A stretch of 64,000 nt of DNA from Candidatus Binataceae bacterium (GCA_036495685.1 DASXMJ010000038.1:1-64000), one strand, 5' to 3'; shown: positions 1 through 64,000, counted from the first letter of the stretch. Numbers and translations: made by a program. The notes: generated from the letters alone by a model not told the origin.

Positions 1-185
1 CGGAATCCCCTCCCTTCAAAGCGGTTCAGAAGTGCCTGAGCAATAATGCTGAGGGCCGAATTGTCGCGACAAAGAAACAGGATATTGTAGCGAGGGTCGG
101 GCTTCGAACGCTGGGAGCCAAGACTGCCGTGCGCCCTCACCCCGGCCTGATCGGATAGAGTTTCACTCTCGGGCATCTGCATCAT
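1..185 (-). CDS. Low-molecular-weight phosphatase / arsenate-reductase-like protein, cut by window edge
   Basis: Reading the minus strand from an ATG at 185 gives an open frame that runs off the left edge, so only about 61 N-terminal residues are seen. Residues 33-51 read as the first beta strand and P-loop of the LMW protein tyrosine phosphatase / ArsC fold (YNILFLCRDNSALS). The family needs Cys-x5-Arg. Here Cys39 is kept, but the Arg position is Leu45 (codon CTC at 51-53, one base from the Arg codon CGC), so ordinary phosphatase or arsenate reductase chemistry is doubtful. About 30 poorly conserved residues precede the fold; ATGs at 182 and 176 are alternative starts. No arsenic genes are visible beside it. 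Confidence 0.6.
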   Translation of the reverse strand, partial: MMQMPESETLSDQAGVRAHGSLGSQRSKPDPRYNILFLCRDNSALSIIAQALLNRFEGRGF

Positions 186-460
186 TTTCGTCGTAGGCCG
201 CGGTGTGAACACCAGACCGAGGAGACTAAAAAGCAAGCCACGTGCCTGCCGGGTCCAGCTCGGAATGGTTAGATTTGGGCCTCGGCGAGTTCATGAGGAT
301 ACGTCGGATGTATCGGAACGATGCATCGAAACCATCATCGTGGCACTATCGCGCTTTTCAGCCTAGCCTCGCCGATAGTGCCGACTTGGCACAAAGCATG
401 GATCAATAGGCGAATTGCAAAATTGGCGCAAATGACAGTGCCGTCGGAAGGGTCTTGGAA
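186..460. other. Divergent intergenic region, nothing recognised
   Basis: This 275-bp gap separates the minus-strand phosphatase-like gene from the small plus-strand gene and should hold promoters for both. I see no convincing hairpin, repeat, RNA gene or operator. Short open frames crossing it have no recognisable sequence. Confidence 0.4.
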
Positions 461-613
461 ATGGCGGAGTATCAGGGCTACGAGATCATCAAAAATCCGG
501 AAAGCGAAAAGTGGGAAGTGTTCTGGAAAGAAAAGAAAGTGAAAGGGGAGTTCCTCCGCGAGGCGGACGCCGAAGAGTGGATCGACGACCAATTTCCATC
601 ACATCGTTTCTGA
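461..613 (+). CDS. Small acidic hypothetical protein (50 aa)
   Basis: An ATG at 461, preceded by a GGAAGG stretch, opens a 50-residue frame ending in TGA at 611. The protein is very charged and rich in Trp and Glu (starts MAEYQGYEI, ends DDQFPSHRF). Alternating hydrophobic and charged residues suggest a small beta-sheet domain followed by a short helix. I do not recognise a named family. It has no signal peptide or membrane segment, so it is probably cytosolic. It sits alone between a phosphatase-like gene and stress-protein genes. The amino-acid pattern looks coding, whereas longer overlapping frames look like noise. Confidence 0.55.
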   Translation: MAEYQGYEIIKNPESEKWEVFWKEKKVKGEFLREADAEEWIDDQFPSHRF

Positions 614-721
614 TCACCGCAGCGGATAGCGTTGGTTGTCATCGCGCCGACCCGCTATCTAGGAGGCATTCTTGAGTACTGGAGCTCTGGTATCGCTCCT
701 AAATGATTTGCTGATACCGGA

Positions 722-1318
722 GTGGAGGCAAGGCAAGTGGCGACCGATGAAACAGACCGGCTTGGAGAAAAGCTCGGCGGCGTGAGCAGAGCGGCGCAGA
801 ACGAATGGGCTAGCAAAAGCGACAGAGCCTTGCTCGCCAGGCTGAAAAGGGCGAAGCAGGAAAGACTCGCAAAGGAAAAAGCCGAACGGCGCACGCCGCG
901 AGCTTTCAATAGGGTTCTCTGTGCGATCGATTTCGGGCAGAGCTCGCTTAAGGCACTGGATCTGGCCGGCCGTATCGCGAGCGAAAATGATGCCGCACTC
1001 TATCTCCTGCATGTGTGCCCAACTGTCGCTGTTCCGCTGGTCGGTCCGATTACCGCGACGCCCGAGGTCGAAGCGAATGCGCGCAAGAAGCTTGGTGAAG
1101 CAGCCGGCAGGTATTTAGCCAAAATACCTCACGAACTATTGGTCGTGACCGGGGACCCCGCACGGCGAATCGTGGAGGTCCAGTCGGCCTTGCGCGCTGA
1201 TCTTGTCGTGATGGGCACCTTCGCCCGTCGCGGAGTCCCGCGTTTCTTCCTGGGTAGCGTAGCCGATCGCGTGGTGCGCGCCGCCACCTGTCCGGTCCTC
1301 ACCGTGAAAGGACGATAA
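722..1318 (+). CDS. Universal stress protein with charged N-terminal extension
   Basis: This is a 198-residue protein from a GTG at 722; a GTG at 737 is an alternative. Residues from about 60 on form a UspA domain: the first strand reads RVLCAIDFG, and the ATP-loop region reads MGTFARRGVPRFFLGS, matching the family G-x2-G-x9-G-S pattern only loosely because the usual HGR is FAR. The first 58 residues are a Lys/Arg/Glu-rich helical extension that is unusual for UspA proteins. The stop codon abuts the start of the cytochrome c gene (TAAATG), so the two are probably translationally coupled. USPs usually bind ATP or AMP and act under starvation or redox stress; the partner here is unknown. Confidence 0.85.
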   Translation: MEARQVATDETDRLGEKLGGVSRAAQNEWASKSDRALLARLKRAKQERLAKEKAERRTPRAFNRVLCAIDFGQSSLKALDLAGRIASENDAALYLLHVCPTVAVPLVGPITATPEVEANARKKLGEAAGRYLAKIPHELLVVTGDPARRIVEVQSALRADLVVMGTFARRGVPRFFLGSVADRVVRAATCPVLTVKGR

Positions 1319-1747
1319 ATGCTGCGGTCCCATCGAGTGATTGCTTGGATACTGCCTCGATTGCTGCTTGCGGCGCTGATGTACACCTTCCTCACTCCGA
1401 ACGCGGACGCCGCCAGCGCCGGCAAGCAGGACTTCGATGCGAACTGCGCTTCCTGTCACGGCTTCGACGGTAAAGGCCATGGACAGGCGCTCTACGTCAT
1501 TCCGCAGGTAAAGCCGTCCGATCTGACCGTATTGACTAAAACCAACGGCGGCGTGTTCCCCACCGATCGGGTTTACAAGTCAATCGATGGTCGTAACGGA
1601 ATCCCATCCCATGAACGTTTCGACATGCCTTTCTGGGGAACCACCTTCCAGCGCGAAGGGCAGGAATTTACTCCGACTAGCGAAGCAGCGGCGCGCGCGC
1701 GCATCATGAAGATCGTGGACTACATAAAATCGATCCAGGAAAAATAG
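1319..1747 (+). CDS. Exported monoheme cytochrome c
   Basis: This 142-residue protein has a hydrophobic signal segment (about residues 7-32), so it should be periplasmic. The heme-attachment motif CASCH is at residues 43-47, and a probable axial Met lies in FDMPFWG (Met103), giving His-Met ligation of a class I cytochrome c. The start codon follows the stop of the upstream universal stress protein without a gap, implying one transcript. Pairing a small cytochrome c with a USP suggests a role in respiratory or redox stress. Its heme would be attached by the Ccm system encoded at 43-49 kb. Confidence 0.88.
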   Translation: MLRSHRVIAWILPRLLLAALMYTFLTPNADAASAGKQDFDANCASCHGFDGKGHGQALYVIPQVKPSDLTVLTKTNGGVFPTDRVYKSIDGRNGIPSHERFDMPFWGTTFQREGQEFTPTSEAAARARIMKIVDYIKSIQEK

Positions 1748-1751
1748 AGCA

Positions 1752-2054
1752 TTAAAACCGGCAGGTTATCGTTGGCCCCTTCGCCAGGTATCCTGACTTG
1801 CCGAAATACTACCCTCAGGCAACTTGCTCGCAGGCCGGGCATATCATCCGAGTCGCTCGCTCGAGAACAGCGATAGTTGGCTAGTGATCGGTGCGCCAGG
1901 TTTGGCGCGCGAAGACCGCCCCGCACCGCTCACATACAGCAGGCTCTTTTGAGGCGAGACGTCGTCTGCACACCCCGAAACTGGCTCGATCGGATACATC
2001 CCGCGAATTTGCCGGAGCCTGGGCCACGCGAACCGCGAAACTTCTTGATGGCAT
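1752..2054 (-). pseudogene. Decayed zinc-ribbon protein gene (BCAM0308-like), in-frame stops
   Basis: Reading from an ATG at 2054, the frame encodes 57 residues ending in a zinc-ribbon half (EPAVCERCGAVFARQTWR), then a TAG at 1881-1883. The same frame continues with ICPACEQVA, the matching second CxxC knuckle, followed by TGA, then TAG two codons later, then YFGK, and closes with TAA at 1752. Two paired CxxC knuckles on one frame with stops between and after them are best read as one broken gene. The family name rests on recalled similarity to small BCAM0308-type zinc-ribbon proteins and is tentative. A truncated 57-residue product may still be made, but it would lack half of its zinc site. 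Confidence 0.6.
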
Positions 2055-2111
2055 GGCAATCGCTATAGCGACAGACGGAGCAATTCGTCGGGAGATCTCA
2101 GGAGGTCCCCA

Positions 2112-2918
2112 ATGTCTTATCCATTCAGAAGGATTTTGAGTCCGATAGACTTTGATGACAATTCGCTGGCTGCCCTGGATGTCGCGGCACAAATCGCGCG
2201 CGACAATGATGGGATGGTGCTGCTGTTGCACGTGGTGCCTATGATCATCGCTCCGACCGGGATGCCCATCTACGTCGATCTCTACAAGGGCCAGGAGGAT
2301 GCTGCCCGCGAGAAGCTGAAGGAGATCGCCACCAAACGGCTCCGCGGGGTCAAGCACGAGCTTCTCACTCACATGGGTGAACCCGCCGGCTCCGTCCTGA
2401 GCGCCGCTCGACGTCATGCGGCTGACTTGATCGTGATGGCTACCCATGGACGGCGAGGGCTGTCCCGCGTAGTGCTCGGCAGCATCGCCGAGATGGTCTT
2501 GCGCAGTGCTCCCTGTCCGGTTCTGTGCGTGCGGCGCGGCGATGCCGACAAGAGCCAGGTAGCCCGCTGGATGAGCCCGAGCCCGGTAACGGTGGCCCCC
2601 GGGGAAAAGGTAGCCGCGGTCATAGTGCGCATGCAGCAAGGAAATTTCCGCTCGGCGCCGGTGGTCGAAAATGGCACACTGATGGGGCTGATTACCGATC
2701 GTGACATCCGCGGGCAGGTGGGGCGGGTCGATACTACCGAGGTAAGGGTCGCGATGAGCGAAAATCCGCCTACCGTGACTCCGACGACGCCGGTGCACGA
2801 TGCCGCGCGGGTCCTCTTCGAGCAGAAAGTCGATGCGTTGCCGGTGGTGGAAAATGGACAGCTGGTCGGCGTGATCACCGACAGCGATATGCTGCGCGCA
2901 TTTCTCGATCAAGACTAG
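2112..2918 (+). CDS. Universal stress protein fused to a CBS-domain pair
   Basis: This 268-residue protein has a strong Shine-Dalgarno (AGGAGG, about 2100-2105) before ATG 2112. Residues 1-145 are a UspA domain with the classic ATP loop (MATHGRRGLSRVVLGS). Residues about 150-268 are two CBS motifs, each ending in a G-x-(I/V)-T-D-x-D signature (GLITDRD, GVITDSD). USPs bind ATP or AMP and CBS pairs sense adenosine nucleotides, so the fusion looks like an energy-charge sensor, probably cytosolic. It is followed one base after its stop by the kinase-like gene at 2920, suggesting an operon. Confidence 0.92.
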   Translation: MSYPFRRILSPIDFDDNSLAALDVAAQIARDNDGMVLLLHVVPMIIAPTGMPIYVDLYKGQEDAAREKLKEIATKRLRGVKHELLTHMGEPAGSVLSAARRHAADLIVMATHGRRGLSRVVLGSIAEMVLRSAPCPVLCVRRGDADKSQVARWMSPSPVTVAPGEKVAAVIVRMQQGNFRSAPVVENGTLMGLITDRDIRGQVGRVDTTEVRVAMSENPPTVTPTTPVHDAARVLFEQKVDALPVVENGQLVGVITDSDMLRAFLDQD

Positions 2919-2919
2919 C

Positions 2920-4527
2920 GTGGTGGAGGACCGAGGGACCAGCGTAGTCGACTGCCGATTAATCGATGCGATGCGGAGCCCGGAGTTCTACCCGGACCAT
3001 CCTGCACAAATCGATTTCAAAAAGACCCACATGTCCTGGGTCTTCCTCGCGGGCGGCGAGGTCTACAAGGTCAAGAAACCGGTCAACTACGCTTTCGCCG
3101 ACGCAACTAGCCTTGAGTCGCGCTATTTCCTCTGCCGTGAGGAGGTTCGGCTCAATCGCCGCCTCGCTCCCGGCACCTATTTGGGGATCGTGCCGATAGT
3201 GGAGTGCGGCACCCGCCTGGCGCTGGCCGACTATGCCGAGGTGCACAACCCAAACGTGCGAGAATACGCGGTCCGGATGCGCCGGCTTCCTGACGAGCGT
3301 ATGCTCGACCATCTCCTCCGAATCGGCGAGGTGCGCCCGGACGCGATCGACAAAATTGCGCACCGTCTCGCCGAGTTTCATCGCACTGCTTCCATCGCGA
3401 ACGGCGCGCGCTACGGTTCTGCAGCCGCCATCAGCCGTACGGTGTTGGGGAATCTCGATGAGTGCAGGCCGGCCATCGAGGCGACCGTCGAGGATCGTGG
3501 CTTCGATCCAATCCGAGACTACCTATCCGGGTTCATCTCGGCGCACCGCGAGCTGCTTGAGGACCGCGCGCTCCAAGGCCGAGTGTGCGAAGGACACGGC
3601 GACCTGCGCTGCGAGCACGTTTGCCTGACCGAAGAGATCGATATCTTCGATTGCGTCGAGTTCGATGAGAAGCTGCGCTACAGCGATGTGGCGTCAGATC
3701 TTGCGTTTCTGGCAATGGACCTCGATGCTTTCGGCGCTCCCCATCTCGCCGACGAGTTGATCCGCGCGTATTCGAAGGAGACCGACGATCCCGCACTCGC
3801 GACTCTGACTTCTTTCTATAAGTGCCACCGCGCTTGCATCCGCGGCAAGGTGGACTACCTGAAAAGTCTGAAGTCGGAGGTGTCCCCCGAGGAACAGGAG
3901 TGTGCTCGTGAGCGCGCCCGCGCAAAATTCTCCCTTGCCGCACGCTACGCGGCCAGCGCTAGACCTGCGCTGCTGGTGGTATGCGGTCTGGTCGCCTCTG
4001 GAAAATCGACCATGGCTGAAAGGCTCTGCCTGCGCACCGGATTCCAGGTTCTCAATTCGGATCGCGTTCGCAAGCAACTTGCGGGAATCCCGGAGACTCT
4101 TCACCGGCATGGCGAATATGGCGCCGGAATATACACTCCCGCCTTTGACACTCTCACTTATGAAACCCTGATCGAGCGAGCGCGACGGTGCCTTGCCGCC
4201 GGGCGCGGCGCAATTCTCGATGCCACTTTCAAGAGTCCTGCGACTAGATCGGCCGCGGTCGCGCTGGCCGCTGAGATGCATGTGCCCGTGCTATTCGTCG
4301 AATGTCGCGCTGACGAAAAGGAAACCCTTCGGCGCTTGCACGATCGCGCGGGCAATCGTGCCGAAGTATCAGATGCGACGGAGGAGATCCATGCCAGCCA
4401 CAAGCTCGACTTCGTTTCGATAACCGAACTGCCGGCGCGCTGCCACCTGGTTGTCGACACCAGCAGCGAGGACCTCGAGTCCGCGATCAGGCGCTTCGAG
4501 GCCGCACTCTCTAACCCCATCTCTTGA
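2920..4527 (+). CDS. Bifunctional aminoglycoside-phosphotransferase-like / P-loop kinase protein
   Basis: This 535-residue protein starts at GTG 2920 (a second GTG follows at 2923), two bases after the USP-CBS stop. Residues 1-330 resemble the COG2187 family: a kinase-like fold with a catalytic-loop motif HGDLR near residue 226 and an acidic metal motif (IFDCVEFDEKLR). Residues about 345-535 are a P-loop kinase of the gluconate/adenylylsulfate-kinase type (COG0645) with Walker A GLVASGKST near residue 356. Such two-domain proteins are widespread beside universal stress genes, but their substrate is unknown. Both ATP sites look intact. Small-molecule phosphorylation in stress is inference. Confidence 0.85.
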   Translation: MVEDRGTSVVDCRLIDAMRSPEFYPDHPAQIDFKKTHMSWVFLAGGEVYKVKKPVNYAFADATSLESRYFLCREEVRLNRRLAPGTYLGIVPIVECGTRLALADYAEVHNPNVREYAVRMRRLPDERMLDHLLRIGEVRPDAIDKIAHRLAEFHRTASIANGARYGSAAAISRTVLGNLDECRPAIEATVEDRGFDPIRDYLSGFISAHRELLEDRALQGRVCEGHGDLRCEHVCLTEEIDIFDCVEFDEKLRYSDVASDLAFLAMDLDAFGAPHLADELIRAYSKETDDPALATLTSFYKCHRACIRGKVDYLKSLKSEVSPEEQECARERARAKFSLAARYAASARPALLVVCGLVASGKSTMAERLCLRTGFQVLNSDRVRKQLAGIPETLHRHGEYGAGIYTPAFDTLTYETLIERARRCLAAGRGAILDATFKSPATRSAAVALAAEMHVPVLFVECRADEKETLRRLHDRAGNRAEVSDATEEIHASHKLDFVSITELPARCHLVVDTSSEDLESAIRRFEAALSNPIS

Positions 4528-4636
4528 TTCCTTGGCGCGGGGTTGTGGGTGAAGTGCGCCGCTGCGCGCCATTGGCTCCACGCGCGCTTGCCACCAGGAA
4601 ACGGCCGTAACCGCTGAACGGCTCAGCCAGACCGCA

Positions 4637-5047
4637 CTAGCGAGCCGTCTGCGCAAGCGAACGCAAAACCCGGATCGCAAGCTCCCGATCCACTGGCCGC
4701 GAAAGATAGTATTGCACCCGACGGGATCGCACCCAGCGCTCGACTTCGAAACTGTGATTCGCTGCTATATGCGCAACCAGCGCACGAGGCGCCCACCGTT
4801 GCGCCTGGCCAAGCAACCATCCGCGGTTAGTCTCCTCGATCGCGTCATCGTCGACGACCACGATCTCGACTCCCGTCTCTCTGAGCTAAAGTCGCGCGTC
4901 GCTTGCTTCCACACACCGCAGCGTGCGCCATGCATCGCTCAGGCCGTCGATAATCAGGGCGAAAATCGTCTCGTCTCGGGAAAAAACCACTGCCGTTCGA
5001 GCGGATTCCTTTCGCACCGGAAAATCACGGGTGTGCCGCTGGTTCAT
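4637..5047 (-). pseudogene. Receiver-like protein gene interrupted by one amber codon
   Basis: From an ATG at 5047 the minus strand encodes about 53 residues (first strand ARTAVVFSRDE), meets a TAG at 4886-4888, and continues in the same frame for a further 83 residues to the stop at 4637. The second part has the central strand of a receiver fold with an acidic cluster (EIVVVDDD) and a C-terminal K/P-like element (YYLSRPVD). Read through, the product is about 136 residues, the normal size of a lone receiver domain. A restart at a GTG near 4861 could give a 74-residue fragment, but half the fold would be missing. TAG is a regular stop elsewhere here, so recoding is unlikely. Confidence 0.6.
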
Positions 5048-5258
5048 GCGGTCGAGTCACAGCCGGTCCTTTGCTTGCCCCTTTCCGTCCTGTCTTCTCA
5101 AGAGGAAACCATGCCAGCTGGGGCCGGTCCCAAAAACTTTGAAAAACCATGGGACTCTGAGAGAAGTGGGATTTGTGCTAAGCGTGGTGCCTCCCTCCCG
5201 ACACGAACCCTGGGCGGTGTGATTCCGTTGGGAGCAGTTACGGAACAGCCTGCTTGCC

Positions 5259-6764
5259 ATGGAGTCGAAGCCAGCGTCCCCTGCATTTGAGGCACCGCCG
5301 AGGCAGGGCGGCCCGCGCCATTTTCATTTGCTCTGGGACACGGAACTCGAAGAGCTCCAGGCGGTTCTGCACTCCATTCGGAAGCATCGCTCCGACGTGC
5401 TCGAGAATTGGTACCAGCTGTACGAACTGCACTTCGCGGATAGCCGCAGCCTCAATCGTGCCGAGTTCATGGAGATCTTCGGCAGCGAGCTCGACTCCAC
5501 CTTGCGCGATCTCCTCGCCAAAGATCTCGATCGGTTCGTCGCCGATGTGCGCCGAATTGGCGAGATGCTGGCAGAACGTGGCGTACCCTTTTCCGAGCTG
5601 ATCGTGTCGATGCACCTGTTCGAGGAGAGTGCCGCCACCGCGTTTCCGTTGCTTCCTCCGCCTCTGCCGCGCATCTACCAGGCCTTCGACAAGCTGAGCC
5701 ACATCCGGATGATCGCGCTGGCCGATACTTACTTCCGATCCAGGAGTGCGGTATCCAGCGCGCGAATCCAGGCCATGGAGCGCGAGGCCGGAACGCTGCC
5801 GCCCGCGGGGCGCAGCCATTTTCACGGCCTGGTCGGAGCCAGCGCGGCGATGCATCGCCTGTACGAGCGGATTGAGGCTGCCGGGTCAACCCGCGGCACT
5901 ATCCTCATCGTCGGTGAAAGCGGAACCGGTAAGGAACTCGTCGCGCGTGCCATCCACGAATGCGGCAAAAATTCCGGCGCGCCCTTCATCGCGCTCAACT
6001 GCGCCGCCATCCCGAAGGATCTGATCGAGAGCGAGCTGTTCGGTTACAAACGCGGGGCTTTCAGCGGAGCCAACGTGGAGTACCTCGGGCTGTTCCGCGC
6101 CGCGGAAGGCGGTACCCTGTTTCTCGACGAAGTAACCGAAATGAGTCCTGCCACGCAGAGCAAGCTGCTGCGCGCTATTCAGGAACGTGCCGTGCGGCCG
6201 GTCGGTTCGACTCGGGAGATTCCCGTCGAGGTGCGCCTGGTGGCGTCGACCAATCGCGATCCAGAGGAGGCAGTGCGCAATGGTCAGCTACGCCAGGACC
6301 TCTATTATCGGCTGCAAGCGGGCGTGATAACCATTCCGCCCCTGCGCGATCGGCTGGAAGATGTGCCGCTGCTCGCCGAACACTTCGTCGACCTGTTCAA
6401 CGCGCGTCAGACCAGGCTAACTCCGGTATCCGGCATCGACGAAGCAGCGCTGCGCGCGCTGTACCAGTACCGATGGCCTGGCAACGTTCGCGAGCTTTCC
6501 AATGCGATCGAGGGCGCCTTCACTTTCGGTCGCTCTTCCCTGATCCGCCTCGAAGATCTGCCGCCTGCGCTGACCGGAGGCGTGGTCGCCGATCGCACGA
6601 TCTCGGAGGCGAGTTTTCCGATCGGTACGTTCGCGGATAGTGAACGCGTAATTATTCGCCGCGCGCTCGAAGCGACCGGCGGCAACAAGGTCCAAGCCGC
6701 CAAGCTGCTGAAAATCTCGCGCAAGAAACTTTACGCAAAAATCGCTAAGTACTCACTGGAGTAA
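5259..6764 (+). CDS. Sigma-54-dependent transcriptional activator (AAA+ / Fis HTH)
   Basis: This is a 501-residue protein. Residues 1-180 are an alpha-helical N-terminal region with no receiver Asp; it resembles helical sensor domains such as RsbR N-domains, but I cannot name it surely. Residues about 195-430 are the AAA+ core with Walker A GESGTGKE near 219, the sigma-54 contact loop as GAFSGA (Thr replaced by Ser) near 266, and Walker B LFLDEV. The C-terminus (about 465-501) is a Fis-type helix-turn-helix. It activates RNA polymerase-sigma-54 at distant enhancers. Its target is not evident: it is monocistronic, with 101 bp before the flavoprotein gene. Confidence 0.92.
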   Translation: MESKPASPAFEAPPRQGGPRHFHLLWDTELEELQAVLHSIRKHRSDVLENWYQLYELHFADSRSLNRAEFMEIFGSELDSTLRDLLAKDLDRFVADVRRIGEMLAERGVPFSELIVSMHLFEESAATAFPLLPPPLPRIYQAFDKLSHIRMIALADTYFRSRSAVSSARIQAMEREAGTLPPAGRSHFHGLVGASAAMHRLYERIEAAGSTRGTILIVGESGTGKELVARAIHECGKNSGAPFIALNCAAIPKDLIESELFGYKRGAFSGANVEYLGLFRAAEGGTLFLDEVTEMSPATQSKLLRAIQERAVRPVGSTREIPVEVRLVASTNRDPEEAVRNGQLRQDLYYRLQAGVITIPPLRDRLEDVPLLAEHFVDLFNARQTRLTPVSGIDEAALRALYQYRWPGNVRELSNAIEGAFTFGRSSLIRLEDLPPALTGGVVADRTISEASFPIGTFADSERVIIRRALEATGGNKVQAAKLLKISRKKLYAKIAKYSLE

Positions 6765-6866
6765 GCAGCGGCGCACCTGCCCGGCGCTGGTTGTGCGCGA
6801 GATACAGCCGACTTAAAAAGGGGGGCAGGCAACTGCCGCCGCAACGAGCTACCATCAAGCCCTGAT

Positions 6867-8375
6867 ATGCCAGGCAAATCGTCCCCCGCTTGCGATGTCC
6901 TGATTGTGGGCGCCGGCAATGCCGCCCTCTGTGCCGCGCTGGCCGCGCGCGAGCAGGGCGCCCGAGTCATCGTTCTGGAGCGAGCGCCCGAAAAGGAACG
7001 CGGAGGCAACACCGCCTTCACCGCCGGCGGATTTCGCGTCGCCTACAACGATCTCGACCAGTTGATCAAACTGATGCCGGACCTCTCCGATGAGGAAAAG
7101 CGCAACACCGAGTTCGGCACCTATACCGAGGACCAGTACTTCGAGGACATCGGTCGCGTCACCGAATACCGCGCCAATCCCGATCTGGTTGAACTGCTCG
7201 TGCGTCGCAGCCACCCTACGCTGTTCTGGATGCGCACCAAAGGCGTGCGCTGGGTCCCCATGTACGGTCGCCAGGCTTTTAGGGTCGACGGCCGTTTCAA
7301 ATTCTGGGGCGGCCTAACGGTTGAGGCGTGGGGCGGAGGTCGCGGCCTCATCGACACGCTTCACGAAGCCGCGCGCCGCGAGAAGGTGGAAGTACGCTAC
7401 GGCGCGCGGGCGCTCGCTCTGCTTGCCGATGACACCGGTGTTCACGGCGCACGCGTCCGCGAAAACGGCAAGACCATAGACGTGACCGCCCACGCGGTCG
7501 TGTTAGCTAGCGGTGGCTTCGAAGCGAATGCGGAGTGGCGGGCACGTTACCTTGGGCCAAACTGGGATCTCGCCCGAGTGCGCGGGACCCGCTTCAACAC
7601 CGGCGACGGAATTCGGATGGCGCTCGACGCGGGCGCGATGCCCTATGGACACTGGTCCGGATGCCACGCCGTCGGATGGGATCGCAACGCTCCCGAATTC
7701 GGCGACCTCGCGGTTGGCGACGGCTTTCAGAAGCACAGCTATCCGCTCGGCATCATGCTCAACGCTCGAGGCTGCCGGTTCGTCGATGAAGGCGCGGACT
7801 TCCGCAACTACACCTACGCAAAATACGGGCGTGCAATTCTCGAACAACCGGGACAATTCGCCTGGCAGATCTTCGACAAAAAGGTTGCGCATCTCCTGCG
7901 TGACGAATATCGAATCCGACAAGTGACCAAGGTTAGCGCCGAGCGCCTCGAGGAGCTGGTCCGTAAACTCGAGGACGTCGATGCCGGAGCCGCGCTCGCC
8001 GAGATCGGTGCCTTTAATCAAGCTGTCGACCGCACCATTCCGTTCAATCCCAACGTAAAGGACGGGCGATGCACCCGCGGCCTCGCCGTAGCGAAGAGCA
8101 ACTGGGCCAACCCGATCGACGAGCCCCCCTTCATGGCCTTTGCGGTAACTTGTGGTATCACCTTCACCTTCGGCGGGCTGAAAATCACACGCGAAGGCGA
8201 GGTAGTAGACACCGAAGGCGACCCCATCTCCGGCCTGTACGCAGCCGGGGAACTCGTCGGCGGCCTCTTCTATTTCAACTACGCGGGGGGTTCCGGCCTG
8301 ATGGCTGGAGCGGTATTCGGCAAACTCGCCGGCACCAGTTCGGCGCTATATGCAGCAGGGCGGGGCACTGGCTGA
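6867..8375 (+). CDS. FAD-dependent dehydrogenase, TcuA / fumarate-reductase family
   Basis: This 502-residue flavoprotein has an N-terminal dinucleotide fold (IVGAGNAALCAA, residues 13-24) and a C-terminal FAD motif near GLYAAGELVGG. The pattern GNAAL followed by ERGGNTAFTAGGFR is typical of the tricarballylate dehydrogenase (TcuA) group within the fumarate reductase / succinate dehydrogenase flavoprotein superfamily. There is no signal peptide, so it should act in the cytosol or on the membrane face. TcuA normally passes electrons to the Fe-S membrane protein TcuB, which is not encoded nearby. The substrate is probably a polycarboxylate or an enone, but this is not shown by the sequence. No obvious Shine-Dalgarno precedes the ATG. 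Confidence 0.8.
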   Translation: MPGKSSPACDVLIVGAGNAALCAALAAREQGARVIVLERAPEKERGGNTAFTAGGFRVAYNDLDQLIKLMPDLSDEEKRNTEFGTYTEDQYFEDIGRVTEYRANPDLVELLVRRSHPTLFWMRTKGVRWVPMYGRQAFRVDGRFKFWGGLTVEAWGGGRGLIDTLHEAARREKVEVRYGARALALLADDTGVHGARVRENGKTIDVTAHAVVLASGGFEANAEWRARYLGPNWDLARVRGTRFNTGDGIRMALDAGAMPYGHWSGCHAVGWDRNAPEFGDLAVGDGFQKHSYPLGIMLNARGCRFVDEGADFRNYTYAKYGRAILEQPGQFAWQIFDKKVAHLLRDEYRIRQVTKVSAERLEELVRKLEDVDAGAALAEIGAFNQAVDRTIPFNPNVKDGRCTRGLAVAKSNWANPIDEPPFMAFAVTCGITFTFGGLKITREGEVVDTEGDPISGLYAAGELVGGLFYFNYAGGSGLMAGAVFGKLAGTSSALYAAGRGTG

Positions 8376-8419
8376 TTTGAGTTTTGCAGGTCTCGGGAAA
8401 TCGGAGCGGCACCGCCCCG

Positions 8420-8475
8420 GAAGCCCCGCCGCCAAGGCCATTTGAACCTGCTTTGTGAACTGGTGCCGGGGCTTC
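8420..8475. terminator. Possible stem-loop between convergent genes
   Basis: A perfect 9-base inverted repeat (GAAGCCCCG at 8420-8428, CGGGGCTTC at 8467-8475) lies between the convergent flavoprotein and alcohol dehydrogenase genes. The loop is 38 bases and there is no T-run, so it is at best a weak or factor-dependent transcription barrier. Confidence 0.25.
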
Positions 8476-8496
8476 TAGCCGAGGGTCCGGCTCGTC

Positions 8497-9576
8497 TCAT
8501 CCCGGAATCAAAGCAGCGCGCGTGACTTCCTTGCGTTCGCTCTTGTCCAACGCCTCCGCCGCCTTGGCAAGCGGAAATTTCGCATCGCACAGGTCCAGGT
8601 ACGGATAGCGCTCGATGTGCTGGGCCAGGAAATCGAGCGACCTCTTCAAATAATGCGGGGGATAGGTCGCGATGCCGTGAATCTCGATTGATTTGAAGGT
8701 CACCATCGAGGGTGCAATAGGTGCGGTCATCCCTCCCGAGATATTTCCGAGTTCCAGTAGTCGGCCGCCATTGCGCACGAAGCCGACCGCATCGATGAAT
8801 GCCTCCGGAATTCCCGCGACTTCCAGCACCACGTCCGGCCCGCCGCCGCCGGTAAGCTCGCGGACCCGCGTCTGACGCGACTTGAAATCGGGAAATTTTC
8901 GCAGGTCGATCACTTCGTCCGCGCCGAACCGCTTGGCCTGCGAGAGCCGCAACTCGACCCCGTCTATCGCGGTCACCCTCGCACCGCGCGCCTTCGCGAT
9001 CGCCATGGCATGCAGCCCGAGCCCGCCGGCCCCGAGCACCAGCAGCTTCTCCCCGTAGGACAACCGTCCGCGATCGAGTGCCCAGTAAACTTGTGACATC
9101 GCGCAGTTCGCCGAAGCGGCGATCAAATCCGGCACGTTGTCCGGAATCTTGTAGAAGTGCTGGTCCGGCTTGACGAAATAATGAGTGGCGAAGGTGGCGG
9201 TGAAGTGGGGCGGTTTGTCGGGATGGGACGCGCCCATCACGCGGTTGAGACATCCGGCCTGGTTCCCCGCCACACAGTTCTCGCAACGATTGCACACCGT
9301 GTAGTAGACCGGTGCGATCCGGTCGCCTTCCTTGACCGCAACCCCTGCCCAGTCTTTGGTCGTTCCCGGCCCGAGCGAGTGAATCGCTCCGGCCATCTCG
9401 TGCCCGGGCATGATCCCGCGGCGTCCGAACTCGCCCTTCCACATGTGCACTTCAGACCCGCACACATTGGTCTGCGTGACCCGCGCCACCAGCCCGCCGG
9501 GCACCGGTTCCGGAACTTCATACTCGAAGAATTCGATCTTGTGTCCTTCGGGAATAAAACCGATGGCACCTTTCAT
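8497..9576 (-). CDS. Zinc-binding medium-chain alcohol dehydrogenase
   Basis: This 359-residue MDR protein has catalytic zinc ligands visible as Cys39 (NVCGSE) and His59-Glu60 (PGHE). The structural zinc lobe has four cysteines at 95, 98, 101 and 109 (CNRCENC...GC). The Rossmann motif LGAGGLGLHA binds NAD(P). Shine-Dalgarno-like GAGGTGGA precedes the ATG at 9576. The substrate cannot be deduced; related enzymes oxidise alcohols or reduce aldehydes in degradation routes. It stands alone, convergent with the flavoprotein and divergent from the amidohydrolase. Confidence 0.9.
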   Translation of the reverse strand: MKGAIGFIPEGHKIEFFEYEVPEPVPGGLVARVTQTNVCGSEVHMWKGEFGRRGIMPGHEMAGAIHSLGPGTTKDWAGVAVKEGDRIAPVYYTVCNRCENCVAGNQAGCLNRVMGASHPDKPPHFTATFATHYFVKPDQHFYKIPDNVPDLIAASANCAMSQVYWALDRGRLSYGEKLLVLGAGGLGLHAMAIAKARGARVTAIDGVELRLSQAKRFGADEVIDLRKFPDFKSRQTRVRELTGGGGPDVVLEVAGIPEAFIDAVGFVRNGGRLLELGNISGGMTAPIAPSMVTFKSIEIHGIATYPPHYLKRSLDFLAQHIERYPYLDLCDAKFPLAKAAEALDKSERKEVTRAALIPG

Positions 9577-9813
9577 GACAATCCACCTCGTCCTGCGCTG
9601 ACCCTACGAAAAACCCGCTCCCCGCGGCAAGCGGCGCCGCTCTAAATCTGTGTCGAAGGTGCACTTCCAAAATCGCCAAACTCTGCGATTTGTTCTTCGC
9701 ATTCACCACGCCGCTTAAAAAGCCATCCGCGGGTATCGCGGCGTGGGTTCGAGCACTGGCACTCAACGCACTGGGAGACTTACAATCCTGCCACAACGCG
9801 GGGAGGTTGGAAC
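9577..9813. other. Divergent promoter region
   Basis: This 237-bp spacer lies between the minus-strand alcohol dehydrogenase and the plus-strand amidohydrolase. A good Shine-Dalgarno (GGGAGG at 9801-9806) belongs to the amidohydrolase. I see no clear inverted repeat or RNA element in the remainder. Confidence 0.35.
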
Positions 9814-11286
9814 ATGGATCGACATCCATCCGCGAGAGCGATTCACGATCGTCTCGGACATCCGGTCATTGATGCGGACGGTCATTACGTCGAGTTCGGT
9901 CCGTCGATTCTCGAATACCTGAGGGAGGTCGCCGGGGAACGCGTCGCCGACGCGTTCAAGCGGCCCAACGACTGGGTGGGCAACACCATCCGGATGACCC
10001 CCGCGGAGCGCCGCGAAGCGGGCATTGCGCAGGAAGCATTCTGGGTCATCCCCGCAAAGAACGCGCTCGATCGCGCGACCGCCATGCTGCCGCGACTTCT
10101 CTATGAGCGCCTCGATGAACTCGGCTTCGACTTTACCGTGCTCTACCCGTCGGCGGGTCTGCTGATCACTCCGATCGAAGACGAAGAGCTACGCCGGGCA
10201 ACCTGCCGGGCCTTCAACCGCTATGTCGCCGATCAGTATCGCGCCTACGCGGATCGGATCACGCCCGCCGCGGTCATCCCCATGTACACACCCGCCGAGG
10301 CGATCGAGGAACTTGAGTACGCGGTCGGAACGCTCGGACTCAAGGCCGCGATGCTGGGTCATCCGATTCGACGTCCTATTGCCGACGTGCAGCGCAAACA
10401 GCCGGACGCAGTCCGTTGGGCGCGATGGATCGACACCTTCGGAATCGACAGCGCCTACGACTACGACCCGGTCTGGGAGAAGTGCCTCGAGTTGCGAGTC
10501 GCGCCCTCTTTTCATGCGGGGTCGCGCAGCTTTGGCTACCGCGCATCCCCCAGCAATTTCACCTACAACCACATCGGCCATTTCGCCGCCGCGCTCGAAG
10601 CACTCTGCAAGTCGATTTTCCTGGCCGGAGTAACGCGCAGATTTCCGCAGCTTCAGCTCGCGTTTCTCGAAGGCGGTGTCGCCTGGGCCTGCGCGCTGTA
10701 CAGCGACCTGATCGGACATTGGAAAAAACGCAACCGCGCCGCGCTCGAGGAAGTTAACCCGGCCAACCTGGACCGCGCCGTGTTCCGAGATTTGATCGAG
10801 CGTTATGGCGGCAAACAGCTCGCGGATCGTTACGCCGCCAACGATGTGAAGCTCGAGGCTTTTGACACGCCGCGCCCACCCACCGCGCAGGAGTTGGATG
10901 ACTTCGCGGCCTGTGACATCAAGCGTGGCGAAGAGATTCGGGATCTTTTTACCCGCAATTTCTACTTCGGCTGCGAAGCCGACGATCCGCTCAACGCGTG
11001 GGCGACCCGCGCGAGGGACAATCCGTACGGCGCGAGGCTCAAGACCCTGCTCGGTTCGGATATTGGCCATTTCGATGTGGTGAACATGGCCGAGGTCTTG
11101 GGCGAAGCGTATGAGCTCGTCGAGGACGGGCTGGTCAGCGAAACGGATCTGCGCGACTTCCTGTTTACCAATCCGGTGCAATTCTTCTGCGGGGCAAACC
11201 CGCATTTTTTCAAAGGCACTGTGGTGGAAGGGGCGGTACGGGACCTCCTCGCGACACCCGCTCCAGAGGCCAAAGCATCACTGTAG
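9814..11286 (+). CDS. Amidohydrolase family protein (metal-dependent, amidohydrolase_2 type)
   Basis: This 490-residue protein begins with the amidohydrolase_2 entry motif (VIDADGHYVEF, residues 18-28), where the D-x-D/G-H region provides first-strand metal ligands. Later conserved elements include the histidine pair NHIGH and an acidic GSDIGHFD near the C-terminus that matches the last-strand Asp. The family includes decarboxylases and hydrolases of aromatic or cyclic acids (the ACMSD-like group). It is longer than typical members (300-400 residues) because of an insertion in the C-terminal half. It lies 33 bp before a crotonase, so both may serve one catabolic route. The exact reaction is unknown. 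Confidence 0.82.
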   Translation: MDRHPSARAIHDRLGHPVIDADGHYVEFGPSILEYLREVAGERVADAFKRPNDWVGNTIRMTPAERREAGIAQEAFWVIPAKNALDRATAMLPRLLYERLDELGFDFTVLYPSAGLLITPIEDEELRRATCRAFNRYVADQYRAYADRITPAAVIPMYTPAEAIEELEYAVGTLGLKAAMLGHPIRRPIADVQRKQPDAVRWARWIDTFGIDSAYDYDPVWEKCLELRVAPSFHAGSRSFGYRASPSNFTYNHIGHFAAALEALCKSIFLAGVTRRFPQLQLAFLEGGVAWACALYSDLIGHWKKRNRAALEEVNPANLDRAVFRDLIERYGGKQLADRYAANDVKLEAFDTPRPPTAQELDDFAACDIKRGEEIRDLFTRNFYFGCEADDPLNAWATRARDNPYGARLKTLLGSDIGHFDVVNMAEVLGEAYELVEDGLVSETDLRDFLFTNPVQFFCGANPHFFKGTVVEGAVRDLLATPAPEAKASL

Positions 11287-11319
11287 TGGACCGCCCGCGC
11301 GGGTGAATGAGGGCTATCG

Positions 11320-12018
11320 ATGCCGAAATATTTCCTCTTCGAAAAGAGCGGAGTCATAACCACCATCACCTTCAACCGTCCGGAGCGGCGCAATTGCCTG
11401 GACAACGAAGTGATCCTCGAGCTGGAACGACTGATTTACGAGGTTCGCGACGATCGCGAGACCCGCGCGCTGATCGTGACCGGGACCGGCAACGCCTTTT
11501 CAGCGGGCGCGGACCTATCCGCGATCAGAGGCACCGAAGATCCGGATCAGCGTGCCGTGCTCGCCAAGGAAAGAGCAGGGCGGCGCCTCCCGCGTCTTAT
11601 TGGCCGGGTGTTCGAAGGGATTGCCCACCTGGAGTGCGCCACCATCGCGGCGGTCAACGGATACGCGGTCGGAGGAGGATGGTCGATCGCGCTCGCGTTC
11701 GATTTCTGCCTCGCCGTGGAGAACGCGGAGTTCTGGGTGCCGGAAGTAGACATGGGGGTTGCCTATCGGGGCGCGCCTGCACAATTGATGGCTGCAAGCA
11801 TGGGCCCCTGGCGTGCGCGCGAAGCAATCCTCGAGTGCCGCCATTACAAAGCCGAAGAACTGCTCGCGATGGGTGTGATAAACCGGGTGGTAAAGCCCCC
11901 GGCGCTGCTGGCCACGGCGCGTGAGCTCGCAGAGTCACTCGCGAAAAAGTCGGCGACCGCGATCGCGCAATCAAAACGCGACATCAACGATTTCTTCTTC
12001 GGCAGTCGCCTGTACTGA
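11320..12018 (+). CDS. Enoyl-CoA hydratase/isomerase family protein
   Basis: This 232-residue crotonase-fold protein shows oxyanion-hole segments AFSAGADLSAI and VGGGWSIALAF. In classical hydratases the second segment reads GGGCEL, with the first catalytic Glu; here that position is Ser. The second Glu is retained (VPEVDMG). This suggests an isomerase, hydrolase or decarboxylase-like crotonase rather than a standard beta-oxidation hydratase. The protein is somewhat short at the C-terminus. It probably shares a transcript with the upstream amidohydrolase. Cytosolic; it acts on a CoA thioester. Confidence 0.85.
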   Translation: MPKYFLFEKSGVITTITFNRPERRNCLDNEVILELERLIYEVRDDRETRALIVTGTGNAFSAGADLSAIRGTEDPDQRAVLAKERAGRRLPRLIGRVFEGIAHLECATIAAVNGYAVGGGWSIALAFDFCLAVENAEFWVPEVDMGVAYRGAPAQLMAASMGPWRAREAILECRHYKAEELLAMGVINRVVKPPALLATARELAESLAKKSATAIAQSKRDINDFFFGSRLY

Positions 12019-12080
12019 GACTCCGGAAAGTATTCTGAGATCCCGGGCTTCCGACCAGGTGCTACAACTCGCCCGTACGA

Positions 12081-12118
12081 AAAAAGGGCCGGAGCGGACT
12101 TTCTCCGCGCCGGCCCCC
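12081..12118 (-). terminator. Rho-independent terminator for the minus-strand amidohydrolase
   Basis: The stem is GGGCCGG (12086-12092) paired with CCGGCCC (12110-12116), then an A.G mismatch, then GCGGA (12094-12098) with TCCGC (12104-12108), loop of five. On the minus strand it is followed at once by a run of six T (A-run at 12080-12085 on the plus strand), which fits termination of the gene ending at 12138. A plus-strand T-run at about 12132-12138 may let it also slow transcription from the crotonase side. Confidence 0.7.
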
Positions 12119-12137
12119 GTCCGCGAGCTGTGTTTTT

Positions 12138-13355
12138 TTAATTAACCGCCATCCGTGCCAGTCGCTTCACCTCGAGCTTGAACACGCGCGCCGCATTCAA
12201 CCCAAGAATCTGTGCACGCTCGTCCTCACTTAGGTGGGCCATTTGCCGTTCGATGGCTTCGGCCGAATGCGGCCAGGAACCCTCGTGATGCGGATAGTCA
12301 TTGGCCCACAGAAAATTTCTGCAGAGGTCGTACTTCTGTGCGAGGTCGAGTCCCGGAGGGTCTTCCTGAAATGACGCAAAACCGTTGGACCGGAAATACT
12401 CGCTCGGCAGCTTCTTCAACTTCGGGAACACCCACATGTGATGCTTATGGTACGCCTCATCCATCGCCTGCATCGCCCACGGAACCCATCCGATTCCCGC
12501 TTCGATGGAGCCAAACCGCAGCCGCGGGAATTTTTCGACGACGCCCGAGGCGCACAGATTCGCGATTGGTTCGATGGTCGGCGCCAACGAGTGCGAGACA
12601 TAGTTGATGACCGCGCCGCCGTCTTTGCGTGCCGCCCGTGGATCTCGTCCGGTCGAGACGTGGAAAGTGACCGCCAAGTCGCAATCCTGGATTACCGCCC
12701 ACAGCGGGTCGAAGCTTTTCATGTTGTAGTTCGGATGGCGTGCGTCGTGGGCCCCGAAAATCGGCTTGCAGGGCAGGGTCAATCCGCGAAATCCCATCTT
12801 GGCGACGCGCTTGACCTCTTCGATCGATCCCTCGAGGTCGCCGGTCGCCAGCGCCGCCATCGGCACCAGCCGATCCCGATAAGGTCCGTACGACTCGGCC
12901 GCCCAGTCGTTGTAGATGCGGCATTGTGCCTGCGCGAACAGCGGGTCGGGCGTCGCCCACATCGTGAGTCCCTTGTTTGGAAAAATGACTTCCGCGTCTA
13001 CCCCATCGCGATCGTGATCGAGCAGCCGTTGTTCCGGAGTGGCGCCGGCCTTACCGCGAATCTGATCTTCGCCCTGCAGATTGCTGTCGAGTAGCCGCGA
13101 CCGTGCCCAGCCCTCGGAAATTTGCCACTTCACCCCATCGGCATCGACTTCGACCCGCGGCAAGCGGTCTCTGTACTTTTTGTCTATTCGATCGACCCAA
13201 AGATTGGCCGGCTCGTTGGCGTGGCAATCCGCCGACACCATGAAAAATTTGTTCGGATCATCCGGACGCGCGGTGCGCTTCCATCCTGAATGTCCGGGCG
13301 TGCTGAGCCTCCATCGATTGGGCTCATCGATCTGGTGCATGAGTGGTTCGCTCAT
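12138..13355 (-). CDS. Amidohydrolase family protein (amidohydrolase_2 type)
   Basis: This 405-residue protein begins the fold with MVSADCHANEP, the D-x-H metal motif of the amidohydrolase_2 family, and has a C-terminal WANDYPHHEGSWPHS block containing the last-strand Asp and His residues typical of the group. The residues AVTFHVSTGRD supply the middle-strand His. It is a paralogue-level relative of the protein at 9814, but too different for a recent duplication. It is divergent from the carotenoid oxygenase gene with 170 bp between. The likely role is hydrolysis or decarboxylation of a carboxylic acid in xenobiotic or lipid breakdown; the substrate is unknown. Confidence 0.85.
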   Translation of the reverse strand: MSEPLMHQIDEPNRWRLSTPGHSGWKRTARPDDPNKFFMVSADCHANEPANLWVDRIDKKYRDRLPRVEVDADGVKWQISEGWARSRLLDSNLQGEDQIRGKAGATPEQRLLDHDRDGVDAEVIFPNKGLTMWATPDPLFAQAQCRIYNDWAAESYGPYRDRLVPMAALATGDLEGSIEEVKRVAKMGFRGLTLPCKPIFGAHDARHPNYNMKSFDPLWAVIQDCDLAVTFHVSTGRDPRAARKDGGAVINYVSHSLAPTIEPIANLCASGVVEKFPRLRFGSIEAGIGWVPWAMQAMDEAYHKHHMWVFPKLKKLPSEYFRSNGFASFQEDPPGLDLAQKYDLCRNFLWANDYPHHEGSWPHSAEAIERQMAHLSEDERAQILGLNAARVFKLEVKRLARMAVN

Positions 13356-13525
13356 CGCTTAACCCCCGAATGGTATGATCAACAAGACGATCACAATTGT
13401 AGTTGATTTTAGGACTGCAGTGCACTCGCCGTCAAAGAACCCGGAAGGTGGCCCGAGTCAGCCGGCCACCCTTTGAGTGGGGCGCCGGTCGATATGCTAG
13501 GTTGAGCGCGACGGGCGAGGGCATC

Positions 13526-14968
13526 ATGTTCAAAGTCGAGCGCGAAATCCCGAACCGGATCGCTCCTACCGAAAACCTTTTCCTACGCGGCATGTTTGCT
13601 CCTACCTCGCGCGAAATCACCGCAGACAATCTCCAAGTCGAGGGCGAGATTCCGCGGGACCTGTTTGGGATCTATCTGCGCAACGGGCCCAACCCGATTT
13701 TCCAGCCGCGCGACCGCTACCATTGGTTCGACGGCGACGGGATGATTCACGCGATCGAATTTCGCGAGGGCAGGGCGACCTACCGCAACCGGTGGATCAC
13801 CACCGAGGGGTTCCTGGCCGAACAGCAAGCGCAGCGCGCGATTTGGCCGGGGCTGATGGACAAGCCGGATCGCTACGTGCCGCGGGGCGCGGGTTCCGAC
13901 GGATGGCTCAAGGATACCGCGAACACCGATTTGATATTTCACAATGGTTACGCACTCGCGTTGTGGTACCAGTGCGGGGTGCCCTACAAGATCGAGGCGC
14001 GCACCCTGCAGACCCTCGGCATCGAAAACTTCCGCGGCGCCCTGAAGCGGACCGTGTCCGCACACGCCAAGGTCGACCCGGTCACCGGGGAACTGCTGTT
14101 TTTCGATTACTCGACCAAGCCGCCGCTGATGACCTACAACGTGGTGTCGGCCAGCGGTGAATTGAAACATCACATTCCCATCGAGGTGCCGGGTCCGCGA
14201 TTGCCGCATGACATGGCATTCACGCCGCACTACTCGGTGTTGATGGATTTGCCGCTCTTCTGGGATCCCGACCTTCTCGCCCGCGGTATCCACAAAGTCA
14301 GCTATTTCCCCCACTTGCCAAGCCGCTTCGCGATCGTCCCGCGCTATGGAGACGCCGGGGAAGTCCGATGGTTCGAGACCTCGCCCTGCTACATTTACCA
14401 CGTGGTCAACGCGTGGGAGGACGGCGACGAGATCGTGATGGATGCGTGCCGCGTCATCGGTCCCGAGCCCAAGAGTGCCAGGGGCGAAGGCGAGTTGGCG
14501 CGCATGCGAGCATTCCTGCGACTGGAAGCGGAGCTATATCGATGGCGCTTTAACCTCGCGACCGGCGTGGCCCGCGAAGAGCGTCTGGACGATCAGCGAA
14601 CCGAATGGCCGACCATCCATCGCGGGAAAATGGGTCGACGGACGCGCTATGCGTATAGTTCTTTGGTTCCGCATTTTGAGGGACTGGTCAAGTACGACCT
14701 GGAGCGCAACACCAGCGAGAGGTACCTGTTTGGCCCCGGCCGTGCGGCTAACGAGTGCCCGTTCGCGCCTCGCCTGGGCGCAGCCGATGAAGACGACGGC
14801 TACCTCGTCGCCTTCGTTTCAGATGCGAACGGCGGCGATCAGGGCGAAGTGGTAATCCTCAACGCGAAGGACATCGCCGCAGGACCGATCGGACGACTCA
14901 AAATTCCGCAGCGTGTTCCAGTCGGGTTCCACGCCCTATGGATTCCCGGCGAGCAGCTGCCGGCCTAG
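13526..14968 (+). CDS. Carotenoid oxygenase family protein
   Basis: I start at ATG 13526 (GGGCGAGGG upstream), giving 480 residues; a longer frame from 13403 adds 41 residues with no family character. The four iron-binding histidines of the carotenoid cleavage dioxygenase / RPE65 beta-propeller are seen at about 180 (SAHAK), 228 (LPHDM), 292 (YIYHV) and 469 (GFHAL). The N-terminal signature RNGPNPIF also fits. Family members cleave carotenoids, apocarotenoids or lignostilbenes with O2. No signal peptide. With amidohydrolases and CoA enzymes around, a stilbene-like or other aromatic substrate is as likely as a carotenoid; this is inference. Confidence 0.9.
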   Translation: MFKVEREIPNRIAPTENLFLRGMFAPTSREITADNLQVEGEIPRDLFGIYLRNGPNPIFQPRDRYHWFDGDGMIHAIEFREGRATYRNRWITTEGFLAEQQAQRAIWPGLMDKPDRYVPRGAGSDGWLKDTANTDLIFHNGYALALWYQCGVPYKIEARTLQTLGIENFRGALKRTVSAHAKVDPVTGELLFFDYSTKPPLMTYNVVSASGELKHHIPIEVPGPRLPHDMAFTPHYSVLMDLPLFWDPDLLARGIHKVSYFPHLPSRFAIVPRYGDAGEVRWFETSPCYIYHVVNAWEDGDEIVMDACRVIGPEPKSARGEGELARMRAFLRLEAELYRWRFNLATGVAREERLDDQRTEWPTIHRGKMGRRTRYAYSSLVPHFEGLVKYDLERNTSERYLFGPGRAANECPFAPRLGAADEDDGYLVAFVSDANGGDQGEVVILNAKDIAAGPIGRLKIPQRVPVGFHALWIPGEQLPA

Positions 14969-15031
14969 TCCGCCGCTTTCGTTTCGGTGGAGGAGAGAGC
15001 AGCGGTTCACTCCGTCGCGGAGCTGGCTGGT

Positions 15032-15529
15032 CTATAGGTTGGGGTCTTGCTCTTCGAACGTGAGGCTCAGCGCGGCGATACCAAAGCCAAGGTAAAGACC
15101 GGTGTCGCCCTCGATGCTTACTGGCTGCAAGGCAATCGACTTGTCAAATCCTCCGAGCAGCACATTTACTCCCGCTCCGATTCCAAACGCCGCCTGCGCG
15201 GTGCCCCCGAAATAGTTGCCGGCGAGGGCTCCGGAGCTCGGTACGCTGCTCGGCGCGACCACCGCCCACACCAAAACGATGGGAGCCAGATAGCCGATGT
15301 CGATTCCGATCTTTGAGATGGTGCCGGAATACTTTTCGATGTTACCCCCGGCGGGGTGATACTCACATTGCGCCGTCCGTGATGAGCCCACGATCCATCC
15401 GAAACCCCGCGCCACGTGGCAGGTCAGAAGCCCGGTCTTGGTGGTGAGACCCTGCCCCCGCGCCGGGCTTGAAGTCGCCGCGGCCAACAGCAAACTCGCC
15501 ACTACCACCAACCCCGCTCTCTTGCTCAT
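15032..15529 (-). CDS. DUF992 domain secreted protein
   Basis: This is about 165 residues from ATG 15529; a GTG at 15538 lies nearer a GGAGG and is possible. A signal peptide (about residues 1-26) leads to a mature domain with the DUF992 pattern GLLTCHVARGFGWIVGSSR and a second Cys near AQCEY, probably a disulfide pair. The C-terminal half is Gly-rich with alternating hydrophobics, suggesting beta strands at the cell envelope. No function is known for the family. It stands alone between the carotenoid oxygenase and the MaoC gene. Confidence 0.75.
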   Translation of the reverse strand: MSKRAGLVVVASLLLAAATSSPARGQGLTTKTGLLTCHVARGFGWIVGSSRTAQCEYHPAGGNIEKYSGTISKIGIDIGYLAPIVLVWAVVAPSSVPSSGALAGNYFGGTAQAAFGIGAGVNVLLGGFDKSIALQPVSIEGDTGLYLGFGIAALSLTFEEQDPNL

Positions 15530-15654
15530 TGGTATCACGGAAAGATCGGTGTCCTCCCGCCCCGTCGTACGGGGACGCGCAAGATGTATCCTGCGCCGGC
15601 AGCTGACTCAAGTCGATTTAGCTGGAGTGCCTCCGCCATGCGGTTCGGTGCAGG

Positions 15655-16107
15655 TCACGTTGATCGCCGGCGCAGCATGCGCTTTACCGTGCACGCCATG
15701 ATCTCCTCGCCCCGCTGATTTATCACCGAATGCGCGAACGTCACGATACCCCGGTCCGGTTTGCTGGTCTGCGCCGCGTCGACGACGCTGACCCGAACAT
15801 GGATCGTGTCACCGGCCATCAGCGGCCGCTGGAAGCTCATCTTCTCGACTGACAGCAACGCGAGCCCGACCCGATGAATGCATCCGGTCAGGATGATCAA
15901 TCCCTCCGAGAGCGCGAAGGTCATCGCTCCCGGCGCGATACGCGCCGGATAGGGGCCCGACTTGGCCATGTACTCACGGTCGATGAAGAGCTCCTCGAAG
16001 AACCCGCCAAGTCCCACGAACTGCGCTATCTCGGCCTCACCGATGGTGCGCCCCATAGTCTCGAGCGTCTCGCCCACCTTCCAGTCATCAAAGAACTTCG
16101 CTTCCAT
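15655..16107 (-). CDS. MaoC-like hot-dog protein with non-canonical active site
   Basis: This 150-residue protein has the length and fold pattern of single MaoC dehydratases. The hydratase motif normally reads G-D-x-N-P-x-H-x-D; here the region is GLGGFFEELFIDREYM, so the catalytic Asp and His are absent. The rest (IAPGAMTFALSEGL, RPLMAGDTIHVRV) is well conserved for MaoC proteins. It may be a hydratase with altered residues, a thioesterase, or a binding subunit. It lies 141 bp downstream of the SDR gene on the same strand and may share its transcript. Confidence 0.8.
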   Translation of the reverse strand: MEAKFFDDWKVGETLETMGRTIGEAEIAQFVGLGGFFEELFIDREYMAKSGPYPARIAPGAMTFALSEGLIILTGCIHRVGLALLSVEKMSFQRPLMAGDTIHVRVSVVDAAQTSKPDRGIVTFAHSVINQRGEEIMACTVKRMLRRRST

Positions 16108-16248
16108 TCCTTTCTACCAAGGCACGCATGACCAGCTTGCATTTGGCCGTGCGCACGTCAGTGCAGAAATAAGGAGACTTCCGGATCAGCGAACCTCGGC
16201 GCCCGTGCCGACCCTCAAGCCATGGCCGCGGTTCGAAATTCCCGGTTC

Positions 16249-17013
16249 CTACTGCGCCATGAAGCCGCCGTCGACCGGCATAGGCACGCCGGTAACGTAT
16301 GATGCTCGATCGGAGCATAGCCACGCGACCGTTTCGGCGATCTCCTCGGCCTCACCCAGCCTCTTCAGAGGACCGCCGCGAGCAAAACGCTGCTCGGCAT
16401 CTGGCCGCTCGCCCAGCAGCCGCGCCATCATCGGCGTGCGGATCGGGCCCGGGCATACCGCGTTCACGCGAATTCGTTCGCGACCGTATTCGACTGCGGC
16501 CGCTTTGGTCAGTCCCGCGACACCGTGCTTCGCGGCCACGTAGGCGGGCATCCCGCGGACCCCCGCCAGGCCCGCGCCCGATGAAGTGTTCACGATCGCG
16601 CCGCCGTGACCCTGCTTGAGCATCTGCTCGATTTCCGCTTTCATGCAGTGCCACACGCCGGTGAGGTCGACCGCGATCACCTTGTTCCAGTTCTCCTGGG
16701 TGCATTCGTGGGTCACGGCGGAGGCGCCTTCGATTCCCGCATTGTTGAAGGCACAGTCCACCCGTCCGTAGGACGCGACTGCTTTGGTCACTATCGATTT
16801 GGCATCCTCCCACTTGGAAACGTCGGCCTTGATGAAAACGGCTTCGGCGTTAAGGTCCTGCACCACGCGCAGAGTTTCAGTGCCGCCTTCTTCGATCCAA
16901 TCGGCCAGCACCAGCTTCGCGTGTTCGCGCGCGAAGACCCGCGCTGCCGCGCGGCCGATTCCGGAGCCCGCGCCGGTAATGATTGCGACCTTTCCCTCGA
17001 GTATTGCACTCAT
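16249..17013 (-). CDS. Short-chain dehydrogenase/reductase
   Basis: The start is ATG 17013 (MSAILEGKVAIITG), giving 254 residues; a longer frame reaching 17433 reads through the NTF2 gene in the wrong frame. Cofactor motif TGAGSGIG, structural NNAG, catalytic Ser in NTSSGAG and Tyr-Lys as YVAAK are all present. An Asp after the second strand (LADWIEE) suggests NAD preference. The C-terminus ends with the usual PVDGG. Classical cytosolic SDR, probably oxidising a hydroxyacyl or steroid-like alcohol; the substrate is unknown. It lies 50 bp downstream of the NTF2-like gene. Confidence 0.93.
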   Translation of the reverse strand: MSAILEGKVAIITGAGSGIGRAAARVFAREHAKLVLADWIEEGGTETLRVVQDLNAEAVFIKADVSKWEDAKSIVTKAVASYGRVDCAFNNAGIEGASAVTHECTQENWNKVIAVDLTGVWHCMKAEIEQMLKQGHGGAIVNTSSGAGLAGVRGMPAYVAAKHGVAGLTKAAAVEYGRERIRVNAVCPGPIRTPMMARLLGERPDAEQRFARGGPLKRLGEAEEIAETVAWLCSDRASYVTGVPMPVDGGFMAQ

Positions 17014-17063
17014 CGGTTTACACCCCCTGATCTTCTCTGGCTCCGTGGTCTCGCGCTCGACTG

Positions 17064-17504
17064 CTAGTTGCGGTCGGCGTCCAAAGCCGGGCCCACGCTG
17101 GTGAAGGTCCGCGATCCGAACTTCCATCCGTCGCTGGTCTTCACGTATTCGTCTTCGTAGTAGCCCGAGCCGATCCAGTCCATATTTCGCGAGAAGCTGC
17201 GCAGCTCGACGTAGCAGCGGCCCACGCCGCTTTTCGGCCCGGTCAGATCGACTACGTGATTGTGGATATAGGGCCGCGGGTTCACGTTGCTCAGCGCACC
17301 CTCGTACATTTTCTTGAGCTCCGCGCGTCCCTTCTGCGTCACCGTTCGCTTGTGACCCTTCACCGTGAAGCTGCCGTCCTCCGCAAACAGTTTGACGATT
17401 CCCGCCATATCGTTGCGCCATACGCAATCGCAATAGCGGACCGGCAATTCGCGAATCGCTTCGCGGTCCAGAAGTTCGCTCAACAGCTCATCGTTGTTTT
17501 TCAT
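17064..17504 (-). CDS. NTF2/SnoaL-like protein
   Basis: This 146-residue protein starts at ATG 17504 with a strong GGAGG about ten bases upstream; the open frame extends to 17657 but the extra residues look random. The family pattern is clear: REAIRELPVRYCDCVWRND, then LFAEDGSFTVKG, and a C-terminal sheet ending GWKFGSRTF. SnoaL-like proteins are cone-shaped alpha+beta barrels acting as isomerases, cyclases or small hydroxylases, often on polycyclic substrates. It is the first gene of the minus-strand set NTF2-SDR-MaoC and divergent from the BKACE operon, so a shared control region lies at 17505-17622. Confidence 0.85.
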   Translation of the reverse strand: MKNNDELLSELLDREAIRELPVRYCDCVWRNDMAGIVKLFAEDGSFTVKGHKRTVTQKGRAELKKMYEGALSNVNPRPYIHNHVVDLTGPKSGVGRCYVELRSFSRNMDWIGSGYYEDEYVKTSDGWKFGSRTFTSVGPALDADRN

Positions 17505-17622
17505 TGGTTTTTCCTCCAATGGTTCATAGGTTGGAATCGAAGCTGCGCTCATTTCACTGGTGCGCGGCGGGATTGTAGCATCGGACCGGCAAAAACGGGC
17601 ACCGCCCCGACCATGGTGTTTT

Positions 17623-18513
17623 ATGGCTAACCAGACCTGGATCGAAGTCGCCCTCAATGGAGCGTGGACCCGGCGGGCGCAACCGCGAATTCCGGTTACC
17701 GCCGACGAGATCGTGCGCGAGGGGATCGATTGTGTCCGCTCAGGTGCGGCGATCGTGCACGCGCATACCCTCGACCCGCAGACCGGCCGTCAGAACAACG
17801 ACATCGAAAACTGTACCGCCTTCATCTCCGGCATCAGGACGCAGGTCGATGCAATCGTCTACCCTACAGCGGTTCCCCCGCCGCATTGCACCGACTGGCG
17901 GCAACGCTACGAAACCATCGTCGAACTGGCGAGGCGCGGTCTAGCGGAGTGGGGCTTTATCGATCCAGGCTCCGTCAACCTCTGGCGCGCCGATACTCCA
18001 GCCGCCTCCGCGTACGGCGACGATCGCGCGATTTATACGAATTCACCGGGCTTCGTCGAATACGCCATGCAGCTCGCGGAAAACCATCGGTTCCATCCCG
18101 CCTTTGCCTGCTACGAGCCCGGATTCGTGCGCCACGGCGCAATGCTCCATCGCCGGCATCCGCGCACCCCGGTGCCGATCTACCGCTTCATGTTGTCTTC
18201 CTCGTGGACCTTCAGTTTCCCGCCCGAGGTTTGGGCCCTGGAAGCATATGTGAAGCTCGTGGAGCAGGCCGCGCCCGGCGCGCCCTGGATGGTGGCCGGG
18301 CTCGGCGTCGACGTGCTCCCCCTGATACCTGCGGTGGTCGCGATGGGTGGTCACGTCCGTGTTGGCCTCGAGGATGCGCCGTATGGTTCCGCGCGCTCCA
18401 ACGTGGAGTTGGTAGACGCCGCCGTCACCGCCATCCAGAGGGCCGGTAGCGAGCCGGCAACCGCCGCCGAGGTGCGCAAGACGTTGGCTCTCTGCAAGCC
18501 TCCGTCCGCTTGA
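17623..18513 (+). CDS. Beta-keto acid cleavage enzyme (BKACE, DUF849)
   Basis: The start is ATG 17623 (MANQTWIEVAL), giving 296 residues. It has the BKACE pattern: first strand WIEVALNGAW, the zinc-site segment AAIVHAHTLDPQTG (His-x-His), and the C-terminal VGLEDAPYG block. BKACEs are TIM-barrel zinc enzymes that condense a beta-keto acid with acetyl-CoA to release acetoacetate and a new acyl-CoA (Kce in lysine fermentation is the type example). The usual HxHxR has Thr in place of Arg, so the substrate may be unusual. It is the first gene of an operon with a MaoC hydratase and a CitE-like lyase. Confidence 0.85.
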   Translation: MANQTWIEVALNGAWTRRAQPRIPVTADEIVREGIDCVRSGAAIVHAHTLDPQTGRQNNDIENCTAFISGIRTQVDAIVYPTAVPPPHCTDWRQRYETIVELARRGLAEWGFIDPGSVNLWRADTPAASAYGDDRAIYTNSPGFVEYAMQLAENHRFHPAFACYEPGFVRHGAMLHRRHPRTPVPIYRFMLSSSWTFSFPPEVWALEAYVKLVEQAAPGAPWMVAGLGVDVLPLIPAVVAMGGHVRVGLEDAPYGSARSNVELVDAAVTAIQRAGSEPATAAEVRKTLALCKPPSA

Positions 18514-18558
18514 GAGAGCCTTTGGCCTCCGCTACTAGAGTCATGGGAGACAGATGAA

Positions 18559-19011
18559 ATGAGCGGACTTTATTTTGACGAGTTCAAGGTCGGCCAGGTA
18601 TTCCACCACGCCATCACCCGCACCGTTACGGAAACCGACAATTTGCTCTTCACCACGCTGACCCACAATCCCCAGCCGCTGCATCTCGATGTGGAGTTCG
18701 TCAAGCAGACGGAGTTCGGACAGCGGCTGGTCAACAGCATCTTTACACTCGGCCTAATGATCGGGGTTTCGGTCGGCGATACCACCTTAGGTACCACGAT
18801 AGCGAACCTTGGCATGACCGATGTGCGCTTCACCCACCCAGTCTTCATCGGCGATACCCTGCGCTCGCAAAGCACGGTGCTGGAGATGCGCCCCAGCAAG
18901 TCACGGCCCGATGCCGGCGTCGTGGTCTTTGAGCATAAGTGCCTTAACCAGCGCGATGAGGAAGTGGGCTACTGCAAGCGATCGGCGCTGATGCACAGGA
19001 GGACGAAGTAG
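18559..19011 (+). CDS. MaoC-type acyl-CoA hydratase, itaconyl/mesaconyl-CoA hydratase-like
   Basis: This 150-residue protein shows [20 protein letters not shown] followed by [11 protein letters not shown], a signature of the MaoC subgroup acting on C5 dicarboxyl-CoA esters (itaconyl-CoA and mesaconyl-CoA hydratases). The His and following Asp of the active-site loop are present. A GGAG lies before the ATG. Only 7 bp separate it from the CitE-like gene downstream, and 45 bp from BKACE upstream. In the bacterial itaconate route, a MaoC hydratase (Ich) and a CitE lyase (Ccl) act in sequence; this pair has the same layout. The assignment to that exact substrate is inference. Confidence 0.82.
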
Positions 19012-19018
19012 GTTCATC

Positions 19019-19879
19019 ATGCGTTCGTTACTGTTCGTTCCCGGAGACAGCGAGCGCAAGCTCGCCAAGGGCGAGACCGTGGGCGCCGATGCACTGGTGC
19101 TTGACCTGGAGGACTCGGTTTCCGCCGACCGAATCGAGATCGCGCGCGCGATGGTACGCGACTTCCTACAGGGCCATCGCGATCGCTCGAGGACTCGTCT
19201 GTGGGTACGGGTGAATCCTCTCTCCACCGAAAAGGCGCTCCCCGACCTCGCCGCGATAGTCGCAGGCGCGCCCGATGGAGTCTTGCTACCCAAGGTCAAT
19301 AGTGCTGCCGAGCTGGCTCTGCTCGATAACTATCTGACCGCACTTGAGGTTCGTGAAGGCGTTGCGCGCGGCTCGATCCGAGTCTTGCTGGTGGCGACCG
19401 AGACCGCTCGCTCGATGTTCAATCTCGGAGGTTTCGGTGGGATAACGCCCCGGTTGTGGGGAATGACATGGGGCGCGGAGGATCTTCCGGCCGCCCTGGG
19501 TGCCACCACCAATCGCGACGAATCGGGAGAGTTGGAATTTACCTATCGACTCGCCCGCTCCCTGTGTCTGCTGGCCGCCGTGGCTGCCGAAGTTGAGCCC
19601 ATAGATACGGTGTTTACCGATTTTAAGGATGCGAAGGGTCTACTGCGGGAAGCTCAGGCCGCGCGCCGTGCGGGCTTCACCGGCAAAATCGCAATCCATC
19701 CCGACCAGGTCGAACCGATAAACCATTCATTTACTCCATCTGCGGACGAGATTGAGTATGCACAACGTGTCGTGAAAGCATTCTCGTCCGGGGCCGGAAC
19801 CGTCGCACTGGACGGCAAGATGCTGGATATGCCGCATCTCAAACAGGCTCAGCGGGTTCTTCGAGGTGTGAACAAGTGA
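19019..19879 (+). CDS. HpcH/HpaI aldolase, CitE-like acyl-CoA lyase
   Basis: This 286-residue TIM-barrel protein starts MRSLLFVPGD, the hallmark of CitE-like lyases. Other family residues are LVLDLEDSV (metal-site acid), the Arg of RVNPLST, the ATETARS segment with its Glu, and KIAIHPDQV. Such enzymes cleave malyl-, citramalyl- or methylmalyl-CoA with Mg2+. Placed directly after an itaconyl-CoA-hydratase-like MaoC protein, citramalyl-CoA lyase (acetyl-CoA plus pyruvate) is the best guess, but L-malyl-CoA lyase cannot be excluded. No other citrate lyase subunits are nearby, which fits a stand-alone lyase. It is the last gene of the operon. Confidence 0.87.
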   Translation: MRSLLFVPGDSERKLAKGETVGADALVLDLEDSVSADRIEIARAMVRDFLQGHRDRSRTRLWVRVNPLSTEKALPDLAAIVAGAPDGVLLPKVNSAAELALLDNYLTALEVREGVARGSIRVLLVATETARSMFNLGGFGGITPRLWGMTWGAEDLPAALGATTNRDESGELEFTYRLARSLCLLAAVAAEVEPIDTVFTDFKDAKGLLREAQAARRAGFTGKIAIHPDQVEPINHSFTPSADEIEYAQRVVKAFSSGAGTVALDGKMLDMPHLKQAQRVLRGVNK

Positions 19880-20146
19880 TCCCCAAAGGGCACTTTCCGA
19901 GGAGGGCCGACCTGGATATGCTGGGGCAAAGGGGTTTGGTTTATTAAACCAATTGAGGGGCGTTTTGACTCATTAGGACCATCAGTAATATCAATCGCGA
20001 AGAAAAACAGAAGTTTCAGTCAATTTTCGCAAGACTAGCACAGTACTGAATCTTTCTGACCTCCAGACCGAGATTGGGGGTTCGGTCAGTCAATGCATAT
20101 TGAACTGGCCGGTATTGAGGTGATCGCGAGAAAGGTTTGGTGAAAA
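19880..20146. other. AT-richer intergenic region upstream of the sulfotransferase
   Basis: This 267-bp gap is clearly richer in A and T than its neighbours, especially about 19940-20070. It contains one strong palindrome (listed separately) and probably the promoter of the sulfotransferase gene. No ORF, RNA gene or terminator hairpin is recognisable. Confidence 0.5.
19936..19952. promoter_or_regulatory. Candidate operator palindrome
   Basis: The 17-base sequence TTGGTTTATTAAACCAA is a perfect inverted repeat of 8-base arms around one central base. Its length and symmetry fit a site for a dimeric helix-turn-helix repressor (TetR-like or similar). It lies about 195 bp before the sulfotransferase start and 57 bp after the CitE stop. 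No regulator gene is adjacent, so the binding protein is unknown. Confidence 0.4.
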
Positions 20147-21439
20147 GTGGGGCTTCTTCCTTCAGCTTCCTTCAATCTTCCAGCCCGACTGTTTCGGGGT
20201 CTCGACCGCTTTGCCGATCATCTCGGGTTGTTTCGACGGCCGGTACCGCCCGAAAAGCTTGTCGACTTGGCCCGGCGCCGGTCCGGTCTCGACGATTTCG
20301 GGGAGTGGTCGTTCGAGGAACCGCTCGCGGTGCTGTTGCGGTCTTACTATGAAGAGGCGAATCTTAGCGCTTTCGGCCGGATCGCGGTCCGTTGGGATAT
20401 GTTGCGTTTTCTGTCCAATCTGCTCCGGCTCCGAGAGGAGGAGAAAAAAAATCCCGCGGTCCTCGAGGAGCGGATAGATCGACCCATATTCGTGCTGGGG
20501 TTGCCGCGCAGTGGAACTACCTTCCTGCATAATCTGCTAGCGGACGATCCGGGAAATCTCACTCCTCGCTGCTGGCAGACGGTCTTTCCCTATCCGATTG
20601 GGGCGCAAAAGAACGGCTCACGCGACCGACGGCCGGAACTGACCGCGCGGCAGTACTCACAGTTTCTCATGCTGGCGCCGGAACTACCGAGCCTGCACCC
20701 ACTTGACGCCCACGCGGCCCAGGAATGTATCGAAATCACCGGACACGTGTTTCGGAGCCTGCGTTTCGATACTACCCACTACATACCGTCTTTCCAGCTA
20801 TGGCTCGAAGACGTGGGTCATCTTGAGGCGTATCGGTTTCACAAACGCTTCCTACAGCATCTTCAGCATCAGAACGGTGCTGGGCAATGGATCCTGAAGA
20901 GCCCCGATCACATTTTCGCCCTCAAGGCCTTGTGCGAGGTCTATCCGGACGCGCGATTCGTGTTCGTGCATCGGGATCCCATGAAAGTCCTGCCGTCGGT
21001 CGCGCGACTGACCGAAATTCTCCGCCAGCCCTTCACCCGCAAGATTGATCGTCTGCAAATCGGCCGGCAGGTCAGCAGTCGCTGGGAGCTAGGGTCGAAA
21101 CTGCTTGTCGAGGCGGCCGATTGGCTCAAATCTTCGCCAGAGCGCATCGTGCATATTCGTTACAAGGATCTGGTGAGAGATCCGTACGCGATCGTGACCG
21201 ACCTGTATCACCACTTTGGAATGACTTTAAGCGGACGGGGCGAGCAAGGTCTCAAACGCTCCATCGCTGAGCGGCCCGATGGCGGTTATGGCCGCAATTC
21301 GTATCGCTTCGAGGACTACGGCCTCAACCCGGCTGCCGAGCGGAAACATCACAGCGCCTATATGGCGCATTTTCGGATGCAGCCCGAAGAGCCTTCGAGC
21401 CGCGCCGTCACCGACTCAAGCGTTCGTCTGGCGGTTTAG
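20147..21439 (+). CDS. Sulfotransferase family protein (Sulfotransfer_3)
   Basis: The start is GTG 20147, giving 430 residues; upstream the frame has no better start. The PAPS 5'-phosphosulfate loop reads FVLGLPRSGTTFLHN, and the 3'-phosphate site reads RFVFVHRDPMKVLPS with the conserved Arg and Ser. No membrane segment or signal peptide is seen, so it is cytosolic. These bacterial proteins transfer sulfate from PAPS to alcohols or lipids, but many relatives have no known substrate, and no PAPS-synthesis genes are in the window. It is monocistronic and convergent with the thioesterase-like gene. Confidence 0.88.
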   Translation: MGLLPSASFNLPARLFRGLDRFADHLGLFRRPVPPEKLVDLARRRSGLDDFGEWSFEEPLAVLLRSYYEEANLSAFGRIAVRWDMLRFLSNLLRLREEEKKNPAVLEERIDRPIFVLGLPRSGTTFLHNLLADDPGNLTPRCWQTVFPYPIGAQKNGSRDRRPELTARQYSQFLMLAPELPSLHPLDAHAAQECIEITGHVFRSLRFDTTHYIPSFQLWLEDVGHLEAYRFHKRFLQHLQHQNGAGQWILKSPDHIFALKALCEVYPDARFVFVHRDPMKVLPSVARLTEILRQPFTRKIDRLQIGRQVSSRWELGSKLLVEAADWLKSSPERIVHIRYKDLVRDPYAIVTDLYHHFGMTLSGRGEQGLKRSIAERPDGGYGRNSYRFEDYGLNPAAERKHHSAYMAHFRMQPEEPSSRAVTDSSVRLAV

Positions 21440-21547
21440 CGCAAATTCAGAGCAGTCCCTGATTCGCGCAGCCTGGATATACGGCGATTCTGCGAGGAAG
21501 CTGCGAGCTCTGCCTTTTTTGTGCGCGCCGGCAGACGTCGCGGCTTC

Positions 21548-22474
21548 TTAGCTATGTTGCAGGAGCGTCAGTTCGACCGCGGTGGTCGGCGATCCAGTGG
21601 GGTCCCCTTCCTTAATGAATGCCCCCGTCAGGGTCAGCGGTGCTTCACTGCGAAACCAGGCCGCGCGTCGATACCCTTCGCCGCGAAAACACGGCTTTCG
21701 GTAAACCACCCGCGTGCGTGCGAAATAGAGACGCGCCAGGTCGTGACCCGCGCGCTTCAGTGAATCGGCCAGGAATTCTTCCATGGCGCGCAGGTAAGCT
21801 GTCCCGTTCACGTGCCGGTTCGGATCAGTGTGGCCGTAGTGCCATACGTGGCTCTCCGAATCGGCAAAATCCGGCTGGCATGCAAAATCCGCCATCGATT
21901 CGACTACCGGAATGCTGATTTCGCGAGACGGATGGGCTCCTAGACCGAGATCGGCCGGCAATTCGGTTACCCGCCGGCGCGCCGGATCAGGATCGTAGCG
22001 CGTGAACACGTTGACCATGCGCGAGCTGCCCAGAAACGTCCCCTCGCCGTTGCGCAACGTGTGACGGCCCTCGCGCGCGATATTGCGGGTGTCGCCGCTC
22101 GCGTCCACGTTCCGCGCCAGCCACGACTTGCCGGTTACCTCGATTCGCTCGGATGCTTCGCAGGGAACATCAGCGGTTTCGTACTCGACATAGACCAGGG
22201 GCGCGAAGATCCCGCCCAGGTTGGAATGGTCATGAACGCTAGCCAAAATCCGCGTCCACGGAGCAAAGTGCGATCGCCCGGTATAGGCGGAGACCGCCGA
22301 TAGACGAATCGTCATCCGCTCCGTCAAATCCTGAAAATGTACCGGCTCCCGAAAGCGCGAACGAACAATCCGATCTGCTCCGATGCGAGGTTTCCTTGCC
22401 ATCGGCGACAGCGTAGCCAGTTCACTACTACCGCTCAACGACGGCGTCCGCTTTGCGAGCCCGCCCCAAGTCAT
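21548..22474 (-). CDS. Double hot-dog protein, acyl-ACP thioesterase-like
   Basis: This is 308 residues from ATG 22474 (AGGA upstream); an ATG at 22402 is an alternative that drops a low-complexity leader. The C-terminal half holds HTDPNRHVNGTAYLRAMEEF, close to the D-x-N-x-HVN-x3-Y motif of FatA/FatB acyl-ACP thioesterases. The N-terminal half looks like a second hot-dog repeat (LVYVEYETADV, RIEVTGKSWLARN). No signal peptide. The likely activity is hydrolysis of an acyl-ACP or acyl-CoA. The gap of 127 bp to the copper operon upstream makes co-transcription possible but unproven. Confidence 0.6.
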   Translation of the reverse strand: MTWGGLAKRTPSLSGSSELATLSPMARKPRIGADRIVRSRFREPVHFQDLTERMTIRLSAVSAYTGRSHFAPWTRILASVHDHSNLGGIFAPLVYVEYETADVPCEASERIEVTGKSWLARNVDASGDTRNIAREGRHTLRNGEGTFLGSSRMVNVFTRYDPDPARRRVTELPADLGLGAHPSREISIPVVESMADFACQPDFADSESHVWHYGHTDPNRHVNGTAYLRAMEEFLADSLKRAGHDLARLYFARTRVVYRKPCFRGEGYRRAAWFRSEAPLTLTGAFIKEGDPTGSPTTAVELTLLQHS

Positions 22475-22601
22475 AGCGGTCCTGTCCGCGAACTCGCACG
22501 CTCAAGCAGGCTGCCCTCTATCGCTATCCACCACGCGTGGTCGCGCGATACGGCATCCTCGAGCGCTCCCGCGCCGCTGACGAACCTCGAACGACTGCGG
22601 G

Positions 22602-23045
22602 TCACAAAGCCGGCTTTGGGGCCACGCTTCGCGTCGCGATTCGGTAAAGCACCGCACAGCCGGCAGCCAGCAGCAGGTCACGCCCCAGGTCGACCCACGG
22701 ATTCGCACCCACCGCGCTGGTTCCGAAGCAACCGCAATTGACGGTTATCCCGCGCGCCAGCGCCAGGGCGAGCGCGATAGAGTACAGACTCGCCATTAAC
22801 AGCAGCCCCAGCGCGCCAAGGCGCTTCTGCCAGCCGGTCAGCACCATCGCTCCCGCCCCGATTTCGAAGGGCACAATCGAAAGCATGAACGGGACAATCA
22901 CCGCGCCGGGCAGGATCCGAAATGACGCAACGCTGTCAGCGAATTCAATGCCCTCATTGCGCTTGGCCCAACCCGCATAGATGAAGACCCCCCCGATTAC
23001 CAGGCGAAGCATCCATTCGAGGTACTTTGAAGATCGTCGGGTCAT
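22602..23045 (-). CDS. MauE/DoxX-family membrane protein
   Basis: Start ATG 23045 overlaps the stop of the rhodanese gene in an ATGA, giving 147 residues. Four hydrophobic helices are visible, and the loop VNCGCFG carries the Cys pair typical of MauE proteins, which are thought to help disulfide formation or heme and quinone-cofactor maturation in the periplasm. The first helix MLRLVIGGVFIYAGWAK fits DoxX/MauE. It is the last gene of the copper operon, next to a rhodanese, which suggests a shared thiol-redox role. Confidence 0.8.
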   Translation of the reverse strand: MTRRSSKYLEWMLRLVIGGVFIYAGWAKRNEGIEFADSVASFRILPGAVIVPFMLSIVPFEIGAGAMVLTGWQKRLGALGLLLMASLYSIALALALARGITVNCGCFGTSAVGANPWVDLGRDLLLAAGCAVLYRIATRSVAPKPAL

Positions 23046-23638
23046 TTCTCGACTGGTAGTCCGGCTTCCGTCCATCCCGACCATCCCTTGGTGAACACGC
23101 GCACCTGCGAGAACCCGAGGCTCAGCAACGCGCTAGCGACCATCCGGCTGTCGTGGCAATCGCCCCCTGAGCAATAGACGACAATCGATTTGTCCTTTGA
23201 CGCGTCCAGGGTCGGGCGCAGGCGTCGGTAATCCGCAGCGAAATCATCACGCGACAGATTCAACGCACCCGGAATGTGGCCCTGTTGGTAGAATGGCGCC
23301 GCACGCGCATCCAGGATGATGGTCTGATGGTCTCCGACCACGTTGCGGAACTGATCGAGTGAAATCGTATCCGCGTCGGACAGGCGAAACGCGGGTGCCT
23401 CGACCAGCGTGGTGAGTTCTGCCGCCAGGCGCTGCTCCGGAGTCTGATAGACGAGCGGCAGCGGTGACGCGCGAAGATAGTTGATCGTCAGGCCGGCCAG
23501 CAGCGAGGCCAGGGCGAGGCAGATCACGCCCACGATATCGCGCGTGAAAGTCCCGCTTCTGGGCGGGCCCGTCTCCCCCACGTGCGCGACCGGAGCAGGC
23601 TTAGGAGGATGTTGGCCGGTCAGAGATGCACTTTCCAT
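23042..23638 (-). CDS. Membrane-anchored rhodanese domain protein
   Basis: This is 198 residues from ATG 23638, whose start lies inside the end of the SCO gene (19-bp overlap). Residues about 33-55 are a single transmembrane helix (DIVGVICLALASLLAGLTI), leaving the rhodanese domain probably outside the cytoplasm. The domain has the second-strand LDARAAPFYQQGHIPGAL and the active-site loop VVYCSGGDC with the catalytic Cys. Rhodaneses transfer sulfane sulfur or bind metal thiolates. Tight overlap with SCO and MauE genes ties it to copper or thiol handling. Confidence 0.87.
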   Translation of the reverse strand: MESASLTGQHPPKPAPVAHVGETGPPRSGTFTRDIVGVICLALASLLAGLTINYLRASPLPLVYQTPEQRLAAELTTLVEAPAFRLSDADTISLDQFRNVVGDHQTIILDARAAPFYQQGHIPGALNLSRDDFAADYRRLRPTLDASKDKSIVVYCSGGDCHDSRMVASALLSLGFSQVRVFTKGWSGWTEAGLPVEK

Positions 23639-24282
23639 TGGGGGTGATCTTCCGCCGAAGCCGATCCGGTTTCCGCCGCTCGCCGGATGTCGCTCGACAC
23701 CAGCGCCGGCTCCGCGTGCGAAGCGGCGTATTGATAGAGCTGTCGCCCGTCCGGTCCGACCAGAAAAAATTCCAGCACGTGATCTACCGTACCGTCGGCC
23801 TCGCGCTGGCGAACGAGTTTGAACTGATTCATCAGCTGCTCGATGTCCGCGGGCGAGCCGGTCAGAAACAGCCACCCATCCTGATTTGCCCCTTGTTGCT
23901 TGGCGTAGTTGAGCAGCTCGGCGGGCCCGTCATGCTCTGGATCGACCGTAACTGAGACGAACCAGACCTTGCTGGCGAGCAGCGGCCCAAGCCGATTCGC
24001 AATCAGTCGCATCCGCGACGTCAGCATCAAGCACGGCCCCGGACAGCTAGTGTAGATAAAATCGAACAGAACCGGTTTCCCCTTGAGCGAGGCCAGCGAG
24101 ACTTTTTTGCCGTATTGGTCGGTAAGCGTGAGATTCGGCAGGCAGTCGCCGGTGCTCGAAGGCGAGTACGCTCCCGTCCGCTCCACTCCACGGTTGCATC
24201 CGACCGCAACCAGTCCCACGACCAGGGTTGCGGCCAGGAGCAGACCGATACGCGTCGAAAATCGAGTTGAATCGTTGGTCAC
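23620..24282 (-). CDS. SCO1/SenC family copper chaperone (lipoprotein)
   Basis: This 220-residue protein has a lipobox LVAVGCNRG (Cys29), so it is probably anchored to the periplasmic face. The thioredoxin-like domain carries the copper motif CPGPC (Cys80 and Cys84) and the ligand His168 (VDH), the full SCO copper site. SCO proteins deliver copper to, or reduce cysteines of, the CuA site of cytochrome oxidase or other cuproenzymes. It lies 5 bp after the CopD stop. No oxidase genes are present in the window. Confidence 0.92.
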   Translation of the reverse strand: MTNDSTRFSTRIGLLLAATLVVGLVAVGCNRGVERTGAYSPSSTGDCLPNLTLTDQYGKKVSLASLKGKPVLFDFIYTSCPGPCLMLTSRMRLIANRLGPLLASKVWFVSVTVDPEHDGPAELLNYAKQQGANQDGWLFLTGSPADIEQLMNQFKLVRQREADGTVDHVLEFFLVGPDGRQLYQYAASHAEPALVSSDIRRAAETGSASAEDHPQWKVHL

Positions 24283-24287
24283 GGTTT

Positions 24288-25247
24288 CTACCCCGTGGAG
24301 GTCCGGTAAATTCCCGAGGATGGTGAGTAAAGAGTATCCATCGCCATCCCGGGATGCGACATCATATGGCCTCTTGCGGGCGGGGTGTTCGCGAGGAGCG
24401 CCGCAAGGCCCACGACCACGACCCCCAAAACCAGCGATTCAATTCCCACGTTGCGCAACAGGATTCGCTGGGTACTGGAGGCGGCGACGTCCGGTATCAG
24501 GCGCTCACGGTTGTAGGCTCCTATTGAGAGCACCGCGCAGAACACTACCACCTTGACTATCAGGGTTCGTCCATAGCTTGAGAACAGCAAACGGTCGACG
24601 CCGAAGCCCAGTCCCTGGTACGCGGTGTAAGCTCCGCTGAGCACCAGCGCTGCGACACTCCATGCAGCTATCGTCGATACCACCCGTGCCGCCCGCGCTA
24701 CCCAGTCCGAGGAAGGTTGCGCCCGGCGGGTTACTATCCAGAGTCCCAGCAACGCACCGATCCAGCTTCCGGCCGCGGCTTCATGAACCAGGTAGATGAG
24801 AATGGCTATGCTTCCATGGTCCACCGCGTGACCGAGCTGTGCTTCACAGAACATGAGCACGGCGCCGAGGCTCGCCAGCGCCACTGCCCGGGCGGTGCTT
24901 GCCAGCGGTGCAAAGACGCAGACTAGCAGCAGCGCCGCGACTATCAGTGCCCAGCGCCACACTTCACCTGAGTGCGTTTGGGTCATGACCTCGGGGACGA
25001 GGGGAAGTGCCTCGCGCCACGATACTCCCGCCATTTCGGCGGTAAGCTTGAGCACCATGATCGGCGAAACAAAAAAAATCGCGATGGCCATCAGGCGCCA
25101 TGCCGGCAACAGGGCCGCTATGGTCGAGTCGGCGGGGCAGCCGTCGAAACCGCGTACCGCGAGCACGAAGGTCGCCGTCCCGAAAGTTGCTGCCGATGCG
25201 AACACGAGCGGCCACTCCAGGAGTGCTCTGCCGTAGAGTGCTTCCAT
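24288..25247 (-). CDS. CopD-family copper transport membrane protein
   Basis: The start is ATG 25247 (MEALYGRALLEW), two bases after the CopC stop, giving 319 residues; a longer frame to 25322 overlaps CopC. About eight hydrophobic helices are visible. Conserved polar residues of CopD include the H-x-GE region (QTHSGEVWRW), GHAVDH and LVHEAAAGSWIGALLGLW, with His residues likely to bind copper. A Met/His-rich tail (RGHMMSHPGMAMD) adds another possible copper site. CopD is an inner-membrane protein thought to import copper with CopC. The context supports this. Confidence 0.88.
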   Translation of the reverse strand: MEALYGRALLEWPLVFASAATFGTATFVLAVRGFDGCPADSTIAALLPAWRLMAIAIFFVSPIMVLKLTAEMAGVSWREALPLVPEVMTQTHSGEVWRWALIVAALLLVCVFAPLASTARAVALASLGAVLMFCEAQLGHAVDHGSIAILIYLVHEAAAGSWIGALLGLWIVTRRAQPSSDWVARAARVVSTIAAWSVAALVLSGAYTAYQGLGFGVDRLLFSSYGRTLIVKVVVFCAVLSIGAYNRERLIPDVAASSTQRILLRNVGIESLVLGVVVVGLAALLANTPPARGHMMSHPGMAMDTLYSPSSGIYRTSTG

Positions 25248-25249
25248 CG

Positions 25250-25627
25250 TCAGGAGCCGCTGGCGACGCTGAAGGAATAAGAGCCTTCGGTGTGATGCGT
25301 GTCGATTCCGACTACGCGCCATTTCACGAGATAGTTCCCCGGCTTGAGCCGGGGAACCTTGACGGCCAGGATGTAACCATCGTCACTGACGGTGGGTGCT
25401 CCCTGCGCGAGATTTTGCCCGCTTGAGTCGATGACCGCGAGTTGCGCGAAGAGTTTCTCAATGGGCGCGTCATACTTGATCCGTACCTCGGAGGGCGGCT
25501 CATTGAGGGTTTGGCCGGCGGCCGGAGCCTCCGACTCGGGGAAGGAGTGAGCCGAGACCAGCGCCGTGCTGGCGGCCAGGACACTCAGCAGTCCCGCGGT
25601 CGCCGCCATTAAAGTGGAAGCTCTCAT
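25250..25627 (-). CDS. CopC periplasmic copper-binding protein
   Basis: This 125-residue protein has a signal peptide (about 1-26) whose predicted cleavage after VSA leaves His as the first mature residue (HSFPESEAP). The C-terminus carries GIDTHHTEGSYSF, the D-x-H part of the CopC Cu(II) site. These match the histidine-brace type site of CopC. The immunoglobulin-like strand pattern (VRIKYDAPIE) is intact. The start overlaps the stop of the upstream barrel gene in an ATGA, and the next gene is CopD, the usual partner. Confidence 0.93.
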   Translation of the reverse strand: MRASTLMAATAGLLSVLAASTALVSAHSFPESEAPAAGQTLNEPPSEVRIKYDAPIEKLFAQLAVIDSSGQNLAQGAPTVSDDGYILAVKVPRLKPGNYLVKWRVVGIDTHHTEGSYSFSVASGS

Positions 25628-26550
25628 TCCGGAAATCCTTTATTGATGGTCCAGTTTCCCAGTCGTGGGATGAATGAATCGTAGAAGATATCTAGCAATC
25701 CAAGTATCGCCGCATGGTTGCTCGAGACCGTTGCTTGGTTGAGCGCGAGTTGCGTGCCCAGTGCCAACTCAAAATGGTAACTCACGTAGCTAATGCCAGG
25801 CGTCGCCAGAAGGGTGGGAAAAGTTTGGCCACGGGGCCCCCTTATCAGCTGGTCGTAGTTAAACTCGTTGAAGAGATACAGGTTGCGAAAAGGCCACTTG
25901 AGCCCGATGTCCTGAACATTGTTGCTCAGATAGGGCAGCGAGTACTCGATGACCGCGTCAGCAAACATATGATGGTTAGTAGGTCCTCCGACGGCTGGCA
26001 CGTAACCGAAATCGCTCTGGATGCCGAACGGCCGCATGTACTTAACCCAAGGCGAGTTCGGAAGGTCGCCCATTGCCTTTTCCCAAAGGAAGACCGGGCC
26101 CAGGGCGGTATGGCTGGATGATTGAATCCCGGTGTTCCCGGTGGGCAACTGCAGCTGCAGCGCTAGCGAAGTCAGGAACTCGTGCTTCAGCGAGTAGAAG
26201 AGGGCGTATTTGGCAAAGGTGGTCAGTCCGAAAAAGCCCTGTTGGCTCGGTCCATGGTACGGTGATTGGTGCTCCCAGCCGGTGCCGATCCCCATGCTGA
26301 CCCGCGGCATCTGATTGTCATCGATCCAAAGCACCTTCTCGATCGACCAGGATATCGAATAGTTGTTGGCGCTGCTGTCCTTGACCCACGCGGGCATGAA
26401 GTCCAGTTCGTTGGCGGGAGTCGGGTCCTGCGTAACCAACGGTTCCAGGAATACATAGTCGCCAACCACACCGTGCGCCCATGCTTGTCGTGCTGCCAGA
26501 TTTAGATTCGTGATCGAAAGCACGACCACGAACACAATGCTCTTGCGCAT
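25624..26550 (-). CDS. Secreted beta-barrel-like protein with a predicted N-terminal His
   Basis: This 308-residue protein has a signal peptide whose likely cleavage site (RQAWA) would leave His as residue 1 (HGVVGDYVF). The rest shows short amphipathic strands, many aromatic residues at strand ends and a Phe-containing end, as in outer-membrane transport or porin-like proteins. I do not recognise a named family. It overlaps CopC by four bases and follows the DUF2318 and small-protein genes, so a part in copper passage across the outer membrane is the simplest idea. This is inference from context and the N-terminal His. Confidence 0.7.
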   Translation of the reverse strand: MRKSIVFVVVLSITNLNLAARQAWAHGVVGDYVFLEPLVTQDPTPANELDFMPAWVKDSSANNYSISWSIEKVLWIDDNQMPRVSMGIGTGWEHQSPYHGPSQQGFFGLTTFAKYALFYSLKHEFLTSLALQLQLPTGNTGIQSSSHTALGPVFLWEKAMGDLPNSPWVKYMRPFGIQSDFGYVPAVGGPTNHHMFADAVIEYSLPYLSNNVQDIGLKWPFRNLYLFNEFNYDQLIRGPRGQTFPTLLATPGISYVSYHFELALGTQLALNQATVSSNHAAILGLLDIFYDSFIPRLGNWTINKGFPE

Positions 26551-26644
26551 GAAATCCTCATCTGCGTCGAAACCTAATCGGCGCGCCGTTAAACGCAGCT
26601 GGGCGCGACGATGCCGCGTCTCAAAGAATGTCCCAAGGAATCCG

Positions 26645-26959
26645 CTAGGCGAGCGGCTTCGGTGGGGGAGGATCCGGAGTGAAAATAAAGTCGATCAATC
26701 TCGCCAGGGGTCTCTCAACGATCGACTGGCGCGGAAAGATCGCGGACAGAGATATCCCCGATGCTGATCGCGCGGGGATTATTTTGGCAACCGGGTTGGC
26801 CGCCTGTAGCGGATGACAGACATCAAGGCGAATCTCTGGCCGCTGAGGTCCAGGCTTGATACACAGCCCGGTCACAGCCGAAAAGCTGCCAAGCAAAAGG
26901 CAGCTCGCCAGAAAAACCGCGAGTGCTCGCGAGCAGTATTTAGTCGAGGGCAGGCGCAT
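26645..26959 (-). CDS. Small secreted protein of unknown function
   Basis: This 104-residue protein has a hydrophobic N-terminus (ALAVFLASCLLLGSFSAVTGLC) that is either a signal peptide or a lipoprotein-type signal. The rest is Pro-rich and ends PDPPPPKPLA. Two Cys remain in the mature part (GLCIKPG and DVCHPLQ). No family is recognised. It lies 5 bp after the DUF2318 stop and 94 bp before the barrel gene, within the copper operon, so a periplasmic accessory role is possible. Confidence 0.6.
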   Translation of the reverse strand: MRLPSTKYCSRALAVFLASCLLLGSFSAVTGLCIKPGPQRPEIRLDVCHPLQAANPVAKIIPARSASGISLSAIFPRQSIVERPLARLIDFIFTPDPPPPKPLA

Positions 26960-26964
26960 GTTGG

Positions 26965-27453
26965 TTAGAAGAGTGCCCCGTGCTCCTTAAGCTGTCTGGT
27001 GTCCACGGTGACCGTCTTGCCACTGTCCTGCACGATGAGCCGAATCGGCGCGCAGGATCCGACTCCGGTACGGGAGTCGAGTGGGTAGCGATTGCCACAG
27101 ATGCGACACATCAGGTAACCGCGTGAGGAGGTGTAGCCCTTGCGGTATTGCGAGCACTGCTGGCACGCGTCGAAAGCCCCCTGGACTTTGCCCGCCCGAT
27201 CGCGTCCCAGGATGAAACGGATTTGCTTGCCGCCATCGTCGCGATAGGAAAAAAACCGGATCTCCCCGCGGCCGAGTTCACCGCCCGGAATACTGACCGA
27301 GTCCCGGCCGGCAAGCTGCGTAACCCGGGGGCCAACTCCAACCACCACAAGCGACATCGTCACCGCAGTCAGAACGACGGCCGACGCTATCATGATCCGT
27401 CCGGGAAGTTTGCTCCTGGCGTGCGCCACCGCCGATAACGCTCCCATCGACAA
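26965..27453 (-). CDS. DUF2318 Fe-S/metal-binding membrane protein
   Basis: This 162-residue protein has one N-terminal transmembrane helix (about residues 18-43) and an exported C-terminal domain with the DUF2318 pattern: ACQQCSQYRKGY followed by MCRICGNRYP, two CxxC pairs, and a further Cys in GSCAPI. DUF2318 domains are annotated as Fe-S or metal-binding and occur with metal permeases. As first gene of this operon it sits beside copper genes instead of iron permeases. The frame starts MSMGAL; an ATG two codons in is also possible. Confidence 0.85.
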   Translation of the reverse strand: MSMGALSAVAHARSKLPGRIMIASAVVLTAVTMSLVVVGVGPRVTQLAGRDSVSIPGGELGRGEIRFFSYRDDGGKQIRFILGRDRAGKVQGAFDACQQCSQYRKGYTSSRGYLMCRICGNRYPLDSRTGVGSCAPIRLIVQDSGKTVTVDTRQLKEHGALF

Positions 27454-27526
27454 CTGCGCAAGTCAATCTTCAAACCCCAAGCTCGGGAATGTCCCAACTT
27501 TGGGCTTGCTGGTTAACTTTTTCGCC

Positions 27527-29074
27527 TCACGGCCCCCATGCCCCTCGCTCTTCCCCAAACGGATCGTTCTCGACCCGGCACTGCTCGTCGAAAATCATCG
27601 TGGGTCGACTCTCAGTGGAATGTGCCGGCCAGTTTGGAATTGCCTCATTGTTGGGATTTCCCGAGCGCGCGAAGGCGATCCAGGTTCTGCTCATCTTGTG
27701 GGCAAGCGCGAAGCGGGCTGGGGAGTTACCTGTAAATGGTGCGCTATGCAGGGTTTCGAACACGAAGGGAATCTCCAACGCGTGCGGCGACTTGAGTTTG
27801 CCGCCCAGCACCGGCGTTTCCCAGGTGAACAGGTACACGAAGACCGGCGCCGCCTGGGCCGCCTTGCGATCGGCAATCAGCAGCGAGGGCATCCGCATCG
27901 CATGGTCGGTCGCCACCGCGAGCAACAAATCACGCGGCGAATCGCTGGGTCGCGCGCGCCGGTAGCGTTCCACGATCTTCTCCGCGCGATCTCCCACGAA
28001 CATTCGTGCACGTTCCTGCAGAGAGGCCTCGTCGAGTTTGTCGATCCACGGTGTAAGACCGAAAAATAGCGTCATCTCGTCCTTGTTGGTTCCGATCATC
28101 AGGGGAATATCCGCCGAAATGGCCGGTGCATCCGGCTCAAACGGACCCGCGGGGAGATGTTTTCCGTCAACTACCGGGTTGAACCCGAGCCGCCGCCTCT
28201 CCGCGAAAGACATCATGCCGACTTTTCGGGTCACCGCCGCCTGGGCCTGGTTGATCGCCTCCGCCGGAATACGGCGTAGCTCGCCCAGCTGCGATGGGCT
28301 CAGTCGCAGCTCCGCGAGCACCTGCGTAGCGGTCGCGGTGGCGTCCTGGCGGGATGCCATTTGGACGGCGGGCCCGCTCTGCATGATCGCTTTATGAAAG
28401 AGGCCGCGCGCCGCCGGCATCGCCATCAGCACACTGACCTTCGCGCCTCCGCCCGACTCACCGAAGATGGTAACGTTGCCGGCGTCGCCGCCGAAGGCCC
28501 CGATATTGTTACGCACCCATTCCAACGCGGTGACGATGTCGAGCATGCCGGCGCTCCCGGAGGACGCGAACGCCTCACCGCCGCCGAGTTCATCGAGGTG
28601 GAGAAAGCCGAACACGTTCAGGCGATGGTTGATCGTCACCACGACCACGTCGCCTTTACGCGCCAGGTTGGCGCCATCATACCAGGGTGAAGAGCCCGAA
28701 CCGGAGATGAACGCGCCGCCGTGACACCAGAACATCACCGGTCGCTTGCGTCCATCGTTGAGGGCTGGTGTCCAGACGTTCATGACCAGGCAGTTCTCGT
28801 TCATGGGAAGCGGTTCGGCGATGGAGAAAATCTTGAGCAACTCGGCGGGCATGGCGAAGGCGTTGTCGTCCTGGAATGCGCGCGGGCCAAATTCCAATGC
28901 GTCGCGCACCCCCGTCCAGGGCTCGGGTTTGGTCGGCGGGAGAAATCGGCGTCCACCGTCGACCGCTCCCCCGTAAGGAATGCCCTTGAAGATGTTGATA
29001 CCCTCGTTCTTTACCCCGCGAACCTTCCCACTCGTGGTCTCGGCGATTATGTGTTCCATATGCGATGTCTCCAT
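27527..29074 (-). CDS. Carboxylesterase/lipase family protein (type B)
   Basis: This is 515 residues from ATG 29074; the frame continues upstream to 29194 through the end of the MetE-like gene without family character. The alpha/beta hydrolase shows the oxyanion segment [11 protein letters not shown], the nucleophile elbow FGESGGG, the acid in NKDEMTLFF and the catalytic His in [11 protein letters not shown], so the type-B carboxylesterase triad is complete. No signal peptide. It hydrolyses carboxylic esters; the substrate is unknown. It begins 18 bp after the MetE-like stop, suggesting a two-gene transcript. Confidence 0.92.
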
Positions 29075-29091
29075 CGTTTCCTGTGCTTTTA

Positions 29092-30210
29092 CTATCTCCA
29101 CGTGCGATGTGCTATTTCCGCAACCAGCCGCAGCTTGGCCTCCTGGGTGGACTCCGGAATCGGATTGCCTTCCCATACGGTCCCGAAGCCGCATTGGGTC
29201 GACAGCCCGAGCTGCTCGCGCGGAAAGTAGCGCGCCGCTTCGTCAATTCGTCTGGCGATCTCGTCGATCGGCTCGAGCTCGGCGCGCTTGGTCGAGATAA
29301 GGCCCAGCACCACCGATCTGTCCTTCGGCACCTCGCGCAACGCTTCGAATGATCCCGAACGCCAATCGTCATATTCGAGCAGAAACCGCTCGAAGTTGCG
29401 CGCCCGTGTGAAGAGCTCCTTTGCTACCGGATCGTAGCCGCCTTCGCCGACGTAGTAGCCCCGGTTGTTGCCACGGCAGACGTGGAGTGCAAAAGAAACG
29501 CCCGGAACGTTGGCGATCGAGTTTACGATATCCATTCCCTCGCTGAGCAGCCGGTCGGGATTCATTCCCTGGTCGGCGAAGTCCTGCTTGCGCCGTTCCG
29601 GATCACAGAGCATCCCGAGTTCGGGCGCATCGATTTGAATATATTCGCATCCCAACGCCGCCAGCTCGTGCGCCTCCTGATGCACAATCGCGGCGGCGTC
29701 GCGAAATAAATCAAACGGATCCGGATATGCGCTGCGCGAGTATTGCGGTGACCATCTGAGCGCCATCATCAGCGGGCTCGGCAGCGTAACCTTGAGCGGC
29801 TTGCGAGCCCGGCGTCGTGCGTAGGTGAACTCCTCGTTGGTCAGCGAGCGGGTGCGCCGGATCTTGTCCACCACCGCGTACTGAACCCGGATACTGGTTT
29901 GTTCGGCCGGTTGGTTCTTTTCGTGGGGGCGCCGCCATACGCGGGTAAAGCCCGCGACAGGTTTGACGCCCGAGATGACGTCGGTAAGAGGGGCGATGAA
30001 ATGGGTGCGGCGCATCTCTCCGTCGGTGACCACGTCGACGCCGCACTGTTCTTGCAGGGCGATGGTCTCGTCGACTGCGCGGTCCTCGACCTCCTTGAAC
30101 TCGCGGGTAGCGATGCCCTTCGTTTCCCATCGCTGGCGTGCCTGCTTGAGATAGCCGGGCCGCAGCATCGAGCCGATTACTTCCGCGCGGTAGGTATTCC
30201 CCATCGTCAT
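29092..30210 (-). CDS. MetE-like methyltransferase (cobalamin-independent methionine synthase II family)
   Basis: This 372-residue protein corresponds to the C-terminal catalytic barrel of MetE without the N-terminal domain. Zinc-type ligands appear as His and Cys in HVCRGNN and a later Cys in STQCGFG; the acidic segment [10 protein letters not shown] matches the substrate site. Such stand-alone versions are often not true methionine synthases, but methyltransferases or lyases in degradation of sulfur- or methoxy-containing compounds. The pairing with an esterase fits a catabolic role. ATG 30204 is a second possible start. Confidence 0.83.
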
Positions 30211-30297
30211 CCGCCTCCAAGCATCTTGATTGTTAGCTCAGCCCTGCGGGTTGGTGGTAACGGGCGCGTATGACATGCCGAAGCGCGCATAGTAAAA

Positions 30298-31191
30298 GTG
30301 TGCAGGGCGAAGAGGGTGGACGAGAAACAGATTGTTAGTCCGACCTTGGTCGAGAACTTCCGCCGCGACGGATTCGTGGTCGTGCCGAAGCTGCTTAATG
30401 AAGACGAGTTGGCGAAATTTGGCGCGGCGGTTGATCGCGCGGTCCGCGATCGCGGCCGCAAAGATCATCGCAAGCTGGAAGAGAAGTCCCCCTACGAACA
30501 GTCCTTCACCCAGTGCATCAATCTCTGGGAAGACCACCCCGACGTGTTGCCGTTGACCTTTCATCCGAAGATTTCTCAAGCCGCCGCGACGCTGATCGGT
30601 GTTTCGGCGTTGCGTCTGTGGCACGACCAGGCGTTGTACAAGGATTCGGGCGGGCGCTATACGGAGGCGCATCAGGATCAACCGTATTGGCCCATGGACG
30701 AGACCCAAACGCTAACCGCGTGGGTGCCGTTCGATGGCTCCACGCAGGAGACCGGCTGCATGGGTTACATACCCGGGTCGCATCGGGCGGGGCTGCGCAA
30801 ATTCGTGAACATTTTCACTGCCGACGAAAAAGTGAAGATTCTTGAGGACCCCAGCATCTCCGGAATTCCCCCGGTTTACGTCGAGGTTCCGCGCGGCTCG
30901 GTGGCGTTTCATCACGGACTCACTGTCCACCTGGCAAAACCCAACCGAAGCAATCGCGCACGTCGGGTGCATACCATGATTTACTTCCGCGACGGCGCGA
31001 CCCGCACCAAGCCCTACGTGCATCCGAGCGTGGATCGCCCTGGAATCGAGGTGGGTCAAGTGATCCAGAGCGATCTTACACCGATCGTGTGGCCCCGCGC
31101 GGCCGGTGATTTCCCAAAGCCTCCACGCATGCCGCTGACCCCCGTCCTGGAGCGGTTGAACATTCACGGTGCCCTCCCGGAGATTAAGTAG
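30298..31191 (+). CDS. Phytanoyl-CoA dioxygenase (PhyH) family protein
   Basis: The start is GTG 30298 (alternative GTG at 30316), giving 297 residues. The Fe(II)/2-oxoglutarate site shows HQDQPYW (His-x-Asp) and the distal His in VAFHHGLTVH; the Arg for 2-oxoglutarate is likely in NRARRVHTM. PhyH-family enzymes hydroxylate branched acyl-CoA or many small molecules. It is divergent from the MetE-like gene (87 bp between) and precedes an MFS transporter by 221 bp. Uptake and alpha-oxidation of a branched acid would fit, but this is inference. Confidence 0.88.
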   Translation: MCRAKRVDEKQIVSPTLVENFRRDGFVVVPKLLNEDELAKFGAAVDRAVRDRGRKDHRKLEEKSPYEQSFTQCINLWEDHPDVLPLTFHPKISQAAATLIGVSALRLWHDQALYKDSGGRYTEAHQDQPYWPMDETQTLTAWVPFDGSTQETGCMGYIPGSHRAGLRKFVNIFTADEKVKILEDPSISGIPPVYVEVPRGSVAFHHGLTVHLAKPNRSNRARRVHTMIYFRDGATRTKPYVHPSVDRPGIEVGQVIQSDLTPIVWPRAAGDFPKPPRMPLTPVLERLNIHGALPEIK

Positions 31192-31412
31192 GATCTGCGG
31201 AAAACCCGAGTGTTGACCGAATTTCGTCTCAACGGCCTGGTCCGCGCGAAAAAGCCGGCCCGCGACGAGGCGAGCGGGGGTGTGAAGCGCGCCAATCGGT
31301 GCCAAGCCCGGAGCGGTTTTCGCGCAACGTTCACAAGACTCGCTGGCGCTGGCCAGCAGCTTCCGGATAGTATGCGCGCGTCGCACAAGTCCGGCACCAG
31401 GCGGAGCTTCGC
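31192..31412. other. Intergenic region between PhyH and MFS genes
   Basis: In this 221-bp stretch I see only a GGAG ribosome-binding site near 31402 for the transporter. No hairpin with a T-run, operator palindrome or small ORF is convincing. Confidence 0.35.
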
Positions 31413-32660
31413 ATGACCGATCGAGATCGGGGGGGATGGATTATCGTGGGCGCGATCTGCGTCACGATGTTTTTTATCTGGGGTGCGATTAACAGTTCCG
31501 CGGTTTTCTTCGTGCCGGTGCTGAAGCATTTCGGATGGACGAGGGCGAAGTTCTCCGTTGCAATGTCGATCGGTTGGGTCACCGGTGGTGCGACTGGCCC
31601 GCTCATCGGATGGCTGGCCGACCGCGTCAACCCGAAGAGGATGATAGTCGTCGGTGCGACCATCACAGGGGTTCTTTATATCCTCCTGAGCCGTGCCACG
31701 ACCTTCGGGGAGTTTCTCGCCATCAATGGACTCTTCGGCATATGCGTCGGCGCGTCGACGACTATCCCATGTTCGATCCTCATCGCGAGCTGGTTTGAGC
31801 GCCAGCGCGGACTGGCTATCGGAATCGCTTTCGCAGCCGCGCCGATCGGCGGCGCCGGGATGACACCGCTGGCTAACTACATCATCACGGTGGCAGGATG
31901 GCGCGCCGGCTACTTCGCGCTCGCGCTGCCGATTCTGGTGGTTGTGGTGCCGCTAGTTGTTCTGCTCGTTCGACCTGCAAATTCGCGCGACGATGGTGCG
32001 TCTGCTGCAACCGCCGATGCTCCGGAGCCAGCTCCCATCCAGGTCTCCGGCTTCGAGCTTGGGCAAGCACGGAAAACACGTTCGTTTTGGCTGATCTGCG
32101 CCGTGCAAATACTGGTCGGAAGTACCCTGGGCATGGGTCCTCACTATGTGGCTTATTTGACCGGACTGGGTTACAGCGCGGCTTTTGCCGCAACCGTAGT
32201 GAGCATGTTTCTCGTCATGACTACGCTAGGCGCTTTACTCGGTGGTCCCTTTTCCGATCGGGTCGGCGCGCGCATCGCAATGACCGGGACCTGCATTCTC
32301 GGTGCCCTGGGCGCTGCTGGATTGATGGGCGCATCTCACGCGCTCGGCTTGATGGTGACGATCCTCGCTGGTGGATTCGCGCTCGGTGCGTACGGCGTGC
32401 AAATGCCGCTGGTCATAATCGAGTCGCTCGGCGTAAAGCGCTTCGGCTCGCTGATGGGGGTCACGGGTGTCTTCTATACGATGGGTGCCTTCATTAGTCC
32501 GATCGTTGCCGGCCGTATCTTCGATGTCAGAGGCAGCTACGAGATCGCGATCGCTTCTTTTGTAGTGATGTTTATCGCGAGTGCGGTCGCACTACTCGGC
32601 TGCCGAACGCTTGCCGGCGAAGAAGCCCAGTTCACGGCCTCCGCATCTGTCGCCGCCTGA
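31413..32660 (+). CDS. Major facilitator superfamily transporter
   Basis: This 415-residue protein has about twelve transmembrane helices. The loop between helices 2 and 3 reads GWLADRVNPKRM, the MFS signature, and the equivalent in the second half is GGPFSDRVGARIAM. The overall pattern (SSAVFFVPVLKHFGWTRAKFS near the start) matches the monocarboxylate / oxalate-formate antiporter type. It should import or exchange an organic acid across the inner membrane. Flanking PhyH and CaiB genes suggest a carboxylic acid for the catabolic enzymes. A GGAG precedes the ATG. Confidence 0.9.
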   Translation: MTDRDRGGWIIVGAICVTMFFIWGAINSSAVFFVPVLKHFGWTRAKFSVAMSIGWVTGGATGPLIGWLADRVNPKRMIVVGATITGVLYILLSRATTFGEFLAINGLFGICVGASTTIPCSILIASWFERQRGLAIGIAFAAAPIGGAGMTPLANYIITVAGWRAGYFALALPILVVVVPLVVLLVRPANSRDDGASAATADAPEPAPIQVSGFELGQARKTRSFWLICAVQILVGSTLGMGPHYVAYLTGLGYSAAFAATVVSMFLVMTTLGALLGGPFSDRVGARIAMTGTCILGALGAAGLMGASHALGLMVTILAGGFALGAYGVQMPLVIIESLGVKRFGSLMGVTGVFYTMGAFISPIVAGRIFDVRGSYEIAIASFVVMFIASAVALLGCRTLAGEEAQFTASASVAA

Positions 32661-32853
32661 CTCCCTGGGCCGGTCCGATGATCCGCTGCCCCGATCCGAG
32701 TGGGACCTGAAGGGTGGAGGCGCGAAGGCCGGTTAGGGTCATGCCAGGGCATTCACCCAGTGCTCCGATCTTCAAGCTTCCCCAGTTCTGGGCGTTTCCA
32801 AAATCGGCACTTTGTACTAAGTGACCATGTAGTTTTTGCGTCGAGGTCTCAAT

Positions 32854-34077
32854 ATGGAGAGCAAAGGTCTTCTTTCCGGAATTCGCGTCATCGATTGCGG
32901 CACCTACATCGCCGGCCCCGCTTCCGCGACGGTGATGTCGGATTTCGGCGCCGATGTGATCAAAATCGAACGCCCGCAGGGCGGCGATCTCTGGCGCCTG
33001 TTCTCACGTCTTCCCGGGACTGCGAAGGCCGACCTCGATTGGTGTTGGATCCTGACCAATCGCAACAAGCGCAGCGTCGCGCTTGACCTCGCTGATCCCG
33101 CCGGACGCGAGGCGCTCCTGGAACTGGTCAAAAAGTCAGACGTCTTCGTGACTAACTACCAGGCGCTAATTCTGAAAAAGTTTCGTCTAACCTGGCAGGA
33201 CCTGCGGCCACTGAACGAGCGGCTCATCTACGCGCATCTCACCGGGTATGGCGATCGCGGCGAGGACGCGGACGATCCGGCCTTCGATGCGCTTGCGTAC
33301 TGGGCGCGCTCAGGCTTGATGATGAGCGTGGTCGGACGGGATGGAACTCCCGGCGGCGCACGCCCGGGAATGGGCGATCATCCGACCGCGATGTCGATGT
33401 TCGGTGCGATCATGCTTGGGCTGTACAATCGCGAGCGCACCGGTCGCGGCTCGAAAGTCGGCACCTCGCTGATCGCGAGCGGCGCCTGGGCCAACGCTTG
33501 CGACTTGCAGGCGAAGTTCCTCAAAGCCGAGTTTCCCCAACGGGCCGCCGACGGACCACCGCCCAACCCACTCACCGCAGGGTACCTGGCGGGCGATGGC
33601 AAGGTCTTTATGCTGGTGCAGCTCGATCCGGAACACGAGTTTCCGCGCTTATGCACGGCGCTCGGGATGCCGGACTTGGCTACCAGCGATCTGTTTGTCA
33701 ACGACGCGGCCCGCAGCAAGAACGCGGCGGAGCTCCACGCTCTTCTGCAATCACAATTTGAATCGCGCGACATCCCCACGTTGCGCAAGCTGTTCAAGCA
33801 ATTCGACATCAAATGGTCACTGCTCCCCCAGCTGGATGACGTGGTCGCCGACCCGCAACTGCGAGCCGCAGAAGCCGTGATAGAAATCGATCATCCCACC
33901 AAGCGCACCATCGAAACGATCAACAGTCCCGTGTTTATGGAAGGAGTCGAGAAGCGCACGCCCACGGTCGCCCCAGAGGTTGGTGCGCACACACGCGAAG
34001 TCCTGAGCGAGATCGGCTACTCGAAAGAAGCGATCGAAAAGCTGATCCGCTCCGGGGCTGCCGCCTCGATCGGCTAG
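32854..34077 (+). CDS. CaiB/BaiF family CoA-transferase (class III)
   Basis: The start is ATG 32854 (MESKGLLSGIRVIDCGTY), giving 407 residues; a short upstream extension from 32836 lacks family similarity. Class III CoA-transferases have this opening, then DFGADVIKIE and NKRSVALDL, and the catalytic Asp in PGMGDHPTAMS. They move CoA between carboxylic acids through an aspartyl-CoA thioester. With the transporter upstream and amidase downstream it may activate an imported or released acid. Cytosolic, interlocked dimer. Confidence 0.93.
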   Translation: MESKGLLSGIRVIDCGTYIAGPASATVMSDFGADVIKIERPQGGDLWRLFSRLPGTAKADLDWCWILTNRNKRSVALDLADPAGREALLELVKKSDVFVTNYQALILKKFRLTWQDLRPLNERLIYAHLTGYGDRGEDADDPAFDALAYWARSGLMMSVVGRDGTPGGARPGMGDHPTAMSMFGAIMLGLYNRERTGRGSKVGTSLIASGAWANACDLQAKFLKAEFPQRAADGPPPNPLTAGYLAGDGKVFMLVQLDPEHEFPRLCTALGMPDLATSDLFVNDAARSKNAAELHALLQSQFESRDIPTLRKLFKQFDIKWSLLPQLDDVVADPQLRAAEAVIEIDHPTKRTIETINSPVFMEGVEKRTPTVAPEVGAHTREVLSEIGYSKEAIEKLIRSGAAASIG

Positions 34078-34148
34078 GGAGCGAGCGATACGACAATCGG
34101 TTAGATGCTCAACCGCAGGAGGACGGCTAAGCTGCTGTTCAACGTGGC

Positions 34149-35603
34149 ATGGCCGATCCATTGTCCGACGACACCGAAATAACCTCCCTGGACGCGCTGG
34201 CTTTAGGCGCCGCGGTCAAATCCAGGCAGCTCTCGTGCGTCGAGGTCATGGACGCGTTCCTCGACCGCATCGAGCTGCTCAACCCGAGCGTCAACGCGAT
34301 CGTCTCGCTGCAGCCGCGCGACCTGCTTCGAAAGCAGGCGCAACAGCGCGATGCGCAGCTGGCACGGGGAGAACCGTGCGGTCCGCTCCACGGTCTTCCA
34401 GCGGCAATCAAGGACCTCGAACCGACCCATGGTATCAGCACCACGCTTGGGTCTCCACTGTTCCGCGATTTCGTTCCGCGCACCGATTCGATTGTCGCCG
34501 AGCGGATCAAACGCGCGGGTGCGATCCTGATAGGCAAAACCAACGTTCCCGAGTTCGGGCTGGGGTCGCACACGTTTAATCCAGTCTTCGGCACAACCTT
34601 CAATGCCTACGATCAGTCTCGAACCGCCGGAGGCAGCAGCGGTGGCGCCGCGGTGGCTTTGGCTCTCAGGATGTTGCCGGTTGCGGATGGCAGCGATCAT
34701 GCGGGCTCGTTACGTAATCCAGCGGCCTTCAACAACGTCTTCGGTTTTCGCACTTCTTTCGGCCGCGTTCCTGCTGATTGGCGCGAGGTCTTCATGCCCT
34801 CGCTCTCCGTCCATGGCCCGATGGCACGCAATCTTCCCGACCTTGCCTTGCTGCTCTCCGTAATAGCGGGCTATGACGCGCGCGTGCCGCTGTCCAATCG
34901 TCAGGACCCGTCACGGTTCAGAGAGCCGTTGAAACGCGAGCTGAAAGGCATCCGGCTGGCATGGCTTGGTGATTTCGGTGGCTACCTTCCATTCGAGGCG
35001 GGGGTGCTCGATCTATGCCGGCGCGCGCTGAGATCATTCGAGGAACTTGGATGCGTGGTCGAAGAAGCGCGTCCCGTCTATCCAATCGATCGGGTTTGGC
35101 AGAACTGGCTCAAGCTCCGCGCCTGGCAGGTAGGAGCGTTCCTCAAGGAGGCCTATGCGGATCCTGCGCGGCAGGCTTTGATCAAACCCGAAGCTCAGTG
35201 GGAAATCGAAAGGGGATTTAAAGTCAGTGCCTACGACATCGCCGATGCCTCAGCTGTACGCAGTATGTGGTACCAGGCGGTCCGCGCAATGTTTGAAAAG
35301 TACGACTTCCTGATTCTGCCTTCCGCGCAAGTGTTTCCTTTCGACGCTTCGCTGCGATGGCCGAGGGAAATCAACGGCACCGCGATGGACACCTATCACC
35401 GTTGGATGGAAGTCTCTATTCCGATCACGATGTCCGGGTGTCCTGCTTTGAATGTACCGGCCGGCTTCGATGCGCGCGGCCTGCCGATGGGAATTCAGAT
35501 CGCGGGTCCCAATCACGCCGAAATGGCCTGCATGCAGCTCGCCTGTGCGTACGATGAAGCCACGCGCTGGGTCAGCTCGCGACCTCCGCGGTTGGCTGGC
35601 TGA
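34149..35603 (+). CDS. Amidase signature family protein
   Basis: This 484-residue protein has the Ser-cisSer-Lys triad: Lys in GLPAAIKDLEP, cis-Ser in AGGSSGGAAVA and nucleophile Ser in DHAGSLRNPAAF. It lacks the GatA tail that docks GatB, and no gatB or gatC is near, so it is a catabolic amidase and not part of the tRNA-dependent amidotransferase. No signal peptide. It would release an acid and ammonia or an amine, which the adjacent CoA-transferase could then activate. Confidence 0.92.
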   Translation: MADPLSDDTEITSLDALALGAAVKSRQLSCVEVMDAFLDRIELLNPSVNAIVSLQPRDLLRKQAQQRDAQLARGEPCGPLHGLPAAIKDLEPTHGISTTLGSPLFRDFVPRTDSIVAERIKRAGAILIGKTNVPEFGLGSHTFNPVFGTTFNAYDQSRTAGGSSGGAAVALALRMLPVADGSDHAGSLRNPAAFNNVFGFRTSFGRVPADWREVFMPSLSVHGPMARNLPDLALLLSVIAGYDARVPLSNRQDPSRFREPLKRELKGIRLAWLGDFGGYLPFEAGVLDLCRRALRSFEELGCVVEEARPVYPIDRVWQNWLKLRAWQVGAFLKEAYADPARQALIKPEAQWEIERGFKVSAYDIADASAVRSMWYQAVRAMFEKYDFLILPSAQVFPFDASLRWPREINGTAMDTYHRWMEVSIPITMSGCPALNVPAGFDARGLPMGIQIAGPNHAEMACMQLACAYDEATRWVSSRPPRLAG

Positions 35604-35659
35604 GCGGTTGTGAATCGAGCCGAGAAATTGGCTAGTCTCACGGCGACAAGGAGTAGGTC

Positions 35660-36121
35660 ATGCTTGAAGCCGGAAAATCGTTCCCGCATTTTTCCCTCCC
35701 GAATCAGGACGGCAAGACCGTCAAGCTCGACGACTACGCGGGCAAGTGGCTGGTCGTTTACTTCTATCCCAAAGACGATACTCCCGGATGCACCATCCAG
35801 GGCAAATCATTCACGGCCTCCAAGGCGGAGTTCGATGCGGCCGGAATCAGCGTGCTGGGCGTTAGCCAGGACGATGTCGCATCGCACAAGAATTTCTGCA
35901 ACAAATTCAGCTTCACGATCGATCTGCTAGCCGACGCCAAGCGAGAACTCATCGGCGCTTGTGGAATCGGGCAGGCCGAATGGAACGGTATGAAGTTCTG
36001 GGAGCGCACCAGCTTCGTGATCGATCCCCAGGGCACCGTGCGCAAGGTCTACGCGAAAGTAAAGCCCCAGGGTCACGAGCGAGTCCTGCTCGACGACATC
36101 AAGCAGCTTAAGTCGGCCTAG
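35660..36121 (+). CDS. Peroxiredoxin, Bcp/PrxQ-like
   Basis: This is 153 residues with AAGGAG upstream. Thioredoxin-fold start FPHFSLPNQDGKTVKL and the peroxidatic Cys in DTPGCTIQGKSF. In most Bcp proteins a resolving Cys lies five residues after it; here that position is Lys, while Cys residues occur later in NFCNKF and GACGIG. It reduces hydrogen peroxide and organic hydroperoxides; the cytosolic form needs thioredoxin. It appears to have its own promoter region of 56 bp after the amidase. Confidence 0.9.
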   Translation: MLEAGKSFPHFSLPNQDGKTVKLDDYAGKWLVVYFYPKDDTPGCTIQGKSFTASKAEFDAAGISVLGVSQDDVASHKNFCNKFSFTIDLLADAKRELIGACGIGQAEWNGMKFWERTSFVIDPQGTVRKVYAKVKPQGHERVLLDDIKQLKSA

Positions 36122-36324
36122 CGACAGCCACGCGTTTGCAACAAATTGCGTTCCGCATGGACGAGCGGACGTCCTGGAATCACGTCTTTGCGCTCGAACG
36201 GTTCTCCAATCATGAGGAAAGTAGAACAATCGACCGCGACAAACCCATCGCCGCCGCGTTTCGATCCCGCCGGCGGGGGGCGGCAGACAGCTGGATAACT
36301 TGATTCGCGAAAAGGTGCCCCGTT

Positions 36325-36567
36325 CTAGGCGGCGTTTCTGAGTGGAGGCCCGGGAAGAACTTCAACCTCGTGAGGAAATACGAAAGTAGTCGATCCGTCT
36401 TCAAAACGGACGAGGTACATGTGCCGATCGAGATTGTCTATTTCCTTGATTATCTCGACGGCCTCGGTAAAGCGGATACGGCCTTCGTGATCCCGCACCG
36501 GCTCGAGCAGACGGCAATATTTGCGTTTTGGGTTATCGGTGCCGGTCGTGGTAGTCGAGGTTTCCAT
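36325..36567 (-). CDS. Small hypothetical protein (80 aa)
   Basis: This is an 80-residue frame from ATG 36567. The middle (GRIRFTEAVEIIKEIDNLDRHMYLVRFEDGST) looks like a compact beta-rich domain, with a Thr-rich start and a Pro-rich end. No signal peptide or membrane helix. I do not know the family; the segment MYLVRFEDGSTTFVFPHEVE recalls small proteins that bind or regulate others through an SH3-like fold, but this is only an impression. It stands alone. Confidence 0.55.
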   Translation of the reverse strand: METSTTTTGTDNPKRKYCRLLEPVRDHEGRIRFTEAVEIIKEIDNLDRHMYLVRFEDGSTTFVFPHEVEVLPGPPLRNAA

Positions 36568-36812
36568 CGGTTTTTGCTCACTTTCCTCGGGATTCTGAGG
36601 TTCCCTCCGAGTGTCGTGCTTCCAACGTAAGCCAGATGATTCACGATTCGTGCCTAGGGATCGATACGCCCTGCTTCGTCATTCCTTTGGCGAAGAGATG
36701 GGAAAAGGGCAGGAAATAACGCAGGAAACTGGGAGGTCGGTGTTCACGCTTACCGCCTGGATTCCAGCCGCAGCTTAGATGCAGAAACTCGATTTGCTTA
36801 CTCAGCTTGTCT
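36568..36812. other. Intergenic region, nothing recognised
   Basis: This 245-bp stretch lies between two minus-strand genes. It must contain the promoter of the 80-residue protein gene. No terminator-like hairpin or palindrome stands out. Confidence 0.35.
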
Positions 36813-38060
36813 TTACAGGGCGTTTTGCTTGGTCAAACCCCGAAGCAGTTTTTTCCCTGCCCCGCTGAAAAGATTTCGCGCTATGAACGAACGCTCGGTG
36901 AGTGCGATCGCCTCCAGAATCTCCGCGTTCAAGCGCAGCGCCTCTTGATCTCCGGGGTCCGCGTCGATGGCCAGCTCGGCCATCGCCAGCGCGCGTTTAA
37001 GTTGGCTGGAATCTTTCAGCGAGCGAGCCCGGTCCAAAAGCGCTTCACGTCCGCAGAGCGCGAGCAGGTCGCGCGCGTGCTCGCGCCGAGTGACTGGAAA
37101 CAATTGCGATGGTTGCCCTGACCACCATCCGGCGTAACGGCGAATTACATCGCGCACGATGAACGCCGTGCATCCATAGATTGGAGCCAGGAATGGCTTA
37201 GCTGCCAACTCCGGAGGGAGCTGAATGTCGGCTTCCACGATCTCGACCGGCCATTGACCGTCGTTCAATCTCCGCACCACCTCATCGTGGATGAATCTCA
37301 GGGCACCTGCTGTTGCGCGCAAGACTTCCTCGCACCGCTCTTCACCGCAATATGCGGACCCGTGTCCGGGCAGAATGTAGCGCGGCCTCCTCGCGGCGAT
37401 ACGTTCGAGAGCCTCGGCCCATTCCAGCGTGTAGCGCTGCACCTTGTTCGGATTGCCGGTATTAGGAAGCGAGGAGATGATCAAATCACCTACCATCGCG
37501 ACTCGCCGCAGTGGCATCCATACCCACGACGCATCATCGGTTTCGCCCATCGCATGGTGCAGCTCGATCGCTTCACCCATAAGTTCCAGCACCTGCATGC
37601 CGCGATAGGTGAGGTCCGGCTCGATGTGGAACGCTTCTGAGAACAGTCCCGGTGGACTCTCGATCCCGAATTGCAACCGATTGATATGCGCTTGCCACCC
37701 TTCGGTGCGTCCATAGCGCCGAAATCGGCCGGTCACGTCCTCGTGCGCCCAGATTCGGGGTCGAGGATAGCCCCGCATTGCCGCATCCTTGATGAAGGCG
37801 GCGGTGCCAAATGCGTGATCGGCGTGGCCATGGGTGTAAACGATGAGCGTGACGGGCTCGTCGGTTACCTTCCGAATCGCGGCGACTGCCATCTCCCCCA
37901 TCTGCCGCGAGCTGGTGTCGACCGCGATCATGTCGCCGCGTCCGTAAGCGAAAGCGACGTTCGCAAAGCCATGGAACATCGCGAGACCGGGCTCGATAAC
38001 TTCGAGCTGGCCCATCATCGGATCAAGAGGGTCTGGATGCGCGCTCGTGTTTGTTGCCAT
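36813..38060 (-). CDS. Metallo-beta-lactamase fold hydrolase, alkyl-sulfatase-like
   Basis: The start is ATG 38060 (MATNTSAHPD), giving 415 residues. The dizinc motif YTHGHADHAFG (HxHxDH) and later HHAMGETDD and MVGDLIIS ligands are present. The region after residue 250 (LRFIHDEVVRRLNDG, YGCTAFIVRDVIRRYAGWW) matches the dimerisation domain of SdsA1/BDS1-type alkyl sulfatases, followed by a helical C-terminal segment. No signal peptide is evident, unlike secreted SdsA1. It may cleave alkyl sulfates or a related ester. Confidence 0.85.
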   Translation of the reverse strand: MATNTSAHPDPLDPMMGQLEVIEPGLAMFHGFANVAFAYGRGDMIAVDTSSRQMGEMAVAAIRKVTDEPVTLIVYTHGHADHAFGTAAFIKDAAMRGYPRPRIWAHEDVTGRFRRYGRTEGWQAHINRLQFGIESPPGLFSEAFHIEPDLTYRGMQVLELMGEAIELHHAMGETDDASWVWMPLRRVAMVGDLIISSLPNTGNPNKVQRYTLEWAEALERIAARRPRYILPGHGSAYCGEERCEEVLRATAGALRFIHDEVVRRLNDGQWPVEIVEADIQLPPELAAKPFLAPIYGCTAFIVRDVIRRYAGWWSGQPSQLFPVTRREHARDLLALCGREALLDRARSLKDSSQLKRALAMAELAIDADPGDQEALRLNAEILEAIALTERSFIARNLFSGAGKKLLRGLTKQNAL

Positions 38061-38303
38061 GCACTTATTTTTCCACCTCCGCCACACTGGTTAGCCAGGC
38101 CCGGTTCTTTGCGCGATCGTCAGTGCCACGCCGGCAGCTTGACAACTACCTTCTATGATTCCGCAATAATTCTCTTTCTTCCGGATTGCGCCCCCCAAAT
38201 TCGGGATCGCGTATCTGCAGGCTAAGTTACAAAACGATGCGGACCCTCAGCATATGGTCTAGACTGGTTCAGGATACGGCGGCGATGCCGTATCGCTTTG
38301 AGG
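38061..38303. other. Divergent region between MBL hydrolase and glgB
   Basis: This roughly 240-bp stretch separates the divergent hydrolase and glgB genes. No strong palindrome or RNA structure is noted. A TTG at 38298 could extend GlgB by two codons. Confidence 0.35.
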
Positions 38304-40514
38304 ATGGCACTCAGCGGAGAAGTTGCAACCTGGGCGGTCGATCGGGCTAACCTCGATCGCCTGCTCGCCCTCCAGCATCCGGATCCGCATTCCATTCTCG
38401 GTGCGCATCCTGCGCATGACCTCGTCATCGTCCGTGCTTATCGTCCCGATGCGGTTCGGGTCTACTTGCTCTACGACGAAGCGCGAGTCGAGATGGGGCA
38501 GCTCGACCATGGCATCTTCGAAGCCATCGTGCCCGATCGCCGCGAAGTATTTCCATACCGCTTGGAGATTCATCGCGATGACGGCGCCGTGACTATCCTC
38601 CACGATCCATATTCGTTTCTACCGACCCTCGGCGATCTCGATCTGCATCTCTGGAGCGAGCAAAAACACAATCGCGCCTGGGACCGCCTGGGTGCGCGTC
38701 CGACCCACATGAGCGAGATTGCCGGAATTGCGTTTGCAGTATGGGCGCCGAATGCAGTCAGCGTCAGCGTGGTCGGGAGCTTCAATCGTTGGGACGGACG
38801 GATTCACCTGATGCGGGTGCTTGGCGGTTCCGGAATATGGGAGCTCTTTGTTCCCGATTTGGAGCCCGGCGCGTTGTACAAATTTGAAATTCGCACGCGC
38901 GAGGGAAATCTACTGCTCAAGAGTGATCCCTTTGCGAGGCAGATGGAGGCCCCGCCAGCCACCGCTTCGGTCGTGTACCACTCGGACTATCAGTTTCGCG
39001 ACGAAGCGTGGATGACGGCGCGCGGCAGTCGCGACCCGGTCAAGTCCCCGGTATCGATTTACGAGGTGCATCCAGGCTCGTGGCGCCGCGTACCAGAAGA
39101 AGGGAACCGCAGCCTCACGTATCGCGAGCTGGCGGTGCAGCTTGGAGATTATGTGCAGGAGATGGGTTTCACGCACGTGGAGTTTCTCCCGTTGATGGAG
39201 CACCCGTTCACCGGCTCGTGGGGCTACCAGGTCAGTGGCTACTTCGCTCCAACCTCGCGCTATGGCCGTCCCGACGATCTGCGCTTCATGATCGACGAGT
39301 TCCACCGACGGGGAATCGGCGTGATTCTCGACTGGGTGCCGGCGCATTTCCCCAAGGACGAATTCAGCCTGGGGCGTTTCGACGGGACCGCGCTCTACGA
39401 GCACGAGGATCCCCGGCTCGGAGACCATCCCGAGTGGGGCACCTACATCTTCAACTACGGCCGCAACGAAGTGCGCAGTTTTCTGATTGCCAGCGCGCTC
39501 TACTGGTTGGGGGAGTTCCATGCCGACGGACTCCGGGTCGATGCGGTCGCGTCTATGATCTATCGTGACTACGCACGCCGGGCCGGCGAATGGATCCCCA
39601 ACGCTTATGGTGGCCGCGAGAACCTGGAAGCGATCGCTTTTCTGCGCGCGCTGAACGAGCAGGTCTACGCACAGAACCCGGGCATCATGATGGTCGCCGA
39701 GGAGTCTACCGCATGGCCGGGAGTCAGCCGGCCCACCTTCATGGGCGGCCTGGGCTTCGGACTGAAGTGGGACATGGGCTGGATGCACGATGTGCTTGAG
39801 TATTTTGCACTCGATCCAATCTATCGCCGCTGGCACCATCGCAACCTGAGTTTCGGAATGCTGTATGCCTGGAGCGAGAATTTTGTGTTGCCGCTTTCCC
39901 ACGACGAAGTCGTGCACGGTAAGCGCGCGTTGCTGGCAAAGATGCCCGGTACGATGGATCAGCAGTTCGCCAATTTGCGTGCGCTCTATGGCTACATGTG
40001 GGCGCGCCCCGGCAAGAAACATCTCTTCATGGGTAGCGAACTCGGGCAATGGCGCGAATGGGATCACGACTCCAGCCTCGATTGGGATCTACTGGAGTAC
40101 GAGTCCCATCGCGGGCTTCGCGCGCTGGTTGGCGACCTGAACCGCCTCTATCGTGAACAACCGGCGCTGTGGGAAGCCGACGTGGAGCCACCCGGGTTCG
40201 AATGGCTCGATGCGGACGCCGCCGACGACAATATGATCGCCTTTCTGCGGATCGCGCCCGCCAGCGGTCGCACCATAGTCTGCGTCTGCAATTTCTCGCC
40301 GGTTTTGCGGAGAGGTTTTCGAGTAGGTGTGCCGCGGCCCGGATGGTACCGCGAAATCCTGAACACTGATGCCGCCGCTTACGGCGGCGGCAATCGCGGA
40401 AACCTGGGCGGGATAGAGTCGCAGCCCGTTCCCCATCGTCGCTTCCGTCATTCCATCGCGATCGAGCTCCCTCCGCTTAGCGTGCTATGGTTCGTGGCGC
40501 CCGACTCTCGTTAG
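38304..40514 (+). CDS. glgB: 1,4-alpha-glucan branching enzyme
   Basis: This is 736 residues from ATG 38304 (TTG 38298 possible). Domain order: N-terminal GlgB domain (HPDPHSILGAH), CBM48 (FAVWAPNAVSVSVVGSFN, about 145-240), the GH13 barrel, and a C-terminal beta domain. Catalytic residues: Asp in ADGLRVDAV (about 414), Glu in MVAEEST (about 469) and the HDE motif PLSHDEVVHGK (about 535). It forms alpha-1,6 branches in glycogen. Length is typical. No other glycogen genes are in the window, so synthesis must rely on genes elsewhere. Confidence 0.96.
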   Translation: MALSGEVATWAVDRANLDRLLALQHPDPHSILGAHPAHDLVIVRAYRPDAVRVYLLYDEARVEMGQLDHGIFEAIVPDRREVFPYRLEIHRDDGAVTILHDPYSFLPTLGDLDLHLWSEQKHNRAWDRLGARPTHMSEIAGIAFAVWAPNAVSVSVVGSFNRWDGRIHLMRVLGGSGIWELFVPDLEPGALYKFEIRTREGNLLLKSDPFARQMEAPPATASVVYHSDYQFRDEAWMTARGSRDPVKSPVSIYEVHPGSWRRVPEEGNRSLTYRELAVQLGDYVQEMGFTHVEFLPLMEHPFTGSWGYQVSGYFAPTSRYGRPDDLRFMIDEFHRRGIGVILDWVPAHFPKDEFSLGRFDGTALYEHEDPRLGDHPEWGTYIFNYGRNEVRSFLIASALYWLGEFHADGLRVDAVASMIYRDYARRAGEWIPNAYGGRENLEAIAFLRALNEQVYAQNPGIMMVAEESTAWPGVSRPTFMGGLGFGLKWDMGWMHDVLEYFALDPIYRRWHHRNLSFGMLYAWSENFVLPLSHDEVVHGKRALLAKMPGTMDQQFANLRALYGYMWARPGKKHLFMGSELGQWREWDHDSSLDWDLLEYESHRGLRALVGDLNRLYREQPALWEADVEPPGFEWLDADAADDNMIAFLRIAPASGRTIVCVCNFSPVLRRGFRVGVPRPGWYREILNTDAAAYGGGNRGNLGGIESQPVPHRRFRHSIAIELPPLSVLWFVAPDSR

Positions 40515-40531
40515 ACTTAAACCCACCCCGC

Positions 40532-41209
40532 GTGACGACCGACAAGGGGGATTCGGATGGCCGAGCACCGGCTCAAGGGGGAAAGCGAGGACTAACAGAA
40601 GAAGGTGACCTGCTGCGTGAGGAGCTGGAGCGCGAACGACGCTGGGAGCGCGCCGAAGAGCGGCGGGTCTCGCACGCGATCGGGCTTACCGACCTCTTCG
40701 CGGTGCTGATGGTGGCGGCGACCGGCTTCAGCGCTTTTGCCACTTGGCGGACCGCCCAGGTAACCAGCCTGGTTTTCGCCATCGCCGATCGTCCCTTCAT
40801 GGGAGTCGCGAAAATAGATTTCGAAGCGACTGATTCCCCCGATCCACACCTGACGGTGGTGTACAAAAACTTCGGACGGATCCCGGCTGCCGATGGTTTG
40901 GTAAGGGTGGATGTTTGGATTGATGGAAAGCCTGCGCCGGATCCATTTCCTGGTGCGATGGATGTGCACGAAAGCGGAGGCATCCCTCCTGACGTCGATC
41001 ACTTCTTCTATCGTTATTTTACCGCCGATTCGTACAAGGATGTCGTCAGCGGGAAATCGCGACTTCGAGTCGAAGTGCGCATCGACTACACGGGGCTCGC
41101 GCCGAACACTCAATATTGCGACTCGAAGCGCTTCGTCTACGATTACCGGACCGCGACATTCCGTCACGCAGGCGGCTCTAACAAGTGCAGAAGCAACGAG
41201 ATCTTCTAG
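40532..41209 (+). CDS. Hypothetical membrane-anchored protein
   Basis: This is 225 residues from GTG 40532; the frame is open back into glgB but a start there is unlikely. It begins with a charged, helical and possibly coiled-coil segment (LLREELERERRWERAEERR), then one transmembrane helix (about residues 52-72, LFAVLMVAATGFSAFAT), and a C-terminal sheet-rich domain (MGVAKIDFEA, TVVYKNFGRIPA). A similar layout occurs in many unassigned inner-membrane proteins. It lies 18 bp after glgB, but a functional link is not evident. Confidence 0.65.
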   Translation: MTTDKGDSDGRAPAQGGKRGLTEEGDLLREELERERRWERAEERRVSHAIGLTDLFAVLMVAATGFSAFATWRTAQVTSLVFAIADRPFMGVAKIDFEATDSPDPHLTVVYKNFGRIPAADGLVRVDVWIDGKPAPDPFPGAMDVHESGGIPPDVDHFFYRYFTADSYKDVVSGKSRLRVEVRIDYTGLAPNTQYCDSKRFVYDYRTATFRHAGGSNKCRSNEIF

Positions 41210-41257
41210 CCTCGGTCCCACATTTCGGTGCTTGATTGATCGCTTCCTTAGGAGCAC

Positions 41258-41563
41258 ATGAGGTGGATGCTCGCGAGTGGCCGCAAGTTTCACCGGGGAT
41301 TATGCGCGGTTGGCATGGCCGCTGCGCTCGCCGGCTTTTGCGCTTGCTCGAGCGCTCCGCCGCCCAAGGAAACTTCCGCACAAAAGGGCGAAATCGCGCA
41401 GTTCGACCTGGCCAAATGCGAAACTCTGGAGCCCAGCCTCTATCGATGTCCCGGGTTGGACGCTCCGCTCTGTGATCCCGACTTCGAACGCAACGCCGTC
41501 CAGTGCGTCAAGATCACCAAAGATGGTGTCCTGCTCCAAGCTTTTCCATCCAGCGCCATGTAG
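41258..41563 (+). CDS. Small putative lipoprotein
   Basis: This 101-residue protein has a strong TTAGGAGCAC before ATG 41258. The N-terminus has a basic then hydrophobic segment ending in LAGFCACSS, a lipobox-like site. The mature part contains four Cys (KCETLEPS, RCPGL, LCDPD, QCVKI), likely forming disulfides. No family is recognised. It is probably attached to a periplasm-facing membrane. It lies 48 bp after the unknown membrane protein gene. Confidence 0.65.
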   Translation: MRWMLASGRKFHRGLCAVGMAAALAGFCACSSAPPPKETSAQKGEIAQFDLAKCETLEPSLYRCPGLDAPLCDPDFERNAVQCVKITKDGVLLQAFPSSAM

Positions 41564-41650
41564 TGACATGAACGGCATGAGCTTAAATCCGTGATTAATC
41601 AGGAGGGGTCGCGTTGCGCGCGCGGCGTCTATCTGGCAGGTTTCGAAAGT

Positions 41651-41839
41651 ATGCGGTGTCCAATCTGCAAAAAGCCGACGGACATGTCGAAGAGCAATCA
41701 ATTCCGTCCTTTCTGCTGCGAGCGCTGCCACTTGGTCGACTTGGGTACCTGGGCCAGCGGCGATTACCGCTTGGCAGGCGGAAAGGTCGATGACAAGGAA
41801 CATCCCGACGATCGAAGGAAGTCGAAGATCCTGCATTAA
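41651..41839 (+). CDS. yacG: DNA gyrase inhibitor / zinc-binding protein YacG
   Basis: The start is ATG 41651 (MRCPICKKPTDMS), giving 62 residues. The four zinc cysteines are seen as CPIC and FCCERC, and the conserved RCHLVDLGTWASGDYRL matches YacG. In E. coli YacG binds gyrase B and inhibits it. Usually found near coaE or zapD, but neither is here. Start codons upstream of 41651 give extra residues without family similarity. Confidence 0.85.
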   Translation: MRCPICKKPTDMSKSNQFRPFCCERCHLVDLGTWASGDYRLAGGKVDDKEHPDDRRKSKILH

Positions 41840-41988
41840 AGAGGGATGGACCCGTGCGTCATTTCGAAATTGGGGGTTTGAGAGCAAGGCGGCGCATCTT
41901 CGCGCCGGGTCGGGGGAGCGATGCCCGGCAATTTTGTGACCGACGAGCAATCCGGGGCTCGATTCCTTCGCCCGGAAACCACCGGTAG
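41840..41988 (+). other. Hairpin-rich gap upstream of lpxA
   Basis: This 149-bp spacer has three possible stems. CGGCGC (41890-41895) pairs with GCGCCG (41902-41907). GCCGGG (41904-41909) pairs with CCCGGC (41924-41929), and since the two stems share bases 41904-41907 they would exclude each other. TCCGGG (41951-41956) pairs with CCCGGA (41971-41976) just before the TTG start. The 3' part superficially recalls a tRNA end, but no cloverleaf forms. It may be an lpxA leader or a structured remnant; not matched to a known RNA family. Confidence 0.35.
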
Positions 41989-42810
41989 TTGAGTAACCCC
42001 ACGAACGCTGCGCCCCGCATCCATTCGTCGTCGGTCATCGGCGCCGAAGTTGAACTAGCGCCGGGTGTCGAGGTTGGGCCTTTCTGTCTGCTCGAGGGCA
42101 GAATCAAAATCGGCGCGCGGACGCGGCTTATCGGCCACGTGACGATTCTCGGCGATACCGAGATCGGCGCCGATAATGTGATTCATCCTACCGCGGTGAT
42201 CGGCGATGAACCGCAAGACCTTGCGTATACGGGTTCGCTGCGCAAGGTGAGAATCGGCGATCGCAACGTGTTTCGCGAAGGTTCTACTGTTCATCGTGGA
42301 TGCGAGCAGGGCGAAATAACCATCGTCGGCGACGACAACTTCGTCATGCACAACGCGCATATCGCTCACGACTGCCGGATCGGCAATCAAATCATCGTGG
42401 GCGGCGGAACGCTGCTCGCGGGATGGGTCGAGGTCGGTGATCGCGCACTGGTATCGGGCAATTGCGTGGTCCATCAATTCACCCGCATCGGACGGCTCGC
42501 TCTGACCCGTGGCGGAAGCCGAATGAGCCGTGACATTCCCCCGTTCTGCATCGTTGATGGGGCCCATACCCTACGTGCAATCAATTCGATCGGACTACGT
42601 CGCGCCGGAATCAAAACTGCCGCGATCTCGGCCCTGCGCCGCGCGTTTCTCGCGCTATTCGGAGGGCGCCAGAATCTGAAGCTCGCGGTCGACCGTCTCG
42701 AGAGCTCCGGCCCGTTGTCACCTGAAGTCGCCGAGATGCTCGCCTTCATCCGGGCGAGCAGGCGCGGCGTAGCCTTCGGCCCCCATCAGGTCCGCGAATC
42801 CGAGCCGTAG
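41989..42810 (+). CDS. lpxA: UDP-N-acetylglucosamine O-acyltransferase
   Basis: This is 273 residues from a TTG start at 41989 (reads MSNPTNAAPRIHSSSV); there is no ATG in the right place. The left-handed beta-helix hexapeptide repeats are clear from residue 10 to 180. The catalytic His lies in MHNAHIAHDCRIGN. The C-terminal helical domain is present. LpxA performs the first acylation of lipid A synthesis, showing a Gram-negative outer membrane. It is separated from fabZ, lpxD and lpxB, unlike the common cluster; ribosome binding appears weak. Confidence 0.9.
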   Translation: MSNPTNAAPRIHSSSVIGAEVELAPGVEVGPFCLLEGRIKIGARTRLIGHVTILGDTEIGADNVIHPTAVIGDEPQDLAYTGSLRKVRIGDRNVFREGSTVHRGCEQGEITIVGDDNFVMHNAHIAHDCRIGNQIIVGGGTLLAGWVEVGDRALVSGNCVVHQFTRIGRLALTRGGSRMSRDIPPFCIVDGAHTLRAINSIGLRRAGIKTAAISALRRAFLALFGGRQNLKLAVDRLESSGPLSPEVAEMLAFIRASRRGVAFGPHQVRESEP

Positions 42811-42827
42811 GATAAACGACGGGTGCG

Positions 42828-42856
42828 AATCCGCGCGGTCGCGGGGTTGATTTTTG
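42828..42856 (+). terminator. Probable rho-independent terminator after lpxA
   Basis: The stem CCGCG (42831-42835) and CGCGG (42840-42844) around a CGGT loop, extended by a few outer pairs with one bulge, is followed by GGTTGATTTTTG. The T-run follows within a few bases. It separates lpxA from the Ccm operon. Confidence 0.5.
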
Positions 42857-42957
42857 TGGTCTCTTTAGATCCTCTCCCCTAGTGGTGTAATCTTCCGGCA
42901 TCCGTTTGGTTGCTCGTCTGGGGTTCGCCTGAAAGAATTGCGCAGGCTCTGCGGTTT

Positions 42958-43404
42958 ATGCGCTTAAAGCTCCGCTTTGTGATTGGCTCGGCGCTGATCG
43001 TGGGTGCGATCGCCTACCTTATCATCACGGCGATACGCAGCACCTCGGAATACTATCTGACCGTCAGCGAAGTAGCCGCACGGCAGGCCGAGCTCGGAGG
43101 TCAGTCGCTTCGCGTCGCGGGTCGGGTCAAGGTCGGAAGCATCGCCTGGGACCCCGCCTCGCTCACCCTCAGATTCGCGATCGTGCCAATTCCCGAGCCG
43201 GCGGCCGACGGCGCCGTGGCCCCGGTAGTGGCGACCGACCCGGTTTCGTTCAAAGTCTCTTCAATCGGGGAACCCAAGCCCGATATGTTCGCCGAGAACC
43301 GCGACGTTATCGTGGAGGGAAAGCTCCTTCCTGCCGGCGAAATTGCCGCCACCCAGGTTCTGACCAGCTGCCCGTCCAAGTACCAGGCCAAGAGAAACAA
43401 GTAG
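42958..43404 (+). CDS. ccmE: Cytochrome c maturation heme chaperone CcmE, cysteine (CxxxY) type
   Basis: The start is ATG 42958 (MRLKLRFVIG), giving 148 residues with an N-terminal membrane anchor and an OB-fold domain (SLRVAGRVKVGS, FAENRDVIVEGKL). In most CcmE proteins heme is bound by His in HxxxY. Here the site is Cys138-Pro-Ser-Lys-Tyr142, the variant described for Desulfovibrio and archaeal CcmE, which binds heme through Cys. An internal insertion is present around residues 80-100. It is the first gene of the Ccm operon. Confidence 0.9.
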   Translation: MRLKLRFVIGSALIVGAIAYLIITAIRSTSEYYLTVSEVAARQAELGGQSLRVAGRVKVGSIAWDPASLTLRFAIVPIPEPAADGAVAPVVATDPVSFKVSSIGEPKPDMFAENRDVIVEGKLLPAGEIAATQVLTSCPSKYQAKRNK

Positions 43405-43410
43405 GTTCCG

Positions 43411-45426
43411 ATGTCGCAGCTGGGAAGTTTATCACTGCTTATCGCGCTGCTGCTTGCGGTTTATTCGATTGGCGCCAATCTCTACGGGGCACGCAAACAG
43501 CGCGCGGATTTTCTGGCCAGTGCGCGGCATGCGCTGTGGGCAATGTGTGCGCTGGTCACGCTGGCGGTGATCGCTCTGTGGTCCGGACTGCTCAGTTCAG
43601 ATTTCTCGCTCGAATACGTGGCAGCCTACTCCAGTACCACGCTTCCGACCCCGTACAAGTTCGCCGCGCTGTGGGGTGGACAGCAGGGCTCGCTTCTGTT
43701 CTGGACCTGGCTCCTTTCAATCTTTACTTCGATTGCGGCATTCCAGAATCGGCGGCGCAATCCAGAGATTGCTCCATACGCAGGCGCCGTACTTGCCCTG
43801 GTCGCGGTCTTCTTCCTCGGGATGCTCAATTTCGTCACGCGGCCCTTCGATGCGCTTAGCCTGGTGCCCAGCGAGGGGACCGACCTTAACCCGCTGCTGC
43901 AGAACTACTGGATGGCGATTCATCCGCCGTCCCTCTACACCGGCTACGTCAGTTCAACAGTCCCTTTCGCGTTCGGGGCCGCCGCCCTGATCACCGGCAA
44001 GCTCGACGATTCGTGGATTCGCTCGACCCGCCGATGGGCAATCTTTTCGTGGTTCTTTCTTACGCTTGGCAACCTGTTCGGCGCGCGATGGGCTTACGAG
44101 GTGCTGGGGTGGGGGGGCTACTGGGCCTGGGATCCGGTAGAGAACGCCGCCTTCATGCCGTGGCTGGTAATGACCGCCTACCTGCATTCGGTGATGATCC
44201 AGGAGCGCAAGGACATGCTCAAGGTGTGGAACCTCGCGCTTATCGGACTGGCATTCGCCCTGACCATCTTCGGCACGTTCATCACCCGCAGCGGCGTCAT
44301 CTCATCGGTTCATTCATTCACGCAATCCGGCCTTGGACCATACTTCCTGAGCTTCCTCATTCTCGTCGTCGTTGCGTATACGGGGCTGCTCATCTTCCGA
44401 TCGCGCGACTTGCGCAGCCCTGCCGAATTCGAATCGTACCTCTCGCGGGAGGCTGCGTTTCTATTCAACAACCTAGTCCTGGTTGGCATCGCGTTCGCGG
44501 TTTTTTGGGGGACGATTTTCCCGGTACTGTCCGAAGCCGTTCGCGGCGTGAAGATCACCGTCGGGCCGCCGTTCTTCAACCAGGTCAATGGACCACTCGC
44601 GCTCGCACTGATCTTCCTGATGGGGGTTGGCCCCTTGATCGCCTGGCGACGCACCACGCCCCGCAATCTCATCCAAAGCTTCGCCGCTCCCGCCACCCTC
44701 GGCCTGGCCGCCGGACTGCTGGCTTTTGCCTTTCATATCCGCGCTTGGTACGTGCTGGCGGCGCTGTCGGTAGCCGCGTTCGTGATGGGTACGATAATCG
44801 TCGAGTTCCGCCGCGGGGTGAGTGCACGCCGGCACATGATTGGTGAGGCACCTGCGACCGCCCTGGTCAACCTGGTTGCAAAGAACAATCGCCGCTACGG
44901 CGGATACATCATTCACGTCGGCGTGATTGTCGCATTCGTGGGAATCGTCGGGTCAGCGTTCTTCAAGACCGAAGTGAAGAAGACGGTAACTCAGGGGCAG
45001 AGCTTTGCGGTGGGTCCCTACCGGCTCCAGTACCTCGGGGTTCTTCCGATCGATACACCGCATCTGGAGAGCGCGACGGCGAACCTTCTCGTGAGCCGTG
45101 ATGGGCGCGAAGTCGCGCAGATGGCGCCGGCCAAGCTTTTCTACAAGCGTCAGCAACAGCCCGCTACCAAAGTGGCAATCCGATCGACGCCGTTCGCGGA
45201 CCTTTACGTAGTCTTAGCCGGCCTCGATGACAGCGGAAGGCAGGCCACTTTCGAGGTGTTTCTTACTCCACTGGTGTTCTGGCTTTGGGGAGGCGGACTG
45301 CTGATGGTGTTGGGCACGGTAGTCGTGATGTGGCCGAACGTCCGCGAGCGCGCCGCAATCGCCGTGGCCCTGCGTAGTGCCGCTGATTCCCAAATAGCGG
45401 GCGAACCGGCGCCAGGCGGAGACTGA
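43411..45426 (+). CDS. ccmF: Cytochrome c heme lyase CcmF
   Basis: This 671-residue polytopic protein has about 14-15 helices. The heme-handling WWD region reads GWGGYWAWDPVENAAFMPW, and conserved His residues flank it (MAIHPPSLYTGYVSS; YIIHVGVIVAF). CcmF takes heme from CcmE and joins it to apocytochrome Cys residues in the periplasm. The start lies 6 bp after the ccmE stop. Length is typical of bacterial CcmF. Confidence 0.95.
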   Translation: MSQLGSLSLLIALLLAVYSIGANLYGARKQRADFLASARHALWAMCALVTLAVIALWSGLLSSDFSLEYVAAYSSTTLPTPYKFAALWGGQQGSLLFWTWLLSIFTSIAAFQNRRRNPEIAPYAGAVLALVAVFFLGMLNFVTRPFDALSLVPSEGTDLNPLLQNYWMAIHPPSLYTGYVSSTVPFAFGAAALITGKLDDSWIRSTRRWAIFSWFFLTLGNLFGARWAYEVLGWGGYWAWDPVENAAFMPWLVMTAYLHSVMIQERKDMLKVWNLALIGLAFALTIFGTFITRSGVISSVHSFTQSGLGPYFLSFLILVVVAYTGLLIFRSRDLRSPAEFESYLSREAAFLFNNLVLVGIAFAVFWGTIFPVLSEAVRGVKITVGPPFFNQVNGPLALALIFLMGVGPLIAWRRTTPRNLIQSFAAPATLGLAAGLLAFAFHIRAWYVLAALSVAAFVMGTIIVEFRRGVSARRHMIGEAPATALVNLVAKNNRRYGGYIIHVGVIVAFVGIVGSAFFKTEVKKTVTQGQSFAVGPYRLQYLGVLPIDTPHLESATANLLVSRDGREVAQMAPAKLFYKRQQQPATKVAIRSTPFADLYVVLAGLDDSGRQATFEVFLTPLVFWLWGGGLLMVLGTVVVMWPNVRERAAIAVALRSAADSQIAGEPAPGGD

Positions 45427-45428
45427 GC

Positions 45429-45941
45429 ATGAAGCGGCTAGCCTTTTATGCCGCTCCGCTGGGCGGTTTGGCGCTGGTGTTTTCATTTGCCTTGGGTGGT
45501 GATCTCGCCGTTCGCGCGGCCGAGCGGCCGACTCTAGCCGCCATCAGCCAAGGCCTCACTTGCCAATGCGGATGTGGCTTGACCGTCGCCAACTGCAACC
45601 ATCCGACCTGCAGTTTTTCCGTCCCCGTGCGGGAGCAGATTGAAGCGATGATCGGCAAGGGCAAGTCAGGAACTCAAATTATCGCTTTCTATCGTCAGAA
45701 GTACGGCGAAAAAATCCTCTCTGCTCCGACCACCGAGGGCTTCAACCTGGTGGCGTGGGTGATGCCGTTCCTCGTCGTGGTGCTGGGCGGCGCCCTCATC
45801 GTCTATACGGCAAATCGATGGCGTTCGCTCCACGCGGCAGGCGATACCAGCGCGGTGCCGAGTCCCGAGTCTGACGCCGCCCCCCAATTCGATGCTGAGC
45901 TGAAAGATCGGCTCGCGCATGAGATTCGGGAGCGCACTTGA
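45429..45941 (+). CDS. ccmH: CcmH-type cytochrome c biogenesis protein, Cys-rich
   Basis: This 170-residue protein has a signal or anchor helix, a thiol domain and a second membrane helix (LVAWVMPFLVVVLGGAL). The usual redox motif LRCxxCQN is here LTCQCGCGLTVANCNH followed by TC, giving five Cys within 17 residues. The helical remainder (VREQIEAMIGKGKSGTQIIAFYRQKYG) fits CcmH/CycL. It reduces apocytochrome thiols before heme attachment. It begins two bases after the ccmF stop. Confidence 0.85.
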   Translation: MKRLAFYAAPLGGLALVFSFALGGDLAVRAAERPTLAAISQGLTCQCGCGLTVANCNHPTCSFSVPVREQIEAMIGKGKSGTQIIAFYRQKYGEKILSAPTTEGFNLVAWVMPFLVVVLGGALIVYTANRWRSLHAAGDTSAVPSPESDAAPQFDAELKDRLAHEIRERT

Positions 45942-45944
45942 GCC

Positions 45945-46409
45945 GTGGCATACCTGGCTGCCGCCATGATCATCGCTGGAGTTGCGTTGTTTGTCGCGGC
46001 TCCGCTAGGCGGCGGGTTTTTCCCCCGGCGGCAAAGGGGCTCAAGCGAGGTTGACCGCGAACGGCTCGAGCATGATCGCGGCCTGGCAGTGCAGGGGCTG
46101 CGCGAACTCGAATTCGACCGCGAGATGGGTAAGCTTTCCGAGTCCGACTATAAGTCGCTCTACACCACCCTGGAACAACGCGCCCTCAAGGCCATGGCCG
46201 CTCTGGAGAGATTCCGAGTCGACCCGCCGCGTGGGAAAGGATCGGTCCGGAGGATCGAATCCGCGCGAGGTGCCGTTGGCGCACCGCGTGTCGCGCCGCG
46301 CGAGATCAACTTTTGTCCGCAATGCGGCGCCCGCTGCCCCGCCGACTCCCAGTTCTGCGGGGAATGTGGTGTCAGGTTGCGGCCGCGCGACCACGACCGG
46401 GCGAGCTGA
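45945..46409 (+). CDS. CcmI-like protein with C-terminal zinc ribbon
   Basis: This is 154 residues from GTG 45945. An N-terminal membrane helix is followed by a helical segment (GLAVQGLRELEFDREMGKLS) like the first part of CcmI, which normally carries a TPR domain after it. Here the TPR is replaced by a short linker and a zinc ribbon FCPQCGARC...FCGECGVRL. Its place directly after ccmH in the Ccm operon supports an apocytochrome-handling or docking role. Which side of the membrane the ribbon faces is not certain. Confidence 0.75.
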   Translation: MAYLAAAMIIAGVALFVAAPLGGGFFPRRQRGSSEVDRERLEHDRGLAVQGLRELEFDREMGKLSESDYKSLYTTLEQRALKAMAALERFRVDPPRGKGSVRRIESARGAVGAPRVAPREINFCPQCGARCPADSQFCGECGVRLRPRDHDRAS

Positions 46410-46412
46410 CGC

Positions 46413-47120
46413 ATGGCCGCACCGGTTATCGAAACCCACGCCCTGGGCAAGACTTTCGGCCTAACTCCGGTCTTGCAGGAGACCGAGTTCAAGCTCAGCC
46501 CGGGACGGGGCGCCATTGTGATCGGCGGCAACGGCTGCGGGAAATCCACGCTGCTCTCAATCTTCGCCGGACTGGTCGCGCCCAGCGACGGCTATGCCTT
46601 GGTCTTTGGTGAAGACCCCCGCCGTTTCGCGCCGCGTTATCGCCGGCGAATCGGAATGATGTCGCATCAGAGCTTTCTCTATCCCAATCTCACCGCGCGC
46701 GAGAATCTGGAATTTTACGCGCGGCTCTACGAAGTTTCTGCGCCGCGCGACGTGGCGGAGTCATGGCTTGCACGGCTCGGGCTGGCTGATTCGGCCGGCG
46801 ATCGCGTAAGAACTTTTTCCCGGGGGATGGAGCAGCGGCTGGCCGCCGCACGCGCGATGATTCACGGGCCATCACTGCTGTTGCTCGATGAACCTTTCGC
46901 GGGCTTGGATCCAGACGGAGCGGCCCGGGTGCGAACGCTTATCAAATCGGCTCTCGAGGAAGGATGCTCGATAGTCGCAACCGCGCATACTCCGTTCGCG
47001 GTCGAGGGCATCGAGTTCGAGGTTTACGAAATCGTGCGCGGACAGGTCGTGCCCTGCCAGGAAGAAGACCTACCCCGCAGGGGGCGCCTGCGTTCGCTAC
47101 TCAGGCCCAGGCCTTCATGA
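46413..47120 (+). CDS. ccmA: Heme exporter ATP-binding protein CcmA
   Basis: This 235-residue ABC ATPase has Walker A GGNGCGKST, a signature-like FSRGMEQRL in place of LSGGQ, and Walker B LLLLDEPFAGLD, followed by the switch His in TAHT. With CcmB, CcmC and CcmD it powers release of heme-loaded CcmE. It starts three bases after the CcmI-like stop and overlaps ccmB by four bases (ATGA). Confidence 0.93.
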   Translation: MAAPVIETHALGKTFGLTPVLQETEFKLSPGRGAIVIGGNGCGKSTLLSIFAGLVAPSDGYALVFGEDPRRFAPRYRRRIGMMSHQSFLYPNLTARENLEFYARLYEVSAPRDVAESWLARLGLADSAGDRVRTFSRGMEQRLAAARAMIHGPSLLLLDEPFAGLDPDGAARVRTLIKSALEEGCSIVATAHTPFAVEGIEFEVYEIVRGQVVPCQEEDLPRRGRLRSLLRPRPS

Positions 47121-47788
47121 ACGCGTTTCTCGCAATCCTGCGCAAGGACCTGATACTCGAGCTGCGCGGTGGGCGAAGCACCACGGCGCTGGTGTCGCTT
47201 GCCCTGTTGGTGCTGGTGGTACTGACCTTCGCGCTCGACCGGACTGCCGGCGGGGGTCCCGCTACCGCCGCGGGCGCGCTTTGGATTGCACTGGTTTTCG
47301 CCGGAATGCTTGGCGCGACGAGGGTGATGGTTGCGGAACACGAAAACGGGTGTCTTCGTGCACTGCTCTTGAGCCCGGTCGACCGCGCCATCCTCTATGC
47401 GGCCAAGCTGACCGCTTCGACCACTTTCATGATCGCCGCTGCCCTGGCGGCGACAATCATGGCGATGCTCTTTTTCAATCTTGAGTTTTCCGACTCACTC
47501 GTGACCCTGGCGATCGCGCTGATCTTGGGTGCGCTAGGGTTCTCCGCGCTCGCGACTCTACTGGCGGCCATATCGATTCGTGCGCGGGGCGGAGAGTTGT
47601 TGTTGCCGCTGCTAATCGTGCCGCTCTTTGTGCCCGCTCTGATAGCGGGTGTAAAAGCCAGCGCGGCAGCGTTGTCGGGTGCTCCTCTTGCCGCTGCGCG
47701 CGAGTGGGTCGGAATTCTTGTCGCCTTCGATGTGCTGTTTATCGCTGCCGGCTATTTGTTGTTTGAACACGTGGTGGGAGAAGAGTAG
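47117..47788 (+). CDS. ccmB: Heme exporter membrane protein CcmB
   Basis: The start is ATG 47117 in the ATGA overlap with ccmA; earlier in-frame codons lie inside ccmA. This is 223 residues with six helices, starting MNAFLAILRKDLILELRGG, the CcmB amphipathic entry. The region VMVAEHENGCLRALLLSPVDR is the conserved coupling loop that docks with CcmA. It works with CcmC as the membrane part of the CcmAB ABC complex. Confidence 0.92.
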   Translation: MNAFLAILRKDLILELRGGRSTTALVSLALLVLVVLTFALDRTAGGGPATAAGALWIALVFAGMLGATRVMVAEHENGCLRALLLSPVDRAILYAAKLTASTTFMIAAALAATIMAMLFFNLEFSDSLVTLAIALILGALGFSALATLLAAISIRARGGELLLPLLIVPLFVPALIAGVKASAAALSGAPLAAAREWVGILVAFDVLFIAAGYLLFEHVVGEE

Positions 47789-47792
47789 GGCG

Positions 47793-48500
47793 ATGAACCG
47801 GCGTCTTTACGGTGCGCTCGGCCTGTCCGCGTTGACCGCGATGCTGGTCGCTCTGTACATGGTGTTCGTGTGGGTGCCGACCGAGGCGGACCAGGGCATC
47901 GTGCAGCGCATCTTCTATTTCCACGTGCCGTGCGCCTGGGTCGCATTCGCGTCCTTCGGACTCGTCGCGATCGCAGGAATTTTCTACCTCTGGATGGGCG
48001 CACAAATTTGGGACGATCTCGGTTATGCCGCGGTCGAAATCGGCATGCTGTTCTGTACCCTGGTGCTCATCACTGGATCCCTTTGGGCAAAACCCATTTG
48101 GGGTACCTGGTGGACCTGGGATTCCCGCCTCACCACCACCTTCGTGCTGTGGTTGATGTATGGCGGCTACTTGATGCTGCGGACGATCGCGGACGACACG
48201 CAGCAAATCGCGAGGTTTGCCGCGGTGATCGGAATCGTGGCGGCGCTCGACGTGCCGGTAGTGATCGTCTCGGTGCGGCTGTGGCGAACTATTCATCCCG
48301 CCGTGCTCGTCACCCGCCAGGGTGGCCACGGTCTGGAGGATCCCCGCATGGTGGTGACGCTGCTGGTTTCGCTGGCGGCCTTCACCCTGCTCTTTGCGTG
48401 GCTCCTGCTGCTGCGCTTTTCCGAGCTCAGGATGCGCACGCGCCTGGCGGCGCTGGCCCGGGAAATCGCCCTCGCTCGTTTTCGCGCCGGCGCAGCGTAA
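47793..48500 (+). CDS. ccmC: Heme handling protein CcmC
   Basis: The start is ATG 47793 (MNRRLYGALG), giving 235 residues with six helices. The tryptophan-rich heme motif reads IWGTWWTWDSRLT, flanked by His residues in FYFHVPCAWV and RTIHPAVL. CcmC places heme on CcmE. It lies 4 bp after the ccmB stop and 15 bp before the CcmD-like gene. Confidence 0.94.
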   Translation: MNRRLYGALGLSALTAMLVALYMVFVWVPTEADQGIVQRIFYFHVPCAWVAFASFGLVAIAGIFYLWMGAQIWDDLGYAAVEIGMLFCTLVLITGSLWAKPIWGTWWTWDSRLTTTFVLWLMYGGYLMLRTIADDTQQIARFAAVIGIVAALDVPVVIVSVRLWRTIHPAVLVTRQGGHGLEDPRMVVTLLVSLAAFTLLFAWLLLLRFSELRMRTRLAALAREIALARFRAGAA

Positions 48501-48515
48501 ACCGGGAAGCTCACG

Positions 48516-48701
48516 ATGGAACACCTCGGCTACCTATTCGTGGCGTACAGCATCATCTTCGCGGCGATCTTTCTGTACGTCGCATTCATCTGGCGTCGCC
48601 AGTCGTTCCTCGAACGCGAGCTGGACGTGCTCCGTAAGCGCCTCGACGCCCTAAATGACTTGAAGGCGGGCGAAGAGGCTCCCTCGGATCGTTCCTCGTA
48701 G
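48516..48701 (+). CDS. ccmD: CcmD-like small membrane protein
   Basis: This is 61 residues with one transmembrane helix (LFVAYSIIFAAIFLYVAFIW), then a basic and coiled stretch (RRQSFLERELDVLRKRLDAL). CcmD proteins are poorly conserved but have this layout and this position after ccmC. It helps release CcmE from CcmABC. It is the last gene of the Ccm operon. Confidence 0.85.
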   Translation: MEHLGYLFVAYSIIFAAIFLYVAFIWRRQSFLERELDVLRKRLDALNDLKAGEEAPSDRSS

Positions 48702-48772
48702 CGGACTCCCGATTTCTCAACTACACTTGCGCGGCGCAGATTCGTGCGCATCTTTGAATACGGACCACCTGG

Positions 48773-49867
48773 ATGGAGTTCCGCGACTACTACAAGGTTC
48801 TGGGCGTCGAGCGTGCCGCCAGTGAAGCCGACATCAAGAGCGCCTATCGCAAACTCGCCCGCAAACATCATCCCGACGTCAATCCTGGAAACAAGGACGC
48901 CGAAAAACAGTTCAAGGAAATCAACGAGGCCTACCAGGTCCTGAGCGACCCGGCCAAGCGCAAGAAGTACGACGAACTCGGCGCGGACTGGGAACACGGC
49001 GTCTCCCAGGAGGAGATGATGCGCCGGTACGCGCGCGAGGCGGCCGCGGGCGGCCGCGGCGACGATGCGCACTTCGGAGCGGGCGATTTCAGCGATTTCT
49101 TTGAGCAGTTTTTCGGGGGTGCATCTGAACGGTTTCGCGCGGGTGGCGGAGTGCACGGATTTGGCTTTTCCGCCGAGCCGGTGCGGGCTCCCGACCTCCG
49201 CGCAGAAGTTCAAGTAAACCTTTATGATGCGATCAAGGGTGCCCGCCGCCGGCTGGAGATGGTGGCACAGGACGAATGTTCCACGTGCGGCGGCTCCGGT
49301 ATCGTCACCAGTGAGCAACGGCAGGGGAAAAACCGCATCATCCAGGCTGCGCGCGCCTGCCAAACCTGCGGCGGCGCCGGCGTCATACCGACCCCGCGCG
49401 TCCTGGAAGTGACCATTCCGGTCGGAGTCACTGACGGCACCCAGCTGCGCCTCAAGGGACAGGGCGGCCGCGGCACGCGCCCCGAGCTCAACGGCGATCT
49501 ATTTCTCATGGTTCGCATCGAGCCGCGTCCCCCATTCAACATTTCCGGACGGGACATCCGCTGCGAGCTGCCGGTATGGGACTACGAGGCGGCGCTGGGT
49601 GCCGAAGTCACCGCACCAACCCCCGACGGCCTCAGGGTATCGCTCAGGATTCCCGCCGCCTCGCAAACCGGGAGAGTGCTGCGGTTGCGGGGTCGCGGGA
49701 TTCCGGGCCGCGGCAAGGAAGCGGCGGGAGACCTGCTGTACGAAATCAAGGTACTCGCGCCGACCGATCTGAACGACGCCGAGCTCAAGCTCATGCAGCA
49801 GCTGGCCGAAAGCCGCCGCGCGCGGGCGGTCAAAGATCCGCGGATGGAAATGATGTCGAGGAGCTGA
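48773..49867 (+). CDS. DnaJ/CbpA-like co-chaperone with a half zinc finger
   Basis: This 364-residue protein has a J-domain (HPD in [10 protein letters not shown]) at residues 1-70, then a Gly-rich linker with FEQFFGGAS. The zinc region has only two CxxCxGxG repeats (CSTCGGSG and CQTCGGAG) instead of four, so it can bind one zinc. It ends with the two beta-barrel substrate domains. This is intermediate between DnaJ and CbpA. A MerR-type gene follows immediately. Confidence 0.9.
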
Positions 49868-49873
49868 TGGCTC

Positions 49874-50176
49874 ATGCCCAAACGCGGAGTCCGCAATCGT
49901 AAATCGTCGCGCGCCGCTGAGGGCACCCATGTCCTGATCAGTCGAAGTGCGTTCTGCACCATGATCGGGGTTACTGAGCGCCAGCTCTCGGTCTGGGAAC
50001 AGGAAGAATTGCTGGTTCCAGCGCAACTCCTCGATTCCGCGGGAAAGGCTCAGGCGCTTTACGATCGTTCCGCGCTGGAACGCGCGCGCCTGATTCGCAC
50101 TTTGGAACAGGAACTTGAGGTCAACCTGCCCGGTATCGGTATCATCCTCCAGTTGCTGGACCGCATGAGCCGCTAG
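49874..50176 (+). CDS. MerR-family regulator / chaperone modulator (HspR- or CbpM-like)
   Basis: This is 100 residues with a winged helix-turn-helix (ISRSAFCTMIGVTERQLSVW) and C-terminal helix (LERARLIRTLEQELEVNLPGIGIIL). The MerR recognition part is recognisable, but a typical effector-binding Cys set is absent. Located six bases after the DnaJ-like gene, it is probably either the HspR-like repressor of the chaperone genes or a CbpM-type J-domain inhibitor. The sequence alone does not separate these. Confidence 0.8.
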   Translation: MPKRGVRNRKSSRAAEGTHVLISRSAFCTMIGVTERQLSVWEQEELLVPAQLLDSAGKAQALYDRSALERARLIRTLEQELEVNLPGIGIILQLLDRMSR

Positions 50177-50221
50177 CGGTAAGTTGCTCGGTCGGATGGC
50201 GGCGCATAGGCTTGCTAGAAG

Positions 50222-51622
50222 ATGAGTCAGCGGCAGCGGAAAGCATTCCTCGCCGAGATGAAGCACAGTCTCGAGCGCGTTGGTGTGCGTCCTGGGTCGG
50301 CGATTCTGGTCGCGCTGTCGGGCGGGGCCGACTCCGTCTCACTGCTGCACGCGCTGGTCGAATTACGCGTATCGTGCGGCTTTCGGCTTGCGGCCGCACA
50401 TCTTAATCATGCCCTTCGCGGCGACGAGTCCGATCGCGATCAATGCTTCTGCCATGACTTATGCAGTCGACTGAACGTTGACTTCATTTTTGAACGAGCA
50501 ACCGCGCTTGCGCCGCAGATGCCGAACCTCGAGGAAGCCGCCCGCCAGGCTCGCCATGAATTTCTGGACCGTGCCGCAGTCCAGACCGGCAGCGAATATG
50601 TCGCGGTAGGACATCACGCCGATGACCAGGCGGAAACCGTTTTGATGCGGTTGCTGCGCGGCGCGGGGATTGCCGGGCTGTCTGCGATGGCCGAAACCGG
50701 CCCGGGTCGTTTGATCCGCCCGCTGCTCTCGCTGAGCCGCCGCGATATCTTGAGCTACCTCGAGGAGATCGGCGCGAGCTTCGTCACCGACGCTAGCAAT
50801 TTCTCTTCTGCATTGCTGCGCAATCGCATTCGGCACGATCTGCTGCCGACACTCAATCGCGAATACGTGCCGGGCACCTCGAAGCGGCTCGCAGCGCTCG
50901 CCGCCGAGATGCAGTCTGTCGATAGTTTCCTGTCCCGCGCTGCCGCCCGGGAGCTCTCCGGAATGTTGCCAGTCGAAGGCGAACTTGACTTGTCCCGCTT
51001 TGCGCGGGTCGATGCTGCGCTGCGGATCCCCGTATTGCGACAGTATCTGGCCACGCAGTTGGGAAGTCTGCGCCGTCTGAACCGCGATCACCTGGAGGGT
51101 CTGAACCACCTGTGCCTTGCGGGGCCCGCCAACGGGGAAATTTCGCTTCCTGGTGGACGGCACGCAGTCCGTCAATATGATCGGCTGCGGATTACCAGTC
51201 GCGCGCCGGTTCTGCACCCGAAATTTTCTACCGCACTGGCTTTCGAAGGCACCACCGAGATCGCAGAGGCGGGGCTTGCATTCGAGGCGAGCCTGGTCGG
51301 GGCGGGGCAGGTAGCCATGCCCGCGGACCATTCATCGGCCCTCTTCGATATTGAGGCCATCGCCGCCGACGGGCTAACCGCCCGGAACTTCAAGCCCGGA
51401 GATAGGATTCGGCCGCTTGGGATGACTGGCACCCGCAAGGTGAAAGACGTGTTCATCGATAGAAAACTGCCGCCCCCATTGCGTGGCAGGTTTCCAGTAG
51501 TCGCCATGGGAACGCGGATTGTGTGGCTGCCTGGCATCTTGCGCGGGGACGGCGCGCTGGTCTCAACCGCCAGCGAAACCGTTTTGCATGTGAGGGCTCG
51601 GCATCTTGATTCGTCAGAGTAA
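50222..51622 (+). CDS. tilS: tRNA(Ile)-lysidine synthetase
   Basis: This 466-residue protein has the PP-loop motif VALSGGADSVSLL (about residues 29-41), conserved HHADDQAETVLMRLLRG, and a C-terminal TilS substrate domain with RNFKPGDRIRPLGMTG and VKDVFIDRK. It converts C34 of tRNA-Ile(CAU) to lysidine with ATP and lysine; essential. It is followed 37 bp later by ftsH, a very common order in bacteria. Confidence 0.94.
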   Translation: MSQRQRKAFLAEMKHSLERVGVRPGSAILVALSGGADSVSLLHALVELRVSCGFRLAAAHLNHALRGDESDRDQCFCHDLCSRLNVDFIFERATALAPQMPNLEEAARQARHEFLDRAAVQTGSEYVAVGHHADDQAETVLMRLLRGAGIAGLSAMAETGPGRLIRPLLSLSRRDILSYLEEIGASFVTDASNFSSALLRNRIRHDLLPTLNREYVPGTSKRLAALAAEMQSVDSFLSRAAARELSGMLPVEGELDLSRFARVDAALRIPVLRQYLATQLGSLRRLNRDHLEGLNHLCLAGPANGEISLPGGRHAVRQYDRLRITSRAPVLHPKFSTALAFEGTTEIAEAGLAFEASLVGAGQVAMPADHSSALFDIEAIAADGLTARNFKPGDRIRPLGMTGTRKVKDVFIDRKLPPPLRGRFPVVAMGTRIVWLPGILRGDGALVSTASETVLHVRARHLDSSE

Positions 51623-51659
51623 TGATTGCGCGCGAATTAACTAGCGTGATACGCTTTTT

Positions 51660-53594
51660 ATGAAGGGAATGAACCAGTTTTCCCGCAGTATTGCACTGTG
51701 GCTCGTCCTGGGCCTGATGTTCCTGCTGTTGTTCAACATCTTCAGCAGGCAGCAGCCGCGTGAGCCGGAGATAATTTTCTCCGATTTCCTAAACCAGGTT
51801 GATAAGGGCCAGGTCAGGTCCGTCACCATCCAGGGCAACCTGATCAAGGGCGAGACCACCGCCAACGAGCATTTCAAGACCTACGCGCCCTACGATCCCG
51901 ACATCGTCAAAACGCTGCGCGAAAAAAACGTGAACATCGCGGCCAAACCCGCCGAGGGTGACCCTTGGTGGATGGTGGCGCTGGTTCAGTGGTTTCCGGT
52001 TCTGGTGCTGGCGGCGCTGTGGATTTTCTTCATGCGTCAGATGCAGATCGGCGGCGGCAAGGCCATGTCGTTCGGAAAAAGCCGCGCCAAGCTGCTTACC
52101 GAGAATACCCACAAGGTCACCTTTGCCGACGTTGCGGGCATCGACGAAGCCAAGGATGAACTTGAGGAAATAATTCAATTTCTGCGCGACCCCAAGCGCT
52201 TCACCCGCCTGGGAGGGAGAATTCCCAAAGGCGTTCTTCTGGTCGGACCTCCCGGAACCGGCAAAACCCTGCTGGCGCGCGCGATAGCGGGCGAGGCCGG
52301 CGTTCCATTCTTCTCGATTTCCGGTTCCGACTTCGTCGAAATGTTCGTCGGTGTGGGCGCGTCGCGGGTGCGGGATCTTTTCGTCCAGGGCAAGAAGCAC
52401 GCGCCCTGCATTATCTTCATCGACGAGATCGATGCGGTCGGACGCCATCGTGGCGCAGGTCTGGGCGGCGGACATGACGAGCGTGAGCAGACCCTGAACC
52501 AACTGCTCGTGGAGATGGACGGGTTTGAGGCAAACGAGGGTGTCATCCTGGTCGCCGCGACCAACCGTCCTGACGTCCTCGATCCCGCTCTCCTGCGTCC
52601 CGGTCGATTCGATCGCCGGGTAGTGGTTCCGCGGCCGGACGTAAGAGGCCGCGAGGGAATTCTGAAAGTCCATACCCGCAAGGTCCCGCTCTCGGACGAC
52701 GTCAATGTCGACAAGCTCGCGCGCTCAACGCCCGGTTTTGCGGGCGCCGATCTCGAGAACCTGGTGAACGAGGCCGCACTGCTGGCCGCCCGCCGCAACA
52801 AAGACAAAGTTGATATGGCAGACTTCGAGCTTGCCAAGGACAAAGTCATGATGGGGGCGGAGCGGCGCTCGATGGTGATGTCACTGGCCGAGCGCAAGAA
52901 CACCGCTTTTCACGAAGGTGGACACGCGCTGGTCGCAATGCTGCTGCCGGGGGCCGACCCGGTACACAAGGTCACTATCATTCCGCGCGGCATGGCCCTC
53001 GGTGTCACGCAGCAACTTCCCCTCGACGATCGCTACACCTATTCGCGCGACTACCTGATGACCAGACTTGCGATGATGTTTGGCGGTCGGGCTGCGGAAG
53101 AACTGGTCTTCGGTCACATGACCACCGGTGCCGGAGATGACATCGAGAAAGCTACCGAACTCGCGCGCAAGATGGTCTGTGAGTTCGGCATGAGCAAGGA
53201 GCTCGGCCCGATGACCTTCGGCAAGCGCGAGGAACAGGTGTTCCTCGGGCGCGACATCGCGCACCACAAGGACTATTCCGAGCACACCGCAATCGAAATC
53301 GATCGCGAGGTGCGGCGCATCATCGATGACGCCTATCAGAAGGCGCGGCAGCTTCTTTCCGATCACGCTCCCTTACTTCAGGCGGTTGCGGAACGGCTCC
53401 TGGAGAAGGAAGTGCTGGACGGCTCCGAAGTCGAGGCGATGGTGAGAGCATTCAAGGAAGGCCGCCCGATGCCTGCGAGCGCTCCCGTGGCCGACGGTTA
53501 CGGCCGTGTCGCGTCCGAAGTCGGAAAGCCGAAGCCAGTGGACGCAGAGGCACCCGTGGCTCCGGGCCTCCCAGCCAAGCCAGTTCTGGTGTAG
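51660..53594 (+). CDS. ftsH: ATP-dependent zinc metalloprotease FtsH
   Basis: This is 644 residues. Two transmembrane helices (about 11-28 and 104-125) flank a small periplasmic domain. AAA domain: Walker A GPPGTGKT (about residue 196), Walker B IIFIDEID, second region of homology [18 protein letters not shown]. The protease zinc site is HEGGH (about 418) with a downstream Asp. It degrades membrane and regulatory proteins, for example LpxC. Length and domain order are standard. Confidence 0.97.
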
Positions 53595-53696
53595 CGACCC
53601 CTCCGGCGTCGACGGGGCGGCTCCGGGTTCGAACAGGTTTCTTGAATGGCATGGGGAGCTTAGTCGCTCCGTACCACGCCATGGGGGCCGCATGAA

Positions 53697-54614
53697 ATGA
53701 GCGACGCCTCTGAAAATCGCGCTCGGCACCGACGCGCGCCTCGAACCACTCCCAGCAATTCAAGGTTTCCGGATCGTATGCGTCTGCATGACGGACGGGT
53801 CGTGCATTTCCCGGCCGTCATGGGCGTGCTGAACGTTACCCCCGATTCCTTTTCCGACGGTGGCGAGTACCTCAAGCCTGAGCGTGCGATCGCGCATGCT
53901 CTCGAAATGCAGGAGAACGGCGCGGACATCATCGACCTGGGCGGCGAATCTGCCCGTCCTTCCGGCGCTCGTGAGGTGCCGGTTGAAGAGGAACTGCGCC
54001 GGGTGCTCCCCGTGCTTCGCGGCTTGGAGGGGCGCTTGCGCGTTCCGCTCTCTATCGACACGCGCAAGGCGGAGGTGGCACGCGCGGCGCTCGAGCATGG
54101 CGCCGCGATCATCAACGATGTGACCGCGCTCGGCTACGATCCTCAAATGGCGCGCCTGGCGGCCGCCAGCGGGAGCGCAGTGGTCCTCATGCACATGCGT
54201 GGTTCTCCCGAAAACCATATGCGCTTCGCGCGCTATCGCGACGTGGTAATCGCCGTGACTGGTTACCTTGCGGCGCGTGCAAAATATGCGATCCGTGCGG
54301 GAATACCCGCATCGCGCATCATCCTCGACCCGGGCATCGGGTTTGCCAAAACCGCCCAGCACAGCCTGGCGATCCTCAACTCCTTGCCCGTGCTGTGTAC
54401 CCTCGGCTATCCCGTATTGGTGGGTACTTCGCGCAAGAGCTTCATCCGCCGCGTCGCGGGAGACTCTCCGCGGGAAATTGAGTTCGGAAGCGCGGCGGCG
54501 GATGCGCTTGCGGTGGCGGCGGGAGCGGCGATTGTGCGCGTGCACGATCCCGGCGCAGCGCGCGCCGCGGTCCGGATGGCCGTCGAGATGGGGGGGCGCA
54601 ACATCACGAAGTAG
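53697..54614 (+). CDS. folP: Dihydropteroate synthase
   Basis: This is 305 residues. Signature segments are GVLNVTPDSFSDGGEY, IDLGGESARPSG and the Lys-x-Arg motif near GTSRKSFIRR. A roughly 28-residue basic leader precedes the folded part; an internal ATG 28 codons in could also serve as start. It joins pterin diphosphate and p-aminobenzoate for folate. It lies between ftsH and cdaA, as in many proteobacteria, with only 11 bp to cdaA. Confidence 0.94.
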   Translation: MSDASENRARHRRAPRTTPSNSRFPDRMRLHDGRVVHFPAVMGVLNVTPDSFSDGGEYLKPERAIAHALEMQENGADIIDLGGESARPSGAREVPVEEELRRVLPVLRGLEGRLRVPLSIDTRKAEVARAALEHGAAIINDVTALGYDPQMARLAAASGSAVVLMHMRGSPENHMRFARYRDVVIAVTGYLAARAKYAIRAGIPASRIILDPGIGFAKTAQHSLAILNSLPVLCTLGYPVLVGTSRKSFIRRVAGDSPREIEFGSAAADALAVAAGAAIVRVHDPGAARAAVRMAVEMGGRNITK

Positions 54615-54625
54615 AGGCAAGCTCG

Positions 54626-55378
54626 ATGCCGAATTACGTTCCGATGATTCCCGCGCCGCGATGGCAGGATATTCTGGATGTCCTGATCGTCGCCTATGTC
54701 ATTTATCGGATCGCGATGCTGATTCGCGGCACGCGCACCATGCAGATGATCGTTGGCCTGGTGATCGTAGGTGCCGCATTCGTGATCTCGCAGGTCCTCG
54801 GCCTGTTTACCCTCAACTGGCTGCTGAACAATTTTCTCGGCTCCCTGTTCGTCATCTTGGTGGTGATTTTTCAGGCGGATATTCGCCGCGCGCTAACCCG
54901 CGTCGGCGCACAGTCCTTTTTCGGCCCGCGCACGCCCGCGGCCAGCGCGGCCGAGGAAATCACCACCGCAGTCGCATGGCTAGCGGCGCGCCGAATCGGT
55001 GCACTCATCGTCATCGAGCAGGATGATGGTCTCAACGACTTCGTCGAAAGCGGGCGACTGGTGTATGGCAAGGTCTCGCCCGAATTGCTCGAGACCATCT
55101 TCATGCGTGGTTCGCCGCTCCACGACGGCGCAGTGATCATCAAGGGTGATCAGATTTTGGCGGGCGCGTGTGTGCTGCCGCTTTCCTCGAACCCGAACGT
55201 CAGCCTTGCGCTGGGCACCCGGCATCGCGCGGCGATCGGCATGACCGAGGACAGCGATGCGGTGGTGATCGTTGTCTCCGAAGAGGATGGCACGACTTCC
55301 ATCGCGCGCCGCGGTGAACTGAAACGCGAGATTCCCCCAAACGAGGTCATGTCATTCTTGCGCGGCCTGCCGAGCTGA
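54626..55378 (+). CDS. cdaA: Diadenylate cyclase CdaA
   Basis: This 250-residue protein has three N-terminal membrane helices and the DAC domain with DGA (SPLHDGAVII) and RHR (LGTRHRAAIG) motifs. It makes c-di-AMP from two ATP. It is followed by cdaR and glmM, the conserved cda module seen from Firmicutes to deltaproteobacteria. Confidence 0.95.
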   Translation: MPNYVPMIPAPRWQDILDVLIVAYVIYRIAMLIRGTRTMQMIVGLVIVGAAFVISQVLGLFTLNWLLNNFLGSLFVILVVIFQADIRRALTRVGAQSFFGPRTPAASAAEEITTAVAWLAARRIGALIVIEQDDGLNDFVESGRLVYGKVSPELLETIFMRGSPLHDGAVIIKGDQILAGACVLPLSSNPNVSLALGTRHRAAIGMTEDSDAVVIVVSEEDGTTSIARRGELKREIPPNEVMSFLRGLPS

Positions 55379-55401
55379 GCAGCTGAAGACCAAAAGGACT
55401 C

Positions 55402-56391
55402 GTGCGTATACCGAATCTAGAGCTGCTCCGGACGATCCGCGTGGGCGACTTTGCGCGTCGCATGCGGCGCAACGCCGGAACGCGCGTAATCGCTCTGTTG
55501 ATCGCGGTGGGTCTATGGGTTTTTGTCAATGCGGGTCAACGCGGAGCGGTCGAGACGCTCTCGGTGCCAATCAGCTATCGGTCTATTCCGCCGGGCCTCG
55601 TGATCGTGAATCATCCCCCCGACTTCGTGAAAATTGAGGTCGCCGGGCCCCGCACCCTCCTTTCCTTGCTCGATCCCGAACGCCTCACCGTGAGACTCGA
55701 TCTTGCCAACGTCCCGACCGGACGGTCCGACCTCAAGCTGTCGCCCTCGATCTTCAGCGTGCCGCGGCAGACCAGCGTCACCCGTATCACTCCCGATGAA
55801 GTCCACGTCGACGTGGATCGCATCGTGATGCGTGAGCTGCCGGTGCATCTGGAGGTTGACGGACAACCCGGACCGAACTTCGAGATCAATGCGATCGACC
55901 TGAGACCGTCGGTGGTGGCGGTTAGCGGGCCCAGCCGCTACGTTCTCGCGTTGCAGAAAATCGACACCGAACCACTCGAGCTGAAGGGCGAATCCACCGA
56001 CGTGGAAGCGCGCCTGACCTTGCTGAGCCCCGATCCCAACGTCCATCTCGGCGCGAACCGGGTCCAGGTTCATCTCGACATCACGGAAGTAATTGCCAAT
56101 CGCGAGTTCAAGGGCATTCCGGTCGAAGTCCGGGATACCGACTTCAAGTTCCGGATCTCGCCGCAGAAGGCGAACATTACCTTGCGCGGACCCGCCGTCA
56201 AGCTCGACGGACTCGACCCCAAGGGGCTGGTCTATGTAGACGCCAGGGGCGGTGATCCGGGCGCGCACGAGTTCCCCGTGCAGGTCGACCTGCCGGACGG
56301 CATGCAGTTGGTGAAGCAGAGCCCCGTCCACGTGAGGGTGCGGATTTACAAAGAGAAGCGAATTGACATCAACGATGGAAAGACATCCTAA
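55402..56391 (+). CDS. cdaR: YbbR-domain regulator CdaR
   Basis: This is 329 residues from GTG 55402. One N-terminal membrane helix (RVIALLIAVGLWVFVNAG) leads to an extracytoplasmic tail of about three or four YbbR repeats (ISYRSIPPGLVIVNHPP; LPVHLEVDGQPG; FKGIPVEVRD). CdaR binds CdaA and modulates c-di-AMP synthesis. It overlaps glmM by 17 bp. Confidence 0.9.
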   Translation: MRIPNLELLRTIRVGDFARRMRRNAGTRVIALLIAVGLWVFVNAGQRGAVETLSVPISYRSIPPGLVIVNHPPDFVKIEVAGPRTLLSLLDPERLTVRLDLANVPTGRSDLKLSPSIFSVPRQTSVTRITPDEVHVDVDRIVMRELPVHLEVDGQPGPNFEINAIDLRPSVVAVSGPSRYVLALQKIDTEPLELKGESTDVEARLTLLSPDPNVHLGANRVQVHLDITEVIANREFKGIPVEVRDTDFKFRISPQKANITLRGPAVKLDGLDPKGLVYVDARGGDPGAHEFPVQVDLPDGMQLVKQSPVHVRVRIYKEKRIDINDGKTS

Positions 56392-57808
56392 GCTATTCGG
56401 CACCGACGGAGTGCGGGGCGTCGCCAATCTCGAACCGATCACTTCCGAGACTGCCCTGAAACTGGGCCGCGCGCTGGCGCACGTGTTTCGGAATTCCTCG
56501 GGTCGACGGCGCAAGATTCTCATCGGCAAGGACACCCGACTGTCGGGCTACATGCTCGAAACCGCGTTGGAATCCGGCATCTGCTCGATGGGGGTTGATG
56601 TCTGGCTGGTGGGACCGCTGCCTACTCCGGGGATCGCCTTTCTTACCCGGAGCATGCGCGCGGAGGCTGGAGTGGTAATTTCGGCTTCCCACAATCCGTT
56701 TCAGGACAACGGGATAAAGTTCTTCTCCCGCGACGGGTTCAAGCTCGACGATGAAACGGAAGCGCGCATCGAGGACCTGGTTTTCGATGATCGCGCGCTG
56801 ACCGAGCATCGTGCGGTGGGCGGCGCGATCGGCAAGGCGGCACGGATTGACGACTCGCACGGCCGCTATCTGGTGTTTCTGAAAGCCTGTGTGCCCCGAA
56901 CAGTGATGTTCGATGGCCTCAAGGTCGTGATCGACTGTGCCAACGGTGCGGGCTACAAGATTGGACCCGAAGTGCTCGACGAACTCGGCGCGGAGGTAGT
57001 CACTCTCGCGGTCGACCCGGATGGCAAGAATATCAATCTGAATTGCGGAGCGACGCATCCGGAAAATCTCGCAAAGACGGTAGTCGCCGAGCGCGCGAAC
57101 ATCGGAATCGCGCTGGATGGTGATGGTGACCGCGCGATTCTGGTCGATGAAAAAGGCGAAATTTTCGACGGCGACGATGCGATGGCGACGCTCGGAATCA
57201 AAATGGCGTCCGAGGGAAAGCTTAATGCGAACACCGTGGTCGCGACGGTGATGAGCAACTTCGGGCTAGAGCTCGCGCTACGCAAGGCGGGGGTTACGCT
57301 GGTGCGCACCGATGTCGGGGATCCCGTGGTCGCGCGCGAGATGCGCAACCACTCCTACAACCTCGGCGGCGAGCAATCCGGCCACGTTATCTTCATGGAT
57401 CATTCGACCACCGGCGATGGACTGATCACTGCGCTGCTGGTGTTGACCGTGATGGTTGAGAGCGGCCGTCCTCTCAGCGAACTCAGGGCGATGCATCGGG
57501 TGCCGCAGGTGCTCGAGAACATCAAGGTTAGCGAGCGCCGCCCTCTGGCAGAAGTTTCCGAGATCCGGCGTGCCATCGCCGCCGCGGAGCGGCGCCTCAA
57601 TGGAACCGGCCGACTGCTGGTCAGGTACTCGGGCACCGAAATGCTCGCTCGCGTGATGGTCGAGGGCGAAGACTCCAAAGTAATCCGCACCATCGCACAC
57701 GAGATTGGCGCGGCAATCCAAAAAAATCTGGGGGCCCAATCCCTTCCTCCCCTTGTCCAGGGAAAGGGGCAGGGCGAGCTGGCGCGCTCGAAACTTCGCC
57801 GCGATTGA
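56375..57808 (+). CDS. glmM: Phosphoglucosamine mutase
   Basis: The start is ATG 56375 (MERHPKLFGTDGVRG), giving 477 residues. Phosphoserine Ser105 lies in VISASHNPFQDNG; the metal loop is DGDGDRAI and the sugar loop GGEQSGH. It converts glucosamine-6-P to glucosamine-1-P for UDP-GlcNAc, feeding peptidoglycan and lipid A (LpxA uses UDP-GlcNAc). GlmM can also inhibit CdaA in other bacteria. The C-terminal tail is about 25 residues longer than usual. Confidence 0.96.
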   Translation: MERHPKLFGTDGVRGVANLEPITSETALKLGRALAHVFRNSSGRRRKILIGKDTRLSGYMLETALESGICSMGVDVWLVGPLPTPGIAFLTRSMRAEAGVVISASHNPFQDNGIKFFSRDGFKLDDETEARIEDLVFDDRALTEHRAVGGAIGKAARIDDSHGRYLVFLKACVPRTVMFDGLKVVIDCANGAGYKIGPEVLDELGAEVVTLAVDPDGKNINLNCGATHPENLAKTVVAERANIGIALDGDGDRAILVDEKGEIFDGDDAMATLGIKMASEGKLNANTVVATVMSNFGLELALRKAGVTLVRTDVGDPVVAREMRNHSYNLGGEQSGHVIFMDHSTTGDGLITALLVLTVMVESGRPLSELRAMHRVPQVLENIKVSERRPLAEVSEIRRAIAAAERRLNGTGRLLVRYSGTEMLARVMVEGEDSKVIRTIAHEIGAAIQKNLGAQSLPPLVQGKGQGELARSKLRRD

Positions 57809-57837
57809 CGTCGCCCCGACTGGGTCGGGCGCGTCTG

Positions 57838-58602
57838 CTACCGCTTTCTTCTGTGACCCCCGGGCGGTGGGTTCGAAGCGGGCTTAGAGCCAAGCGCCTT
57901 CAAGTAAGCTTTGACCGCTCGAGTAAGTCCCAGATAAAGCGCATCCGATATCAGCGCGTGTCCGATGGATACTTCCGCCAGTCCCCGCACCGCTTTCACA
58001 TAGGCTGAAATGTTGTCGAGATTCAGATCGTGCCCTGCGTTTACCCCCAGTCCTTCCTCCCGGGCGACTCGGCCTGCCATCCGATGCAGCTCCAGGATCC
58101 GTCGGCCTTTCTCGGTCCCAAAGGTACGCGCATACATTCCGGTAAACAGCTCGATTCGATCCGCCCCCAGGGTCCGGGCCCTCGGCACCTGAGTCACGTC
58201 CGCTTCCACAAACAGACTGGTACGAATTCCATTGTCGCGCAGCCTTTTCATTACATCACGCAGCCAGTCGTTGCCCGACACAAGATTCCACCCGGCGTTC
58301 GACGTCAGCACGTCCGGCGGATCGGGTACCAGGGTGCATTGGGTAGGTCGCACCTGGCAGACGAGGTCGAGAAATTCCGGACCGGGATAACCTTCGATGT
58401 TAAACTCGACCTTCAGCATCTGCGCGAGCTCGAGCACATCAGAACGCCTGATATGCCGCCCATCGGGCCGCGGATGCACGGTAATTCCGTGACAGCCCGC
58501 CGCGATTGCCGTGCGCGCCGCCTTAAGCACGCTCGGCAGCTCCCCGCCCCGAGAGTTGCGCAGGACCGCGATTTTGTTGAGGTTGACGCTGAGCTTGACC
58601 AC
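57838..58602 (-). CDS. pdxJ: Pyridoxine 5'-phosphate synthase
   Basis: I start at GTG 58602 (a GGAG nine bases upstream); this gives 254 residues beginning with the family start VKLSVNLNKIAVLRNSRGG. A longer frame to 58785 adds residues with no homology. Conserved features: HPRPDGRHIR, the Glu in NIEGYPG and GLGVNAGHDLN. It makes pyridoxine 5'-phosphate from 3-amino-1-hydroxyacetone phosphate and deoxyxylulose 5-phosphate. It points against glmM and nnr, which is unusual for this neighbourhood. The C-terminal tail is Pro/Arg-rich. Confidence 0.93.
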   Translation of the reverse strand: MVKLSVNLNKIAVLRNSRGGELPSVLKAARTAIAAGCHGITVHPRPDGRHIRRSDVLELAQMLKVEFNIEGYPGPEFLDLVCQVRPTQCTLVPDPPDVLTSNAGWNLVSGNDWLRDVMKRLRDNGIRTSLFVEADVTQVPRARTLGADRIELFTGMYARTFGTEKGRRILELHRMAGRVAREEGLGVNAGHDLNLDNISAYVKAVRGLAEVSIGHALISDALYLGLTRAVKAYLKALGSKPASNPPPGGHRRKR

Positions 58603-58874
58603 CCGACGATTCTCCACGCCACCGAAGTGCGAAGCTACAGAGCAAACAAAAGCGCGGCGGTCTTCACTACCGATCGCCTCCCAAGAGGCCCGTTCGTTCG
58701 GGAAGGGACAAGGTTTTTCCGGATCATGATTTTGCATTTGCAAGCGAGCGGGATCCCCAAAGCTGAATTTTCCACGGTCGCGCAACTTGGGTTCTGGTTC
58801 GCCTTGCTTTTCTGGCCAGGGGCGACCGGTTAGTTTGATTTCTAAGGGCAGATGGGAGCAGGGCGCTTAGTTCA
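58603..58874. other. Divergent pdxJ-nnr spacer
   Basis: This 272-bp stretch lies between pdxJ and the nnr gene. It contains the pdxJ ribosome-binding site and an open frame with no family similarity. No palindrome or riboswitch was recognised. Confidence 0.35.
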
Positions 58875-60455
58875 ATGATCCTCCTCACCGCAGCGGAGAG
58901 CCGGGAACTCGACCGGCTAAGCCAGGAAAAATTCGGAATCGATTCCTACGCGTTGATGACCCGCGCCGGGGAGGCCTGCGCGGAAGCGCTCCTCGCTCTG
59001 CATCTCGCTTGCGCCAAAACCGGCGTGCTGGTGGTGGCCGGTAAGGGCAACAACGGCGGCGATGGTTTGGTGGCGGGGCGCCGCTTGCTCGAGTGTGGAA
59101 TTCCGACCAGGGTGCTTCTTTTGGGCTGGGGTTCCGATCTCAAGGGCGATGCGGCCCGGGCGCACCATGAATTTGTTGGCAGGGGTGGCACCATCATTCA
59201 GGCGCCGGACGAAGCACACGTGCAGGCGGGGGGTGCGCAAGCGCCCGGCGCGGTCATAGACGCGATTTTTGGCACCGGCCTTAATGCCGAGGTGCGCGGC
59301 ACCGCGGCGCGCGCAATCGAGATGATCAATTCGTGGCGGGTTCCGGTCGTTGCGATTGATATTGCCTCGGGGGTGAGTTCCGACACTGGAGCCGTCATGG
59401 GGGTTGCGGTGCGCGCAACCCAGACCATCACGTTCGGGTTCGCTAAGTTCGGCCATGTCTCTTATCCCGGGGCCGAGCTGTGCGGTGAGTTGAAGGTGGT
59501 GGACATCGGGTTCGCGCCGGGGGCAATGGCTGCGATCGCGCCGCGAGGGCGCTATTTCGAAAAAGCGGATGCGATACCACTTCTCGGTGTGCGCGCCACC
59601 AATTCGCACAAGGGGAACTACGGCCATCCGATGGTGATAGCTGGCAGCCGCGGCAAATCCGGCGCCGCTATCCTGGCCTCGCGCGCCGCACTTAGGACCG
59701 GCGCCGGCCTCGTCACCGCCGCCGTCCCGGAGTCGGTCCAGCCTATCATCGCTTCCGCGCAGGCAGAGTTGATGACCGAGCCCATCGCCGAGCGCGAAGG
59801 CCACTTCGACGCAAGCGTGGCCGGTAGGGCATTGAAGCACCTAATCGACGGAAAGAGCGCGCTCGTGTTTGGTCCCGGTGCAGGCATGAACGATGACACC
59901 GTCGAGCTGCTGCTGTGGCTGATAGCGGAGGGCGTGGCGCCTGACCGCCCAATGCTCATCGACGCTGATGGTCTGAATGCGCTCGCGTCAATCGGATGCG
60001 AAAAGGCTGCAGCGGCTCGGGGTCAGCTGGTCCTGACCCCGCATCCAGGCGAGATGGCGCGTCTCCTGAAGATCAGCACCGCGGCGGTGAACGCGGATCG
60101 TATCTCCGCAGCACGAACCTTGGCACAGAGAACTGGTGGGTGCGTGCTGCTTAAAGGTGCCCGATCGGTAATTGCGGATGCCGCCGGCGTGGTTTGCGTC
60201 AACTCGAGCGGGAACCCCGGTATGGCTACGCCCGGCATGGGGGATGCCCTCTCCGGGATTGTGGGTGCCTTGATGTCGCGACAAATGACGACCTTCGATG
60301 CTTTGACCCTTGGCGTGTTCCTGCACGGCTACGCGGCAGATCGCGTCGCTGCCCGTCGAGGGAGGGTGGGGTACCTGGCGGGCGATCTAATTGAGGAACT
60401 CCCCTCGGCGATGGAAGCCCTGAGCGCTGCTGAGTCGCGCGAACCGGGGATATAG
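58875..60455 (+). CDS. nnr: Bifunctional NAD(P)HX epimerase/dehydratase
   Basis: This is 526 residues. Residues 1-215 are the YjeF_N epimerase domain with GKGNNGGDGLVAGR and the Asp in IDAIFGTGL. Residues about 225-510 are the ADP/ATP-dependent dehydratase with LTPHPGEMARLL and GMGDALSG. The enzyme repairs hydrated NADH and NADPH. It is followed by tsaE nine bases later. Confidence 0.94.
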   Translation: MILLTAAESRELDRLSQEKFGIDSYALMTRAGEACAEALLALHLACAKTGVLVVAGKGNNGGDGLVAGRRLLECGIPTRVLLLGWGSDLKGDAARAHHEFVGRGGTIIQAPDEAHVQAGGAQAPGAVIDAIFGTGLNAEVRGTAARAIEMINSWRVPVVAIDIASGVSSDTGAVMGVAVRATQTITFGFAKFGHVSYPGAELCGELKVVDIGFAPGAMAAIAPRGRYFEKADAIPLLGVRATNSHKGNYGHPMVIAGSRGKSGAAILASRAALRTGAGLVTAAVPESVQPIIASAQAELMTEPIAEREGHFDASVAGRALKHLIDGKSALVFGPGAGMNDDTVELLLWLIAEGVAPDRPMLIDADGLNALASIGCEKAAAARGQLVLTPHPGEMARLLKISTAAVNADRISAARTLAQRTGGCVLLKGARSVIADAAGVVCVNSSGNPGMATPGMGDALSGIVGALMSRQMTTFDALTLGVFLHGYAADRVAARRGRVGYLAGDLIEELPSAMEALSAAESREPGI

Positions 60456-60464
60456 AATGTGTCT

Positions 60465-60971
60465 ATGAGCCCCACGCGACGCGAACCTGGGGTCACTGCT
60501 TCGGCAATTTTCGTAATCGAAAGTAAGTCGGCCCACGAGACTAAAGCATGGGGACGGCGGCTCGCATCGCTGCTCGAAGGCGGAGAACTGCTCGGGTTGA
60601 TCGGCGACCTGGGTGCCGGCAAGACGTGCTTCATCAAGGGCATGGCCCGGGGTCTCGCCCTTCGCGAAGAGGACATCCTGAGCCCGAGCTTTACGCTTAT
60701 TCAGGAGCACCACGGACGCTTGCCCCTTTTCCACATCGACCTCTATCGGCTCGACGCGGCTAGCCTCGAGGATCTGGGACTGCGCGAATACCTGTTTTCC
60801 GCCGGCATCGCCGCGGTCGAATGGTTTGAGCGTCTGCGCGAGGCAGAAGACCTGGATTTCCTCGCGGTCCGAATCAGCTACGCGGGTGCCAATGCGCGGC
60901 GCATCGAATTCAGCGCCACCGGCGAGCGCCACGCCGCGCTGATCGCGCGCCTGCGCAGCCATTTCGAATAA
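60465..60971 (+). CDS. tsaE: tRNA threonylcarbamoyladenosine biosynthesis ATPase TsaE
   Basis: This is 168 residues from ATG 60465 (GTG 60459 also possible). Walker A GDLGAGKT and the TsaE hallmark SPSFTLIQEH and FHIDLYRL are present. With TsaB and TsaD it makes t6A37 in tRNAs. The nnr-tsaE order is widespread in bacteria. Confidence 0.93.
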   Translation: MSPTRREPGVTASAIFVIESKSAHETKAWGRRLASLLEGGELLGLIGDLGAGKTCFIKGMARGLALREEDILSPSFTLIQEHHGRLPLFHIDLYRLDAASLEDLGLREYLFSAGIAAVEWFERLREAEDLDFLAVRISYAGANARRIEFSATGERHAALIARLRSHFE

Positions 60972-61037
60972 AGGTGTTCCTCGGTATCGGTAAGCACGGG
61001 AGGGCAGGCCGCGGGTCTCCCTGGGTTGGGTGCGCGA

Positions 61038-61799
61038 CTAGCTTCCGCTGTTCAGAATTGAATCCAGAAACTCTGTGGTGCGCAGCTTTCGATCAAGGAT
61101 CGAGTTCAGAAAGCGCGCGATGGCCAGCGCGCCATCGGCTCCGGCGGGAGTCGTGCCGCTGACCTGGTCGAGCGCCATCACACCGAGTCTGGATAGCGCC
61201 GCAGCGCTTTCCATCCGCAGCCGGAGAGCGGCTTCGGGAACGCCGCTGCGACAGCGTGCGCAAACCACTCCTCCGCGCCCGACCACAAAGTAGACCGCCT
61301 CGGTATCCGCTTGGTTCGCGCATACCCGGCATTGTGCAAACTCAAGTCCGAAACCCGCCCATCGTAACGCACGCAGCTCGAACGCCTGTCTTATCGCGGC
61401 CTCAGCCGAACGCTCCGACAGCACCACAAGCGCGTTGAGCAGACTGTGATACGCATCGGCGGCATCGCCGGCCTCTACCGTCAGCATGTCCGTCAGCTCC
61501 AGCATGTAAGCGCCAAGCGCGATTCGACCAAGGTCATCTTCGATACGGAATTGAACCAGGTCCGCCGCTTCGGCGCGCGTGATGAACACCAGCTGGCCAT
61601 ACGGACGGCGGCGGAAATGCACCATCACATGCGAGAAGGGCTCAAGCTTGCGTTCAAACCGATGTCGCGATGCTTTTGCGCCTTTTGCGATGCCGCCAAT
61701 CTTTCCGTAGTCCCGCGTGAGCAGCGTCACTATCCGGTCCGATTCGGCATAGTCGCGCGCCCGAAGCACAACCGCGGGCGAAGTTTCCTCGGCGGGCAT
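61038..61799 (-). CDS. recO: DNA repair protein RecO
   Basis: This is 253 residues. It has an OB fold at the start (AVVLRARDYAESDRIVTLLTRDYGK), basic residues, and a C-terminal zinc finger with CRVCANQ and ARCRSG. RecO binds DNA and helps load RecA in the RecFOR pathway. It is convergent with tsaE across a 66-bp gap. Confidence 0.92.
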   Translation of the reverse strand: MPAEETSPAVVLRARDYAESDRIVTLLTRDYGKIGGIAKGAKASRHRFERKLEPFSHVMVHFRRRPYGQLVFITRAEAADLVQFRIEDDLGRIALGAYMLELTDMLTVEAGDAADAYHSLLNALVVLSERSAEAAIRQAFELRALRWAGFGLEFAQCRVCANQADTEAVYFVVGRGGVVCARCRSGVPEAALRLRMESAAALSRLGVMALDQVSGTTPAGADGALAIARFLNSILDRKLRTTEFLDSILNSGS

Positions 61800-61887
61800 T
61801 GTTCAAAAAGAGTTAGTCGGGTTGCAGGAAGTTCCTCTTCGGATTTCGGAGGCGTCCTTGGGTGGTTAGAAATGTTTCCCCGGCGGC

Positions 61888-63021
61888 TTAGGTGCCCATA
61901 GTTCGACGTAGCATCGCTTGCTGAATCTCCCGCACTTCCGAGCGCATCGCGTCGGCTCCAGGGATAGTTCGCCCCGCGTCCGATGCTGCCTGCAGCAGGG
62001 TTTCGAACTTGACCAGGATATTTGCGATTTTGGTGTGCGCCTCGACCACGGCACGGTCGCGCAATTCGTTGCTTTCCCAGGGGCGCTGCGCATAGTCACG
62101 CAGCTCCTGGCTTTGGATGAGCAGCTCACGCGCCTCTTCCTCGTATCCCCGAACCAGACGGCGCAGCAGGTCAGTCACTTTGGGGCGTTCCTCGGGGTCC
62201 TTCCACAAGACGTGCTCCAGAAACATCAGGTCGTCTTCGATCACGACCGAACGGCCAAAAATAATCGCGTGCGCGCGCAACACATCGAGCGAATTTTTCC
62301 AGCGGCGGTCCGAAACCACGATCTGCTCGCGACCCAGGCTCCGGCGCAGCTCCGCGATCTCGTTGAAGATTGCGCCCGGAATCTTAACCATCGCCACGGT
62401 CCCGGCAAGCGCGTTCAGTTCGGCGAAGCTCAACGTAGTTCGGCTTTCCGCCGCGGCGCCGTCCAACATCTTGAGGAAGTGAAAATCTTCCGTGATGTAT
62501 CCGGTGATAAACCGGAACATGAATCGATCGTACAGGGCGCTCAACTCCTCTTCGTCTGGCAGCTCGTTGGAAGCGCCGAACATCGTGATCAGCGGGGTGG
62601 GGATGCGCTCGCGGCCATTGTGAAAGATCCGTTCGTTGATGAGCGTGAGCAATGCGTTGAGAATCGAGGAGTTCGCCTTGAAGATTTCATCAAGGAACGC
62701 AATATGCGCCTCGGGCAGCTTGTGCGTGGTGACCCGCCGGTAGTCGTCCTGTTCGAGCCCCTTCAAGCTGACGGCGCCGAACAGTTCTTCCGGCGTGCTG
62801 AAGCGGGTGAGCAGCCATTGAAAGTAGTTGGCTTCGTCAATCCGGGCGCACAGCTCGTCGGCCAGCATCGACTTCGCCGTTCCGGGCGGGCCGATCAGCA
62901 GCACGTGGTTGCGCGAGAGGAGTGCAGCGAGCGCTCCATCGATCAGCTCTGCTCGCTCCAGGAAGGCGCGATTCAGTTGGTCACGAATTTCCCCGAGCTT
63001 GACGATTGGCGCAGAAGCCAT
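61888..63021 (-). CDS. MoxR/RavA-type AAA+ ATPase
   Basis: The start is ATG 63021 (MASAPIVKLGEI), giving 377 residues. Walker A GPPGTAKS, Walker B IAFLDEIFKANS, sensor FGASNELPD and the Arg finger region RFMFRFI fit the RavA branch of MoxR ATPases. They act as chaperones and are usually paired with a VWA-domain protein; none is in view, though the region left of recO does not carry one. The partner may be elsewhere. Confidence 0.9.
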   Translation of the reverse strand: MASAPIVKLGEIRDQLNRAFLERAELIDGALAALLSRNHVLLIGPPGTAKSMLADELCARIDEANYFQWLLTRFSTPEELFGAVSLKGLEQDDYRRVTTHKLPEAHIAFLDEIFKANSSILNALLTLINERIFHNGRERIPTPLITMFGASNELPDEEELSALYDRFMFRFITGYITEDFHFLKMLDGAAAESRTTLSFAELNALAGTVAMVKIPGAIFNEIAELRRSLGREQIVVSDRRWKNSLDVLRAHAIIFGRSVVIEDDLMFLEHVLWKDPEERPKVTDLLRRLVRGYEEEARELLIQSQELRDYAQRPWESNELRDRAVVEAHTKIANILVKFETLLQAASDAGRTIPGADAMRSEVREIQQAMLRRTMGT

Positions 63022-63175
63022 GGTGGTCCGTTTAACAAGATTTAGCAGACGCGGCGCGGTGGCCAAAGGTGTGCACGCGCTATCATAGGCTCGCTTGCCG
63101 ATCTTGCTCCGCTGGGGCTACAAAAGAGACGACAAGCGCCCGGCGGTTCTGACCCGGGGGCGCCCGGAGGCGTCA

Positions 63176-64000
63176 ATGGAAAAAGCTCTGGCAGGCGTGA
63201 AAGTGCTCGATCTCACTCAATTCGAAGCCGGCACCTCGTGCACCGAAATGCTCGCGTGGCTGGGCGCTGATGTCATCAAGGTCGAATCTCCCAAGATGGG
63301 CGAGCAGGGGCGATGGATGTTGACCGAGAAACCGGGTGTCGACTCCTACTATTTTATGCTGCTCAATGCGAACAAGCGCAGCATCACGCTCAATTTGAAG
63401 AGCGAACAGGGCCGCGCGATGTTCATCGAGCTGGTCAAGAAGGTCGATATTCTGAGTGAAAACTACTCGCTCGGCACGCTCGAGGGGCTCGACCTCGGCT
63501 ACGAGAAGCTTCGCCAGATCAATCCGCGTCTCATCTATCTGACCATCAAGGGGTTCGGTACTAGCGGACCATATAGTTCGTACAAGAGCTTCGACATGAT
63601 CGCGCAGGCATCGGGCGGTGCGATGTCGCTCACCGGTTTCACCGGAACGCCGCCCCTCAAGCCGGGACCGACTATCGGGGATACCGGCACCGGGATGCAT
63701 GCCGCAATCGGAGTACTGGCCGCCTACATTCAGCGTCAACGCACCGGAAAGGGGCAGAAGGTCGAACTCGCGATGCAGGAGGCGGTCCTGAACTTCTGCC
63801 GCGTCCCGATGATGGGTACCTACGTCACCCACAAGCCGGTGCCGCGTACCGGAAACCGCCTCGGTGGTGGACCGGGCGACATCTTCAAATGCGCACCCGG
63901 CGGCGACAACGACTACGTCTTCATCCTGTGCACCACGCCGGAGATGTGGAAGAGTCTGTGCGCGGCGATGGGTCAACCGGCCCTGGCCGACGACGATCGC
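63176..64000 (+). CDS. CaiB/BaiF family CoA-transferase, cut by window edge
   Basis: The start is ATG 63176 with CGGAGG upstream; 275 codons are visible before the right edge. The beginning MEKALAGVKVLDLTQFEAG, then WLGADVIKVE, NANKRSITLNLK, IKGFGTSGPY and the active-site TIGDTGTGMH (catalytic Asp) define a class III CoA-transferase. It is a different subgroup from the one at 32854, closer to formyl-CoA or succinyl-CoA transferases. It is divergent from the MoxR ATPase gene. Confidence 0.93.
   Translation, partial: MEKALAGVKVLDLTQFEAGTSCTEMLAWLGADVIKVESPKMGEQGRWMLTEKPGVDSYYFMLLNANKRSITLNLKSEQGRAMFIELVKKVDILSENYSLGTLEGLDLGYEKLRQINPRLIYLTIKGFGTSGPYSSYKSFDMIAQASGGAMSLTGFTGTPPLKPGPTIGDTGTGMHAAIGVLAAYIQRQRTGKGQKVELAMQEAVLNFCRVPMMGTYVTHKPVPRTGNRLGGGPGDIFKCAPGGDNDYVFILCTTPEMWKSLCAAMGQPALADDDR

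Follow-up and report, generated by a model that had tools for sequence, protein, structure and literature searches.

A copper-gene operon of Candidatus Binataceae with a small Cys protein that looks like a copper-sensing leader

The window analysed here is a stretch of 64,000 nucleotides (GCA_036495685.1, DASXMJ010000038.1:1-64000) on contig C38 of a Candidatus Binataceae MAG, which represents a soil bacterium of the Binatota that has not been cultured. The draft genome comprises 4.69 Mb in 245 contigs and is 96% complete. All ORFs of the eight-gene set at positions 22602-27453 were found on the minus strand, confirming that the set lies on one strand, as a first-pass annotation had described it. 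Six of the eight proteins matched Pfam families (FtrD-like/DUF2318, CopC, CopD, SCO1/SenC, rhodanese and MauE), and no family in Pfam or NCBIfam matched the other two, a small Cys protein (the leader, below) and Barrel. The features are as follows:

26965..27453, minus strand: FtrD/DUF2318, the first gene, upstream of the leader (Pfam PF10080, E = 1.1e-17)
26645..26959, minus strand: small Cys protein of 104 aa, candidate CutF/CruR-like leader (geometry of a 41-member family)
26816..26818, minus strand: codon of Cys48 in D-V-C-H-P, the one Cys that is invariant (family alignments)
26657..26677, minus strand: P95-D-P-P-P-P-K101, candidate arrest motif followed by three residues and the stop (family alignments)
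26551..26644, minus strand: 94 nt between the leader and Barrel, containing the Barrel ribosome-binding site (gap and pairing tests)
25624..26550, minus strand: Barrel, predicted outer-membrane 12-strand beta-barrel channel (AF2 model)
25250..25627, minus strand: CopC, periplasmic copper binder (PF04234, E = 3.5e-20)
24288..25247, minus strand: CopD, inner-membrane protein (PF05425, E = 1.3e-13)
23620..24282, minus strand: SCO1/SenC with a CPGPC (CxxxC) motif (PF02630, E = 3e-26)
23042..23638, minus strand: rhodanese, membrane-anchored, with a CSGGDC motif (PF00581, E = 7.6e-20)
22602..23045, minus strand: MauE/DoxX-like membrane protein with a CGC motif (PF07291, E = 3.5e-23)

Three junctions overlap, in agreement with the earlier count: Barrel/CopC by 4 nt, SCO/rhodanese by about 19 nt, and rhodanese/MauE, by 4 nt with a MauE start at 23045. 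This start, which gives an ATGA overlap, is probably the one used; the longest ORF begins at 23084. Short gaps separate FtrD from the leader (5 nt), CopC from CopD (2 nt) and CopD from SCO (5 nt), and the 94 nt between the leader and Barrel form the sole long gap in the set.

Recurrence of these genes was counted over 46 distinct related loci, drawn from draft genomes. The first-pass annotation had pictured a conserved octet, an idea that we rejected as all eight genes were found together at one locus of the 46, the window alone. Parts of the set are common: FtrD is present at 34 of the 46 loci, the leader at 32 and Barrel-CopC-CopD at 29, the last of these accompanied by the leader at 24 and by FtrD at 21. 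Because these two combinations recur at this frequency, the arrangement is not due to chance. SCO occurs with Barrel-CopC-CopD at 8 of the 46 loci and the run SCO-rhodanese-MauE at 4, lying in relatives either behind FtrD or behind another barrel, starting with CACGCGVF, and a TlpA-like protein. The sister species G001 keeps the genes from FtrD through SCO, without rhodanese and MauE. As the modules occur apart in relatives, the window combines them, with FtrD, the leader, Barrel-CopC-CopD and a SCO-rhodanese-MauE tail in one set. Orthologous operons without CopC, CopD and SCO had been named beforehand as evidence against the original interpretation, and operons of this kind were observed: FtrD is seen without CopC and CopD, and SCO, rhodanese and MauE are missing from some Barrel-CopC-CopD sets.

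The leader belongs to a family of 41 members that we collected from Binataceae. They have a signal-like N-terminus (assigned in the window leader by visual inspection of its hydrophobic N-terminus), one Cys in D/N-x-C-H-P and a C-terminal P-[DE]-x-PPP-[KRE] that commonly ends in K. The linkers form 29 groups below 40% identity, with a median identity of 24%. The distance from the Cys to the last residue (K) of the tail motif is 53-56 residues across the 41 leaders and, counted by group (n = 29), 53 residues in 14 groups, 54 in 13 and 55 in 2. Exactly three residues follow the K of the tail motif in 35 of the 41. As a control against bias from the search model, any PP-tailed ORF upstream of Barrel was collected by synteny only, with the leader HMM left unused, and in 22 of 26 such loci a Cys was found 52-55 residues before the last Pro. 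Outside the Binataceae, the leader had no match among 198 other genomes of the phylum, a search in which remote members could be missed, and the class's other families yielded one marginal match (E = 0.04). The Barrel operons of three genomes have no detectable leader, which means that the leader is not obligatory. Judged by its anatomy, the small Cys protein looks like a self-arresting, copper-sensing leader, a regulatory build that the earlier reading had missed.

The leader precedes three unrelated kinds of outer-membrane partner in different loci. One is Barrel-CopC-CopD and another the CACGCGVF barrel, which TlpA and SCO accompany; the third, seen at four loci and confirmed by Pfam, consists of TonB receptors. 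The next start lies 94-130 nt behind the leader in about 30 loci. With start codons picked by a simple rule, the Pro codons of the tail form a mean of 7.5 pairs with the next ribosome-binding site, versus 5.4 in synonymous recodings (31 loci, p = 0.0023), and CCT is enriched in the leader tails (24% versus 10%, p = 5e-6); as the loci are mutually related, both p values are optimistic. In the window, the tail codons pair with the Barrel ribosome-binding site at 6.6 versus 1.4 expected, and the excess is absent in 10 of the 31 loci. The total fold energy of the window gap is ordinary (z = -0.1), and a general conserved stem-loop behind the leader found weak support, with z ranging from -4.0 to +1.4 across loci. 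The pairing between tail codons and ribosome-binding site is the one feature that stands out behind the leader, and it does so modestly. In most loci C is a few percent more frequent than G, a bubble of the kind that hints at a Rho site and that is not decisive here.

Two characterised proteins offer a comparison. In CruR of Bordetella pertussis, a DUF2946 protein, 52 residues lead from C90 to P142 and three residues remain to the end (PMC9426467); translation of CruR arrests at RAPP in vitro (PMC12992588), and CruR switches a TonB receptor by copper. The Binataceae leader is likewise a small protein with an N-terminal export signal, a Cys site and a proline motif three residues from the C-terminus. 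Its first Cys and its last Pro lie about 52 residues apart, a long gap lies behind it, and an outer-membrane transporter is encoded downstream, which behind some Binataceae leaders is a TonB receptor too. The fixed Cys-to-tail spacing that marks CruR-type proteins is present in the Binataceae leaders, and in five DUF2946-type proteins of Binatota the Cys and the last Pro are 51-52 residues apart. Unlike CruR, which has CXXC and a RAPP tail, the leader family carries neither motif, having instead one invariant Cys (CHP) and a PPP[KRE] tail, and the leader is usually the second gene, behind FtrD. PF11162 gave no match to the window leader at E up to 1, to ten proteins related to it or standing in its position (E up to 10), or in a search of the leader's own genome, and hhalign found no homology between the leader and the five Binatota DUF2946-type proteins. 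Membership of DUF2946 was rejected on these profile and profile-profile results and on the single Cys in place of CXXC. On anatomical grounds the leader may still work like a DUF2946 protein, without being one.

CutF of Rhodobacter capsulatus heads an operon that copper turns on, in which a multicopper oxidase is controlled via a masked ribosome-binding site (PMC9973294). CutF-like proteins were defined in that study as having fewer than 150 aa, an N-terminal signal, PP within the 15 C-terminal residues and a same-strand gene within 1000 nt (PMC9973294). The window leader fits this description with its 104 aa, PP tail, 94 nt gap and signal judged by eye, and like CutF it contains a site able to mask the next ribosome-binding site. 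It differs in its single invariant Cys, where CutF has CXXXC, and in that CutF heads a multicopper oxidase. CutF-like proteins are reported mostly from Pseudomonadota and Bacteroidota and form 29 clusters (PMC9973294), one of which may overlap with the Binataceae leaders.

FtrD, whose PF10080 match is above the cut-off, is predicted to consist of one N-terminal membrane helix and a Rieske-fold domain (AF2 pLDDT 82). All 50 matches listed by Foldseek for this predicted model are Rieske-type (best E = 1.1e-3), as are all 50 listed by VIA (best Z = 10.3, rmsd 2.8, 97 aligned residues). Its invariant Cys residues are C97, C100, C116, C119 and C134. FtrD does not have the Rieske 2Fe-2S ligands CXH...CXXH; it has CXXC-x15-CXXC, with Cys for His, and the fifth Cys. 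The model suggests that FtrD holds an electron-transfer or metal-thiolate site. A DUF2318 domain with CXXC pairs and thiol-redox partners nearby is also found in FtrD/FetA of FtrABCD and FetMP, and the biochemical function of FetA is stated as unknown (PMC10783030). In contrast to these systems, the window FtrD is a soluble domain anchored by a single helix, and its set lacks an iron permease and FetBCD and holds copper genes instead. A Rieske fold with cysteines only is, for a DUF2318 protein, so far a prediction.

Barrel is predicted to be a 12-strand barrel (AF2 pLDDT 74, pTM 0.71), and its fold matches FapF (Z = 18.4), a COG4313 channel (Z = 18.0) and PcoB (Z = 12.2). These results do not clearly support Barrel as a homologue of PcoB: FapF and the COG4313 channel are closer in fold, and no Pfam match exists. 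Barrel may carry copper; the fold matches themselves point to no substrate. Its mature N-terminus is an invariant His-Gly, and in CopC a His directly follows the signal peptide. CopD matches NF033808 at E = 2.4e-32, below the equivalog cut-off. The outer-membrane barrel, CopC and CopD stand in the same order as in CopABCD/PcoABCD, but the window set has no CopA, its barrel is not closest to PcoB in fold, and a leader and a SCO tail are added.

We consider the locus to be probably, though by no means surely, an operon for copper supply that is controlled by a nascent-chain copper sensor resembling CutF and CruR. FtrD would be translated first, as a membrane-anchored Rieske-fold redox protein; being encoded ahead of the leader, it probably escapes leader control. 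The leader would follow as a short exported protein whose signal peptide engages Sec, and the Cys-His-Pro site would be exposed once the ribosome reaches the C-terminal P-D-P-P-P-P-K, where translation would pause. Copper on the emerging Cys would alter the length of the pause, and a paused or a moving ribosome would set whether Barrel, CopC, CopD, SCO, rhodanese and MauE are made, either because the Barrel ribosome-binding site, maskable by the proline codons, is set free or because Rho is blocked. We infer this arrest, the binding of copper and the direction of control from the anatomy of the leader. Barrel would then serve as outer-membrane entry, CopC in periplasmic binding and CopD in inner-membrane handling, with SCO, rhodanese and MauE in thiol-based delivery. 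The clients would be the cell's copper enzymes in general and not CuMMO alone.

The first-pass annotation had seen in the same genes a dedicated pathway for loading an exported copper enzyme beyond the window, with CuMMO among its candidates. The genome indeed encodes subunits B and A of CuMMO; the two short contigs that carry them are unlikely to be contamination, given the 79% identity of PmoB to that of a sister species, so the guess of a CuMMO outside the window was right. CopC, CopD and SCO would suit copper delivery to it, and the mature N-terminus of the host PmoB is His-Gly, as in Barrel. The CuMMO locus, however, has its own SCO, and in the SCO tree the CuMMO-locus SCOs and those of leader/FtrD operons fall into separate groups, the window SCO grouping with nine other leader/FtrD-operon SCOs (support 100/99). 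Among 35 genomes of the same family, FtrD occurs in 29 and CuMMO in 15, and neither FtrD (Fisher p = 0.37), Barrel (p = 1.0) nor the leader (p = 0.14) is associated with CuMMO. The flanks of 42 FtrD/Barrel loci contain no CuMMO, heme-copper oxidase or multicopper-oxidase genes, and the same query recovers those genes where they are expected. We therefore rejected loading dedicated to CuMMO and regard the operon as very unlikely to serve mainly this enzyme. The functional set itself, copper-linked with a predicted outer-membrane channel, CopC, CopD and SCO, stands; the dedicated loader does not. A possible, though rather unlikely, main purpose is assembly of heme-copper oxidase (CuA) by SCO, while rhodanese and MauE would maintain thiols in the reduced state. 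In the host genome, three COX1-type loci have no adjacent SCO, and there are three SCO matches only, of which the window SCO is the best; oxidases are therefore possible clients. In the sister operon L167, SCO is followed by a COX2 (CuA)-domain protein at 7162-7764. Against oxidase assembly as the main purpose, SCO does not accompany Barrel-CopC-CopD in many relatives, two oxidase loci come with their own CtaG-like proteins, and a search of the operon flanks turned up no oxidase genes.

A CopBCD/PcoBCD-type operon for copper resistance, with copper sequestered by Barrel and CopC and expression induced at high copper levels, the direction known from CutF, would account for the copBCD-like gene order, for the alignment of Barrel with PcoB and for the likeness to an operon that copper switches on (PMC9973294). 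We think it improbable, as no CopA-type multicopper-oxidase motif was seen in any flank examined, the fold of Barrel lies nearer FapF and the COG4313 channel, both at Z about 18, than PcoB, and the window operon includes SCO, a supply factor. Still more doubtful is a reading of the small Cys protein as an ordinary carrier of copper in the periplasm and not as a leader. Its signal-like N-terminus and conserved Cys-His-Pro would fit a carrier, but its linker is near random in sequence and yet fixed in length, PPP[KRE] is conserved three residues from the stop, the gene moves between unrelated outer-membrane genes, and a long gap is conserved behind it.

Within the copper-supply reading under a nascent-chain sensor, we tentatively propose that the leaders may constitute a new family of metal-sensing arrest peptides, so far seen only in Candidatus Binataceae and with no detectable relation to DUF2946. 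Copper would be sensed by a single Cys-His-Pro, from which 52-53 residues lead to the final proline of a PPPK arrest motif; the proline codons would mask the next ribosome-binding site, making one stretch both arrest peptide and RNA switch; and the leader would have been set before three kinds of outer-membrane transporter. The known copper-responsive leaders are a few studied cases from a few cultured Proteobacteria. If the proposal is true, a family of independent appearance has the same geometry in an uncultured phylum, and the constraint would be how far the metal site lies from the arrest site and not the sequence. The family offers 41 natural variants with which this spacing can be probed, and the leader partners provide a list of outer-membrane proteins that are likely copper transporters. 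Untying the operon from CuMMO also removes a wrong lead. Relatives of Barrel occur in Candidatus Binataceae MAGs, with others labelled Deltaproteobacteria or Proteobacteria. A layout with a small Cys gene before Barrel also occurs at L126, L134 and L135, where the small genes encode unrelated Cys-rich proteins.

Upstream of some homologues of Barrel, the predicted outer-membrane channel, the position of the leader (the small single-Cys candidate copper sensor) is taken by unrelated Cys-rich small proteins:

L134, 4660-5088, minus: proline-rich tail; other Binatota family
L135, 9142-9672, minus: proline-rich tail; other Binatota family
L126, 5919-6341, plus

The unrelated Cys-rich proteins with proline-rich tails (L134 and L135) suggest that the same operon recruited differing leaders. 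Binataceae also contain DUF2946-type leaders, which serve as an internal yardstick for the new leader family:

L182, 1402-1737, plus: adjoins a TonB-receptor-like gene
L185, 1489-1794, minus: adjoins a TonB-receptor-like gene

Both match PF11162 weakly, under the curated cut-off, and carry CPLC/CALC, plus RAPP close to the C-terminal end.

Two loci, L041 and L036, have a single FtrD (DUF2318 protein) between two divergent leader operons, each of which has a separate copper/thiol gene set:

L041, 6441-6806, minus: first leader
L041, 7368-7685, plus: second leader
L041, 9663-10172, plus: protein with a PCYCGC motif (PF13798, E 4.7e-10); its leader operon has SCO on one side of it and rhodanese on the other

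Other leader-headed operons encode a small COX2 (CuA) domain protein immediately 3' of SCO:

L167, 7162-7764, plus
L170, 4746-5348, minus

Its motif is CDSGCACATGSM, with the second expected CuA His replaced by Thr; it is possibly a client or a copper carrier.

In the window's genome, the mature N-termini of Barrel (25624-26550, minus; AHGVVGDYVFLEPL) and of the CuMMO subunit PmoB (L066, 6772-8061, minus; AHGEAGDEPFLKDL) are alike, both being His-first. Two further loci belong to this genome:

L125 (G000:C11), 5295-6400, plus: second, diverged Barrel copy, split across two frames; an ammonium-transporter-like gene adjoins
L067 (G000:C188), 2066-3214, minus: CuMMO locus that carries a separate SCO; neighbouring genes encode cytochrome c and GMC-type oxidoreductase

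Barrel copies with an internal stop are present in several relatives too. The L067 SCO reads as a single ORF with a periplasmic domain upstream.
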